Assembly (NCBI GenBank): GCA_023261185.1
Contig: JALRJN010000062.1
Location: 1-41,531 of the forward strand
DNA: 41,531 nucleotides
Direction: 5' to 3'
Origin: Porticoccus sp.
GTDB lineage: Bacteria > Pseudomonadota > Gammaproteobacteria > Pseudomonadales > Porticoccaceae
The notes beneath the pieces were generated by a model. The model was given only the letters and a program-made list of their open reading frames with translations. It did not search any database and was not told the origin of the DNA. Position 1 is the stretch's first letter, and each line of letters begins with the position of its first letter. Positions 1 through 41,531 of this stretch are shown one piece after another. The position numbers were made by a program, and so were the translations under genes.

Positions 1-994
1 TAGGAGAAATCTGCCAGTCTGATAAAGTACTGTCGATTTTTTCAATCTGACTGTGGGTCAGGCGTTTCACTGGTTCATTTGTCCAGGCATTCATCTCGAT
101 GAAGGTCTGCACCATACGTTTTGGGTAGTATCGGCCAAGCACTGTGGAGAGCTGAGCATCTGGTGAATCCTTCTGCGCCTGTGTGAGATATTCTGCGGCG
201 CTTTCCGTTGGCTGCAAATCAATATGTAGCGTGTCTCCTGGATGCCAGTATGAAGACACCTGTAACATGGAAGGACCACTCAGTCCGCGATGGGTAAACA
301 GCATCGCCTCACGAAAGGATTTATCGTTACAGGTTGCTGAAGTATCGACAGCAATCCCGCTCAGTGCCTCCAGTGCCTGTTTATCACTATCGTGAAGAGT
401 AAACGGCACCAGCCCGGCACGGGTTGGTAACACTTTCAGACCGAACTGTTCAGCAACCTTATAGCCGAACGGCGTAGCGCCGATTTTTGGCATGCTCAGG
501 CCGCCGGTTGCGATGACCAGGGACTCGCAAGCATAGTCACCCAGAGACGTTTTCACTGTAAAACCGGTTTCCGTTTTCTCGACATTCAGGACTTCGCAGC
601 GGGTGGTAATGATTGCGCCAGCTTTCTCACACTCGCTAACCAGCATATCGACGATATCCGAAGCACTGTTATCACAGAACAGCTGCCCCAGTGTTTTCTC
701 GTGATAAGGAATGCCATGCTCGGCCACCAGCGCGATAAAATCCCACTGGGTATAGCGGCTCAGCGCCGACTTGCAGAAATGGGGGTTCTCGGACAGGAAG
801 TTATCGGGCTCCGTATAGAGGTTTGTGAAATTACAGCGCCCGCCGCCGGACATCAGGATCTTCTTGCCCGGTTTATTGGCCCGCTCCAGCACCAGTACCC
901 GGCGGCCGCGCTGTCCGGCCACCGCGGCACACATCAAGCCAGCCGCGCCTGCGCCAATGACAATCACATCCCAGGGTTTCACATCAGTGTCCAC
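1..994 (-). CDS. HI0933/YhiN-family FAD-dependent oxidoreductase, C-terminus cut by window edge
   Basis: The minus-strand frame is open from a GTG at 994 to the window edge (about 331 codons; the family is usually about 390-400 residues, so the C-terminus is missing). The N-terminus has the Rossmann dinucleotide fold: [14 protein letters not shown] (GxGxxG), then an acidic LVLER end of strand 2, then [18 protein letters not shown], which is the hallmark of the HI0933-like flavoprotein family. A second in-frame GTG at 982 is an alternative start; no ATG is available near the N-terminus. The gene is divergent from ppnP with an 87-base gap. Family members bind FAD but their substrate is generally unassigned, so no reaction is claimed. 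Confidence 0.85.
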
Positions 995-1081
995 AAAAAT
1001 CTCAAAGGGCGCATTCTATCGACCGCGCAGTGCGGGTACTATAGCGGCGCAATTTTTACCCAACCTGTTGAGAGCATCTGC

Positions 1082-1363
1082 ATGTTTAAAATGAACGAAT
1101 ATTTTGATGGCGCGGTGGTTTCCATCGGCTTCCAGACCGAAACCCTGCCCGCCACCGTCGGCGTCATGGCACCGGGCGAATACGAATTCGGCACGAGCAA
1201 GAAAGAAGTGATGACCGTGGTGAGCGGTGCACTGACTGTGAAACTGCCCGGCCAAGACGACTGGCAGACGTTTAACGCCGGCGACAGCTTTGAAGTGGCC
1301 GCCAATCAATCGTTCCAGTTACAGGTGGCAGTGGATACGGCTTATCTTTGTACTTATGAGTAA
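1082..1363 (+). CDS. ppnP: Pyrimidine/purine nucleoside phosphorylase PpnP (YaiE, DUF1255)
   Basis: A 93-residue protein matching the PpnP/YaiE family in full length. It begins [10 protein letters not shown], equivalent to the MLQSNEYF start of the E. coli protein, which fixes the start at 1082 although the frame is open further upstream. Family landmarks are visible: [27 protein letters not shown], and the C-terminal [16 protein letters not shown]. The fold is a small single-domain cupin. PpnP is known to phosphorolyse several nucleosides (uridine, adenosine, guanosine, thymidine and others) to base and ribose-1-phosphate. An AGAG ribosome-binding site lies about 8 bases upstream. The gene stands alone and is convergent with the GNAT gene, separated by a palindromic repeat. 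Confidence 0.95.
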
Positions 1364-1367
1364 ACCC

Positions 1368-1526
1368 CAACAGCCTGTCTGAAAGCGTTTTCGAGGCAGG
1401 CGATACAAGGCAAGAAAAACGGAAAAGGCGGAGTTTAGCGGGACTCTTCAACAGACCTATTGAGCACATTGAGGTTTTTCTTAACGCCGTAGCGGCCACG
1501 CAGAAAGCTTTTCAGCGGGCTGTTAA
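1368..1526. repeat. Palindromic intergenic repeat element (MITE/REP-like), about 160 bp
   Basis: The ends form a long imperfect inverted repeat. The left arm (about 1369-1391, AACAGCCTGTCTGAAAGC...) matches the reverse complement of the right arm (about 1503-1526, which reads AACAGCCCGCTGAAAAGC on the minus strand). Internal arms also pair imperfectly: AAGAAAAAC near 1413 faces its complement near 1472-1480. A GAGT...ACTC mini-palindrome sits at about 1432-1447. The element lies between two convergent genes, ppnP and the GNAT gene, and its right end overlaps the GNAT stop codon. It has no coding capacity. The layout resembles abundant gammaproteobacterial intergenic repeats; membership of a named family was not tested. 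It may act as a transcription terminator or mRNA 3' end. Confidence 0.65.
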
Positions 1527-1768
1527 AGAAATTTCTGCACATACCAGCAGGTTGCTCTCACACTGAGCCCTTGCTGGTTTGCCCAGTTCAGTCCGGCGCG
1601 CACCAGTTTTTCCGCTAAGCCATGATTGCGGTACTCCCCCGGCACATAGGTACGGGAAAAATTTACCGTATTATCAGGCAATAACTGGTACTCCAGCACT
1701 GCCCGCCCCTGTTCAAGCTCAATCAGGAAACACCCTTGCTGGTCATCGTGAACAATTTCAGCATCCAT
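1523..1768 (-). CDS. Small GNAT-family N-acetyltransferase (YjdJ-type)
   Basis: An 81-residue single-domain protein. The segment FSRTYVPGEYRNHGLAEKLV matches the acetyl-CoA pyrophosphate-binding motif of short GNATs (V-P-x-x-x-R-x-x-G-x-A), followed by a WANQQGLSVRATCWYV strand that typifies the YjdJ-like minimal GNAT group (C-W-Y-V). Its substrate is unknown. The ATG at 1768 overlaps the 3' end of the GIY-YIG gene by 11 bases, so the two are probably translationally coupled. The last codons and stop (1523-1525) lie inside the palindromic repeat, so the C-terminus may have been reshaped by its insertion. Confidence 0.8.
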   Translation of the reverse strand: MDAEIVHDDQQGCFLIELEQGRAVLEYQLLPDNTVNFSRTYVPGEYRNHGLAEKLVRAGLNWANQQGLSVRATCWYVQKFL

Positions 1769-2021
1769 CTTTCGAGCCCTCCGAAATCAGTGCCAGCTTT
1801 TGCTGTCGCCCCAATTGCTTGATAGCCGCTTCCCGTTTCGAAGCCATGCTACGATCCTCTGCGGGTTCAACGTACACCACCTTTTTTGGCTGGCGCCCAT
1901 TGAAGTAACGGGCACCCAGCTTGCCATCCCGATGCTCCGCAAAGCGGCGCGTCACATCGGTGGTAATACCGGTATAGAGAGAGCCGTCGCTGGCCTCGAT
2001 CATATACACAAACCAACTCAT
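1758..2021 (-). CDS. GIY-YIG nuclease-superfamily protein (YhbQ-like)
   Basis: An 87-residue protein that is essentially a single GIY-YIG domain. It shows FVYMIEASDGSLYTGITTDV (the xVY...YTGIT core), RRFAEHRDGKLGARY (catalytic-type Arg and following helix), and a C-terminal SKREAAIKQLGRQQK helix containing the conserved Glu. Stand-alone YhbQ-type proteins of this size are common in proteobacteria; their DNA substrate is largely undefined. The start ATG (2019-2021) abuts the sprT stop (2022-2024) with no gap, and its end overlaps the GNAT start, so sprT, this gene and the GNAT gene form one compact minus-strand operon. Confidence 0.9.
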   Translation of the reverse strand: MSWFVYMIEASDGSLYTGITTDVTRRFAEHRDGKLGARYFNGRQPKKVVYVEPAEDRSMASKREAAIKQLGRQQKLALISEGSKDGC

Positions 2022-2540
2022 TCAGGCCACCACCAAGTGGTTACCGCACTGACGGCAGAGATAACGGGCCTCGCCACGTTGAATCTTTAAGTGACGTCGC
2101 GTACCTAAACGGTGAGGCTGGCATCCACAGTGGTAATCAAACTGCCTCTCCCGACGCACCGGGATACCCTCCAGGTCAAATCGGGCGGTGGCGCGGCCAT
2201 CGACGCCAAAGGCATCCATAATTTTGCGCCACTCGGGGCCGTGAGGTTTGACCCGACGAATGCCGTAGACGCAGTCCACCAGATAATGGGCCACCTCATG
2301 GGGCACAGTCACGTGCAGCCCGTCTTCGAAATACTTGGCAAAAATCCAGGGGTTGTAACGAATTAGCCGTTGCCGACCCTTAACGCGATACATGCCAGCG
2401 GTACGCCCTCTGAGGTCGAAAGCCACTGGCACATCGGCAAAACGACGGTCCAGCAACTCGCTTCCTAGCCCGATAAAGTGTCGGGTCTGTTCCAGTACTT
2501 GCTGTTGACGCTCTTTACCAATGGGGGTGATCGTTTCCAT
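2022..2540 (-). CDS. sprT: SprT family zinc metalloprotease-like protein
   Basis: A 172-residue protein with the SprT-like domain. The HEVAHYLVD motif (HExxH, about residues 81-85) supplies zinc ligands and the catalytic Glu, and KPHGPEWRKIM (HGxxW) the third conserved site. A C-terminal zinc ribbon is visible: YHCGCQPHRLG followed by YLCRQCGNHL. The length is typical of the bacterial family. E. coli SprT was named from a locus linked to bolA expression; its biochemical role is not settled. A TATACT hexamer lies only six bases before the ATG (2547-2552) and no good ribosome-binding site is evident, so the transcript may be nearly leaderless. First gene of the sprT / GIY-YIG / GNAT operon. Confidence 0.92.
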   Translation of the reverse strand: METITPIGKERQQQVLEQTRHFIGLGSELLDRRFADVPVAFDLRGRTAGMYRVKGRQRLIRYNPWIFAKYFEDGLHVTVPHEVAHYLVDCVYGIRRVKPHGPEWRKIMDAFGVDGRATARFDLEGIPVRRERQFDYHCGCQPHRLGTRRHLKIQRGEARYLCRQCGNHLVVA

Positions 2541-2621
2541 GACCGCAGTATAGCGGCTCGCGCCCAGCGGCCATACCAGCTCCCGGGACTACACGCATCC
2601 AACACCGACCTTGGAAGGCGC

Positions 2622-2627
2622 TATAAT
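2622..2627 (+). promoter_or_regulatory. Candidate -10 box of the PHP phosphoesterase gene
   Basis: A perfect TATAAT lies at 2622-2627. No good -35 hexamer is seen at the usual spacing, so this is a partial promoter call. It places transcription start near 2634 and therefore argues against translation starting at TTG 2611 or ATG 2626, and for a start at 2668 (or 2656). Confidence 0.45.
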
Positions 2628-2667
2628 GTCCCGTTGTTCCCCACAACGGCCCACAATGGATTGCCAC

Positions 2668-3489
2668 ATGCTTTATGACCTGCACTGCCACAGCACCTGC
2701 TCCGACGGTTCCCTCGAGCCGGAACAACTGGTGCAGCGGGCAACCGATGCAGGGGTGGAGGTGCTGGCCATCACCGATCACGACACCACCGCAGCCTTCG
2801 GCCGATTACCGCCATGCACAAACTCACCCATACAGGTGATTCCCGCCATCGAGTTCTCCACCACCTGGCGGAAAATTGGCGTGCATATCGTCGGCCTGAA
2901 TATCGATCCCGACAGCGACGCCATGCGAGCCGGCTGCCACTACCAGCAACAGGCCCGCAAACAACGTGCCGAGCAGATTGCCGAAAAGCTTCACCATCTT
3001 GGCCTACCCGACACTTTAGAAGGAGCAAAGGCACAGGCTGGCAGTGATATTGTGGGGCGCCCGCACTTTGCCCAGCACCTGATAGAGATCGGGGTGGTCA
3101 GCAATATGCGTCAGGCCTTCAAGAAATACCTCGGCTCCGGCAAGCCCGGCGATGTCAAACAACTGTGGGCCACGCTGCCACAAATCATTCAGTGGATTCG
3201 CGATGCCGGCGGCACCGCCGTGCTGGCTCACCCAGACAAATACAATCTCACCCGAACCAAGCTACTCGCCCTGGCAGATGACTTTATGGCAGTGGGAGGT
3301 CAAGGCATGGAGGTGGTCTCGGGTCGGCAACCCCCACCACTGACCCGCGATCTGGCCAAGATCTGTGAGCAAAAAGCACTGCTGGCTTCCTGTGGTTCAG
3401 ACTTCCATCAACCGGGTCAGCCCTGGGCAGAACTGGGCCAGTTCCCCGGTTTACCGGATATCTGCCGCCCGGTATGGGATCACTGGTAG
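2668..3489 (+). CDS. PHP-domain phosphoesterase (YciV/TrpH, RNase AM-like)
   Basis: A 273-residue protein with a full PHP metal-dependent phosphoesterase domain. It starts MLYDLHCHSTCSDGSLEP (HxH metal ligands), followed by LAITDHDTTAAF (DHD motif), IPAIEFSTTWRKIGVHIVGL (Glu and His ligands), GRPHFAQHL, VLAHPDKYNLTR, and a C-terminal ASCGSDFHQPG (DxH). This is the YciV/TrpH family; the E. coli member hydrolyses 3',5'-bisphosphonucleotides and acts as a 5'-3' exonuclease that matures rRNA 5' ends. The start was chosen because family members begin with a short Met-x-x-Asp-Leu-His lead and because of the -10 box at 2622. The following small gene begins nine bases downstream. Confidence 0.88.
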   Translation: MLYDLHCHSTCSDGSLEPEQLVQRATDAGVEVLAITDHDTTAAFGRLPPCTNSPIQVIPAIEFSTTWRKIGVHIVGLNIDPDSDAMRAGCHYQQQARKQRAEQIAEKLHHLGLPDTLEGAKAQAGSDIVGRPHFAQHLIEIGVVSNMRQAFKKYLGSGKPGDVKQLWATLPQIIQWIRDAGGTAVLAHPDKYNLTRTKLLALADDFMAVGGQGMEVVSGRQPPPLTRDLAKICEQKALLASCGSDFHQPGQPWAELGQFPGLPDICRPVWDHW

Positions 3490-3497
3490 AATGGCTT

Positions 3498-3839
3498 ATG
3501 ACCATGGCAAATAAACCACCCTTGAAAAAACCACCAGATAAGTCCCAGCTACGCAGAGAACTGCAGCAGCAGATACAGGACTACCTGACCCATGGAGGGG
3601 AAATTCACAAAATCCCTCGCGGTGTCAGTGGCCGGGACAACCCCCTTGAGGGTTTGCCCATGGCCTTTTTCAACCAACCAAAAGCCGAGCGCACGCCTAT
3701 CCCTGAAGTGGTCGCTGCATTGGATGCCCGACGCCAGAAAACATCCACGTCGGGAAAAACAACGCCCAGTAAACCGAAAGAAAAAATTATCTACGACGAC
3801 TTCGGAGAACCCATCCGCAAAATCTGGGTGGAGGAATAA
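3498..3839 (+). CDS. Small conserved hypothetical protein, charged and probably disordered
   Basis: A 113-residue soluble protein with no signal peptide or membrane segment. It opens with a Lys/Pro-rich stretch (NKPPLKKPPDK), then a helix RRELQQQIQDYL followed by HGGEIHKIPRGVSGRD, a mid segment ending in VVAALDARR, a low-complexity Ser/Thr/Lys linker, and a tail IIYDDFGEPIRKIW. The L-x-x-GG-x-[IV]-x-x-[IV] pattern recalls a segment of the RNA polymerase-binding protein SutA of Pseudomonas, but that similarity is short and is not a family assignment. It starts nine bases after the PHP gene and is probably cotranscribed. Start alternatives are ATG 3474 (overlapping the upstream gene) and ATG 3504. 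Confidence 0.7.
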   Translation: MTMANKPPLKKPPDKSQLRRELQQQIQDYLTHGGEIHKIPRGVSGRDNPLEGLPMAFFNQPKAERTPIPEVVAALDARRQKTSTSGKTTPSKPKEKIIYDDFGEPIRKIWVEE

Positions 3840-3949
3840 CTACCGGGCCTTGCTCGCCTCACCACCTGGGCTATGATCAAATAATCTGACATGCGCTTGA
3901 TTGGCTGCATGTGCGATGTGAACTGATAGCGGGTTTTTCGGGACTGGCG

Positions 3950-4981
3950 ATGAAAATAACAAAGAAAAACCTGGATGCCGCGGTTCAGGAAAACATTATC
4001 AGTAGCGAACAGGCAGAGAAATTATTCCTGTTCCTGAAGGATAACCCCTCCTCTGGCCCCCGATTTGATTTTACCCATGTGCTCTATTACCTGGGCGGAC
4101 TCATTGCCATCAACGCGATGACCCTTTTTATGACCCTGGGGTGGGAAATGTTTGGGGGCTGGGGAATCCTGGCAATGTCTCTGGCTTATGCCGTTCTAGC
4201 ACTCAAATTGACCCACACGTTTCAGCAAAAAGGTTACCCGGTTCCTGCGGGAATCTGCGCCACGTTTGTAGTAGCCCTCACCCCACTGGCTATTTATGGC
4301 CTGCAGCAAGGGCTGGGCATATGGCCTGATGATACTGCTTACCGTGAATACCACCGCCTGATCAAATGGCACTGGCTCTATATGGAGTTAGGCACGCTGG
4401 CCGTGGGTGTTATCGTGGCATGGAAATACAAGTATCCGTTTCTGATCATGCCGATCGCGGTCACCCTGTGGTATATGTCGATGGATATTGCCGCCATGCT
4501 CGCTGCTGGCAGCCCGGACTTTGAGCTCAGAGCGATCGTATCCATGTACTTCGGCCTGGCTTTTGTTTGCCTCGCCTTCTGGGTGGATATCCGTGCCAGA
4601 AATACCGCAGATTATGCCTTCTGGCTTTATATCTTCGGGGTGATGACGTTTTGGGGCGGCATGACCCTGCAATATTCCGACAGCGAACTCGCCAAGTTTT
4701 TCTATTTCTGTATCAATATTTTCATGCTGGGCATTGGAGTGGCATTGGTGCGTCGTGTTTTTGTGGTATTTGGTGCAATTGGCTGCTGTATCTATCTGGG
4801 ACACCTGGCCTACAGAGTCTTTGAAGACAGTTGGCTATTTCCGATCATGCTAACGGTTCTGGGATTCACCATCATTTATCTGGGCGTGCTGTGGCAGAAA
4901 AATGAACCTCGGATTACCACGAAAATGCACAGTGTTTTACCCCTACCGCTAAGAGAGCTTCTGGAGGCAAGATCCCGATAA
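3950..4981 (+). CDS. DUF2157-like multi-pass membrane protein
   Basis: A 343-residue integral membrane protein. The N-terminal about 45 residues are soluble and helical (KKNLDAAVQENIISSEQAEKL), resembling the cytoplasmic helical head of DUF2157-type proteins. About nine hydrophobic segments follow, the first around FDFTHVLYYLGGLIAINAMT. No catalytic or transport motif is recognised, so no function is proposed. The start at ATG 3950 is preferred over the upstream GTG 3911, because the latter would add an uncharacteristic 13-residue extension and a weak GGGA Shine-Dalgarno lies before 3950. It is preceded by 110 bases without a gene and appears monocistronic. Confidence 0.72.
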   Translation: MKITKKNLDAAVQENIISSEQAEKLFLFLKDNPSSGPRFDFTHVLYYLGGLIAINAMTLFMTLGWEMFGGWGILAMSLAYAVLALKLTHTFQQKGYPVPAGICATFVVALTPLAIYGLQQGLGIWPDDTAYREYHRLIKWHWLYMELGTLAVGVIVAWKYKYPFLIMPIAVTLWYMSMDIAAMLAAGSPDFELRAIVSMYFGLAFVCLAFWVDIRARNTADYAFWLYIFGVMTFWGGMTLQYSDSELAKFFYFCINIFMLGIGVALVRRVFVVFGAIGCCIYLGHLAYRVFEDSWLFPIMLTVLGFTIIYLGVLWQKNEPRITTKMHSVLPLPLRELLEARSR

Positions 4982-5344
4982 TCGGGCATACAGCAGCCTG
5001 GAAAATCGCACCTCAAGACCTAATAGAATTTATCATCCCCCCCCCCGACAGCCCCCACTTCTAACCCATTTTCTCTGAAGACAGGCAGCCTGTTCTGTAT
5101 TGTCAGCCTGCCCGGCGTTCAGCTTTGGCCTCTGCAGAGTTAAAGGACTTGGGGCTCTAGAACACCTGTCATATTGAAGGAAGGTTTTCGGCGTGGGAAA
5201 ACCCCGGTGGAGAAACCTCTGCAAAAGACGCAAAGTGGGTACAGATCGTGTCTGGCAATCCGGGTGAAATCGACTAATATCAAAAAGTCACTTTCCACCA
5301 ATACACCTAAAAACCGCCGTCCATAATAAAAAAGGGGACACACC
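4982..5344. other. 363-base gene-free region with a ten-C tract and a structured segment
   Basis: No plausible gene on either strand. It contains a homopolymer of ten C at 5037-5046, followed by a second C-rich patch, and a G/C-structured segment at about 5171-5280 that is listed separately. A G-rich AAAAAAGGGGACAC stretch just before the ATG at 5345 provides a Shine-Dalgarno (AGGGGA) for the next gene. The region is long for a leader compared with its neighbours. Confidence 0.6.
5171..5280 (+). ncRNA. Candidate structured leader RNA with a GEMM-like GACGCAAAG motif
   Basis: Three stems can be drawn by eye on the plus strand. Stem A pairs GGTTTTC 5183-5189 with GAAAACC 5197-5203. Stem B pairs 5207-5212 with 5217-5222 and has an AAAC loop. 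Stem C pairs GGGT-A-CAGA (5237-5245) with TCTG-GCA-ATCC (5251-5261), using one G-U pair. Between B and C lies GACGCAAAG (5227-5235), a core signature of the cyclic-di-GMP-I (GEMM) riboswitch, and GGCAATCCGGG at 5254-5264 is loosely like its 3' core. However, the expected GGGCAAACC stem closing directly on GACGC is not present, so this may be a degenerate GEMM, another RNA, or coincidence. It lies in the leader of the DUF6632-type gene. Confidence 0.3.
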
Positions 5345-5731
5345 ATGGAAGAGCAGCAGAAGCTCCAGTACCTGAAAACCGCCCTGCTAATATTTGGCAT
5401 TGTGTTTGTCGTTGGCGTACCGGCCATGATGATGTGGGTCTGGCCCTCCGGGTGGAGCTGGACACCACGGCAACCGGAATACGAACAAATGATCATGGGA
5501 ATTTATGCCACCCTCGGGGTATTCCTGATTCGTGCCGCCAAAAACCCCCTCGCCCATGCCAGCCTTATCTGGTTCACCATCTGGTCGAGTATTGTTCACG
5601 CCGGCATTATGTTGGCCCAGGCCCTGGCCGATCATTCCGAACACGCCAATATGATCGGTGATATTCCCGCATTATTCCTGGTGGCAGCCGTACTCTGGTT
5701 CCTGATGCCAAAAAACATTCCGGCCCAGTGA
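5345..5731 (+). CDS. DUF6632-type small membrane protein
   Basis: A 128-residue protein with four predicted membrane helices: about residues 11-30 (LLIFGIVFVVGVPAMMM), 49-62, 72-92 and 105-123. The recognisable family core is WVWPSGWSWTPRQPEYEQMI followed by MGIYATLGVFLI and LIWFTIWSSIVHAGIM, matching what I recall of DUF6632 proteins. No function is known. An AGGGGA Shine-Dalgarno precedes the ATG. The gene lies behind a long leader with apparent RNA structure and is followed by a hairpin at 5739-5764, suggesting its own transcription unit. Confidence 0.7.
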   Translation: MEEQQKLQYLKTALLIFGIVFVVGVPAMMMWVWPSGWSWTPRQPEYEQMIMGIYATLGVFLIRAAKNPLAHASLIWFTIWSSIVHAGIMLAQALADHSEHANMIGDIPALFLVAAVLWFLMPKNIPAQ

Positions 5732-5738
5732 TGGACTT

Positions 5739-5764
5739 TGGGAATTAACGCCCTCGTTAACCCA
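5739..5764. other. Hairpin between the DUF6632-type gene and the cupin gene
   Basis: TTAACG (5745-5750), loop CCCT, CGTTAA (5755-5760) is a perfect 6-bp stem. It extends through TGGG/CCCA with a two-base AA bulge on the 5' side. No T-tract follows on either strand, so it is not a clean intrinsic terminator. It may be an mRNA 3' stem or an operator. Confidence 0.35.
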
Positions 5765-5814
5765 TAAATGTTGGGGTACCATCTGTGGTTTCTAAATTCT
5801 GAGGAGCTGCCACC

Positions 5815-6213
5815 GTGAACTTCCGGTTAACATTGATCCTGCTGAGTCTGCTGGTCACCAGCGTTTCCCGAGCCGAACAGACCGCCATGGCGGATATTAA
5901 AGCACCCACCGACCTCGACAATATTCACGTGGTGAAGCTTTACAGCGACAAACACGCCTCGGACTTTATTGTCTTTGTGAAGAAATCAGTCCCATTGCAC
6001 AAGCATGCCTTTCACTCCGAGACCATCTACATTCTCGAAGGCACCGGCATCATGCGACTGGGTGATGAGACGTTTGAAGTCAAACCCGGCGACTTTATCA
6101 AGGTTCCTGAGAGCACTCCCCACGCAGTTAAAACAACGTCCGAGATGCCTCTGAAAGCACTTTCTATTCAGGCTCCCGAGTTCTTCGGCAAAGACCGGAT
6201 ACCTGTCAAATAA
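5815..6213 (+). CDS. Exported cupin-domain protein
   Basis: A 132-residue protein with an N-terminal Sec signal peptide (hydrophobic LTLILLSLLVTSVSRA, cleavage after A near residue 20), so it is periplasmic. One cupin_2 beta-barrel follows: PLHKHAFHSETIYILEG carries the first metal-binding His set, GDETFEVKPGDFIKVPESTPHAV the second motif with its His. Such proteins usually bind a divalent metal; substrate unknown. The start is GTG 5815 with a strong GAGGAG Shine-Dalgarno at 5801-5806. A porin gene follows 118 bases downstream on the same strand, with its own TATACT box, so a functional link is only suggested by proximity. Confidence 0.82.
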   Translation: MNFRLTLILLSLLVTSVSRAEQTAMADIKAPTDLDNIHVVKLYSDKHASDFIVFVKKSVPLHKHAFHSETIYILEGTGIMRLGDETFEVKPGDFIKVPESTPHAVKTTSEMPLKALSIQAPEFFGKDRIPVK

Positions 6214-6331
6214 CACAAGCCATACAGACTGTTTACCCGCAGCGGTCATCGACATTGTTCGCATTGCGGCAGTCTGCAAAGGTATACTCTGGCGAAACAA
6301 TAATCACAAACCATTAAGGGGTGGATAAAGC

Positions 6332-7498
6332 GTGTTAAACACTTTGAAGGGCGTCTTTGCGCGCCAAAACTATACGGCCGGTCTGCTACAACTTTTTATT
6401 GCACCACTGCTGATCTGTCTGGCGAGCCCGTCATTGGCAGGGTTGAAGCTGGAACACAGTGACACCCTTTGGATTAGCGTGGGTGGCGGCACACGCCTGC
6501 AACAAACCTCCCGGAACAATGATGCCGACGGCAGTGACGAGTTCACTATCAACAGCCTGCGGACTTACTGGGCTGGCCAGATACACGAATACATAAAGTG
6601 GAGTATTAACACGGAGAAATATGAAGGCGACTCCGTGATGATGATTGATGCCATTCTGCAATTTGAACTCGATCCTGCATTCAAACTCTGGGTAGGCCGC
6701 ACCCTGGTCCCCACCGACAGACCGGGACTGAATGGCCCCTACACGGGCATGAGCTGGAACCAATACCGTCAGCCACTATTTCCCGCAGACTACGATGGTC
6801 CTGCAGGGCGACTCGGCCGCAGCGAAGGTGCTGTGGTATTTGGCCAACTGGATAAACTGCAATACCTGGCAGGGATCTTTGAAGGCACCGACGATTATGG
6901 CAACGACGATGACAACCTGCTGTATGCCGCACGCTTTGCCTACAATTTCAAGAATGTTGAGCCGCTGGTGGGTTACTACACTGCCGCCACACACTTTGGT
7001 AAGGCTGGCGATATTCTGACAGCCGCCGTCACGGTGCAAAGTCAGAAGGATAGCAGTGGCAGTGAAATTGACCCCGGTGATTTCTTTGGCTATGCCTTCG
7101 ATGTGTTTTCCGAAACCGTGCTGGATAACAATGCTGTACTGACACTGGAGACGGGTTACAAGAATATGGATGGCGACCGAACGTGGGCCTCGCCACCCAC
7201 AGATGGGCTGGAGGAGTGCTTCTGTCTGTTTGAAGGGGACTCGTACTATGCTACCGCTGGCTACCTGTTTGCCAAGAAAATCGGTCCGGGGCAATTCCAA
7301 CCCTATGTCCGCTATATGAAAAATGACCCAGTGGATGCGGACACCAGCGACACCACTGAGTGGGGACTGAACTACGTGATCAACGGTTATAAAGCCAGCG
7401 TCAACCTGCATTACGTAACCGGCGATGCCAATGCACTGGGTTATCCGGGTAGTGATACCGACATTGTTTCAATGGGTGTCATTCTACAGTACTACTAA
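6332..7498 (+). CDS. Outer-membrane porin, phosphate-selective porin-like beta barrel
   Basis: A 388-residue protein with a signal peptide (hydrophobic LLQLFIAPLLICLASPSLA, cleavage near residue 36) and a sequence of alternating amphipathic strands ending in the aromatic VILQYY typical of outer-membrane barrels. Segments such as INTEKYEGDSVMMIDAILQFELDPAFKLWVGR recall OprP/OprO-type porins. Two cysteines (EECFC) sit in one presumed extracellular loop, which is uncommon for porins. Substrate unknown. The start is GTG 6332 with an AAGGGGTGG Shine-Dalgarno region. A TATACT hexamer at 6283-6288 may be its -10 box. Two stem-loops follow the stop codon. Confidence 0.82.
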   Translation: MLNTLKGVFARQNYTAGLLQLFIAPLLICLASPSLAGLKLEHSDTLWISVGGGTRLQQTSRNNDADGSDEFTINSLRTYWAGQIHEYIKWSINTEKYEGDSVMMIDAILQFELDPAFKLWVGRTLVPTDRPGLNGPYTGMSWNQYRQPLFPADYDGPAGRLGRSEGAVVFGQLDKLQYLAGIFEGTDDYGNDDDNLLYAARFAYNFKNVEPLVGYYTAATHFGKAGDILTAAVTVQSQKDSSGSEIDPGDFFGYAFDVFSETVLDNNAVLTLETGYKNMDGDRTWASPPTDGLEECFCLFEGDSYYATAGYLFAKKIGPGQFQPYVRYMKNDPVDADTSDTTEWGLNYVINGYKASVNLHYVTGDANALGYPGSDTDIVSMGVILQYY

Positions 7499-7508
7499 AA
7501 CGCAAAAC

Positions 7509-7535
7509 GGGGGTTGAGCCTGCCGCTCAACCCCC
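7509..7535. terminator. Strong 11-bp stem-loop; terminator for the minus-strand slyD-like gene
   Basis: GGGGGTTGAGC (7509-7519), a 5-base loop, and GCTCAACCCCC (7525-7535) form a perfect stem. Read on the minus strand it is followed by CGTTTTGCGTTTT, giving a T-rich tail downstream of the FKBP gene that ends at 7566. It also lies 10 bases after the porin stop on the plus strand. Confidence 0.75.
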
Positions 7536-7543
7536 GCCATTTC

Positions 7544-7566
7544 CGGCACCAGTGCCGTTATTTTTT
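7544..7566 (+). terminator. Intrinsic terminator of the porin gene
   Basis: CGGCA-CCAG-TGCCG (7544-7557) is a short GC stem followed directly by TTATTTTTT on the plus strand. With the 7509-7535 stem it makes a tandem pair between convergent genes. Confidence 0.7.
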
Positions 7567-8048
7567 CACTTCCCGCAGCCCTTGTCCCCATGAACATGGC
7601 CGTGGTCGCGCTCTTCCTGCGTTGATTCACGCACATCCACAATTTCCACCTCAAAGGTCAGAGTCTTACCCGCTAAAGGGTGGTTGATGTCGATATCCGC
7701 ATTGAACTTGCCTACCTTGAGGATAGTCACCGGGCGCAAACCTTCTTTGGTACGCAGGGGAACCGTCATGCCAGGCTCCAGCTTGCCTTCATAATGCAGG
7801 TTTTTCAGCCCCACACGCATTTCGTTGTCAGTCAACAATCTTCCATAGGCCATTTCAGGCGGCAGGGTAATGCTGTACTTGTCTCCCGGCTCCTTGCCCA
7901 GCATGGAGGCTTCGAGCGGTTCAATCATATTCCGGTAGCCGCAAATAAAGGTCGCAGCTTCCTCATTCTGGGAAGTCTCGACGACTTCGCCATTTTCGTC
8001 AGTCATGGTGTAGTGGAAAGCCACCACAGCATTGTCTTGTACTTTCAT
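7566..8048 (-). CDS. slyD: FKBP-type peptidyl-prolyl cis-trans isomerase, SlyD-like
   Basis: A 160-residue SlyD-type protein: an FKBP domain interrupted by the insert-in-flap chaperone domain. It shows NAVVAFHYTMTDENGEVVETS at the N-terminus, FICGYRNMIEPLEASMLG (the GxxxxIxGLExAL-like segment), MAYG, the insert domain about residues 72-128, and INHPLAGKTLTFEVEIV, the closing FKBP signature. The C-terminal tail is short but metal-binding in character (HGHVHGDKGCGK), much shorter than in E. coli SlyD. SlyD family members catalyse prolyl isomerisation in the cytoplasm and can bind nickel. The FKBP active-site aromatic positions are not fully canonical, so the catalytic rate cannot be judged. It is the last gene of the minus-strand run. 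Confidence 0.88.
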   Translation of the reverse strand: MKVQDNAVVAFHYTMTDENGEVVETSQNEEAATFICGYRNMIEPLEASMLGKEPGDKYSITLPPEMAYGRLLTDNEMRVGLKNLHYEGKLEPGMTVPLRTKEGLRPVTILKVGKFNADIDINHPLAGKTLTFEVEIVDVRESTQEERDHGHVHGDKGCGK

Positions 8049-8100
8049 AACGTCAGTAATCCTGGATCGGCAAATCGGCGCACATTATGGTGGCCTGTGA

Positions 8101-8889
8101 CTAGGCTGGCAAGACCTGGTAAAAACCGTTAGAGATACTGACGGTCAACGGCATATCAAACAGCGACGACAGATGATTGTCAGTCAGCAGGTCGGCTTTG
8201 TAGCCATCGGCCACCACACTGCCATTGGCGATAAAGACCACACGCTCAATTTCAGGGGGAATCTCGTGAATATGATGGGTAGCGAGAAGAATGGTTTTTC
8301 CACGCTGTAACAGTTCGCGGATGCCATTGAGATAATGATAGGTGGCATTCAGATCAAGCCCGCTGGTGGGCTCATCGAGAATCAGATGCTCAGGATTGTG
8401 AATTAGAGCGCGACCGAGCAAACAGCGGCGCTGCTGACCCGTGGACATCTGCTTGTAGGGTCGTCCCGCCAAGTCGGAGATTCCCAACTCTTCCAGCACC
8501 GCCCTGCCCCGGGTCAATTGCTCGTCCGTTACATCCTGATAATGAAACAGGCCAATGGAGTTGTGCAGACCAGACACCACCACACCGAGCCCACTAACAT
8601 CCGGCACAAAACCCTGTTGCAGGTCGGCGGACACCAGGCCGATTTTTTCCCTCAATTCCCAGAGTATGGGGCGATCATGGCCCAGGATTCGCACGTGGGA
8701 CTCATCATTTACCACCGGGTACAGCTCACGGGTCAGCAGTTTAAGTAAGGTGCTTTTACCGGCGCCATTGGGCCCGATAATGGCCGTGCTCTGCCCCTGC
8801 TCTACCGACAGTGAAAAGCCATCGAAGACTTTTTTATTGTCGCGGTAAACCGTGGCGTTATGAATATCAAGAAGCCTGGGTATTTTCAT
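8101..8889 (-). CDS. ABC transporter ATP-binding protein without a partner permease nearby
   Basis: A 262-residue single nucleotide-binding domain. Walker A is GPNGAGKST (about residues 39-47), the Q-loop region is VSADLQQGF, the ABC signature is MSTGQQRR, Walker B is HLILDEPTSGLD, and the switch His is in LLATHHIHEI. The signature (STGQQ instead of LSGGQ) resembles the ModF/YlmA subgroup of ABC ATPases. No membrane permease or binding protein is next to it, so its partner is elsewhere or it acts alone. It lies 38 bases after lipA on the same strand and may be part of that transcript. Confidence 0.88.
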   Translation of the reverse strand: MKIPRLLDIHNATVYRDNKKVFDGFSLSVEQGQSTAIIGPNGAGKSTLLKLLTRELYPVVNDESHVRILGHDRPILWELREKIGLVSADLQQGFVPDVSGLGVVVSGLHNSIGLFHYQDVTDEQLTRGRAVLEELGISDLAGRPYKQMSTGQQRRCLLGRALIHNPEHLILDEPTSGLDLNATYHYLNGIRELLQRGKTILLATHHIHEIPPEIERVVFIANGSVVADGYKADLLTDNHLSSLFDMPLTVSISNGFYQVLPA

Positions 8890-8927
8890 TTATTCTGATC
8901 CAGCGCTATACAGCAAAAGACTGCCGG

Positions 8928-9908
8928 CTATTTAACCTGTTCGCCCTTTGCCTGTTTGTCGGCATGGTAGGAAGACCGTACCAGCGGACCTGAAGCGACT
9001 TGGCTGAAACCGATACTGTGGCCATATTCCGCATACTCGGCAAATTCATCCGGGTGCACGAAGCGGTCTACGGGCAGATGGTTTTTGGAGGGCTGCAGGT
9101 ACTGCCCAACGGTCAACATATCGACATCGTGGGCGCGCAGATCATCCAGCGTGCGCATCAGCTCGTCCTTGGTTTCACCAAGCCCCACCATCAGTCCTGA
9201 CTTGGTAGGTACATTGGGGTTCAGGCGCTTGTATTCCTGTAGCAGTTTCAGGGACCAGGCATAGTTGGCACCCGGACGCGCCTCTCGGTACAGCCTTGGC
9301 ACGGTTTCCATATTGTGGTTGAAAACATCCGGTGGCGTGGCGGTAAGAATCTCCAGAGCAGGGTCCATACGACCACGAAAATCCGGTACCAGAATTTCGA
9401 GTTTCAGCGCCGGGCTGAGGAGTCGGGCTTCCCGAATACAATCGGCAAAATGCTGGGCACCACCATCGCGCAGATCATCACGGTCGACAGAAGTGATCAC
9501 CACGTAGCTTAACTGCATTTCGTGGATGGCCTTTGCCAGATGTGCCGGCTCTTCTGCATCCAGGGGGTTGGGTTTACCATGACCCACATCGCAGAACGGG
9601 CAGCGACGGGTACAGATTTCCCCCATAATCATGAAAGTTGCCGTACCGTGACTGAAACACTCGCTGAGATTGGGACAGGCTGCCTCTTCACATACCGTCG
9701 CCAGCTTGTTCTTGCGCAGTATGTTTTTGATTTCCTGTACCTTGGGGGACGATGAGACCCGGATACGCATCCAGTCGGGCTTGCGCTGGATTTCCTCTGT
9801 GGGGATCACCTTCACTGGGATCCGTTCCACCTTGTCCGCACTGCGTAGTTTCTCGCCCTGCTGAAGGCGGCGAGTGCGTTTTGGCGGAACTACGTTGGTA
9901 TCAGTCAT
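8928..9908 (-). CDS. lipA: Lipoyl synthase LipA
   Basis: A 326-residue radical SAM enzyme that inserts two sulfurs into octanoyl groups on lipoyl domains. The auxiliary cluster motif [12 protein letters not shown] (Cx4Cx5C) is followed by the radical-SAM motif CTRRCPFC (CxxxCxxC), and the C-terminus carries the conserved RSSY(H) segment whose Ser ligates the auxiliary cluster. All key residues are present and length is normal. The start was set at ATG 9908 ([10 protein letters not shown]); the frame is open to TTG 9926 but the extra residues are atypical. It follows lipB by 27 bases, so octanoyl transfer and sulfur insertion are encoded together. Confidence 0.96.
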
Positions 9909-9935
9909 GACAGCGGCATGCCTCAAAGATTCGTT

Positions 9936-10625
9936 TCAGGATGCAGGCGCCTGCTGCGAATGCAGCAGTGGATGGTCGCCTTCCACACGGTGCGTATTAT
10001 ACCCCAGCTTGCTGGTCAAAATATCAGCAAGGTACTCTGACACCTCTTGCAGGGTGACCTTGTTCTGTAACAGATCGTTCATCTGGGTCATGGGCACGCC
10101 GAGCCCGCAGGGATTGATGCGAGCCCAGGGACTGAGATCCATATCAACGTTGAAATTGAGCCCGTGGTAACTGCAACCGCGACGCACCCGCAGTCCCAGA
10201 GAACCGATCTTGGCACCATTTTCAACGTAAACACCAGGGGCATCAGGCCTTGGGGCGGCTGTAATGCCCCAGTGTGCGAGTGTTTCCACCAGCGCAGCTT
10301 CAATGAGCGAGACCAGATCGCGCACCGTGATACCCAGTCGTTTCAGGTCAATGAGCAGGTACCCGGTAATCTGGCCCGGGCCGTGATAGGTCACATGGCC
10401 ACCGCGATCACTCTGAACCACCGGAATGTCACCAGGCATCAGGATGTACTCCTGTTTCCCCGCCTGCCCCTGGGTAAACACCGGCTCGTGCTCAAGCAAC
10501 CAGATTTCATCCGGTGTCTCGGCATTGCGTGTAGAAGTGAGCGTTTTCATCGCTTCGAAGGTATCGGCATAGGCACGACACCTCAGGTAGCGGATGATTA
10601 GAGGCAAGTCAGGTACTGTCGACAT
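9936..10625 (-). CDS. lipB: Lipoyl(octanoyl) transferase LipB
   Basis: A 229-residue protein that transfers octanoyl from acyl carrier protein to lipoyl-domain lysines. Family motifs are in order: WLLEHEPVFTQGQAG (HxPxxTxG), the RGGHVTYHGPGQITGYLL box, VENGAKIGSLGLRVRRG with the catalytic-site Lys, YHGLNFNVDMDL, and INPCGLGVPMTQM carrying the acyl-accepting Cys. Length is in the family range. The ATG at 10625 starts 23 bases after the ybeD stop. The order ybeD-lipB-lipA is the same as in E. coli and pseudomonads, which supports the assignment. Confidence 0.96.
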   Translation of the reverse strand: MSTVPDLPLIIRYLRCRAYADTFEAMKTLTSTRNAETPDEIWLLEHEPVFTQGQAGKQEYILMPGDIPVVQSDRGGHVTYHGPGQITGYLLIDLKRLGITVRDLVSLIEAALVETLAHWGITAAPRPDAPGVYVENGAKIGSLGLRVRRGCSYHGLNFNVDMDLSPWARINPCGLGVPMTQMNDLLQNKVTLQEVSEYLADILTSKLGYNTHRVEGDHPLLHSQQAPAS

Positions 10626-10648
10626 ATAAACGGGTTGGATTCCAGCTC

Positions 10649-10918
10649 TTACAAGACCATCTGTACCAGCGGGTGATCTTTCAGGTCGGCAAAGATGGCC
10701 TGAAGCTGTGTTTCCCCGGTTGCAGTAATCGTGACAGTGATGGATTGAAAATTGCCTTTACGGCTGTCCCTTACAGTTATCGTCGCCTGATCAAATCCCG
10801 GCGAGTGGCGCTCCATAGTTTCAATCACCAGGTTGTGCAGTTCGCCACCGGCACTACCAACCACCTTGATGGGGTAATCACAGGGAAATTCAATTTTCGG
10901 TGCTTCTGGTGTCGACAT
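10649..10918 (-). CDS. ybeD: DUF493 / YbeD family protein (UPF0250)
   Basis: An 89-residue protein of the YbeD family: IEFPCDYPIKVVGSA at the N-terminus, VIETMERHSPGFDQATITVRDSRKGNFQSITVTI in the middle and a LKDHPLVQMVL tail. The fold is a small ferredoxin-like alpha/beta sandwich similar to the ACT-type regulatory domain of D-3-phosphoglycerate dehydrogenase; function is unknown. Its ATG overlaps the dacA stop by one base (TGATG), indicating translational coupling with dacA upstream. The conserved dacA-ybeD-lipB-lipA order is preserved. Confidence 0.95.
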   Translation of the reverse strand: MSTPEAPKIEFPCDYPIKVVGSAGGELHNLVIETMERHSPGFDQATITVRDSRKGNFQSITVTITATGETQLQAIFADLKDHPLVQMVL

Positions 10919-12069
10919 CAGGAAAAGATACCTATGAAGAATCGCTTAATGGCATCCCAGAGACGGGAGAAAATTCCCGCTTCCTCCACTGACCTGTCTG
11001 CCACCAGCGCTGTTTCCAGCAGGGGTTCCCCCTCAAAGCTAATGGTCAGACTACCCAGCGACTGGCCCCCAGTAAGCGGCGCTTCGATGTCCTCATCGGA
11101 CACCACCTGGGCTTCCAGTTGATCTTTTGAGCCGCGGGGGATCGTCAGGTACAGATCCTCAGGCACAACCAGGTTGACGCTGTCTTCTACGCCGTACCAG
11201 ACCCGGGCGCTTTCTTTCAGAATGTCGCCAGCACTGTAGACTTTGCCGGTTTCATAGTAGCGAAAGCCAAATGACAGCAGTTTTTGTGACTCCCTGGCAC
11301 GGGCCTCTTCACTGCTGGTTCCCATCACCACTGATATCAGGCGCATGTTATTGCGCACGGCCGAAGCCACCAGGCAAAACCCTGCCTCTTCGGTATGGCC
11401 GGTTTTCAGGCCATCCACCGAGCTATCCCGCCACAACAGGCGGTTGCGGTTGGGTTGTTTGATATCGTTGTACTCGAAATATTTCTCAGCATAGATATCG
11501 TAGTGTTCCGGGTAATCCTGTATCAAGGCACGTGCCAGCAGAGACAAATCGCGAGCCGTTGTTAGGTGGCCGTCTGAGGGCCAGCCAGTGGCATTGTGAA
11601 AGGTTGTGTTTTTCATACCCAGCAACTGGGCCTGCTGGTTCATGACATCGGCAAAAGCACTTTCACTACCTGCCAGGTACTCCGCCAGAGCCACAGATGC
11701 ATCGTTACCGGACTGAATGACCACACCACGCAGTAAGTCCATCAGCGGCACCTGTGTCCCCTCACGGACAAACATTTTTGAACCACCCATTTTCCAAGCT
11801 GTGACGCTGATGGGGACCATGTCCTGTTCCTTGATTTTGCCGTTGTGCAATTCAGCGGCAACGATGTAACTGGTCATCATCTTGGTCAGGCTGGCGGGGG
11901 GCAATTGCTGATCTGCGTTGTGCTCCACCAGGACTTTCCCGGTGTTGGCATCCATCAGTATCCAGGCGGAAGCAGCCAGTTCCGGTGGAGCCGGAATAAG
12001 AATTTTGGCTTGAGAGAAAGCCGGTAACAGGGACAGTAACAACCCGATGGAAAGAATTTTCTTCAGCAT
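10918..12069 (-). CDS. dacA: D-alanyl-D-alanine carboxypeptidase (PBP5/6 type)
   Basis: A 383-residue low-molecular-weight penicillin-binding protein. A signal peptide (LSIGLLLSLLPAFSQA) exports it. The catalytic triad motifs are complete: SLTK (Ser60, Lys63), SGN in VIQSGNDASVAL, and KTG in GLKTGHTEEAGFC. A PBP5_C domain follows, and the C-terminal FSRLWDAIKRFFIGIFS is the amphipathic membrane anchor. It trims the terminal D-Ala from peptidoglycan pentapeptides in the periplasm. The start at ATG 12069 is chosen because the signal peptide begins there; the open frame extends to 12138 but would place 23 odd residues before it. It lies between rlpA and ybeD. Confidence 0.95.
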   Translation of the reverse strand: MLKKILSIGLLLSLLPAFSQAKILIPAPPELAASAWILMDANTGKVLVEHNADQQLPPASLTKMMTSYIVAAELHNGKIKEQDMVPISVTAWKMGGSKMFVREGTQVPLMDLLRGVVIQSGNDASVALAEYLAGSESAFADVMNQQAQLLGMKNTTFHNATGWPSDGHLTTARDLSLLARALIQDYPEHYDIYAEKYFEYNDIKQPNRNRLLWRDSSVDGLKTGHTEEAGFCLVASAVRNNMRLISVVMGTSSEEARARESQKLLSFGFRYYETGKVYSAGDILKESARVWYGVEDSVNLVVPEDLYLTIPRGSKDQLEAQVVSDEDIEAPLTGGQSLGSLTISFEGEPLLETALVADRSVEEAGIFSRLWDAIKRFFIGIFS

Positions 12070-12164
12070 AAGCAACAGTTTTTTAATTGGTGTAACGATG
12101 GATGGATGAACCGGAAAGGAATACGGAAATTCTAGCACGAGGCCCGCCGGTCTTTCAGGTAAAG

Positions 12165-13043
12165 TTATTCGTAGACCACAAAGGGACTGATATTCTCCCG
12201 CTGCTGCAGCAAATTGCGCAGATTCAACAGCGTGTCATTATCGCTTAACGGTCCCACCAACACCTTGTACAGGGTTGTTGGTTGGCTTTGCTGCCTTACC
12301 ACCACGGGAACCTCCGTTAGGCTCTGCACTTTCTGCGACAACGTCGAGGCGGCCGTGTGTGTGGAAAAAGCGCCCACTTGGAGGTAAGTATTACCCGGCA
12401 GACTATAGTCATCGGCACTGGCCACCGGCTGCGCCGAAGGAATCACGCTGGGCTGACTGTAGATATGCGGCTGTTCCACAGAATTTTTCTGGTACTTAAG
12501 CGGATCGATCGCTTCCACAATTACCTTTGCCGTACCCCTGTCTGAATACCCCAGCTTCTTTGCGGCAACATAAGAGAGATCAATAATGCGGTCGCCGTGG
12601 AAGGGACCGCGATCATTGACCCGGACAATCACACTGCGACCATTTTCGACATTAGTGACACGTACATAGCAGGGTATCGGCAAGGTTTTATGTGCCGCTG
12701 TCATTTCGTACATGCTGTAAGGCTCACCATTTGAGGTATTGCGGCCGTGGAACTTGTTGCCATACCAGGAGGCCATACCCTGCTGCCTGAAACCAAGACT
12801 GGAAGGTAGCACTTCGTAGGTTTTACCAAACACGGTGTAGGGGCTTTTGTTACCAGCCTTGGTAACCGGCTCTACCTTCGGCACAGCATCGGGAATATGT
12901 GCGACGTCCACATCCTTAGGCGGAGGACCATCACCATACCCGTACCCGCCTTTACTACTGCCGCTACCGCCGCAACCCTGAAACAGGAGCACAGTGACGG
13001 CCAGCACAGCCCACGGAGTAAAACGTCTAGAGATTGCTTTCAC
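12165..13043 (-). CDS. rlpA: Septal ring lytic transglycosylase RlpA (lipoprotein)
   Basis: A 292-residue outer-membrane lipoprotein. The lipobox LFQGC places the lipidated Cys at residue 24. A double-psi beta-barrel domain follows: QQGMASWYGNKFHGRNTSNGE with catalytic-type Glu, YEMTAAHKTLPIP, and IVRVNDRGPFHGDRIIDLS with the conserved Asp. The C-terminus is a SPOR domain (YLQVGAFSTHTAAS ... YKVLVGPLSDNDTL) that binds denuded septal glycan. RlpA cleaves naked glycan strands, known from Pseudomonas aeruginosa. The start is placed at GTG 13043, seven bases after a GGAG; GTG 13049 is also in frame. It overlaps the end of mltB. Confidence 0.93.
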   Translation of the reverse strand: MKAISRRFTPWAVLAVTVLLFQGCGGSGSSKGGYGYGDGPPPKDVDVAHIPDAVPKVEPVTKAGNKSPYTVFGKTYEVLPSSLGFRQQGMASWYGNKFHGRNTSNGEPYSMYEMTAAHKTLPIPCYVRVTNVENGRSVIVRVNDRGPFHGDRIIDLSYVAAKKLGYSDRGTAKVIVEAIDPLKYQKNSVEQPHIYSQPSVIPSAQPVASADDYSLPGNTYLQVGAFSTHTAASTLSQKVQSLTEVPVVVRQQSQPTTLYKVLVGPLSDNDTLLNLRNLLQQRENISPFVVYE

Positions 13044-14007
13044 CAACACGCTCCAGAATCAGCTGACTCAGCTGGTGTACCGCCATGGCATACATGGTAC
13101 TGCGATTATAACGGGTGATAACGTAAAAATTATTCAGCCCCAGCCACAGCTGCTCACCGTCCTCAGCTTCCAGCGTAAAAGGCAGGGCTTTGCTGTCTGC
13201 GGGCAACTTATCTTCGACCTGTATTCCCAACTGCGACCATTCAGCCAGGGTTTTATCCAGCGCCAGCTTATTCAATAACGTGTTATCCAGGTCACCCTCG
13301 GCGCGCGCACGGGCTACTACGGGCTCATTCATGACCCAGCCATGTTTGGCAAAATAATTGGCGACACTGCCGATGGCATCGGAGCGATTATCCCAGATGT
13401 CAGCGAAGCCATCGCCGTCAAAATCCACAGCGAAACTGCGATAGCTGCTGGGTATGAACTGACCATAACCCATGGCGCCAGCATAGGAACCGGTCAATTT
13501 GAGGGGATCCTGGCGCTGCTCACGGGCCAGCAGCAGAAACTCTTCCAGCTGACGGGTAAAAAAGGCGCTGCGAGGCGGGTAATCAAATGACAATGTCGAC
13601 AGGGCATCAATAACCCGGAACCCGCCCTTGATCCGCCCATAAAAAGTTTCCACGCCGATAATGGCAACAATCACTTCCGGTGCCACATTGTACTGTCGCG
13701 ACGCCAATTTAAGGGCTTCACGGTTGTGACGCCAGAAATCAACCCCTTCCGTAATACGTTTCTCGGTGATAAAAATTTTGCGGTAGTCCTTCCAGGGTTT
13801 GACCTTTTCTGCCGGCCTCTCCATGGCATCAATAATGGACTGTTTCTTTTCTGCATTATCGAGCAGCGCATCGATTTCACCGCGATCAAAACCGTGTTCT
13901 GCCACCATACGATCAGCAAAGGCTTTGGCCTTGGGAGAATCCAGATAACCGGCTTGCACCGAAACAGACAACAATACAGCTAACGCAAAAACCACTCTTT
14001 TTTTCAT
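13027..14007 (-). CDS. mltB: Membrane-bound lytic murein transglycosylase B (MltB)
   Basis: A 326-residue periplasmic lytic transglycosylase of family GH103. Signal peptide: FALAVLLSVSVQA. The catalytic Glu is in AIIGVETFYGRIKGG, and the family signature SYAGAMGYGQFIPSSYR and AVDFDGDGFADIWDN follow. It lacks an obvious lipobox Cys (cleavage would leave Gly-Tyr), so it may be soluble, like SltB-type paralogues, rather than lipid-anchored. It cleaves the MurNAc-GlcNAc bond to form 1,6-anhydroMurNAc. The start at ATG 14007 (MKKRVVF) fits the signal peptide. It sits between rodA and rlpA, as in pseudomonads, and overlaps rlpA by 17 bases. Confidence 0.93.
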   Translation of the reverse strand: MKKRVVFALAVLLSVSVQAGYLDSPKAKAFADRMVAEHGFDRGEIDALLDNAEKKQSIIDAMERPAEKVKPWKDYRKIFITEKRITEGVDFWRHNREALKLASRQYNVAPEVIVAIIGVETFYGRIKGGFRVIDALSTLSFDYPPRSAFFTRQLEEFLLLAREQRQDPLKLTGSYAGAMGYGQFIPSSYRSFAVDFDGDGFADIWDNRSDAIGSVANYFAKHGWVMNEPVVARARAEGDLDNTLLNKLALDKTLAEWSQLGIQVEDKLPADSKALPFTLEAEDGEQLWLGLNNFYVITRYNRSTMYAMAVHQLSQLILERVGESNL

Positions 14008-14052
14008 ATTTTCATCAAGGGCTAGGCCCTTACCCCTCACCAGCCTCAATTA

Positions 14053-15195
14053 TCAAATGGATCGTTTTTTCTCTGTACTAACCGCCATCAGCATACCAAA
14101 CCCTAACATCAGGGTCACAATGGAAGTGCCACCATAGCTCACCAGAGGCAAGGGCACCCCCACCACGGGCAAAATGCCGGAAACCATTCCCATATTCACA
14201 AACACATAGACAAAGAAAGTCAGCGTAACACTCCCCGCCAACAAGCGTCCAAACATGCTCTGGGCCCTCAAGCAGATGATGATACAACGGACAATGATCA
14301 GCAGATACAGTCCCATCAATAGCATCACACCCACCAGCCCAAACTCTTCCGCCAGCACCGCAATAATAAAATCCGTATGGCTTTCCGGCAGGAAATCCAG
14401 TTGCGACTGGGTTCCCAGCATCCAGCCTTTGCCGTGTACACCACCCGAACCAATGGCAATGGTCGACTGAATAATGTTCCAGCCGGCACCCAGTTTGTCT
14501 GCTTCTGGATTAAACATCGTCAGAATACGCTGACGCTGGTAATCGTGTAGAACGTAATACCACATTACCGGCAGCAGGGCTGTCGCCGCCACACCCGCAA
14601 ATGCAAGATACCGCTTTGGCAGCCCCGCCAGGAACAGTGCAAAAAAACCCGAAGCGGCAATCAAAATGGCGGTGCCCAGGTCTGGCTGTAATATCACCAG
14701 GACCGGCGGCAGGGCAATGAATATCAGCGCCGCTATCACATGCATGAAACGTGGCGGAATTGCTCTCTGTCCAAGGTAGCTGGCAAGCATCAAGGGCACC
14801 GCCGCCTTGAGGATTTCCGATGGCTGAAAGCGAATGCCACCAATTTCCAGCCAGCGCTGGGCTCCTTTTGCGCCGACCCCCATAAACAACACCGCCAGTA
14901 GCAACAACACACCACCGAAGTAGGGCAAAAAAGCCCATCGGGCCATCAGTCTTGGCGGCACCTGAGCGGTCGCCACCATGACAGCGCAACCCACCGCGTA
15001 GTTCACCAGCTGGTGCTGAACATAATAGAGACTCTGACCACTGGCACTGTAGAGAATAAATAAACCAACCGCTGCCAATAGGGTTAACAACAGGAACAGC
15101 GGCACATCCAGATGCACCCTCTGCCATTGGCTAGGCGCACCATAAATGGCGGCCCCGCCGGAACCCATACGGCGAACAAAATCACCCTGACTCAT
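14053..15195 (-). CDS. rodA: Rod-shape peptidoglycan glycosyltransferase RodA (MrdB)
   Basis: A 380-residue SEDS-family polytopic membrane protein (about ten helices). Family landmarks: AQRWLEIGGIRFQPSEILK, VILQPDLGTAIL with the conserved Asp of the SEDS active site, WNIIQSTIAIGSGGVHGKGW, DFLPESHTDFI, and the C-terminal LPVVGVPLPLVSYGGTS signature. It polymerises lipid II into glycan strands during elongation together with PBP2. The ATG at 15195 overlaps the mrdA stop by 14 bases, consistent with coupled synthesis of the two partners. Confidence 0.96.
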   Translation of the reverse strand: MSQGDFVRRMGSGGAAIYGAPSQWQRVHLDVPLFLLLTLLAAVGLFILYSASGQSLYYVQHQLVNYAVGCAVMVATAQVPPRLMARWAFLPYFGGVLLLLAVLFMGVGAKGAQRWLEIGGIRFQPSEILKAAVPLMLASYLGQRAIPPRFMHVIAALIFIALPPVLVILQPDLGTAILIAASGFFALFLAGLPKRYLAFAGVAATALLPVMWYYVLHDYQRQRILTMFNPEADKLGAGWNIIQSTIAIGSGGVHGKGWMLGTQSQLDFLPESHTDFIIAVLAEEFGLVGVMLLMGLYLLIIVRCIIICLRAQSMFGRLLAGSVTLTFFVYVFVNMGMVSGILPVVGVPLPLVSYGGTSIVTLMLGFGMLMAVSTEKKRSI

Positions 15196-17041
15196 CGGCC
15201 ACCTCTTTCACCAGAGCATCCGGGTAATAGGCCATGTAGGCGTCGATTAACTTGCGCGCTACCGGGGCTGCAGTACTGCTGCCGTGCTCACCATTTTCCA
15301 CCAGTACGGACACGGCAATTCGTGGATTTTCAACAGGTGCAAAGGCGATGAACAGGGCGTGATCGCGATTGCGTTTGGCCACTTTTTCCGCATCGTATTC
15401 CTCATCCTGCTTGATACCGATCACCTGGGCCGTACCTGTCTTGCCAGCAATATGATAGTTCAGGCCCTTATTGATGCCCTTGGCTGTTCCCCGCAAACCG
15501 TGCACCACTTCCTGCATAGCCGTGTGCACGTAGTTCCAGTTATTTTCCGAGGCCTTAATGATCCCCGCGGGTGGGGGAATGCTGTGCTGTTTTCTCACCA
15601 GTTGCGGAGAGCGAATCTCGCCGCGACTGGCCAGACGTGAGGTAGCCACGGCCAACTGCATGGGTGTCGCCAAGGTATACCCCTGCCCAATGCTGGTATT
15701 GACCGTATCGCCGGGATACCAGGCAATCCCCTTGGCAGCCCTCTTCCAGGGCCGGGATGGCATGATACCCGCGCGCTCTGAGGGCATATCCAGACCCGTT
15801 TTCTGGCCCAGCCCAAAGCGTGTGCCGTACAACGCCAGGGTATCAATAGTCATTTTGACACCCACATCGTAAAAAAAGGTATCGCAGGACTGGATGATGG
15901 CATCACTAAGATAAATGCGGCTGCCATGCCCACCCTTTTTCCAGTCCCGGTATTTTCTTTCATCGTTTTTAAGTTGGTAAAAACCGGGGTCATAGATGCG
16001 GTAATCCTGGCTGATGGTGCCACTCTGCAATGCCGCCAACCCGTAGATAGGCTTGACCGTTGATCCAGGCGGGTATTGACCCTGTAGCACACGGTCAAAC
16101 AGCGGACGATCAGGGGAATCCAACAGGGCACGATAACTCTCGACACTAATCCCGGTAACAAACTCATTGGCATCAAAACTCGGGGCACTGGCCATGGCGA
16201 GGACGCCACCTGTGGCCACTTCAATGGCCACCACCGCCCCTCGCTCACCCTCCAGGCTCTCGAAGGCAACGTGCTGAAGGCGACTATCCAGATAGAGGTG
16301 AAGGTCCTTGCCGGGCTCGGGAGCAGTCTGCTCCAGTTGTCGCATCACCCTGCCCCGGGCGTTGGTTTCAACCGTCTGGTAACCCACTTGTCCCAGCAAC
16401 TCATCTTCGTAGAATTTTTCCAGACCGGTTTTACCCACCACTAAGGTGCCACTGTAACGCACAGGGTCCAGGTCCTGGATTTCCTGGTCATTGATACGCC
16501 CCACGTATCCCAATACGTGAGACATCTCCGGTCCCAGGGGATAGTGGCGCAGCAACTGTACGGTCACCTCCACTCCGGGCAGGCGATACTCGTTTACCGC
16601 GAGCACACCCTGTTCCCGTTCATCCAGATTAACCTTAAGGGGCACTGGTTCGTAGGGGCGTCGACGGCGTTGCATTTGTTTCTGGAAACGTTCCAGTTCG
16701 ACCTCGGACACACCCACCAGCTGATCCAGCTCAGCAATCAGGGTATCGAGATCCCCGGCACGCTCCTTGACGATGGACAGGTTGAAACTGGGACGATTGT
16801 CCGCCAGCAGAACACCGTTGCGGTCATAGATGAGGCCTCGGGTCGGCGGCATGGGCTCCACGAGAACCCGGTTTCGATCTGACAGGGTCACCAGACCTTC
16901 GTGTTCCAGCACTTGAAGATGGTAATAGCGCCAGAGTAATACCCCGGCCATGATCAACACCACCAGCAGAGTAAACAGCAACCGTCCCACGTACAGGCGG
17001 TATTCCTGTATCGGGTTCTTGATGGCGCGATCTTCATTCAT
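15182..17041 (-). CDS. mrdA: Penicillin-binding protein 2 (MrdA), elongation transpeptidase
   Basis: A 619-residue class B penicillin-binding protein. One N-terminal membrane helix (LLFTLLVVLIMAGVLLW) is followed by the pedestal domain starting PPTRGLIYDRNGVLLADN and the transpeptidase domain with SxxK at PPGSTVKP (Ser327), SxN-type SCD, and KTG at IAGKTGTAQV. It crosslinks peptidoglycan for rod-shape elongation and activates RodA, encoded directly downstream. The start at ATG 17041 gives the usual short cytoplasmic tail; an upstream extension to 17134 would run through the pnp terminator and is rejected. First gene of the cell-wall operon. Confidence 0.96.
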   Translation of the reverse strand: MNEDRAIKNPIQEYRLYVGRLLFTLLVVLIMAGVLLWRYYHLQVLEHEGLVTLSDRNRVLVEPMPPTRGLIYDRNGVLLADNRPSFNLSIVKERAGDLDTLIAELDQLVGVSEVELERFQKQMQRRRRPYEPVPLKVNLDEREQGVLAVNEYRLPGVEVTVQLLRHYPLGPEMSHVLGYVGRINDQEIQDLDPVRYSGTLVVGKTGLEKFYEDELLGQVGYQTVETNARGRVMRQLEQTAPEPGKDLHLYLDSRLQHVAFESLEGERGAVVAIEVATGGVLAMASAPSFDANEFVTGISVESYRALLDSPDRPLFDRVLQGQYPPGSTVKPIYGLAALQSGTISQDYRIYDPGFYQLKNDERKYRDWKKGGHGSRIYLSDAIIQSCDTFFYDVGVKMTIDTLALYGTRFGLGQKTGLDMPSERAGIMPSRPWKRAAKGIAWYPGDTVNTSIGQGYTLATPMQLAVATSRLASRGEIRSPQLVRKQHSIPPPAGIIKASENNWNYVHTAMQEVVHGLRGTAKGINKGLNYHIAGKTGTAQVIGIKQDEEYDAEKVAKRNRDHALFIAFAPVENPRIAVSVLVENGEHGSSTAAPVARKLIDAYMAYYPDALVKEVADESG

Positions 17042-17049
17042 GGACAGTG

Positions 17050-17081
17050 ATTGTACCCGCAAGTTGTCATCTATCGACAAC
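17050..17081 (-). promoter_or_regulatory. Candidate mrdA promoter with an embedded inverted repeat
   Basis: On the minus strand a TACAAT -10-like hexamer occupies 17055-17050, eight bases before the mrdA ATG. A TTGTCG -35-like hexamer lies at 17080-17075, a rather long 19-base spacing. The -35 sequence is half of a perfect inverted repeat GTTGTC-N7-GACAAC (17063-17081), which could be an operator. If correct, the transcript would have almost no 5' leader. Confidence 0.35.
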
Positions 17082-17120
17082 AGAGATAGCACTGAGTGCC
17101 TACGCTTTTGTCGGCGCACA

Positions 17121-17148
17121 AAAAAACGGGGCACAAGCCCCGTTTTTT
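17121..17148. terminator. Terminator downstream of pnp
   Basis: AAAAAACGGGGC (17121-17132), loop ACAA, GCCCCGTTTTTT (17137-17148): a 12-bp A/T-flanked GC stem. On the minus strand the stem is followed by T residues, 16 bases after the pnp stop. The symmetric A and T tracts make it potentially bidirectional. It separates the pnp and mrdA transcription units. Confidence 0.9.
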
Positions 17149-17164
17149 ATCGCTATTGAAGGTA

Positions 17165-19306
17165 TTACTCGTTGGGCTGAGCAGCATCTTCAGCCGACAC
17201 CTCGGCAGCGGTTTCCCCTTCATCCTCGAGGAGTTCTTTCATGGACAGTTTGATTCGGCCACGGGCATCAACATCGAGCACCTTAACGCGAACCTGCTGA
17301 CCTTCCTTGAGGTAGTCAGAGACATTTTCCACACGCTCTTTGGCAATCTGGGAAATGTGCAGCAAGCCATCGGTTCCCGGCATGATGGTCACAAAGGCAC
17401 CGAAGTCGACAATGCGCGCCACAGTTCCTTCGTAGACCTTGCCCACTTCCGCTTCGGCAGTGATTTCCTCAATGCGGTAGATCGCATCCTTGAGGCTATC
17501 ACCGTCGTCACTGTAAATACGGATCGTGCCGCTGTCATCGATATCGATAGTGGCGCCGGTTTCCTCAGTCAATGCACGGATTGTTGCACCACCTTTACCG
17601 ATCACATCGCGGATTTTATCGGGATCAATTTTCATGGTGTGGTAGCGAGGTGCAGACTCAGCCACTTCCTCGCGGGCTTTATCAATCACCTTGTTCATCT
17701 CACCCAGGATATGCAGTCGGGCCTGCAGAGCCTGACCCAGGGCGATATCCATGATCTCTTCAGTAATACCCTCGATCTTGATATCCATCTGCAGTGCGGT
17801 CACGCCTTGGGCAGTACCGGCCACTTTAAAGTCCATATCGCCGAGGTGGTCTTCATCACCGAGAATGTCGGTGAGAACTGCAAAGCCGTCGGGCTCTTTG
17901 ACCAGGCCCATGGCGATACCAGCAACAGGTGCTTTCAGGGGCACGCCAGCATCCATCAATGCCAGGCTGGAGCCACACACGGAAGCCATGGAGCTGGAGC
18001 CATTGGATTCAGTGATTTCAGACACGACGCGGATGGAGTAGGGAAACTCTTCCGTGTTAGGCAGCACTGCGGCGATACCACGGCGAGCCAGACGACCATG
18101 ACCGATTTCCCGGCGACCGGTGGCACCCATGCGACCGCACTCGCCCACCGAATAGGGAGGGAAATTGTAGTGCAGCATGAACGGGTCTTCACGACGACCT
18201 TCCAGGGCATCAATCATCTGTGCATCACGCATGGAACCAAGGGTGGCAACGACCAGCGCCTGGGTTTCACCGCGGGTGAACAAGGCCGTACCGTGGGCTC
18301 GGGCCAGAACACCAACTTCAACATCAATACCGCGAACGGTTTTGCCATCACGGCCATCAATACGGGGTTCACCACGAATAATGCGACCACGAACAATTTT
18401 CTTTTCGAGCTTTTTGAACGCATCGCGCACGTCTTCTTCAGACACACCAGACTCTTCATTGGCCAGTGAAGCGATAGCTTGGCTACGCAGGCTGTCGAGT
18501 TGTGCAACACGCTGTTGTTTATCAGTAGTCCGATAGGCTGCATCCAGCGCTTCACCAATCTGTGCCTTGAGAGCATCGGCCAAAGCTTCGTTGACAGGCG
18601 CTGCCTGCCACTCCCAGCGGGGTTTGCCTACTTCGAGGGCCAGTTCGTCGATGACTTGAATTACGGCCTGCATTTCCTGGTGAGCGTAGAGCACAGCGCC
18701 CAACATGATATCTTCGGGCAACTCGCGGGCTTCGGACTCAACCATCAGCACAGCTTCGCGGGTACCGGCTACCACCATATCCAAATCGGAGTCTTCCAAT
18801 TCAGAATAGGTCGGGTTCAGCAGGTAACCTTTTTCACGGTTGTAGCCCACTCGGGCACCACCGATGGGGCCGTTGAAAGGCACACCGGAAATCGCCAGCG
18901 CAGCAGATGTACCGATCATGGCCACAATATCGGGATCGACATTTTTTTCCGCTGACATCACGGTACAAACAACCTGCACCTCATTTTTGAAGCCATCGGG
19001 GAACAGCGGGCGAATCGGACGATCGATGAGGCGAGAGGTCAGGGTTTCTTTTTCAGTCGGACGACCTTCACGCTTGAAAAAACCGCCGGGGATCTTACCG
19101 GCCGCATAGGCTTTTTCCTGGTAATGCACACTGAGAGGGAAGAAATCCTGCCCCTCTTTTGCGTCTTTGGCACCAACAACGGTGCAGAGTACTGCTGTCT
19201 TGTCCATGGTACACATCACTGCACCTGTGGCCTGGCGTGCAATCCGCCCGGTCTCCAGCGTCACAGTATGGTTACCGTATTCAAATGTTTTAATTACGGG
19301 ATTCAC
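17165..19306 (-). CDS. pnp: Polyribonucleotide nucleotidyltransferase (PNPase)
   Basis: A 713-residue 3'-5' phosphorolytic exoribonuclease, a core degradosome enzyme. It has two RNase PH domains (first from [25 protein letters not shown]; second around [13 protein letters not shown]-like [15 protein letters not shown]), a KH domain ([18 protein letters not shown]) and an S1 domain ([33 protein letters not shown]). The C-terminal tail is acidic. The start at GTG 19306 (MNPVIKTF) matches homologues, which begin at this Asn-Pro, and has AGGTGA five bases upstream; GTG 19315 is in frame with a tighter AAGGA. It lies downstream of rpsO, as in E. coli, with a hairpin between them. Confidence 0.97.
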
Positions 19307-19332
19307 TATTTTCACCTATTCCTTACGCATGA

Positions 19333-19352
19333 ACGGCTCCCGTAGGAGCCGT
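19333..19352. other. rpsO-pnp intergenic hairpin
   Basis: ACGGCTCC-CGTA-GGAGCCGT is a perfect 8-bp stem with a 4-base loop, 11 bases after the rpsO stop. No T-tract follows on the minus strand, so readthrough into pnp is expected. E. coli has attenuating and RNase III-processed stems at the same place; a similar role here is inference. Confidence 0.6.
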
Positions 19353-19363
19353 CAGCAATTCTA

Positions 19364-19630
19364 TTAACGACGCAGTCCAAGCTTTCCAATCAGCTGAGTG
19401 TAGCGGTTTGCGTCCTTACTTTTGAGGTAGTCCAGCAGTTTACGACGCTGGTTTACCATGCGGATCAAACCACGACGAGAGTGGTGATCCTTTTTATGAT
19501 CACCGAAGTGACCTTGCAGTTTGTTGATATTGGCAGTCAGTAGCGCCACTTGTACTTCCGGCGAACCGGTATCGCCCTCAGCCTGGGCGTGTTCTTTAAC
19601 AATGGCTTCTTTTTCAGCTGCAGTTAACAT
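19364..19630 (-). CDS. rpsO: 30S ribosomal protein S15
   Basis: An 88-residue protein matching S15 end to end: [48 protein letters not shown] and the C-terminal [21 protein letters not shown]. It binds 16S rRNA at the central domain junction and nucleates platform assembly. A GGAG Shine-Dalgarno precedes the ATG. It is followed by pnp in the standard arrangement. E. coli rpsO is autoregulated by an mRNA pseudoknot; the leader here was not folded. Confidence 0.98.
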
Positions 19631-19784
19631 GGTTTTTTCTCCAATATGCGGGTTTCGATTCGGGGTGCCCGTGCATATTTACAGGTACCCTAGTAATAAA
19701 GGCGGGTGTCAATCACTGCTCCCCGCCCAACAATTGCTCTCAATGAGCAAATTCCACCGTTGTCGTCCCCAAAGGGCTCAATAA
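19631..19784 (-). promoter_or_regulatory. truB-rpsO intergenic region with a perfect -35 hexamer
   Basis: On the minus strand this 154-base gap holds TTGACA at 19712-19707, a perfect -35. A clear -10 at 16-18 bases is not seen, so the promoter assignment is tentative. A near-palindrome AATTGCTC/GAGCAAATT at 19732-19752 may be an upstream stem. A separate rpsO promoter exists in E. coli at this position. Confidence 0.35.
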
Positions 19785-20753
19785 CTAAAATACGACCAGT
19801 CGTTTGGGCGCCACTCGCCCGTCGTCGGTGACCTCCGCCACCCCCAGAAACAGGGCACTGGTATCACCCGGGGATATGCCCCCATTTTCGTCCCTGTTTT
19901 CAAAGACGCGCACTATATCGCCTTCTTCGGTCTGTTGATAGACCTGCGGCACCATTACCGCTTGCCCCTGACGGAAGTAAAAGGCTGCATCTTCTGACAG
20001 CCCGATCGCCGTCAAGTGCCTAATGCCAGCGTCCATGGTGAGCAACCGTGTATCCAGGGCCTGTTCACCCTCACTCTCGCGCAAAGCCTCAAGGTCCGGC
20101 AGACTGATGGCCTGGGATTCATCAAAAGGACCGGCTGCCGAGCGATGTAAGCTGGAAACGTAGGCTCCACAGCCAAGCCGCCGCCCAATATCTTCTGCCA
20201 GTGTGCGCACATAGGTGCCCTTACTGCAGTGAATCTCTACGTCCGCTTCGGGAAACTCACCTTCCCTGAACGACTTGAGGTCTAGCGAGAAAATAGTTAC
20301 CGGCCTCGCCTTGCGTTCAATCTCAACGCCCTCGCGGGCCAGCTTGTAAAGCGGTTGCCCATTATGCTTCAGCGCTGAATACATGGACGGCACCTGTTCG
20401 ATGTCGCCCCGAAATTCGGGTAGCACGGCCAACAGCTGTTCTTCTGTCAAATCAGGTGCGCCATCCTCACTCACCACAGCACCATCTGCGTCACCACTGG
20501 CAGTGGCAATGCCAAACCGGAACGTTGCCCGATAACACTTATCTGCATCCAGCAGAAACTGGGTAAACTTTGTGGCTTCACCCAGACACACAGGCAATAC
20601 CCCGGTGGCCAGGGGGTCAAGACTCCCCGTGTGTCCTGCTTTTGCCGCACCAAACAGGCGACGGACTTTTTGCAGCGCACTATTGGATGATAGTCCCAAC
20701 GGCTTATCCAACAGCAAAATGCCGTTAACCGGCCTGCCCTTACGACGACCCAA
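19785..20753 (-). CDS. truB: tRNA pseudouridine(55) synthase TruB
   Basis: A 322-residue TruB. The catalytic Asp46 lies in HTGSLDPLATGVLPVCLGEATKF; the N-terminus reads GILLLDKPLGLSSN. Further family segments are MYSALKHNGQPLYKLAREG and CSKGTYVRTLAEDIG, and a C-terminal PUA-like domain ends LFLGVAEVTDDGRVAPKRL. It makes pseudouridine 55 in the T loop of essentially all elongator tRNAs. It starts three bases after the rbfA stop. Confidence 0.97.
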   Translation of the reverse strand: MGRRKGRPVNGILLLDKPLGLSSNSALQKVRRLFGAAKAGHTGSLDPLATGVLPVCLGEATKFTQFLLDADKCYRATFRFGIATASGDADGAVVSEDGAPDLTEEQLLAVLPEFRGDIEQVPSMYSALKHNGQPLYKLAREGVEIERKARPVTIFSLDLKSFREGEFPEADVEIHCSKGTYVRTLAEDIGRRLGCGAYVSSLHRSAAGPFDESQAISLPDLEALRESEGEQALDTRLLTMDAGIRHLTAIGLSEDAAFYFRQGQAVMVPQVYQQTEEGDIVRVFENRDENGGISPGDTSALFLGVAEVTDDGRVAPKRLVVF

Positions 20754-20756
20754 TGG

Positions 20757-21155
20757 TTATTCCTCCCCGGAAGAATCCGGGTCGCGGTGTCGTTGTTTAT
20801 CGCTGTTCACGGCGTACTCAATCAGTGCCGATAATTCCTGGCCGCGTTTACCGCTGAGGTCATAGATAAAACGCAATCGCGGGGTCACCCGCAACTGCAT
20901 ACGCTTGGCGATTTGGGAACGCAAGAAACCGGCTGCACCGTTGAGCAACTCGGCGGCTGCCTCGCTCTCTTGTGCTGACTCGGCACCCACCAGATTCACA
21001 AACACTTTGGCACTGGACAGGTCACGACTGACCTCGACGGCAGTGATGTTGACCATCCCCAACCTCGGGTCGCGCATTTCATCGCGAATCAGCTGTGCCA
21101 ACTCCCGTTGAAGCGCATCGGCAACCCTGTCATTACGGGTAAATTCTCTGGGCAT
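20757..21155 (-). CDS. rbfA: 30S ribosome-binding factor RbfA
   Basis: A 132-residue protein with the single KH-like RbfA domain: MPREFTRNDRVADALQREL, IRDEMRDPRLGMVNITAVEVSRDLSSAKVFV, and LRSQIAKRMQLRVTPRLRFIYD. It binds immature 30S subunits and is required for 16S 5' end maturation and cold adaptation. It lies 45 bases after infB and three bases before truB, as in the classical operon. Confidence 0.96.
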   Translation of the reverse strand: MPREFTRNDRVADALQRELAQLIRDEMRDPRLGMVNITAVEVSRDLSSAKVFVNLVGAESAQESEAAAELLNGAAGFLRSQIAKRMQLRVTPRLRFIYDLSGKRGQELSALIEYAVNSDKQRHRDPDSSGEE

Positions 21156-21200
21156 AAAATCAGTCGACCTGAAGTTACCGGTTAGCGACTACGGCAACCG

Positions 21201-23771
21201 TTAAAGTTGGCGCGCCACTTCCTTGATGTCATAGACCTCAATCTGGTCGCCATTCTTGATATCGTTGTAATCTTTAACACCGATACCACACTCCATGCCG
21301 TTACGTACTTCGTTCACATCGTCTTTAAAGCGGCGTAGAGACTCGAGTTCACCTTCATAAATGACCACGTTATCCCGCAACACACGGATTGGCTTGTTGC
21401 GATAGACAGTGCCCTCGATCACCATACAGCCAGCCACGGAGCCAAACTTGGGCGAACGGAATACATCGCGCACTTCTGCAATACCGACAATCTCTTCCCG
21501 TTTCTCCGGAGCCAACAGACCACTCAACGCCTGCTTCACATCATCGAGCAGGTTGTAGATAACACTGTAGTAACGAAGGTCAACATCTTCTTCTTCCGCC
21601 AGCTGACGGGCAGCGTTATCAGCACGCACGTTAAAGCCAATCACGGCGGCGCCTGTTGTAATCGCCAGGTTAATGTCGGATTCATTGATTCCACCAACAC
21701 CTGAACCGACCACATTGACTTCCACTTCGTCAGTGCCGATATCGGCCAACGCTGAGAGAATCGCCTCCAGGGAACCACGCACATCGGTCTTCACCAGCAC
21801 CTGCATGACACCTTTTTCTTGCGCTTCGAAGGTGGCAAACATGTTTTCCAGTTTCGATGCCTGCTGACGTGTCACTTTTTCCTGGCGCGCTTTTTCCTGG
21901 CGCATTTGCGCCAGTTCGCGGGCCTTGCGCTCATCTTCAACCACCAGGAATTCCTCACCGGCGGCGGGAGGCACATCCAGACCGAGAATTTCCACCGGGA
22001 TAGATGGTCCGGCTTCCGTAGCAGGGCGGCCAGCTTCATCAGACATCGCACGAATTCTGCCAACACTCTCACCAGCCAACACCAGATCACCCTTGCGCAG
22101 GGTTCCCGCCTGAACCAGCGCCGTTGCCACCGCGCCGCGGCCTTTTTCAAGGCGAGACTCAACGATCACACCTTTACCCGGGCCGCTTCTCTGGGCGGTC
22201 AATTCCAGCAGTTCTGCCTGCAGCAATACCGCATCCAGCAAGTCGTCAATGCCCTCACCGGTGTGGGCAGAGACTTTCACAAACTGTACGTCACCGCCCC
22301 ACTCTTCAGGGATCACATCTTTAGTAGCCAGCTCATTGATGACCCGATCAGGATCAGCGGCTTCCTTATCAATCTTGTTAATCGCCACCACAATAGGCAC
22401 ACCGGCAGCCCGGGAATGCTGAATGGCTTCCTCGGTTTGTGGCATCACACCATCATCGGCGGCCACTACCAGGATGACTACGTCGGTGCTCTTGGCACCA
22501 CGGGCACGCATGGCCGTAAAAGCGGCGTGGCCAGGGGTGTCGAGGAATGTCACGGTACCCTTGGGAGTATCTACGTGGTAGGCACCGATGTGCTGGGTAA
22601 TCCCCCCCGCTTCCCCAGAGGCCACTCGGCTTTCACGGATGTGGTCCAGCAATGAGGTCTTACCATGGTCGACGTGTCCCATGACCGTTACCACAGGTGG
22701 GCGAGGCTCAAGATTTTCTTCTACTTCCGCCTGCAGGGCCCTGATCATCTTCAGCTCAGCCTCTTCCTCAGAGACTGCTACCGGGGTGTGACCCAGCTCT
22801 TCAACCACCAGAATAGCGGTATCCTGATCAATCGCCTGATTGATCGTGGCCATGGTGCCCATCTTCATCAATTCTTTTACGACAACAGCGGCTTTCACAT
22901 TCATGCGCTGCGCCAGTTCACCCACCGATATTTCTTCTGGCACCTCTACTTCGTGGATGATTTTGTCTGTGGGCTTCTTGAATTTGTGCTTGTTCTCAAC
23001 CCTGATAGGAACCGGTGTCGCAGAGCGCAGGCGTGGTTTTTTCTGGTCGGCGGTGTCGTCAGACTCGTCCACCACAGCCTTCAGGATATCTTCTTTCTTG
23101 CGTTTCGGGTCCTTGATAGCGCCCCGCTTCTTGGCCTTTTTGGGCGCCTCCTCAGAATCGTCGGCTTCGTCACCTTCTCTGACGTGCTTTTTAACGTGCT
23201 TGTGGGCGTCAGTAACCACAGGTTCTACCGCGGGCTCAACGGCCTCAGGCTTCGACTTCCCTTCCTGCTTTTCTTCCACAGCAGCTGCTTCCTGCTGTTT
23301 GCGTGCAGCTTCTTCCTCAGCCTTCTGGCGCGCTTCTTCCTCTGCCTTGCGACGGGCTTCGATAGCAGCCTGACGCTGCAGTTCCACATCATCAACAACG
23401 CGGCTGACAGGGGCCTCTACAGCCGCCGGTGCTTCCTGCCCTGCATCTGTTTCGGATTTTTCTTCTGCAACCTCTTCCATATCACGTTTCACGTAGGTGC
23501 GTTTTTTGCGCACTTCTACATTCACGGTCTTGCGTCCCGCACCGGTTTTCAGGGTACTTACGGTCTTACGCTTTAACGTGATTTTTTTCGGTTCGCGGGT
23601 TTGCTCGCCGTGCAACCCTTTCAGGTATGCCAGCAACTTCTGTTTTTCCTCATCGCTGACAGGTGCGTCAGGAGAGTTGTGGGGCAAACCTGCCTCCTGC
23701 ATTTGACTCAGCAGGCGGTCGACGGATGCTCCGACAACCTTGGCAAGTTCGCTTACAGTGACTTCAGCCAT
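21201..23771 (-). CDS. infB: Translation initiation factor IF-2
   Basis: An 856-residue IF-2. An IF2_N motif opens the protein ([20 protein letters not shown]), followed by a long highly charged Lys/Glu/Ala linker (about residues 120-270), a second IF2_N module ([23 protein letters not shown]), then the G domain with G1 GHVDHGKT near residue 365, G3 DTPGHAAF and G4 NKID, and domains II, III and C2 ending [13 protein letters not shown]. It places fMet-tRNA on the 30S subunit. A GAGGA Shine-Dalgarno lies six bases before ATG 23771. Inside the linker are Arg/Lys/Glu heptad-like repeats ([20 protein letters not shown]) suggestive of a single long helix. Confidence 0.98.
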
Positions 23772-23800
23772 CAGTGTTCCTCGATTTTCCGCCGTATCGT

Positions 23801-25291
23801 TTAGTGGTCGCCCTCATCGGCGAACCAGGGTGCCCGTGCTGTCATAATCAGTTCAGCGGCGCGTGCCTCATCGATATCAGCAATATCCAGCAGGTCTTCT
23901 ACTCCCTGCTCAGCCAGATCTTCCATGGTCACCACACCCCGGGCAGCCAGTGTGTGAGCCAATTCATCATCCATCCCTTCCATGGAAAGCAGGTCTTCTG
24001 CCGGCTCCGAAACCTCTTCCTCAGAGGCCAGCGCCATAGTCAGCAGTGCATCTTTGGCGCGGGCACGAAGCTCTTCGGCAACGTCCTCATCAAAACCTTC
24101 GATGCCCGCCAGCTCTTCCAACGGGACATAGGCCACTTCTTCTACGGAAGTAAAGCCTTCTTCCACAAGCACCATACCCACGTCTTCATCCACATCGAGA
24201 CGCTTCATGAAGGTAGATACCAGTGAACTGGATTCTTCCTGTTGCTTGCTTTCCGCTTCGTCGGTGGTCATCACGTTGATTTTCCAACCAGTCAGCTCGG
24301 ATGCAAGACGGACATTCTGTCCATTGCGGCCAATGGCCATGGCCAAGGATTCTTCTGCCACGGCTACATCCATGGAGCGGGTTTCCTCGTCCACAATAAT
24401 GGACTCGACTTCTGCCGGGGCCATAGCGTTAATCACCAGCTGTGCCGGGTTGTCGTCCCACAGCACAATATCGATTCGCTCGCCGTCGAGCTCATTGGAT
24501 ACCGCCTGAACACGCGCACCGCGCATACCCACACAGGCTCCCACGGGATCGATGCGGCCATCATTGGTCTTCACCGCAATCTTGGCACGGGAACCGGGGT
24601 CACGAGCTGCCCCACGAATCTCAATCACCTGCTCGGCCACTTCCGGCACTTCGATGCTGAACAGTTCAATCAGCATTTCCTTGCACTTACGGCTCAGATA
24701 AAGCTGCGGACCACGACTCTCGGAATTGATTTCCTTGAGAATGGCGCGAACCCTGTCGTTGATACGAAAGACTTCGCGGCCAACCAGTTCTTCGCGGGGC
24801 ATCACTGCCTCGGCATTGTTGCCAAGATCCACAATAATGTTTTCACGGGTCACTTTTTTGACAGTGCCGCTAATCAGGCTACCCACCTGGTCGCGGTATT
24901 GCTCCACCACCAGAGCACGCTCGGCATCGCGAACTTTCTGCACGATGACCTGCTTGGCCGTTTGGGCAGCGATGCGACCAAAACCGATGTTCTCCACCTG
25001 CTCTTCAAAAACGTCACCAGCTTTGAGTGCCGGGTCTTTTTCGTGAGCCTCTTCCAAGGTGAACTGGGTGCCTAATTCCGCGAGGGTGTCGTCATCCATC
25101 ACTTCCCACCAACGGAAAGATTCGTAATCGCCGGTATCGCGGTCGATGACGACACGGATGTTTGCATCTTCGTCATAGCGCTTTTTGGTCGCCGTGGCCA
25201 GGGCCTGTTCGATGGCCTCAAAAATCACGTCCCGGGAAACACCTTTCTCATTGGAAACGGCTTCCACTACCATCAAAATTTCTTTGTTCAT
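23801..25291 (-). CDS. nusA: Transcription termination/antitermination factor NusA
   Basis: A 496-residue NusA, nearly the length of E. coli NusA (495). Order: RNAP-binding N-terminal domain ([20 protein letters not shown]), S1 domain ([25 protein letters not shown]), KH1 and KH2 ([40 protein letters not shown]), and two C-terminal acidic helix-hairpin-helix repeats ([39 protein letters not shown]) corresponding to AR1 and AR2, which bind the RNA polymerase alpha subunit. It controls pausing and termination. It starts 22 bases after rimP. Confidence 0.98.
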
Positions 25292-25313
25292 TCAGTCAGC
25301 CTCACAATCGCCC

Positions 25314-25772
25314 TCAAAATCGGGGTACGACATTTGCCTTTTCAACGCTATCCACAGGAAACAGGTACTCGTGATCATCGACGACCAACAGAATATACTC
25401 TCCCTCAACACCATTCAGGCGACCCTTGAATTTTCGCCTGCCTTCGTAGGGGAAGCGCAGCTTAAGTGCCACCTCTTCACCGACATACCTTTGGAACTGC
25501 TCCAAATTGTAAAGGGGCCGCTCCAGACCCGGGGATGAAACCTCCAGGGTATATTCTCCACTGATGGGATCTTCAACATCCATTAGACTGCTGACCTGGC
25601 GACTGACTTTTTCACAGTCCTCAACCGTCACGCCTTCCTCAGCCCGATCAATGTAAATACGCAGCAGTGCCGAGCGCCCTGACGACAAGTATTCCAACCC
25701 CCAAAACTCACAGCCCAGGGCTTCCACCACCGGGGCGATCATTGCTTTGAGCGTTTCCTCTTTTGTCGCCAC
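25314..25772 (-). CDS. rimP: Ribosome maturation factor RimP
   Basis: A 152-residue RimP: ALGCEFWGLEYLSSGRSALLRIYID, VTVEDCEKVSRQVSSLMDVEDPISGEYTLEVSSPGLERPL (family signature), and the C-terminal SH3-like domain GRRKFKGRLNGVEGEYILLVV. It assists 30S assembly. The start is GTG 25772, five bases after a GAGG. It is the first protein gene of the nusA-infB transcript and lies downstream of the initiator tRNA and two terminator-like stems. Confidence 0.96.
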   Translation of the reverse strand: MATKEETLKAMIAPVVEALGCEFWGLEYLSSGRSALLRIYIDRAEEGVTVEDCEKVSRQVSSLMDVEDPISGEYTLEVSSPGLERPLYNLEQFQRYVGEEVALKLRFPYEGRRKFKGRLNGVEGEYILLVVDDHEYLFPVDSVEKANVVPRF

Positions 25773-25794
25773 GGCAACCTCATGATTTCACAAT

Positions 25795-25816
25795 CAAAAA
25801 ATGGGCACACGGCCCA
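25795..25816 (-). terminator. Second terminator-like stem between tRNA-fMet and rimP
   Basis: On the minus strand TGGGC-CGTGT-GCCCA (25816-25802) is followed by TTTTTT, an intrinsic-terminator pattern 23 bases before the rimP start. Because rimP needs transcription through this point, it may act as an attenuator or be overcome by NusA-dependent readthrough. Confidence 0.55.
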
Positions 25817-25843
25817 CTTCATACTGCTTTTTTGGTACCTAAC

Positions 25844-25869
25844 AAAAGGCCCCTAAGAAGGGGCCTTTT
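25844..25869. terminator. Terminator after tRNA-fMet
   Basis: AAAAGGCCCC (25844-25853), loop TAAGAA, GGGGCCTTTT (25860-25869): a perfect 10-bp stem with A and T tracts on each side, usable in both directions. On the minus strand it lies 55 bases downstream of the tRNA 3' end. Confidence 0.85.
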
Positions 25870-25923
25870 GACAGCGCCTAAAGCTGGCGCCCGGTATCAG
25901 CAACATTCGCTGACACCCATAAT

Positions 25924-26000
<77 letters not shown>

Positions 26001-26111
26001 TCAAACTGCATGGCTTTTCAGCCGTGGAGACTGAGCAAGTCTCCTGCACCCACCAGGTCATAACTCCTAGTTTCGCCCGAAGCCTCCAATTGGCTGCTTC
26101 AAGGGCCGTGA
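26001..26111 (-). other. Structured leader between the promoter and tRNA-fMet
   Basis: About 105 transcribed bases precede the tRNA. They contain a perfect 7-bp stem GGAGACT/AGTCTCC (26026-26032 with 26038-26044) and a second stem with GAAGC/GCTTC arms around an AATT loop (about 26080-26101). These could guide 5' processing. No gene is present. Confidence 0.4.
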
Positions 26112-26140
26112 ATTATAGGGATGCCCCCACATGCGGTCAA
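26112..26140 (-). promoter_or_regulatory. Consensus sigma-70 promoter of the tRNA-fMet/rimP-nusA-infB unit
   Basis: On the minus strand TTGACC (26140-26135), a 17-base spacer and a perfect TATAAT (26117-26112) form a textbook promoter; the spacer is G-rich. Transcription would start near 26105. Confidence 0.88.
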
Positions 26141-26168
26141 GGACAATCACGCCTATCAAGCCTCTTTA

Positions 26169-26201
26169 CTTAAGATTGTGTTAAGAGTGCGTTCGTATAG
26201 T
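26169..26201 (+). promoter_or_regulatory. cptA promoter with a PmrA-box-like direct repeat
   Basis: CTTAAG-N5-GTTAAG (26169-26174 and 26180-26185) matches the PmrA box (YTTAAK-N5-YTTAAK) at 11 of 12 specified bases. It lies where a -35 would be, 10 bases before TATAGT (26196-26201), and no good -35 hexamer is present, as is typical of activator-dependent promoters. The downstream gene is a phosphoethanolamine transferase, the kind of gene PmrA controls in enterobacteria. Confidence 0.5.
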
Positions 26202-26235
26202 GGGCTGCAAATCTGACAGACCTTTGGATTCAGCC

Positions 26236-27984
26236 ATGCGACACGTTGCGACCAAACATCCCATACTCTGGGCTTACCTGTTTGTAGCCTTATTTTCTCT
26301 CAGCTACCAACTCCCGATCTATGCAACCGGCATGTCCGGATTCCCCGGTTTACGTGACGTGTTTTTAGCCAGCTTTGCCTGGCTGATACCGATGTTTCTG
26401 GTGCCCCGCTATAGCCGCATATGGCTGGCACTGGCGGGGCTCATCATCTGGCCGGCAGCCCTGGTCTCGTTATTTTACTTTGTCATTTACGGGCAGGAGT
26501 TTTCCCAGAGCGCCATCTTTATTGCTTTTGAGTCCAATGTCGCTGAAGGCAGCGAGTTCATTCTTTCCTACTGGAAATGGTGGTTCACCCTCTTGCTGAT
26601 CGGCTTTAGCGCCATTCCCGTTTGGATGTGGCGACAGACCCAACCCCTTCAGATGAGCCGCCGTGCACGTATGACCTACGCAATAGTGTTCACCCTGATC
26701 GCTTTCTGGCCGTTTATTGGCACCGTGCTGTTTGATCCCGGCAAAACAGTACACAACGCCCTGGAGCATCAGCTGGCCAGGGTCGAACCATCCGCCCCCT
26801 GGAACCTGGTTGTGGGTTACACCAAATACCGAGAACAGATGGCTGGTATGGAAGAACTGCTGGCCCAGAACCGGGAGGTGAAACCACTGCAGCACCTAGC
26901 CACTGATAGTGACAAAGTGTTGCCGGAAACAGTGGTACTGGTTATTGGTGAATCCACCAACCGCCAGCGTATGAGTCTATATGGCTATGAGCGCCAGACC
27001 ACACCACGTCTCGACGCCCTACGCAATGCCGGTGATTTGCTGGTGTACCAGGATATTGTCACCCCCCGTCCCTATACCATTGAAGCGCTTCAGCAAATTC
27101 TTTCATTTGCCGACTCAAAGCACCCGGAACGCTTTTTTACCCAACCGACACTTATCAATATGATGAAACAGGCGGGCTACGACATCACCTGGATCACCAA
27201 CCAGCAGACTCAAACCCGCCGCAACACCATGCTCACCACCTTTTCCCAGCTGGCAGATCACCAGGTATACCTGAACAACAACCGGGAACAGAATGCCAGC
27301 CAGTATGACAGCGCAGTGCTGGAGCCCTTTACCGAAGCACTCAACACGTCTGCCGCGAAGAAGTTAATCATTGTGCATTTGCTCGGCACCCACCGCGCAT
27401 ACCACTACCGCTACCCGCAGGAAGAAGCGGTATTCAGCGGCCGGGAAGATGTCCCCGAATGGATTACCCCGGAACTGATGGATGAGTACAACAGTTATGA
27501 CGACGCCATTCTCTTTAACGACAAGGTGGTCTCGACGCTGATCGACGATACCCGCCAGAAAGGTGGCAACAGCCTGCTGGTGTATTTTTCCGATCACGGC
27601 GAAGAGGTCTACGATAACCCGGACGAACTGTTTACCGGCCGCAATGAAGGTGATCCTTCCTCGGCTATGTACACTGTTCCTTTTATTGTCTGGGCCTCCC
27701 CGGAGTTCAGACAACAGCGGGATATGGCATCATGGCGGGCAGCTGAAAACCGCCCCTACTCCAACGCCTACTTCATCAACACCTTTGCAGAAATGGTGGG
27801 GCTGAGCTTTGACGAACTCGATCACAGTGCCAGCCTGATTTCTGATCATTACCGGCCAATGCCTCGATGGATTGGCGATCCGAACGATCCCGGCTCGCTG
27901 CGTGATTACAGCAGTATCGAAGACAGCGAGAACCAGCTACAGGTGGTTAAAAGACATGAAGAGGAGTCTATCAAAGCGCTCTAA
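26236..27984 (+). CDS. cptA: Phosphoethanolamine transferase CptA
   Basis: A 582-residue inner-membrane enzyme. Five N-terminal membrane helices (about residues 11-165) precede a periplasmic sulfatase-fold domain. Hallmarks are LVIGESTNRQRMSLYGY with the Thr nucleophile at 241, VIVHLLGTH-type IIVHLLGTHRAYHYRYP, and VYFSDHGEEVYD with metal-binding Asp and His. Segments YGQEFSQSAIFIAFESN, PRPYTIEALQQ and LINMMKQAGYDITWITNQQT track E. coli CptA closely, better than EptA or EptB. CptA adds phosphoethanolamine to the lipopolysaccharide core heptose. The ATG at 26236 has a GGA seven bases upstream. It is divergent from tRNA-fMet. Confidence 0.9.
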   Translation: MRHVATKHPILWAYLFVALFSLSYQLPIYATGMSGFPGLRDVFLASFAWLIPMFLVPRYSRIWLALAGLIIWPAALVSLFYFVIYGQEFSQSAIFIAFESNVAEGSEFILSYWKWWFTLLLIGFSAIPVWMWRQTQPLQMSRRARMTYAIVFTLIAFWPFIGTVLFDPGKTVHNALEHQLARVEPSAPWNLVVGYTKYREQMAGMEELLAQNREVKPLQHLATDSDKVLPETVVLVIGESTNRQRMSLYGYERQTTPRLDALRNAGDLLVYQDIVTPRPYTIEALQQILSFADSKHPERFFTQPTLINMMKQAGYDITWITNQQTQTRRNTMLTTFSQLADHQVYLNNNREQNASQYDSAVLEPFTEALNTSAAKKLIIVHLLGTHRAYHYRYPQEEAVFSGREDVPEWITPELMDEYNSYDDAILFNDKVVSTLIDDTRQKGGNSLLVYFSDHGEEVYDNPDELFTGRNEGDPSSAMYTVPFIVWASPEFRQQRDMASWRAAENRPYSNAYFINTFAEMVGLSFDELDHSASLISDHYRPMPRWIGDPNDPGSLRDYSSIEDSENQLQVVKRHEEESIKAL

Positions 27985-27996
27985 TGGCGCTTTGAT
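27970..27996. other. Hairpin enclosing the cptA stop codon
   Basis: ATCAAAGCGC (27970-27979), 7-base loop, GCGCTTTGAT (27987-27996): a perfect 10-bp stem with the TAA stop in the loop. No T-tract follows on either strand. It lies between convergent genes and probably marks the 3' end of cptA mRNA. Confidence 0.5.
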
Positions 27997-28031
27997 CAGG
28001 AAGAGATGAATAAAGTGACTGAGATTGAGTA

Positions 28032-28892
28032 TCAGGGCGCAGGCTTGGCCGGCAATTCGTAACTGACCTGATACTCATTGAAAAGCGGCGCCATCTGTCC
28101 ACCATCGATCATGGCCATCACCGCGTCATCCACTTTGTTGGTCAGCTCCGGAAAGGTAGCTTTAACAGCAATGCCGATATCCCAGGCGCGGCGGGGCCAG
28201 CTAACGATGCTTTCATCGGAGATAGCAAACTTCTGGCTATCCATCTGCCTATCTAAGTCGTCACCCGAAGCCTTTACAGACCATTCCACCTGACTGCGCA
28301 TACCGGCAACCGCATCAATCTCGCCCTTTTTCAAGGCGCTCACCGCCTCATCGATGGATAAAAAGTGCGTCACCTGCTCGACCAGGCGGCCGCGCAGTGC
28401 TGTGGTGAGGGTCAGGTCTGGAACACTGTCTACTTCAACGCCAACCTTGTGGTACATAAATGGTGCCAGGTTGACCAGCTCAGCCAGTTTTTCCGTGTTC
28501 CGCGCTACCGTCCATCGCTCTTTGTGATAGGGGGCAACAATACTGACCTTGTCATTATCGTAATTGATGTCGTAGGGAACGCGCAGCATGATATCTGCAA
28601 CGCCACCACCCATGTAATGACCCTTCCACACGGCATTGCGCAGGTCATCATCCAGGGTTTCATCCGCGGTCAGCCAAAACCAGGCTGGCTGCACACCCAA
28701 CTGCTCAGCAATCTTTTTGCCGACTTCAACGTCGATCCCCGCTGGCGAGCCTTTTTCCAGATAGGAATAGGGCGGAAAGTCCCGGTACACGGCGATACGT
28801 AGAAAACCAGTTTCCTGGATATCCTCCAGTGATCTCGCCTCAACAGAAACTACCGCAAATAGCAGAAGAAAAACCGCTAACAGGGACTTCAT
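28032..28892 (-). CDS. Quinoprotein-associated periplasmic binding protein (MxaJ/XoxJ-like)
   Basis: A 286-residue exported protein (signal KSLLAVFLLLFAVVSVEA) with the solute-binding-protein type 3 fold: LRIAVYRDFPPYSYLEKGSPAGIDVEVGKKIAEQLG at the start and KVGVEVDSVPDL, IDAVAGMRSQVEW later. The insertion DIMLRVPYDINYDNDKVSIVAPYHKERW is typical of the quinoprotein-dehydrogenase-associated group (MxaJ/XoxJ type), proposed to help maturation of PQQ dehydrogenases rather than to feed a transporter. The start at ATG 28892 follows AGGGG; it lies nine bases after the cytochrome gene and so is cotranscribed with it. No ABC permease is nearby, which fits the non-transport role. Confidence 0.82.
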   Translation of the reverse strand: MKSLLAVFLLLFAVVSVEARSLEDIQETGFLRIAVYRDFPPYSYLEKGSPAGIDVEVGKKIAEQLGVQPAWFWLTADETLDDDLRNAVWKGHYMGGGVADIMLRVPYDINYDNDKVSIVAPYHKERWTVARNTEKLAELVNLAPFMYHKVGVEVDSVPDLTLTTALRGRLVEQVTHFLSIDEAVSALKKGEIDAVAGMRSQVEWSVKASGDDLDRQMDSQKFAISDESIVSWPRRAWDIGIAVKATFPELTNKVDDAVMAMIDGGQMAPLFNEYQVSYELPAKPAP

Positions 28893-28901
28893 AGCCACCC
28901 C

Positions 28902-29333
28902 TTACAAGTCAGGATCGTATTGGGTTTCCAACCAGGCACGGATGGCCCAGAGCGCTTCCTGACTGAGGACTCCCTCAAAGGACGGCATATAGGGAATACC
29001 ATTGCGGGTGGCACCGTGGCGTACCCTGTAGGTAAACCACTCGTCGCCATCGATACCGGGCTCCAACTTGCGCAGATCCGGGGCGATGCCACCGGAAATG
29101 GCTTCAAGGCCATGACAACGAGCACAGTTCTGGTTATAGCCAGAAGCGCCAATCTCGATGGCAAGATCATTGCCGGAATATGGATTTTCCTCTCGCCACT
29201 CCTCTCCCAGAGGCTCCAGGCCACTGGCATCAACAGCCTGCGGGGTCACATCACCGTGGGCAAAGACAGAACTGCTTGCAGACATCAGCAAGCCCCAGGC
29301 CCCGACGGCCAGGGCAAATGATTTGTAACTCAT
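28902..29333 (-). CDS. pedF: Cytochrome c-550, PedF type
   Basis: A 143-residue periplasmic c-type cytochrome. The signal peptide ends near SSVFA. The heme-binding motif is NCARCHG (Cys70, Cys73, His74) and the axial Met is probably Met116 in IPYMPSF. The pattern NPYSGNDLAIEIGASGYNQNCARCHGLEAISGGIAPDLR is that of PedF-family cytochromes, which accept electrons from PQQ ethanol dehydrogenases. A GAGGG lies eight bases before ATG 29333. It is the first gene of a two-gene operon with the MxaJ-like protein and divergent from the response regulator. Confidence 0.87.
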   Translation of the reverse strand: MSYKSFALAVGAWGLLMSASSSVFAHGDVTPQAVDASGLEPLGEEWREENPYSGNDLAIEIGASGYNQNCARCHGLEAISGGIAPDLRKLEPGIDGDEWFTYRVRHGATRNGIPYMPSFEGVLSQEALWAIRAWLETQYDPDL

Positions 29334-29348
29334 AACTCGTACCCTCAA

Positions 29349-29631
29349 AAATGATTCTGGCCTTTTTATACAGGCTCAAATTAACTATAGGAGACTCTGA
29401 TAGCAAAGATAATAGATTCACCTTTTGCGGGATATCTGACTTAGGTATGAGTCCGTTAGGCATTTCGTTCCATACTTTCGATGGAGATCGCTAGACTAAA
29501 GTAGGTCAAACAAACCATTGCCCTATTGCTCTCAGTCGGAGACCATTTATCTGTGCTTGTGGGCATGCTGTCGATACCATGCCCACATGCTAGACTTATG
29601 GGCAAACAGGCCACTTTAGGCGGGCATAAAA
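29349..29631. promoter_or_regulatory. Divergent regulatory region with a perfect 10-bp inverted repeat
   Basis: This 283-base gap separates the leftward cytochrome gene from the rightward response regulator gene. It contains TGTGGGCATG (29558-29567), ten bases, and CATGCCCACA (29578-29587), a perfect 10-bp inverted repeat 45 bases before the regulator ATG. No T-tract follows. It could be an operator or an mRNA stem. AGGCGGG before the ATG serves as Shine-Dalgarno. Clear sigma-70 boxes were not found. Confidence 0.4.
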
Positions 29632-30303
29632 ATGTATGAAATACTTGTAGCAGATGATCACCCCCTCTACCGGGAAGCCATCATCAGCGTCATTCAACAT
29701 TCATTTCCCGATGCGATAACCCACGAAGCTGAAGATTTTGATGCGGCGCTGAAAATTGTCGAACAAAACGATCAGCTGGACCTGATCCTGCTCGACCTGA
29801 ACATGCCGGGAATGACAGACCTCAATGGGCTCATTCACCTACGCAATGAAGCGCCCGATATTCCCGTGGCGATCATTTCGGCAGAAGACAACCGGGATGT
29901 CGTGCTGCGCTCTGTTACCTATGGCGCGGTGGGGTTTATCAGCAAAGTTGCCAGTGGTGAAAACATTGGCGATGCCATTAAAAAGATCATGGCCGGACAG
30001 GTTTATCTGCCATCCGACATTGTTCGCAATACCAAAGCCACTTCACGGCCTGCACCGGAAGAACCCCAGGCATTTGACACCAAGCAAATTTCTTCCCTGA
30101 CCCGACGCCAACTGCTAGTGCTGGAAAGACTGTCCAAAGGTGAATCCAACAAGCAGATTGCCTATGAGCTGAATATTGCTGAAACCACGGTAAAAACCCA
30201 TGTGTCAGCTATTCTCAGCAAGCTGAATGTGCACAACCGCATGCAGGCCGTTCTCTGTGCCAGCAAGATCAACTTTGATCAATACCTGCATCGCCAGCAC
30301 TGA
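29632..30303 (+). CDS. LuxR-family response regulator, AgmR/ErbR (PedR1)-like
   Basis: A 223-residue NarL-type regulator. The receiver domain shows the acidic pair in LVADDHPLYREAI, phosphoacceptor Asp55 in LILLDLNMPG, and Lys105 in GFISKVASGE. The C-terminal LuxR helix-turn-helix spans about residues 150-215 (LTRRQLLVLERLSKGESNKQIAYELNIAETTVKTHVSAILSKLNV). Its N-terminus (MYEILVADDHPLYREAI) resembles AgmR/ErbR, which activates ethanol-oxidation genes in pseudomonads. Location between the PedF cytochrome and a sensor kinase supports control of the alcohol-oxidation genes; the DNA target is unknown. Confidence 0.85.
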   Translation: MYEILVADDHPLYREAIISVIQHSFPDAITHEAEDFDAALKIVEQNDQLDLILLDLNMPGMTDLNGLIHLRNEAPDIPVAIISAEDNRDVVLRSVTYGAVGFISKVASGENIGDAIKKIMAGQVYLPSDIVRNTKATSRPAPEEPQAFDTKQISSLTRRQLLVLERLSKGESNKQIAYELNIAETTVKTHVSAILSKLNVHNRMQAVLCASKINFDQYLHRQH

Positions 30304-30323
30304 GCCTCGAAATAACTTCCGAA

Positions 30324-32996
30324 CTAAATGGATTTTTTGGGAGCGCCCTGAAACAGGTGCTGCAACATCACTTTTAACTTGTGAAGCTTGATGGGTTTGT
30401 TCAGCAGATGGTACCCGGACTTCCTGACCTTCTGTTTCAATTCCTGTGAGTAGTTCGCGGTAATCATCAGCGTGGGAACCGCCTGCCCTAACTGCTGGTG
30501 CAGGGCCTCCACCGCATCAATACCCGTTGCGCCATCATCTAAGTGATAGTCGGCAATAAACAGGTCAGGCATAGCCTCGCGCAACGCTTCCACATCTATA
30601 TCATCGAGACCGGTGGCCGTCATTACCTCACACCCCCACCCCTGCAACAGCACTTCCATACCCTGGCAAATACTGACATCGTTATCGATAACAAGAATGC
30701 GCTTACCCTGGAGGGCACTGCCCTGCTCTTCCGGGTGAGTGGATACCCTGGCAGGCGTTGGAACCTGACGTTCGCCATAGGGCACCAGAATAGAGAACAC
30801 GGACCCCCGCCCAGGCTCGGAATGGACATCTACCGGGTGCCCGAGAATGCGAGAAATCTTATCGACAATCGCCAGCCCCAACCCAAGGCCATTAGTGCTT
30901 CGACGTTTGTTGGAAGGCAGCCGCTTGAACTCCAGAAAAATTTCTTCCAGCTGCTCTGCGGGAATGCCAATACCGGAATCCCAGACCTGCATCAGCAACC
31001 CCTCGGGGCGACGCCGACAACCCAGCAGGATATCGCCGCTGTCGGTGTAGCGGATGGCATTAGAAAGGAAGTTTCTCAATATCCGCGCCAGCAGCTGACG
31101 GTCGGTGAGAATGGTCACTGACGAAGGCACAAAACGGAAATTAAGCTGACTTCTCTCCGCCTGCTGGTGGAATTCATTGGCCAGATTCTCCAGCATCACA
31201 CCACAGTCAAAGGGTGCCAGGTCTGGCGTGACCACACCGGCATCCAGCTTGGAAATATCAATCAGGGTGCTGACCAGGCTCTCCACATCTGCCATGGAGT
31301 AATTCAGAGATTCCAATAACTTGCTGGCGCCGTCTGGCAACTGGTATTCCTGTAGGGCACTGGCAAATAATTTAGCGGCACTCATGGGCTGCAGCAGATC
31401 ATGGCTGACGGCCGCCAGGAATTTAGTCTTGGCAATATTGGCAATTTCCGCCTCACGCTTGGCCTCAAACAGCCGGGTTTCAGCCTCTTGACGCTCCGTC
31501 ACCTCCAGGCGCAACTGCTGGTTCAGCTCGGTCAATTCCTTGGTGCGTTCAAGCACCCGCTTTTCCATGTGTCGATACGCCTGATTGAGTGCCTCGGAGG
31601 TCAGTCGTTGCTGGGTGACGTCCTGCTCCAGGGCAAAGAAACCGGCCACCTGACCATTGCTGTCAAAATTGGGCACATAGGTTTTCAGAACGTATTTACT
31701 GCCACCAGGCAATTGCTGCTCAATTTCAAACACCACGCGCTGGCCGCCCAAGGTTCGCTCCAGGTATTCCCTGTGGCGTGCAAACTCTTCCGGGCCCAGC
31801 AATTGCGCCATGGATTTCTGATCAATCTCATCCCGGGATTGCTTGAACCATTCCTCAAAGGCACGGTTGGTAAAGTTGTAATTGAGGTCCCTGTCGATAT
31901 AGGAAATCAGCGCCGGCATGGCATCGGTCACCAGGCGAATGCGATGCTCACTGGCCCGCAGTGCCTCTTCATACTGGCGCTGTTCGGTGATATCCGTATA
32001 GGTCACTACGATCGCCCCGGTACCGGTATTGTGGCTTTCGATTTCCATAATGGTGCCGTTATCCAGCGCCTGTTCGAGACGGATATCCACCTGCCTCAAG
32101 GCGAGCCGTTGTACGGTTCTTGGGTCCACACGCCCCAGAGCCAACAGCGTTTGCAATGAGACGCCCTGCTCTGCCAAGTCAGGGGATATGCCTGCCAGAG
32201 ATATAAACTGCTCATTCCAGGCTTCCAATTGGTGTTCGCTGTTGAACAGCGCCACACCCTGCGACAGGTGGTCCAGGGTTGACTGGAGAATTTTTGATTT
32301 TTCTGCCAGCGCTCTTTCCCGCTTGGCTTCTTCACTGCGTTTAATGGCCGTGATATCGGTGAAAATCATCACCAGGCCACCCTCGCGGGACGGCCGCTCG
32401 GTGGCCTGCATCCAGCGACCATCCGTGAGACGGAAAATACCCAAGGTGGAAATCTCACTGCGACTGGTGAGTTTTTCTGATTGCGAGGTGGAGTAATCGA
32501 TAATGCCTGACTTGAAGATTTTCTTCTGCATTTCCGGCATAGACATGCCATCAATACCTGCTAGCCCTGCGTTTTCCCAGAGCTGATAAAACGCGGTATT
32601 GGCCAGCACGAAAATCCGCTGTTGATCGAACAGCACAAAGGCATCGGAGATACTTTCAATAGCATCGATCAGCAGCTGGTGTTTCTGCTCGGCCTCATTC
32701 TTCGCATGGAACAGATCCTGATTGACCCGCTCCAGATCTTTCAACGCCTGTTGTAACTGCTGGGTGCGTTCTTTGACCTTTTCAGACAGCACCACGGCAC
32801 TTTCAAAGCTGGCATAGGCGCCGTTGTCATTTGCCAGGCCCCGCTCAATTCGCTCAATCAAAACCCGGTTAATTTTCTTTAATTTTTCATTTTCGCGCAG
32901 CAGCGATTCCATACTCGGCGGATCATCGCTACCGGCTCTCACAGACACAGGAGGCTGCTGGGCCTGTATTTGCATTTTTCCGGAACGGTTAGCCAT
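30324..32996 (-). CDS. nahK: Hybrid sensor histidine kinase with PAS domains (NahK/ErcS'-like)
   Basis: An 890-residue protein with no membrane segment, so probably cytoplasmic. Order: coiled coil (about 30-105), PAS-like domains (about 107-220, 235-340, 348-465), second coiled coil (about 468-520), H-box with His532 in AAVSHDLLQP, ATPase domain with N646, DSGIGI (673-678) and GLGLGL (703-708), and a C-terminal receiver with Asp816 and Lys867. The H-box and PAS layout match NahK/ErcS' of Pseudomonas. Its ATG overlaps the nosP stop by eight bases (ATGGCTAA), so the NO-sensor-type protein and its kinase are translationally coupled. It is convergent with the response regulator gene, 20 bases apart. 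Confidence 0.85.
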   Translation of the reverse strand: MANRSGKMQIQAQQPPVSVRAGSDDPPSMESLLRENEKLKKINRVLIERIERGLANDNGAYASFESAVVLSEKVKERTQQLQQALKDLERVNQDLFHAKNEAEQKHQLLIDAIESISDAFVLFDQQRIFVLANTAFYQLWENAGLAGIDGMSMPEMQKKIFKSGIIDYSTSQSEKLTSRSEISTLGIFRLTDGRWMQATERPSREGGLVMIFTDITAIKRSEEAKRERALAEKSKILQSTLDHLSQGVALFNSEHQLEAWNEQFISLAGISPDLAEQGVSLQTLLALGRVDPRTVQRLALRQVDIRLEQALDNGTIMEIESHNTGTGAIVVTYTDITEQRQYEEALRASEHRIRLVTDAMPALISYIDRDLNYNFTNRAFEEWFKQSRDEIDQKSMAQLLGPEEFARHREYLERTLGGQRVVFEIEQQLPGGSKYVLKTYVPNFDSNGQVAGFFALEQDVTQQRLTSEALNQAYRHMEKRVLERTKELTELNQQLRLEVTERQEAETRLFEAKREAEIANIAKTKFLAAVSHDLLQPMSAAKLFASALQEYQLPDGASKLLESLNYSMADVESLVSTLIDISKLDAGVVTPDLAPFDCGVMLENLANEFHQQAERSQLNFRFVPSSVTILTDRQLLARILRNFLSNAIRYTDSGDILLGCRRRPEGLLMQVWDSGIGIPAEQLEEIFLEFKRLPSNKRRSTNGLGLGLAIVDKISRILGHPVDVHSEPGRGSVFSILVPYGERQVPTPARVSTHPEEQGSALQGKRILVIDNDVSICQGMEVLLQGWGCEVMTATGLDDIDVEALREAMPDLFIADYHLDDGATGIDAVEALHQQLGQAVPTLMITANYSQELKQKVRKSGYHLLNKPIKLHKLKVMLQHLFQGAPKKSI

Positions 32997-34134
32997 TGGG
33001 CATACCTATCGCCACACCGGAAAAGGTCTGATTCACATGCCGGCCGTTATATTGCTCGCCGTAAGCATCAAAACCGATCACGTTGTAATCCTTGAGGAGA
33101 GCGGAAATATCATCGCGAATATCCAGCTGATCAATTTCAAGCTGGCGAAAAATACATTCGCAGGCAATCACCAGCTGCGGCTGTCCGACCTTTTTTTTCA
33201 GCTCTTCCAGAGTTTGCTTCAGGTGTTCGACAATATTTCCCCGCTGACAGGTAGACAGCACTACCCCCTCATCAATAGCACAGAAAAATGACAGGCTGAG
33301 GTCGTCGTTCACCTTCTGCAGGGAACGAACATGGAACTGATCGTGCAATTTCACCCCGATGGGGTTTAGGGCGAAGGTGTTGATACTCAAATCTTCAATC
33401 GGCACACCCACCACCTGGGAGTATTCCAGGGCAGCAGGTTCGGCGTTGAGCTCAAGTACGACTCTCTCCTCCGCATCGGCTGCGGTCACCACCAGTTTAT
33501 TGTCTTCCGGCGTGAGGTGATGGGTGGAGTACACCTCAAAGGGGCAATCGGTGTTGACCAGAATAATCACGGCCGCATTGCGGTAGAAACGGTCACCGCA
33601 GAACACCTGGGTATCCTTGAAAAACAGATCATCCCCGGCAGAGCCTCCCACTAGTGGAATATCCCCCAGGGAATCATTGAGGCTCTTGAGTACCAACTCT
33701 TCCCGGATGGAAAGACCATCGAGTAGCGAAAAAGCAAAGCTGTGCCCCTGCACAGGAAGCAATGCCTTTTGATTAAAGTTGAGCATCACCTGCTGTAACA
33801 GGGCGCTGGTGTCTGAAAAGGAAAAATGGTGCAGATTTTCGATCAGCGCCGCTTCCACGGCAAAGTGGGCTTTGGGGAGACTGAACCCGGTAATGCTGCC
33901 CTTGCAGGTACCCAGGGGCGTAATTTCTCCGGCGGTGGTACAGCCAATCAACATGGTGTCGCCAAAACGTCTCTTTAACGCCTCAGCCAGAGCCGGCAGA
34001 TCGTATTCCACAGAACAGAAGAAAATTACACACTCGGTCTGCTCCTGATAGAGGCCTTCATACAGCTCGTCGGCCACCACCTCCGGGTCATGGCTCAACG
34101 AATAGTGCCTGCGAATGACGTCGGCATTCGTCAT
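32989..34134 (-). CDS. nosP: FIST-domain sensor protein, NosP-like
   Basis: A 381-residue soluble protein with the FIST_N domain (IFFCSVEYDLPALAEALKRRFGDTMLIGCTTAGEI; LVGGSAGDDLFF) and a FIST_C domain (about 230-375, ending NGRHVNQTFSGVAIG). NosP proteins are FIST-domain hemoproteins that bind nitric oxide and inhibit an adjacent kinase. The His pair at 205-206 (VYSTHHLTP) is a candidate heme ligand, by position rather than by proof. The gene order nosP-nahK is the same as PA1975-PA1976 in Pseudomonas aeruginosa. A GGAG lies eight bases before the ATG. A FIST protein sensing another small ligand cannot be excluded. Confidence 0.82.
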   Translation of the reverse strand: MTNADVIRRHYSLSHDPEVVADELYEGLYQEQTECVIFFCSVEYDLPALAEALKRRFGDTMLIGCTTAGEITPLGTCKGSITGFSLPKAHFAVEAALIENLHHFSFSDTSALLQQVMLNFNQKALLPVQGHSFAFSLLDGLSIREELVLKSLNDSLGDIPLVGGSAGDDLFFKDTQVFCGDRFYRNAAVIILVNTDCPFEVYSTHHLTPEDNKLVVTAADAEERVVLELNAEPAALEYSQVVGVPIEDLSINTFALNPIGVKLHDQFHVRSLQKVNDDLSLSFFCAIDEGVVLSTCQRGNIVEHLKQTLEELKKKVGQPQLVIACECIFRQLEIDQLDIRDDISALLKDYNVIGFDAYGEQYNGRHVNQTFSGVAIGMPNG

Positions 34135-34230
34135 GGATTTACTCCACAGATGCTCTAATAGTTATCACCCCCAGTCTAATTCATCAGTCCCCTTGAAGCA
34201 TAGGCAGCATCCACCCGATACAGTTCACAA

Positions 34231-34269
34231 ATAAAAAGTGCTTAAACCCTCGCGAGAGGATTTAAGCAC
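34231..34269 (-). terminator. Intrinsic terminator of the aldehyde dehydrogenase gene
   Basis: GTGCTTAAA (34238-34246) pairs with TTTAAGCAC (34261-34269), and after one C-A mismatch the inner CCTC-GCGA-GAGG extends the stem to about 14 positions. On the minus strand it is followed by TTTTTATTT, 26 bases after the gene's stop. Confidence 0.88.
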
Positions 34270-34294
34270 CAAGAGGTGGAAGAAAATCAACAGC

Positions 34295-35815
34295 TTAGAA
34301 AAAACCTAGGGGATTAATATCGTAACTCACTAACAAATTCTTGGTTTGCTGGTAGTGATCCAGCATCATCTTGTGGTTCTCGCGACCCACACCGGACTTC
34401 TTGTAACCGCCGAAAGCAGCGTGTGCGGGATACATGTGATAACAGTTGGTCCACACACGGCCCGCCTGAATACCACGCCCCATGCGGTAAGCGCGATTGA
34501 TGTCGCGGGTCCAGACACCTGCTCCCAGACCAAACTCGGTGTCATTGGCAATGGCCAGTGCTTCCGCTTCGTCTTTAAAGGTAGTGATACCGAGGGTGGG
34601 TCCAAAAATTTCTTCCTGGAACACACGCATGGTGTTGTCACCTTTCAACAGCGTGGGCTGAACGTAATAGCCGCCTGCAAGGTCACCACCGAGCATGTTG
34701 CGTTTGCCGCCCATCAGGAACTCTGCATTTTCTGACTTGGCGACATCCATATAGGAGAGGACCTTATCCAATTGCTCCTGGGATGCCTGGGCACCAACCA
34801 TGGTATCGGTATCCAACGGGTTGCCCTGGATAATCTGTCCGGCACGGGCTAGCACACGCTCGATAAACTCTTCGTAAATGCTCTCTTGCACCAGAACACG
34901 TGACGGGCAGGTACAGACTTCACCCTGGTTGAAGAAGCCCAGCAACAGACCTTCAACGCACTTGCTGATAAAGCTCTCTTCCTGCTGCAGTACGTCTTCA
35001 AAATAGATGTTGGGGGATTTGCCGCCCAGCTCGACTGTGGAAGGAATAATGTTTTTCGCCGCATATTCCATGATCTTGGCACCGACCGGGGTAGAACCGG
35101 TGAAAGCGATCTTGGCAATGCGGGTATTGGTCGCCAATGCGGCACCGGCTTCGGCACCGAAACCGTTGACCACGTTGACCACGCCGGGTGGCAGCAGGTC
35201 ACCAATGGTTTCCATCAGTACCAGAATAGAAGCAGGGGTTTGCTCTGCGGGCTTCATCACTACGCAGTTACCAGCTGCCAGTGCAGGTGCCAGTTTCCAG
35301 GCTGCCATCAACAGCGGGAAATTCCAGGGAATGATCTGGCCAACTACACCCAGCGGCTCGTGGAAATGGTACGCCGCAGTATGCTCATCCAACTCAGCAG
35401 CAGTACCTTCCTGCGCACGGATACAGGCCGCAAAGTAGCGGAAATGATCCACCACCAGGGGAATGTCGGCGTTCAGCGTTTCACGCACGCTCTTGCCATT
35501 ATCCCAGGTTTCAGCCACAGCCAGTTTGTCCAGGTTCTGCTCGATACGGTCAGCGATTTTCAGCAGAAGATTGGAGCGCACAGTAACAGAGGATTTTCCC
35601 CAGGCGTCTTTTGCTGCGTGAGCGGCATCCAGTGCCGTTTCAATGTCCGCAGCTGAGGAGCGTGCGACTTCACAAAATACCTTACCCGTGACTGGCGAGG
35701 CATTTTCAAAATATTTGCCTTCTTTGGGCGCTACCCACTCACCCCCAATATAGTTCTCGTAACGAGACTTAAAAGAGACTGCAGCACCTTCGGTTCCCGG
35801 TTGCGCATAAATCAT
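34295..35815 (-). CDS. exaC: NAD-dependent aldehyde dehydrogenase, ExaC/AldB type
   Basis: A 506-residue cytosolic aldehyde dehydrogenase. Motifs: [31 protein letters not shown] (cofactor loop), general base Glu262 in VELGGKSPN, and catalytic Cys301 in [13 protein letters not shown]. The EVCTCPSR form, with a second Cys two residues on, is characteristic of the ExaC/AldB acetaldehyde dehydrogenase group. It oxidises acetaldehyde and similar aldehydes to acids with NAD+, the second step after the PQQ dehydrogenase. A GGAG lies six bases before ATG 35815. It appears monocistronic, with its own terminator and a palindrome upstream. Confidence 0.92.
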
Positions 35816-36087
35816 GACTCACTCCTAACCATGTTCGTTTAATCTGTGTTTATCAGCGGCGTTCCAGAATGGAACAAATTGTGCCGGTTATTATCTGCGG
35901 GCTTTATCAGTGCCTGTGTTGCTAAATCGCTTTTTCAGAATCGCCCTTAGTGACCAATAATAGACTCGGGTGGAAAACTTAATATTCTACTTTGGGGTCG
36001 AGAAAGCAGGTCTTTAGTAGGAGGCCTGAAGCAACGCCTTAACAGCTAATTTTTCGAGGCTTTTCGGGCGCCCTGGAGAACTCGGTT
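35816..36087 (-). promoter_or_regulatory. Aldehyde dehydrogenase upstream region with a perfect palindrome
   Basis: This 272-base gap carries GTTCCA-GAA-TGGAAC (35861-35875), a perfect 6-3-6 inverted repeat about 46 bases upstream of the ATG. A well-formed sigma-70 promoter was not identified, nor a full sigma-54 (-24/-12) element. A GGCGCC-centred GC patch near 36066-36073 lies just after the NosR-like stop but lacks a convincing terminator structure. Confidence 0.4.
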
Positions 36088-38232
36088 TTATTGTTTTAAA
36101 TCAATAACCTGAACAATATTCTCGGTTGACTGGCCACGTTTTTTTTGGTTGATCAACGGGGGACACAAATCATCATTGTTGTAATAAACAATGCACTCCA
36201 GGCACTGTATACATTCGTTGTAATCCACCTTGCCCTGCGGGGTGATCGCAGCAATTTCACATTTGTGTTTACAGAGCTGACAGGGACTGCCGCACTCACT
36301 GCGTCGGGTCAGCCATTCAAAGCGATGGAACCACCCCAGTATTGCCAGCCCAGCACCCAGGGGACACAGGTAGCGGCAGTAGGCCTTGTGCACAAATAGG
36401 CTCAGCACCAGCAAACCCACGGCGTAAAGAACGAACGGCCAGGAACGAACGAACACCAGGGTAATCGCTGTTTTGAACGGCTCCACTTCTGACAGTATTT
36501 CCGCCGCCGTCAACGAGTAGAAGGAGATACCCACCAGAAGTATCAGCACCACATATTTCACCAACCACAAACGGGTATGTACGCGGTAGGAAATTTTCCA
36601 CTGGCGTATATTGAGTTTTTTGGCGATACAGCTGGCCATTTCCTGCAACACACCGAACGGGCAGAGCCAGCCGCAAAACAGACCACGGCCAATGATGAAG
36701 AGAGAAATAAAGACATAGATCCAGAGAATGAACAGCATCGGATCGATCAGATAATCTGACCAGCGGAAGCCGGAAATCATCGCCTGGAATATGGTGAAAA
36801 TATTCACCACCGACAGCTGCCCCTGGGCGTACCACCCGATGAAAATCAGGGTAAACCAGAGAAAGCCCCAACGCAGGCGGTGAAAGAGTTTCGGGTAACG
36901 GCTGAGTCGGTGCTGGAAGACCATAATAGCCGTCAACAACACCAGGCTCAGAGACAACACTACCACCTCCCAGAAACGCCCCTTCCAGATAATCACCCAG
37001 GGCGCATCACGCTTCAGCTCATCGTCGACATTCTCGTTGTAGACAAAGAATGTGGCTGGCAACTGGTAGTTGGAGGGAAATGAAGCACTCAACGTTTCAA
37101 ATAACATGCCCCGGGAACGGCTGACAACCAGTGACAGCTCCCACGGTGCGCCGGGATCAAAGTCCGACTGGGATTTGATGCGGAAAATTTTGCTGGTGTC
37201 GAAGTTGCCCATATAGGGAGAGTTGACTTCGTCATAGTCATAGAAATTCATATCGCGAATTTCGATGGGCAGTTCCTGCTGGTGAACCGCGAGACGATCC
37301 GGCACAGAACCGGGCACAAAGTCCTCGCCGACAAAGCTGTAATCACCGTCGGCCATCACTGCTACCGCGTGATTGCCCGGCCCCAGCTCCCTAAGCAACC
37401 GCGCGTAGTCGGTTTCCCCGAGCAGGTTCTTGCCAATATCGGGCACGTTCAGGTAGCAGTAATAAAATTCGATAAAGATGCCATCGCCATTTTCATCAGC
37501 GACGTCGTTGAGGTTTTCGACGGCGGTGCCAGCAAATGCGGCGGCCACCTCATCGTGAGCAATACGTACATGCTGGATATAGCCGCGCTGCAACATCTCG
37601 TCCCAACTCAGGGGATGAAATTCCCCGGTTTTGACGGTGGCAATCGCCCTCGGCTCGAAACCTTCCAGGGTTTCACGGGCCACCTTCAGCGCGGACAGCA
37701 AAACTGTTTCGTTAACGGCAACCACAGAGGCGGTCGCCTTGGTAATGCCATCGATATAAACATTGGCCCCCGCCCGCTGTTTACCGACCTTGATATTGTC
37801 GGCCACAGAAAGCCCTTTGTACTGCTGCAAAAATTCCAGCAGAGGCGGTTCGCCGAGGCCGTGGAGAAAGATGGGTTCATGGTGCTTGAGCAACTTGACC
37901 CCTTTGAAAATGCCCTGGGTATCGATACCCACGAGCACATTGACAACCTCACCGGAAAAACCGGGAATCGCCACAAAATCATTGGATTCGAAGAGATAGC
38001 CGAGTAATGCCGCACCGCGGAACACCGGCCAGATACCCAGTGCGGTGTCTTTTTCACCCAGTTCACTGGCGGTGGGAAATAAGTCTCGCCAGCTTTCTGT
38101 CGCCTGCCAATTGGCACGCAATTCCTGGCTTTCCTCGTCGGGTGCCGCATGTACTGTAAACGCTGACAGAAGGGCGAAGATCAACAGCCCGGTCAGCCAT
38201 AGTGTGTGTGCCAACCCATTTTTCGCGAACAT
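36088..38232 (-). CDS. NosR/NirI-family membrane flavoprotein with [4Fe-4S] clusters
   Basis: A 714-residue protein with the full NosR architecture. A signal/anchor (LAHTLWLTGLLIFALLSAFTVHA) is followed by a periplasmic FMN-binding domain with an ApbE-type site DGITKATAS (flavinylated Thr probably 167, Lys in place of the usual Gly), about six membrane helices (415-630) with cytoplasmic CxxxCP motifs (Cys520/524, Cys619/623), and a ferredoxin tail with Cys647-651-654-658 and Cys674-677-680-690, enough for two [4Fe-4S] clusters. NosR moves electrons between the quinone pool and periplasmic nitrous oxide reductase. No nos gene is nearby; the gene follows the PQQ dehydrogenase, so an electron-transfer role there is inferred. 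The start at ATG 38232 has AAGGA eight bases upstream (ATG 38250 possible). Confidence 0.85.
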   Translation of the reverse strand: MFAKNGLAHTLWLTGLLIFALLSAFTVHAAPDEESQELRANWQATESWRDLFPTASELGEKDTALGIWPVFRGAALLGYLFESNDFVAIPGFSGEVVNVLVGIDTQGIFKGVKLLKHHEPIFLHGLGEPPLLEFLQQYKGLSVADNIKVGKQRAGANVYIDGITKATASVVAVNETVLLSALKVARETLEGFEPRAIATVKTGEFHPLSWDEMLQRGYIQHVRIAHDEVAAAFAGTAVENLNDVADENGDGIFIEFYYCYLNVPDIGKNLLGETDYARLLRELGPGNHAVAVMADGDYSFVGEDFVPGSVPDRLAVHQQELPIEIRDMNFYDYDEVNSPYMGNFDTSKIFRIKSQSDFDPGAPWELSLVVSRSRGMLFETLSASFPSNYQLPATFFVYNENVDDELKRDAPWVIIWKGRFWEVVVLSLSLVLLTAIMVFQHRLSRYPKLFHRLRWGFLWFTLIFIGWYAQGQLSVVNIFTIFQAMISGFRWSDYLIDPMLFILWIYVFISLFIIGRGLFCGWLCPFGVLQEMASCIAKKLNIRQWKISYRVHTRLWLVKYVVLILLVGISFYSLTAAEILSEVEPFKTAITLVFVRSWPFVLYAVGLLVLSLFVHKAYCRYLCPLGAGLAILGWFHRFEWLTRRSECGSPCQLCKHKCEIAAITPQGKVDYNECIQCLECIVYYNNDDLCPPLINQKKRGQSTENIVQVIDLKQ

Positions 38233-38300
38233 CCGTTCAATCCTTACCATCGCAGCAACCAGCGTGCGTATTTATTATCGGAATTCAGGTGGTAATGATT

Positions 38301-38355
38301 CGGCTTCTTAAGCCGTCAGGCAGACATCGGCCCGATGCACAAAGTACACCGGGCC
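38301..38355. other. Two hairpins between the PQQ dehydrogenase and NosR-like genes
   Basis: A 12-position stem pairs 38329-38340 with 38344-38355 around an AAA loop (GGCCCG/CGGGCC plus wobble pairs). A second, CGGCTT-CTT-AAGCCG, spans 38301-38315. Neither is followed by a T-tract on the minus strand. They sit in the 146-base gap and could stabilise the dehydrogenase mRNA while allowing limited readthrough. Confidence 0.5.
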
Positions 38356-38378
38356 TTTGCCACTACTGCTACGGAGAA

Positions 38379-40163
38379 TCAGGATTTAGGCAGTTTAAAG
38401 GCCCAAACAGTGCCGCCCTGGTTCAGGTAGTTGACGCGTTTGGCCACATCACCACCCCACAGAGGTACAGCACCACCCCAACCGGAGATAACGGCTACAT
38501 ACTGCTCACCGTCCTGTTCCCAGGTGATCGGGGAGCCAACGATGCCGGAACCAGTCTGGAACTTGTACAGCACCTTACCGGAGTTGGCGTCGAGGCCATA
38601 CAGGTAACCCTCAGGCGTACCGGTGAACACCAGACCACCGGCAGTGGTCAGCACACCACCCCAAAGAGGCGCGTTGTTTTTGAATTCCCACTTGATCTCA
38701 CCGGTTTTTGGATCAATGGCTTTCAGAGAACCAATGTGATCTTCAAAAATGGGCTTGATAGTGAAGCCGGCACCCAGGTAAGCGGCACCTTTCTTGTAGG
38801 AAATGGGCTCGTTCCAGATATCCATACCCCACTCGTTGGAGGGCACATAGAACAGGCCGGTGTCTTTGCTGAAGGCCATCGGCATCCAGTTTTTACCACC
38901 GAGGAAAGACGGAATGGCAAATACAGACTTACCTTTTTTGCCATCTTCGCTTTCAGCCGGGTTACCGGGACGATTTTCAGGCATCCAGATTGGCGCGCCT
39001 TTGTCATCCAGGCCGCTGGCCCAGTTGATGTTTTTCACGAAGGGAATACCGCGGATGAAGTCGCCATTGGTGCGATTCAGCACGTAGAAATAACCGTTGC
39101 GGTCAGCGGTAGCCGCAGCCTTCACAGTTTTTCCGCCATCCTTGTAGTCGAAAGGAATCAGCTCGTTGACGCCATCGTAGTCCCAGCCATCGTGGGGCGT
39201 GGTCTGGAAGTGCCAGGCGATTTTACCGGTATCGGCATCAATCGCGACGCGGGAAGACGTGTAGAGGTTGTTGCCTGGACGGGTGTGGGAGTTCCACGGT
39301 GCCGGGTTACCAGTACCCACATAAATCAGGTTGGTTTCCGGATCATAAGTACCACCGTTCCAGGTTGCACCACCGCCCTGCTTCCAGAGATCGCCAGGCC
39401 AGGTTTTACCGGCTTCACCACCGGTAATGCCGTTTTCCTTGCCGTTCAGGTAGCCCATGTGGCCTTCGATAACCGGGCGGGTCCAGACCAGCTCACCAGT
39501 TTTCGCGTTGCGGGCATCAACCTTACCGATGATACCGAATTCGCCACCGGAAACACCGGTAACCACCATGCCTTTAATGATCTGAGGTGCGGAGGTGAAA
39601 GAATAACCGGCTTTGTAGTCGGCAATTTTCTCTTTCCACACAACCTTGCCAGTTTTACGGTCCAAGGCCACCAGCTTGGCGTCCAGGGTGCCGAAAATCA
39701 CCAGGTTGTCATACAGAGCAGCACCACGGTTAATCACGTCACAGCAGGGCATGATGTTGTCGGGAAGACGCGCATCGTACTGCCACAGCTCCTCACCAGT
39801 GACACTGTCAATGGCAAACAAACGGGAATAGGAACCGGTAATGTACATCACGCCGTCTTTCACCAGAGGCTGTGATTCCTGACCGCGCTGCTTCTCGCCA
39901 CCGAGGGAAAATGCCCAGGCGGGACGCAATTCTTTAACGTTAGTTTTGTCGAGTTTTTTCAGCGGACTATAGCGCTGGGCTTTGGGGCCAAGGCCGTAGC
40001 TCACCACATCATTGGTGGTCGCCTGGTCATTAAGAATGTCGGCATCCGTTACCGGACTGAATGATGCAGCCTGAGCGCCAACTGCTACAGCACTGAACAG
40101 CGCCGCAGCCAGCGTTGAGTATGCGAACTGCTTATAGTTCGGTCTATGATTACGCAATTTCAT
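38379..40163 (-). CDS. PQQ-dependent alcohol dehydrogenase, lanthanide-type signature
   Basis: A 594-residue periplasmic quinoprotein with an eight-bladed propeller. The signal peptide is cleaved near GAQA-A (32/33). The vicinal disulfide is Cys140-Cys141 in [10 protein letters not shown]. Metal and PQQ ligands are visible: Glu208 (GVSGGEFG), Asn286 (GTGNPAPWN), catalytic Asp328 in [10 protein letters not shown]. Asp330, two residues after the catalytic Asp, is the extra ligand of lanthanide-dependent XoxF/PedH-type enzymes; calcium enzymes have a non-acidic residue there. There is no C-terminal cytochrome domain, so it is a type I enzyme. PedF and ExaC in the cluster favour ethanol-type substrates. 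ATG 40163 follows AGGAGC by eight bases. Confidence 0.93.
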
Positions 40164-40541
40164 CTCTAGAGCTCCTGTTTCTCTTATCTTTCTCAAATGC
40201 TTTTTATGCTTAGGCGCGATTATTTAAGTCCCCACACCATTTCTTATCTGGGAAACTAAATAATTTGAAAGTTAGGATTTCCCATACGACCAAGTATCTG
40301 CCTGCATATGGCTGCCAACAATGACACTTGGGAATGAACTAAGCTCGTCAATAAGTAGGACGACACCGACTGGATAAGAGGGTCAAATTTTTATCAAAAC
40401 GAGTCGCCAGGCACCCATAATCACTCTTGACCGCAAAACTAAGCATAGCCCACCCACAGGAAAAGGACGGGTAAAACGAACCACCACAAAGACGGCGAAT
40501 ATGGTAGATTGCCGGCGTTTTCACGGAGATAAAGACCAGAG
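40164..40541. promoter_or_regulatory. Divergent control region between the PQQ dehydrogenase and aguA
   Basis: A 378-base AT-rich gap without a gene. It contains inverted repeats GGGAAA (40250-40255) / TTTCCC (40278-40283) on the dehydrogenase side, and TCGTC (40345-40349) / GACGA (40359-40363). A TTGACC hexamer (40427-40432) faces aguA but no -10 follows at proper spacing. The length suggests regulated expression of the dehydrogenase. Confidence 0.4.
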
Positions 40542-41531
40542 ATGACCGCACCGAAAATTCGCTTGCCCGCGGAGTGGGAACCACAGGATGCCATCCAGCT
40601 TACCTGGCCCCACAAAGATACTGACTGGCAGCCCTTGCTGCCGGAAGTCATTCCCGTTTACGAGCGACTGGTTCAGCTACTGACGACCAGGGGCCATGTG
40701 ATTATTGGTGCCCCGGCAAATGAAATTGAGCCCATACAGCAGCGGCTTGCCGCCCTGGGCGTGCCTGAGGAAAAACTGCACCTCTACCCGGTAGTGTCTG
40801 ATGACACCTGGGCCAGGGATCACGGCCCAATTACCGTTGCAGAAGGCGATACCCTCTGTTTGCTGGATTACCAGTTCAATGGCTGGGGTGAGAAATACGC
40901 CTTTCAGCAGGACAACCGCATTACCGGGGAATTGTTTCGCCAGGGAGCTTTCCCCGGTGCAACCCTGCAACCAAAAACCCTGGTATTAGAGGGCGGTTCC
41001 ATCGAAAGCGATGGTGAGGGCACGTTGCTCACCACAGCTGCCTGTTTGCTGAACCCCAATCGTAATCCCTCTCTGAGCCGTGAGGAGATTGAGCAACAAC
41101 TATGCGCTGATCTCGGCGTCCGCAAAATCAACTGGCTGCACCACGGTGCCATGGAAGGTGACGACACCGATTGCCATATCGACACCCTCGCCCGGCTCTG
41201 CCCGAACAACGTCATTGTTTATCAAGCCTGCGATGATGAATCCGACAGTCACTATGCTCAACTGCAACAGATGGCCGAAGAGCTGCAAGCCCTGACCTGC
41301 GCCAGCGGACAACCCTACCAACTGGTGCCCATGCCATGGCCCTCGGCAAAATACGACGAGGATGGTCACCGATTGCCAGCCACATACGCCAACTTCCTGA
41401 TTTTCAACGGCATGGTGATCGTTCCCACCTACCGGGATGCCAATGACGAAGCAGCCTTGGCACAAATGGCAACTGCCTTCCCGGGCTACGACATTCAGGG
41501 GCTTGATTGCCTGCCCATAATCCACCAGCAT
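40542..41531 (+). CDS. aguA: Agmatine deiminase, C-terminus cut by window edge
   Basis: The frame is open for 330 codons to the window end; the family is about 345-370 residues, so only a short C-terminal part is missing. It is a peptidylarginine-deiminase-type agmatine deiminase: LPAEWEPQDAIQLTWPHKDTDW at the start, VSDDTWARDHGPI (catalytic Asp region), FNGWGEKYAFQQDN, LEGGSIESDGEGTLLTT, HHGAMEGDDTDCHIDTLAR (catalytic His), and TYANFLIFNGMVIVPTY. The nucleophilic Cys lies just beyond the edge and cannot be checked. It hydrolyses agmatine to N-carbamoylputrescine in polyamine synthesis. ATG 40542 lacks a strong Shine-Dalgarno; a GGAGAT is about 13 bases upstream. Confidence 0.92.
   Translation, partial: MTAPKIRLPAEWEPQDAIQLTWPHKDTDWQPLLPEVIPVYERLVQLLTTRGHVIIGAPANEIEPIQQRLAALGVPEEKLHLYPVVSDDTWARDHGPITVAEGDTLCLLDYQFNGWGEKYAFQQDNRITGELFRQGAFPGATLQPKTLVLEGGSIESDGEGTLLTTAACLLNPNRNPSLSREEIEQQLCADLGVRKINWLHHGAMEGDDTDCHIDTLARLCPNNVIVYQACDDESDSHYAQLQQMAEELQALTCASGQPYQLVPMPWPSAKYDEDGHRLPATYANFLIFNGMVIVPTYRDANDEAALAQMATAFPGYDIQGLDCLPIIHQH

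Follow-up and report, generated by a model that had tools for sequence, protein, structure and literature searches.

Organization of the locus

The locus described here raises the question of why a gene encoding a NosR-type protein should be placed next to that of a PQQ alcohol dehydrogenase (ADH) instead of nitrous oxide reductase. In the window (the whole analyzed stretch of DNA, 41,531 nucleotides from Porticoccus sp.), the NosR-like gene lies 3′ of the ADH gene, both on the minus strand, and is followed by the gene of ExaC (Table 1). We use the label NosR2 for a separate clade of NosR-like proteins that includes the protein of the window. The 128-bp gap between the ADH and NosR2 genes (38251-38378) contains two stems, one of 12 bp (38355-38329) and one of 5 bp (38314-38302); the fold of the whole gap gave a z-score of −3.98, and a pattern scan of the gap detected no terminator-like site. 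The initial annotation had placed the NosR-type gene directly downstream of the ADH gene on the same strand, with only two stems devoid of T-tracts between them, and both observations were confirmed. It mentioned neither ExaC nor cytochrome c550 (PedF), which is encoded approx. 9 kb from the ADH. Met7 is possibly a better-placed start of NosR2, and a TTG at 40196 is an alternative open start of the ADH. No NCBIfam model scored above its cut-off for the PedG-like protein.

Table 1. Features of the NosR2 locus and its surroundings.
Feature	Position	Strand	Evidence
PQQ alcohol dehydrogenase, PedH/ExaF type, 594 aa from ATG	38379..40163	-	TIGR03075, 800.7 bits (cut-off 480)
Two stem-loops in the ADH-NosR2 gap, no T-tract	38302..38355	-	Folding and pattern scan
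NosR2, NosR-like protein, 720 aa	36088..38250	-	Open reading frame; domain and motif matches; NF046105, 773.2 bits
ExaC acetaldehyde dehydrogenase	34295..35815	-	NF050026, 945.8 bits (cut-off 900)
NosP (FIST), NO-sensing family	32989..34134	-	NF041558, 508.5 bits (cut-off 450)
NahK/ErcS-family hybrid histidine kinase	30324..32996	-	NF041832, 515 bits (cut-off 400)
ErdR-like LuxR-type response regulator	29632..30303	+	NF041830, 165.3 bits (below cut-off of 390)
Cytochrome c550 PedF/ExaB, 148 aa	28905..29348	-	TIGR04494, 206.9 bits (cut-off 122)
PedG-like periplasmic substrate-binding protein of quinoprotein cluster	28035..28898	-	Adjoins c550 here, c550/ADH in relatives

NosR2 comprises an FMN-binding domain, a second domain, a helical membrane core with two CxxxCP motifs (C526/C530 and C625/C629) and a ferredoxin-like tail with eight cysteines (653, 657, 660, 664, 680, 683, 686 and 696). 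All features of the complete NosR-type protein announced in the initial annotation were thus located, and profile searches recognized FMN_bind (26.4 bits, residues 99-183) and Fer4_5 (51.6 bits). Thr173, which is placed within a flavinylation-type motif (D167-G-I-T-K-A-T173), and the 12 cysteines of the CxxxCP motifs and the tail do not vary among 20 aligned sequences, the window protein being one of them; across the NosR2 clade the cysteines are kept wherever a row has a residue at the position, and Thr173 is present in 99%. As a Fer4_5 (PF12801) membrane protein with an FMN-binding domain, encoded near an ExaA-type enzyme, NosR2 fits the NapH-like flavinylated type. Flavinylation of Thr173 is predicted from the motif, and the genome encodes ApbE (contig C61); this protein is present in all 25 genomes with NosR2 but without SoxYZ (the window's own included; see below), but 7 of the 14 control genomes have it as well. 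In a Foldseek search with a model of NosR2 (mean pLDDT 83), the predicted N-terminal domain resembled RnfG chains and, more weakly, NqrC, and the remainder of the model gave no credible match. A scan of viral contigs revealed no relative of NosR2.

The DxD motif is a mark of lanthanide-type (PedH/ExaF) enzymes. The ADH of the window carries this motif (GWD328-Y-D330, the second Asp being at the metal site) together with the vicinal pair Cys140-Cys141, and it matched 6zcv/6zcw, which we take to be PedH structures, with 917 bits, versus 700 bits for 1flg. On the basis of the motif and the nearest solved structures the enzyme is assigned to the PedH/ExaF type, and a Ca-type ExaA as the partner of NosR2 is rejected (in the comparisons below, ADH type was assigned from the motif for loci that were read and from identity for the rest). 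With PedH/ExaF the window enzyme shares the DxD motif and the vicinal cysteines; the difference lies in its cluster, which contains NosR2 instead of SoxYZ/SoxH.

NosR2 forms a clade separate from canonical NosR

In a tree of 188 rows, the NosR2 clade, with 79 rows, received a support of 100. Within flanks whose available length varied from about 1.5 to 10 kb per side, 45 of the 79 rows were found near exa/pqq genes and none near nos genes, the other 34 being without an exa/pqq marker; among the 109 rows outside the clade, 100 were in a nos context and none in an exa context. The scores against NF046105 (NosR; cut-off 1000 bits) were 773.2 bits for the window protein, 582.7 bits for a second copy encoded in the same genome and 769.2 bits for L145, the closest named relative among the best 80 of 583 matches. 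NosR2 therefore shares with NosR homology over its full length, the FMN domain with its Thr, the two CxxxCP motifs and the eight-Cys tail, but differs in clade, in scoring below the cut-off and in lacking a nos operon. It also has diagnostic residues, namely K171 and S175 (DGx[TS]KATxS in place of the DxxSGATVT of NosR), G133 (Pro in NosR) and F98 (Tyr in NosR).

The absence of nosZ, nosD, nosF and nosY from the window, which had been claimed previously, held up, since the only match to NosZ, NosD, NosF and NosY queries was that of NosF (26%) to an ABC ATPase at 8131-8874, 28 kb away. The window's genome, which is 89% complete, gave no NosZ (TIGR04244) match at E≤0.001, and across the 37 genomes of the family, this one included, no match exceeded the model cut-off and four weak matches fell below it. 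Given the lack of a genomic NosZ match and the placement in another clade, an ordinary NosR left over from a broken nos operon was rejected. The best NCBIfam match of NosR2-clade proteins is “transcriptional regulator NosR” (below cut-off; three members tested), and such proteins should be excluded from denitrification gene counts in surveys.

NosR2 is associated with PedH/ExaF-type alcohol oxidation

Among 390 genomes of the order, the ADH was found in all 25 that contain NosR2, versus 24 of the 365 others, and in a sample of the class in 7/7 versus 7/362 (6/6 versus 8/363 without G746); the Fisher p-values for such counts ignore kinship. The order count replaces a first one (24/24 versus 25/366). 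Three genomes (G360, G671 and G746) were reassigned from NosR2-negative to NosR2-positive by tree placement. The genome-wide search for NosR2 (E≤1e-100) misses divergent copies, and that of G746 would have gone unnoticed without a reading of its ADH locus.

The genes are arranged on the same strand in several ways: (i) ExaC-NosR2-PqqB in Vibrio, Grimontia, Enterovibrio and Shewanella, (ii) ADH-NosR2 in Alteromonas and Aestuariibacter, and (iii) NosR2-AcsA in the Zhongshania group. An exa/pqq context was recorded for 32 of 46 named NosR2 loci taken from the best 80 of 583 matches, after removal of four loci (L152, L154, L157 and L159) that were copies of rows already in the sample. In 11 of the 25 genomes with NosR2 and without SoxYZ, the available flanks of NosR2 carried no exa/pqq marker. 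In G005, NosR2 lies beside pqq genes, and a PedH/ExaA-type ADH was not found at E≤1e-100. NosR2 is distinct from canonical NosR and is proposed to be dedicated to PedH/ExaF-type alcohol oxidation. The view that a non-canonical NosR-family protein is tied to PQQ alcohol oxidation has been borne out: neither a nosZ match in the genome nor a grouping with canonical NosR speaks against it, and the association with the dehydrogenase is strongly conserved.

Two genomes, G162 and G412, were found to contain an identical ADH, and one of them may be contaminated.

NosR2 and SoxYZ/SoxH rarely occur in the same genome

In P. putida, PP_2677 and PP_2678, a SoxYZ-like carrier and a SoxH-like hydrolase, are located between pedG and pedH according to the accessible text of PMC12997753, in which disulfide formation, cofactor stabilisation, redox control and PQQ protection are only proposed as roles of these proteins in quinoprotein clusters. 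This “quinoprotein relay” (TIGR04557 and TIGR04558) belongs to the same quinoprotein system as NosR2; the proteins are of other families, and SoxYZ/SoxH match no FMN or Fe-S model.

Of 63 genomes, 25 contained NosR2 without SoxYZ, 30 SoxYZ without NosR2, seven both and one (G302) neither. SoxYZ (TIGR04557 above cut-off) was therefore present in 7 of 32 NosR2-positive versus 30 of 31 NosR2-negative genomes (6/31 versus 31/32 without G746), and SoxH (TIGR04558 above cut-off) in the same 37 of the 63. G746, which holds both modules, carries a cut-off NosR2-like fragment directly beside an ADH with SoxYZ/SoxH. In the ADH loci of 24 of the 31 NosR2-negative genomes (those of G243, G287, G433, G465, G480, G601 and G716 being left out) there was no NosR match at E≤1e-8, and SoxYZ and/or SoxH was found in 21 of the 24 loci read. 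Canonical NosR served as a control: the corresponding SoxYZ counts in the order were 7/16 and 20/33 (p 0.36), and a general effect of any NosR was rejected.

A swap between near relatives was observed, with NosR2 and no SoxYZ in G203, versus SoxYZ and no NosR2 in G230 and G276, their ADHs being about 0.04 changes per column apart. The exclusion is not free of phylogeny, since the ADH tree provided seven independent pairs, about five of which went in opposite directions and none the same way (median p 0.0625). No report of it was present among the matches listed in the open-licence literature, as far as the accessible text of these papers goes (PMC8238504, PMC12997753, PMC11334425, PMC12052999, PMC5928378 and PMC12124388 included). 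In most genomes NosR2 thus takes the place of SoxYZ/SoxH, and its occurrence mostly where that pair is missing suggests that it does the pair's job.

Proposed role of NosR2

We propose, with a probability of roughly 0.4, that NosR2 delivers electrons to the periplasm for upkeep of the quinoprotein, standing in for SoxYZ/SoxH. It would be an inner-membrane protein dedicated to electron transfer in PedH/ExaF-type alcohol oxidation; as in NosR, electrons from the cytoplasmic or quinol side most likely pass through its [4Fe-4S] and CxxxCP centres to a covalent periplasmic FMN. The reduced flavin could then serve reductive upkeep of the quinoprotein system, e.g. by clearing a PQQ/cysteine site that has become over-oxidised or sulfur-modified, after which the ADH could go on feeding cytochrome c550. 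On this proposal NosR2 would replace the SoxYZ-like carrier and the SoxH-like hydrolase (in P. putida, PP_2677/PP_2678) in most genomes, and c550 would stay.

That the two modules are non-homologous functional replacements, i.e. unrelated proteins performing the same upkeep step needed by PedH/ExaF-type dehydrogenases, is put forward more tentatively still. One would be a membrane flavin/Fe-S electron wire and the other a periplasmic thiol carrier with a hydrolase. The existence of an unrelated second module mostly where SoxYZ/SoxH is absent makes the question of function directly testable by cross-complementation, and a shared function would mean that quinoprotein catalysis in the periplasm includes a reductive maintenance step so far hidden. 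No vicinal Cys pair is present in the quinoprotein encoded near the G005 copy of NosR2, which argues against the disulfide as the sole target; its upkeep as the only role of NosR2 was therefore rejected. PceC/RdhC of organohalide respiration, likened to NosR2 here by description and not by sequence, also combine an FMN domain with a CxxxCP membrane core and are, in the accessible text of PMC5928378, proposed electron donors to a periplasmic enzyme; the partner enzyme is a different one.

Cytochrome c550 is the known electron acceptor of quinoprotein ADH. A published model has the electrons leave by another way: the available portions of Meheust 2021 (PMC8238504) report the pairing of a NapH-like flavinylated protein with ExaA in 172 genomes and propose that ADH electrons exit via the flavoprotein where c550 serves elsewhere. 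The window belongs to the kind reported there, so that the system, called little-described in the initial annotation, is indeed little described but not undescribed, nearly the same idea having been published. With all NapH-like proteins considered, multiple origins of the pairing were suggested in that paper, again in the portions available; in the present NosR-family sample, the 45 rows in exa context all belonged to one clade, in a tree built without the Meheust sequences.

Co-occurrence with the ADH is compatible with such an exit, in which NosR2 would pass electrons from the ADH or its cytochrome to the quinone pool, and of the 22 named NosR2 loci that include an ADH (from the best 80 of 583 matches), five (three of Janthinobacterium and two others) had no c550 in the available flanks, so that a flavin route could matter there. 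However, c550 was as frequent in the ADH loci with NosR2 (26/30) as in those without (21/24 of the loci read); the former are from the 32 NosR2-positive genomes, G005 (no such ADH) and G352 (a near-copy of G314) being left out. In L259, L202 and L145 the c550 gene immediately precedes NosR2 in the same orientation. NosR2 thus does not replace c550 in the gene content of the genomes examined; the module mostly absent is SoxYZ/SoxH, and the result bears on the published model in that the flavoprotein does not occupy the place of c550. The potential of PQQ is about +90 mV. An exit route would have PQQ feed a flavin whose free form is at −205 mV, although flavoprotein potentials vary widely, as stated in the accessible text of PMC5928378. 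The earlier idea that NosR2 links quinoprotein electrons to the membrane has lost ground on both counts, and we regard it as unlikely; the alternative given in the initial annotation, by which low-potential electrons would go back to the cytoplasm, is likewise speculative.

Canonical NosR has a regulatory history too, and NosR2 might signal the redox state of the periplasm, or the state of the quinoprotein, to histidine kinases in the cytoplasm and so control the ethanol regulon. Downstream of the second copy in the window's genome (G000:C91), and likewise of its kin in G005, come a histidine kinase and a response regulator in the same orientation. In G413 and G462, NosR2 precedes an ErcA-like Fe-ADH and a hybrid kinase (38% identity to the NahK of the window), again on one strand, and NosP/NahK are also found near NosR2 in several relatives. 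This possibility nevertheless seems unlikely: the Fe-S cysteines and the flavin Thr are kept clade-wide, beyond the needs of a sensor, the SoxYZ exclusion would be left unexplained, and among the named loci (best 80 of 583; selected kinase families) only the pair L003/L115 had a sought kinase marker within 700 bp of NosR2.

That NosR2 is an ordinary NosR which spread with marine lineages and is unlinked to alcohol oxidation, as the 34 clade rows without exa/pqq markers in their available flanks might suggest, is highly improbable and already disfavoured by the ADH co-occurrence, the exa/pqq context of the named loci and the lack of nos genes near any row of the clade, as well as by the coexistence of canonical NosR and NosR2 in single genomes (e.g. 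G056, G170, G202 and G422).

The NosR-like protein and its locus

The initial annotation described a complete NosR-type protein encoded on the same strand as a PQQ alcohol dehydrogenase (ADH), with stems but no T-tract between the genes, and our analysis bears this out. The protein (hereafter NosR2) retains the FMN domain with acceptor Thr173, two CxxxCP motifs and eight tail cysteines, and the 128-bp gap contains stems of 12 bp and 5 bp and no T-tract terminator. NosR2 scored 773 bits with the NosR model, below the cut-off of 1000, and its predicted structure (mean pLDDT 83) shows a helical core together with an RnfG-like flavin domain and a further domain rich in beta structure. Cytochrome c550 (PedF) is also encoded in the window (206.9 bits, cut-off 122).

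Genes of the ADH/NosR2 locus
Feature	Position	Strand	Remarks
PQQ alcohol dehydrogenase (ADH)	40163-38379	minus	first in transcription order
NosR-like protein (NosR2)	38250-36088	minus	second, after ADH
ExaC acetaldehyde dehydrogenase	35815-34295	minus	third
NosP, then NahK/ErcS-family kinase		minus	downstream of ExaC
Cytochrome c550 (PedF) and PedG-like binding protein	29348-28035		c550 by TIGR04494

The hairpins within the gap (38302-38355) are GC-rich and strong (z -3.98 over the whole gap), and could act by attenuation or messenger stabilisation, giving an excess of ADH over NosR2. No clear ribosome-binding site can be made out by eye before the first ATG in the NosR2 frame (38250); Met7 (38232), preceded by AAGG at the usual distance, may be the true start.

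NosR2 forms a separate clade

In a FastTree phylogeny of 188 NosR-family rows from order, class and named genomes, the window protein fell within a clade of 79 rows (support 100), and a mixture-model tree of 76 rows was concordant. The context of each row (marker genes in the flanks examined) had been scored by script before the larger tree was built: 45 rows of the clade lie near exa, pqq or ercA genes, 34 near neither these nor nos genes, and none near nos genes, while the rows outside comprise 100 with nos genes, 9 with neither and none with exa genes. Ten class matches placed later all fell outside the clade; a fragment from genome G746 fell inside. NosR2 is marked by K171 (87%) and S175 (99%) in the flavinylation motif, where proteins outside the clade have G (96%) and T (100%), whereas the same 12 cysteines are conserved at 99-100% in both. 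Some genomes (e.g. G056, G170, G202 and G422) have both proteins, the canonical NosR within a nos operon and NosR2 elsewhere.

We looked for the refuting case, a nos operon in the window's genome with this gene inside the canonical clade; the protein lies in the separate clade, and no NosZ match was found in that genome (assembly 89% complete), nor any above the model cut-off in the 37 genomes of the family, this one included (weak sub-cut-off matches in four).

The closest named relative among the best 80 of 583 matches, from an Exilibacterium assembly (63% identical in the best segment), is encoded in a one-strand locus with the order c550, NosR2, ExaC, NosP, NahK. A second copy in the window's genome lies on contig 91 (4860-7031 of locus L003; 45-46% identical). 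Downstream of it, in the same orientation, are genes for a UhpB/NarX-like histidine kinase and a response regulator; a porin is also adjacent, and no nos genes are among the neighbours.

Association with PQQ-dependent alcohol oxidation

The conserved association with PQQ dehydrogenases that the initial annotation proposed to look for was found: a search of 390 genomes from the order for the ADH (E<=1e-200) detected it in 25/25 NosR2 genomes versus 24/365 others. The class sample of 369 genomes, which shares some genomes with the order sample (G056 and the window's own among the NosR2 ones), gave 7/7 versus 7/362, or 6/6 versus 8/363 without G746, which joined the NosR2 set via its ADH locus. 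The exception seen is genome G005 (locus L115), where pqqB/C/E and a 557-aa quinoprotein are encoded near the NosR2/kinase/regulator/porin group; this quinoprotein has WDYD but no vicinal Cys pair (its sequence has many unread positions), and the window-type ADH is absent at E<=1e-100.

Of 46 named NosR2 loci, taken from the best 80 of 583 matches, 32 have an exa/pqq context and 22 the ADH itself. Operon-like same-strand orders are ExaC-NosR2-PqqB (Vibrio penaeicida, Grimontia, Enterovibrio, Shewanella hanedai), ADH-NosR2 (Alteromonas, Aestuariibacter), NosR2-acetate CoA ligase (the Zhongshania group) and NosR2-ErcA (two genomes of family f39). ApbE is present in all 25 NosR2+/SoxYZ- genomes, the window's own included, and is widespread anyway (7/14 controls).

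At its metal site the window ADH carries GWDYD, and its vicinal cysteines are Cys140 and Cys141. All 89 ADH stretches read (some from one genome) have the Cys pair, and the second metal-site position is D, which marks lanthanide enzymes, in 69 and S in 20. The best solved-structure matches were 6zcv/6zcw (917 bits), which we take to be PedH; 1flg, presumably the Ca enzyme, scored 700. In the order, NosR2 occurs in 24/39 genomes with a D-type ADH versus 1/10 with the S-type only. Two genomes assigned to different families (G412, locus L273; G162, locus L291) have identical ADH proteins; G162 (75% complete) may be contaminated.

Distribution of c550 and SoxYZ/SoxH

Cytochrome c550 is encoded in 26/30 NosR2+ and 21/24 NosR2- ADH loci read. 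Replacement of c550 by NosR2 predicts NosR2 ADH loci without c550, and was rejected on this retention.

The NosR2- ADH loci usually carry a SoxYZ-like carrier (TIGR04557) and a SoxH-like hydrolase (TIGR04558), often between PedG and ADH; one or both are present locally in 21/24 of them versus 6/30 NosR2+ loci, and in none of the 46 named NosR2 loci. Whole-genome searches of 63 genomes placed SoxYZ over the cut-off in 7/32 NosR2+ versus 30/31 NosR2- genomes (p 4e-10; 6/31 versus 31/32, p 7e-11, before reassignment of G746), and SoxH in the same 37 genomes. As a control, canonical NosR was unrelated to SoxYZ (7/16 versus 20/33, p 0.36). Related ADHs occur in swapped NosR2/SoxYZ settings (G203 versus G230/G276, G440 versus G471, G429 versus its neighbours). 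A kinship-aware count gave seven independent pairs, about five of them opposite and none concordant (median p 0.0625), on which the exclusion is suggestive only.

Seven genomes hold both modules. In six (G360, G396, G412, G445, G783, G825) the flanks examined around NosR2 contain no exa/pqq marker; in G746 a contig-end NosR2 fragment adjoins the ADH along with SoxYZ/SoxH. One genome (G302) lacks both. In G429 (NosR2+, SoxYZ-) an apparent three-gene ABC transporter (locus L272, 6963-9296; the binding protein is SsuA-like by model, the permease and ATPase were recognised by eye) lies between PedG and ADH in place of SoxYZ/SoxH.

Possible role of NosR2

The potential of PQQ is near +90 mV. That of free FMN is near -205 mV (PMC5928378), and because of this difference an outward flow of electrons, into the periplasm, appears more plausible. 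Since c550 is present, the ADH probably has its normal acceptor. The roles proposed for SoxYZ/SoxH in the 2026 ped-cluster review (PMC12997753) are disulfide formation, cofactor stabilisation, redox control and protection of PQQ from sulfur compounds. Given these proposed roles of a mostly missing module, together with c550 and the two potentials, we favour (with a probability of about 0.4) reductive upkeep of the quinoprotein as a role that NosR2 and SoxYZ/SoxH would share, NosR2 passing cellular electrons out to the periplasm. The G005 quinoprotein, with no Cys pair in its incompletely read sequence, argues for PQQ rather than a disulfide as the putative target.

Meheust et al. (2021; PMC8238504) described 172 genomes in which NapH-like flavinylated clusters contain ExaA, suggested several origins of the pairing, and proposed that the flavoprotein carries ExaA electrons to the respiratory chain, the job of c550 in P. 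aeruginosa. The gene pairing, and the main idea of the initial annotation that a repurposed NosR links quinoprotein or cytochrome c electrons to the membrane, were thus already published; what our data support of that idea is a separate NosR-family clade tied to PQQ alcohol oxidation. We consider such an exit of electrons from the ADH less likely than reductive upkeep, because c550 is kept in the NosR2+ ADH loci and free FMN is far lower in potential than PQQ. Redox sensing by NosR2, which the NosR2-kinase gene pairs would fit, seems marginally less likely again.

The terms NosR, FMN, flavin, 4Fe-4S and iron-sulfur are absent from the main text of the ped-cluster review (PMC12997753). As far as the literature searched shows, the following is new: NosR2 forms one clade with a diagnostic motif, c550 is kept, the ADH is of the D-type, and NosR2 and SoxYZ/SoxH nearly exclude each other. 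The last of these makes one testable question of two modules of unsettled function.

Other contexts of NosR-like genes

In five Marinobacter-family genomes (loci L087, L090, L092, L093 and L094; gene families read on one representative, L092) NosR2 lies apart from exa genes, upstream of a TetR regulator and a pyridine nucleotide-disulfide oxidoreductase, and in four of the five with a sodium/proton exchanger. The window's genus and family also have a third NosR-like group of shorter proteins (511-537 aa; L014, L015, L016, L018, L129), which match well in the membrane/ferredoxin half only. In five genomes (L086, 4417-6696; L095, L098, L100, L113) genes for a TonB-dependent receptor, a porin and ExaC form a row that diverges from NosR2; the receptor might take up PQQ or a metal complex.
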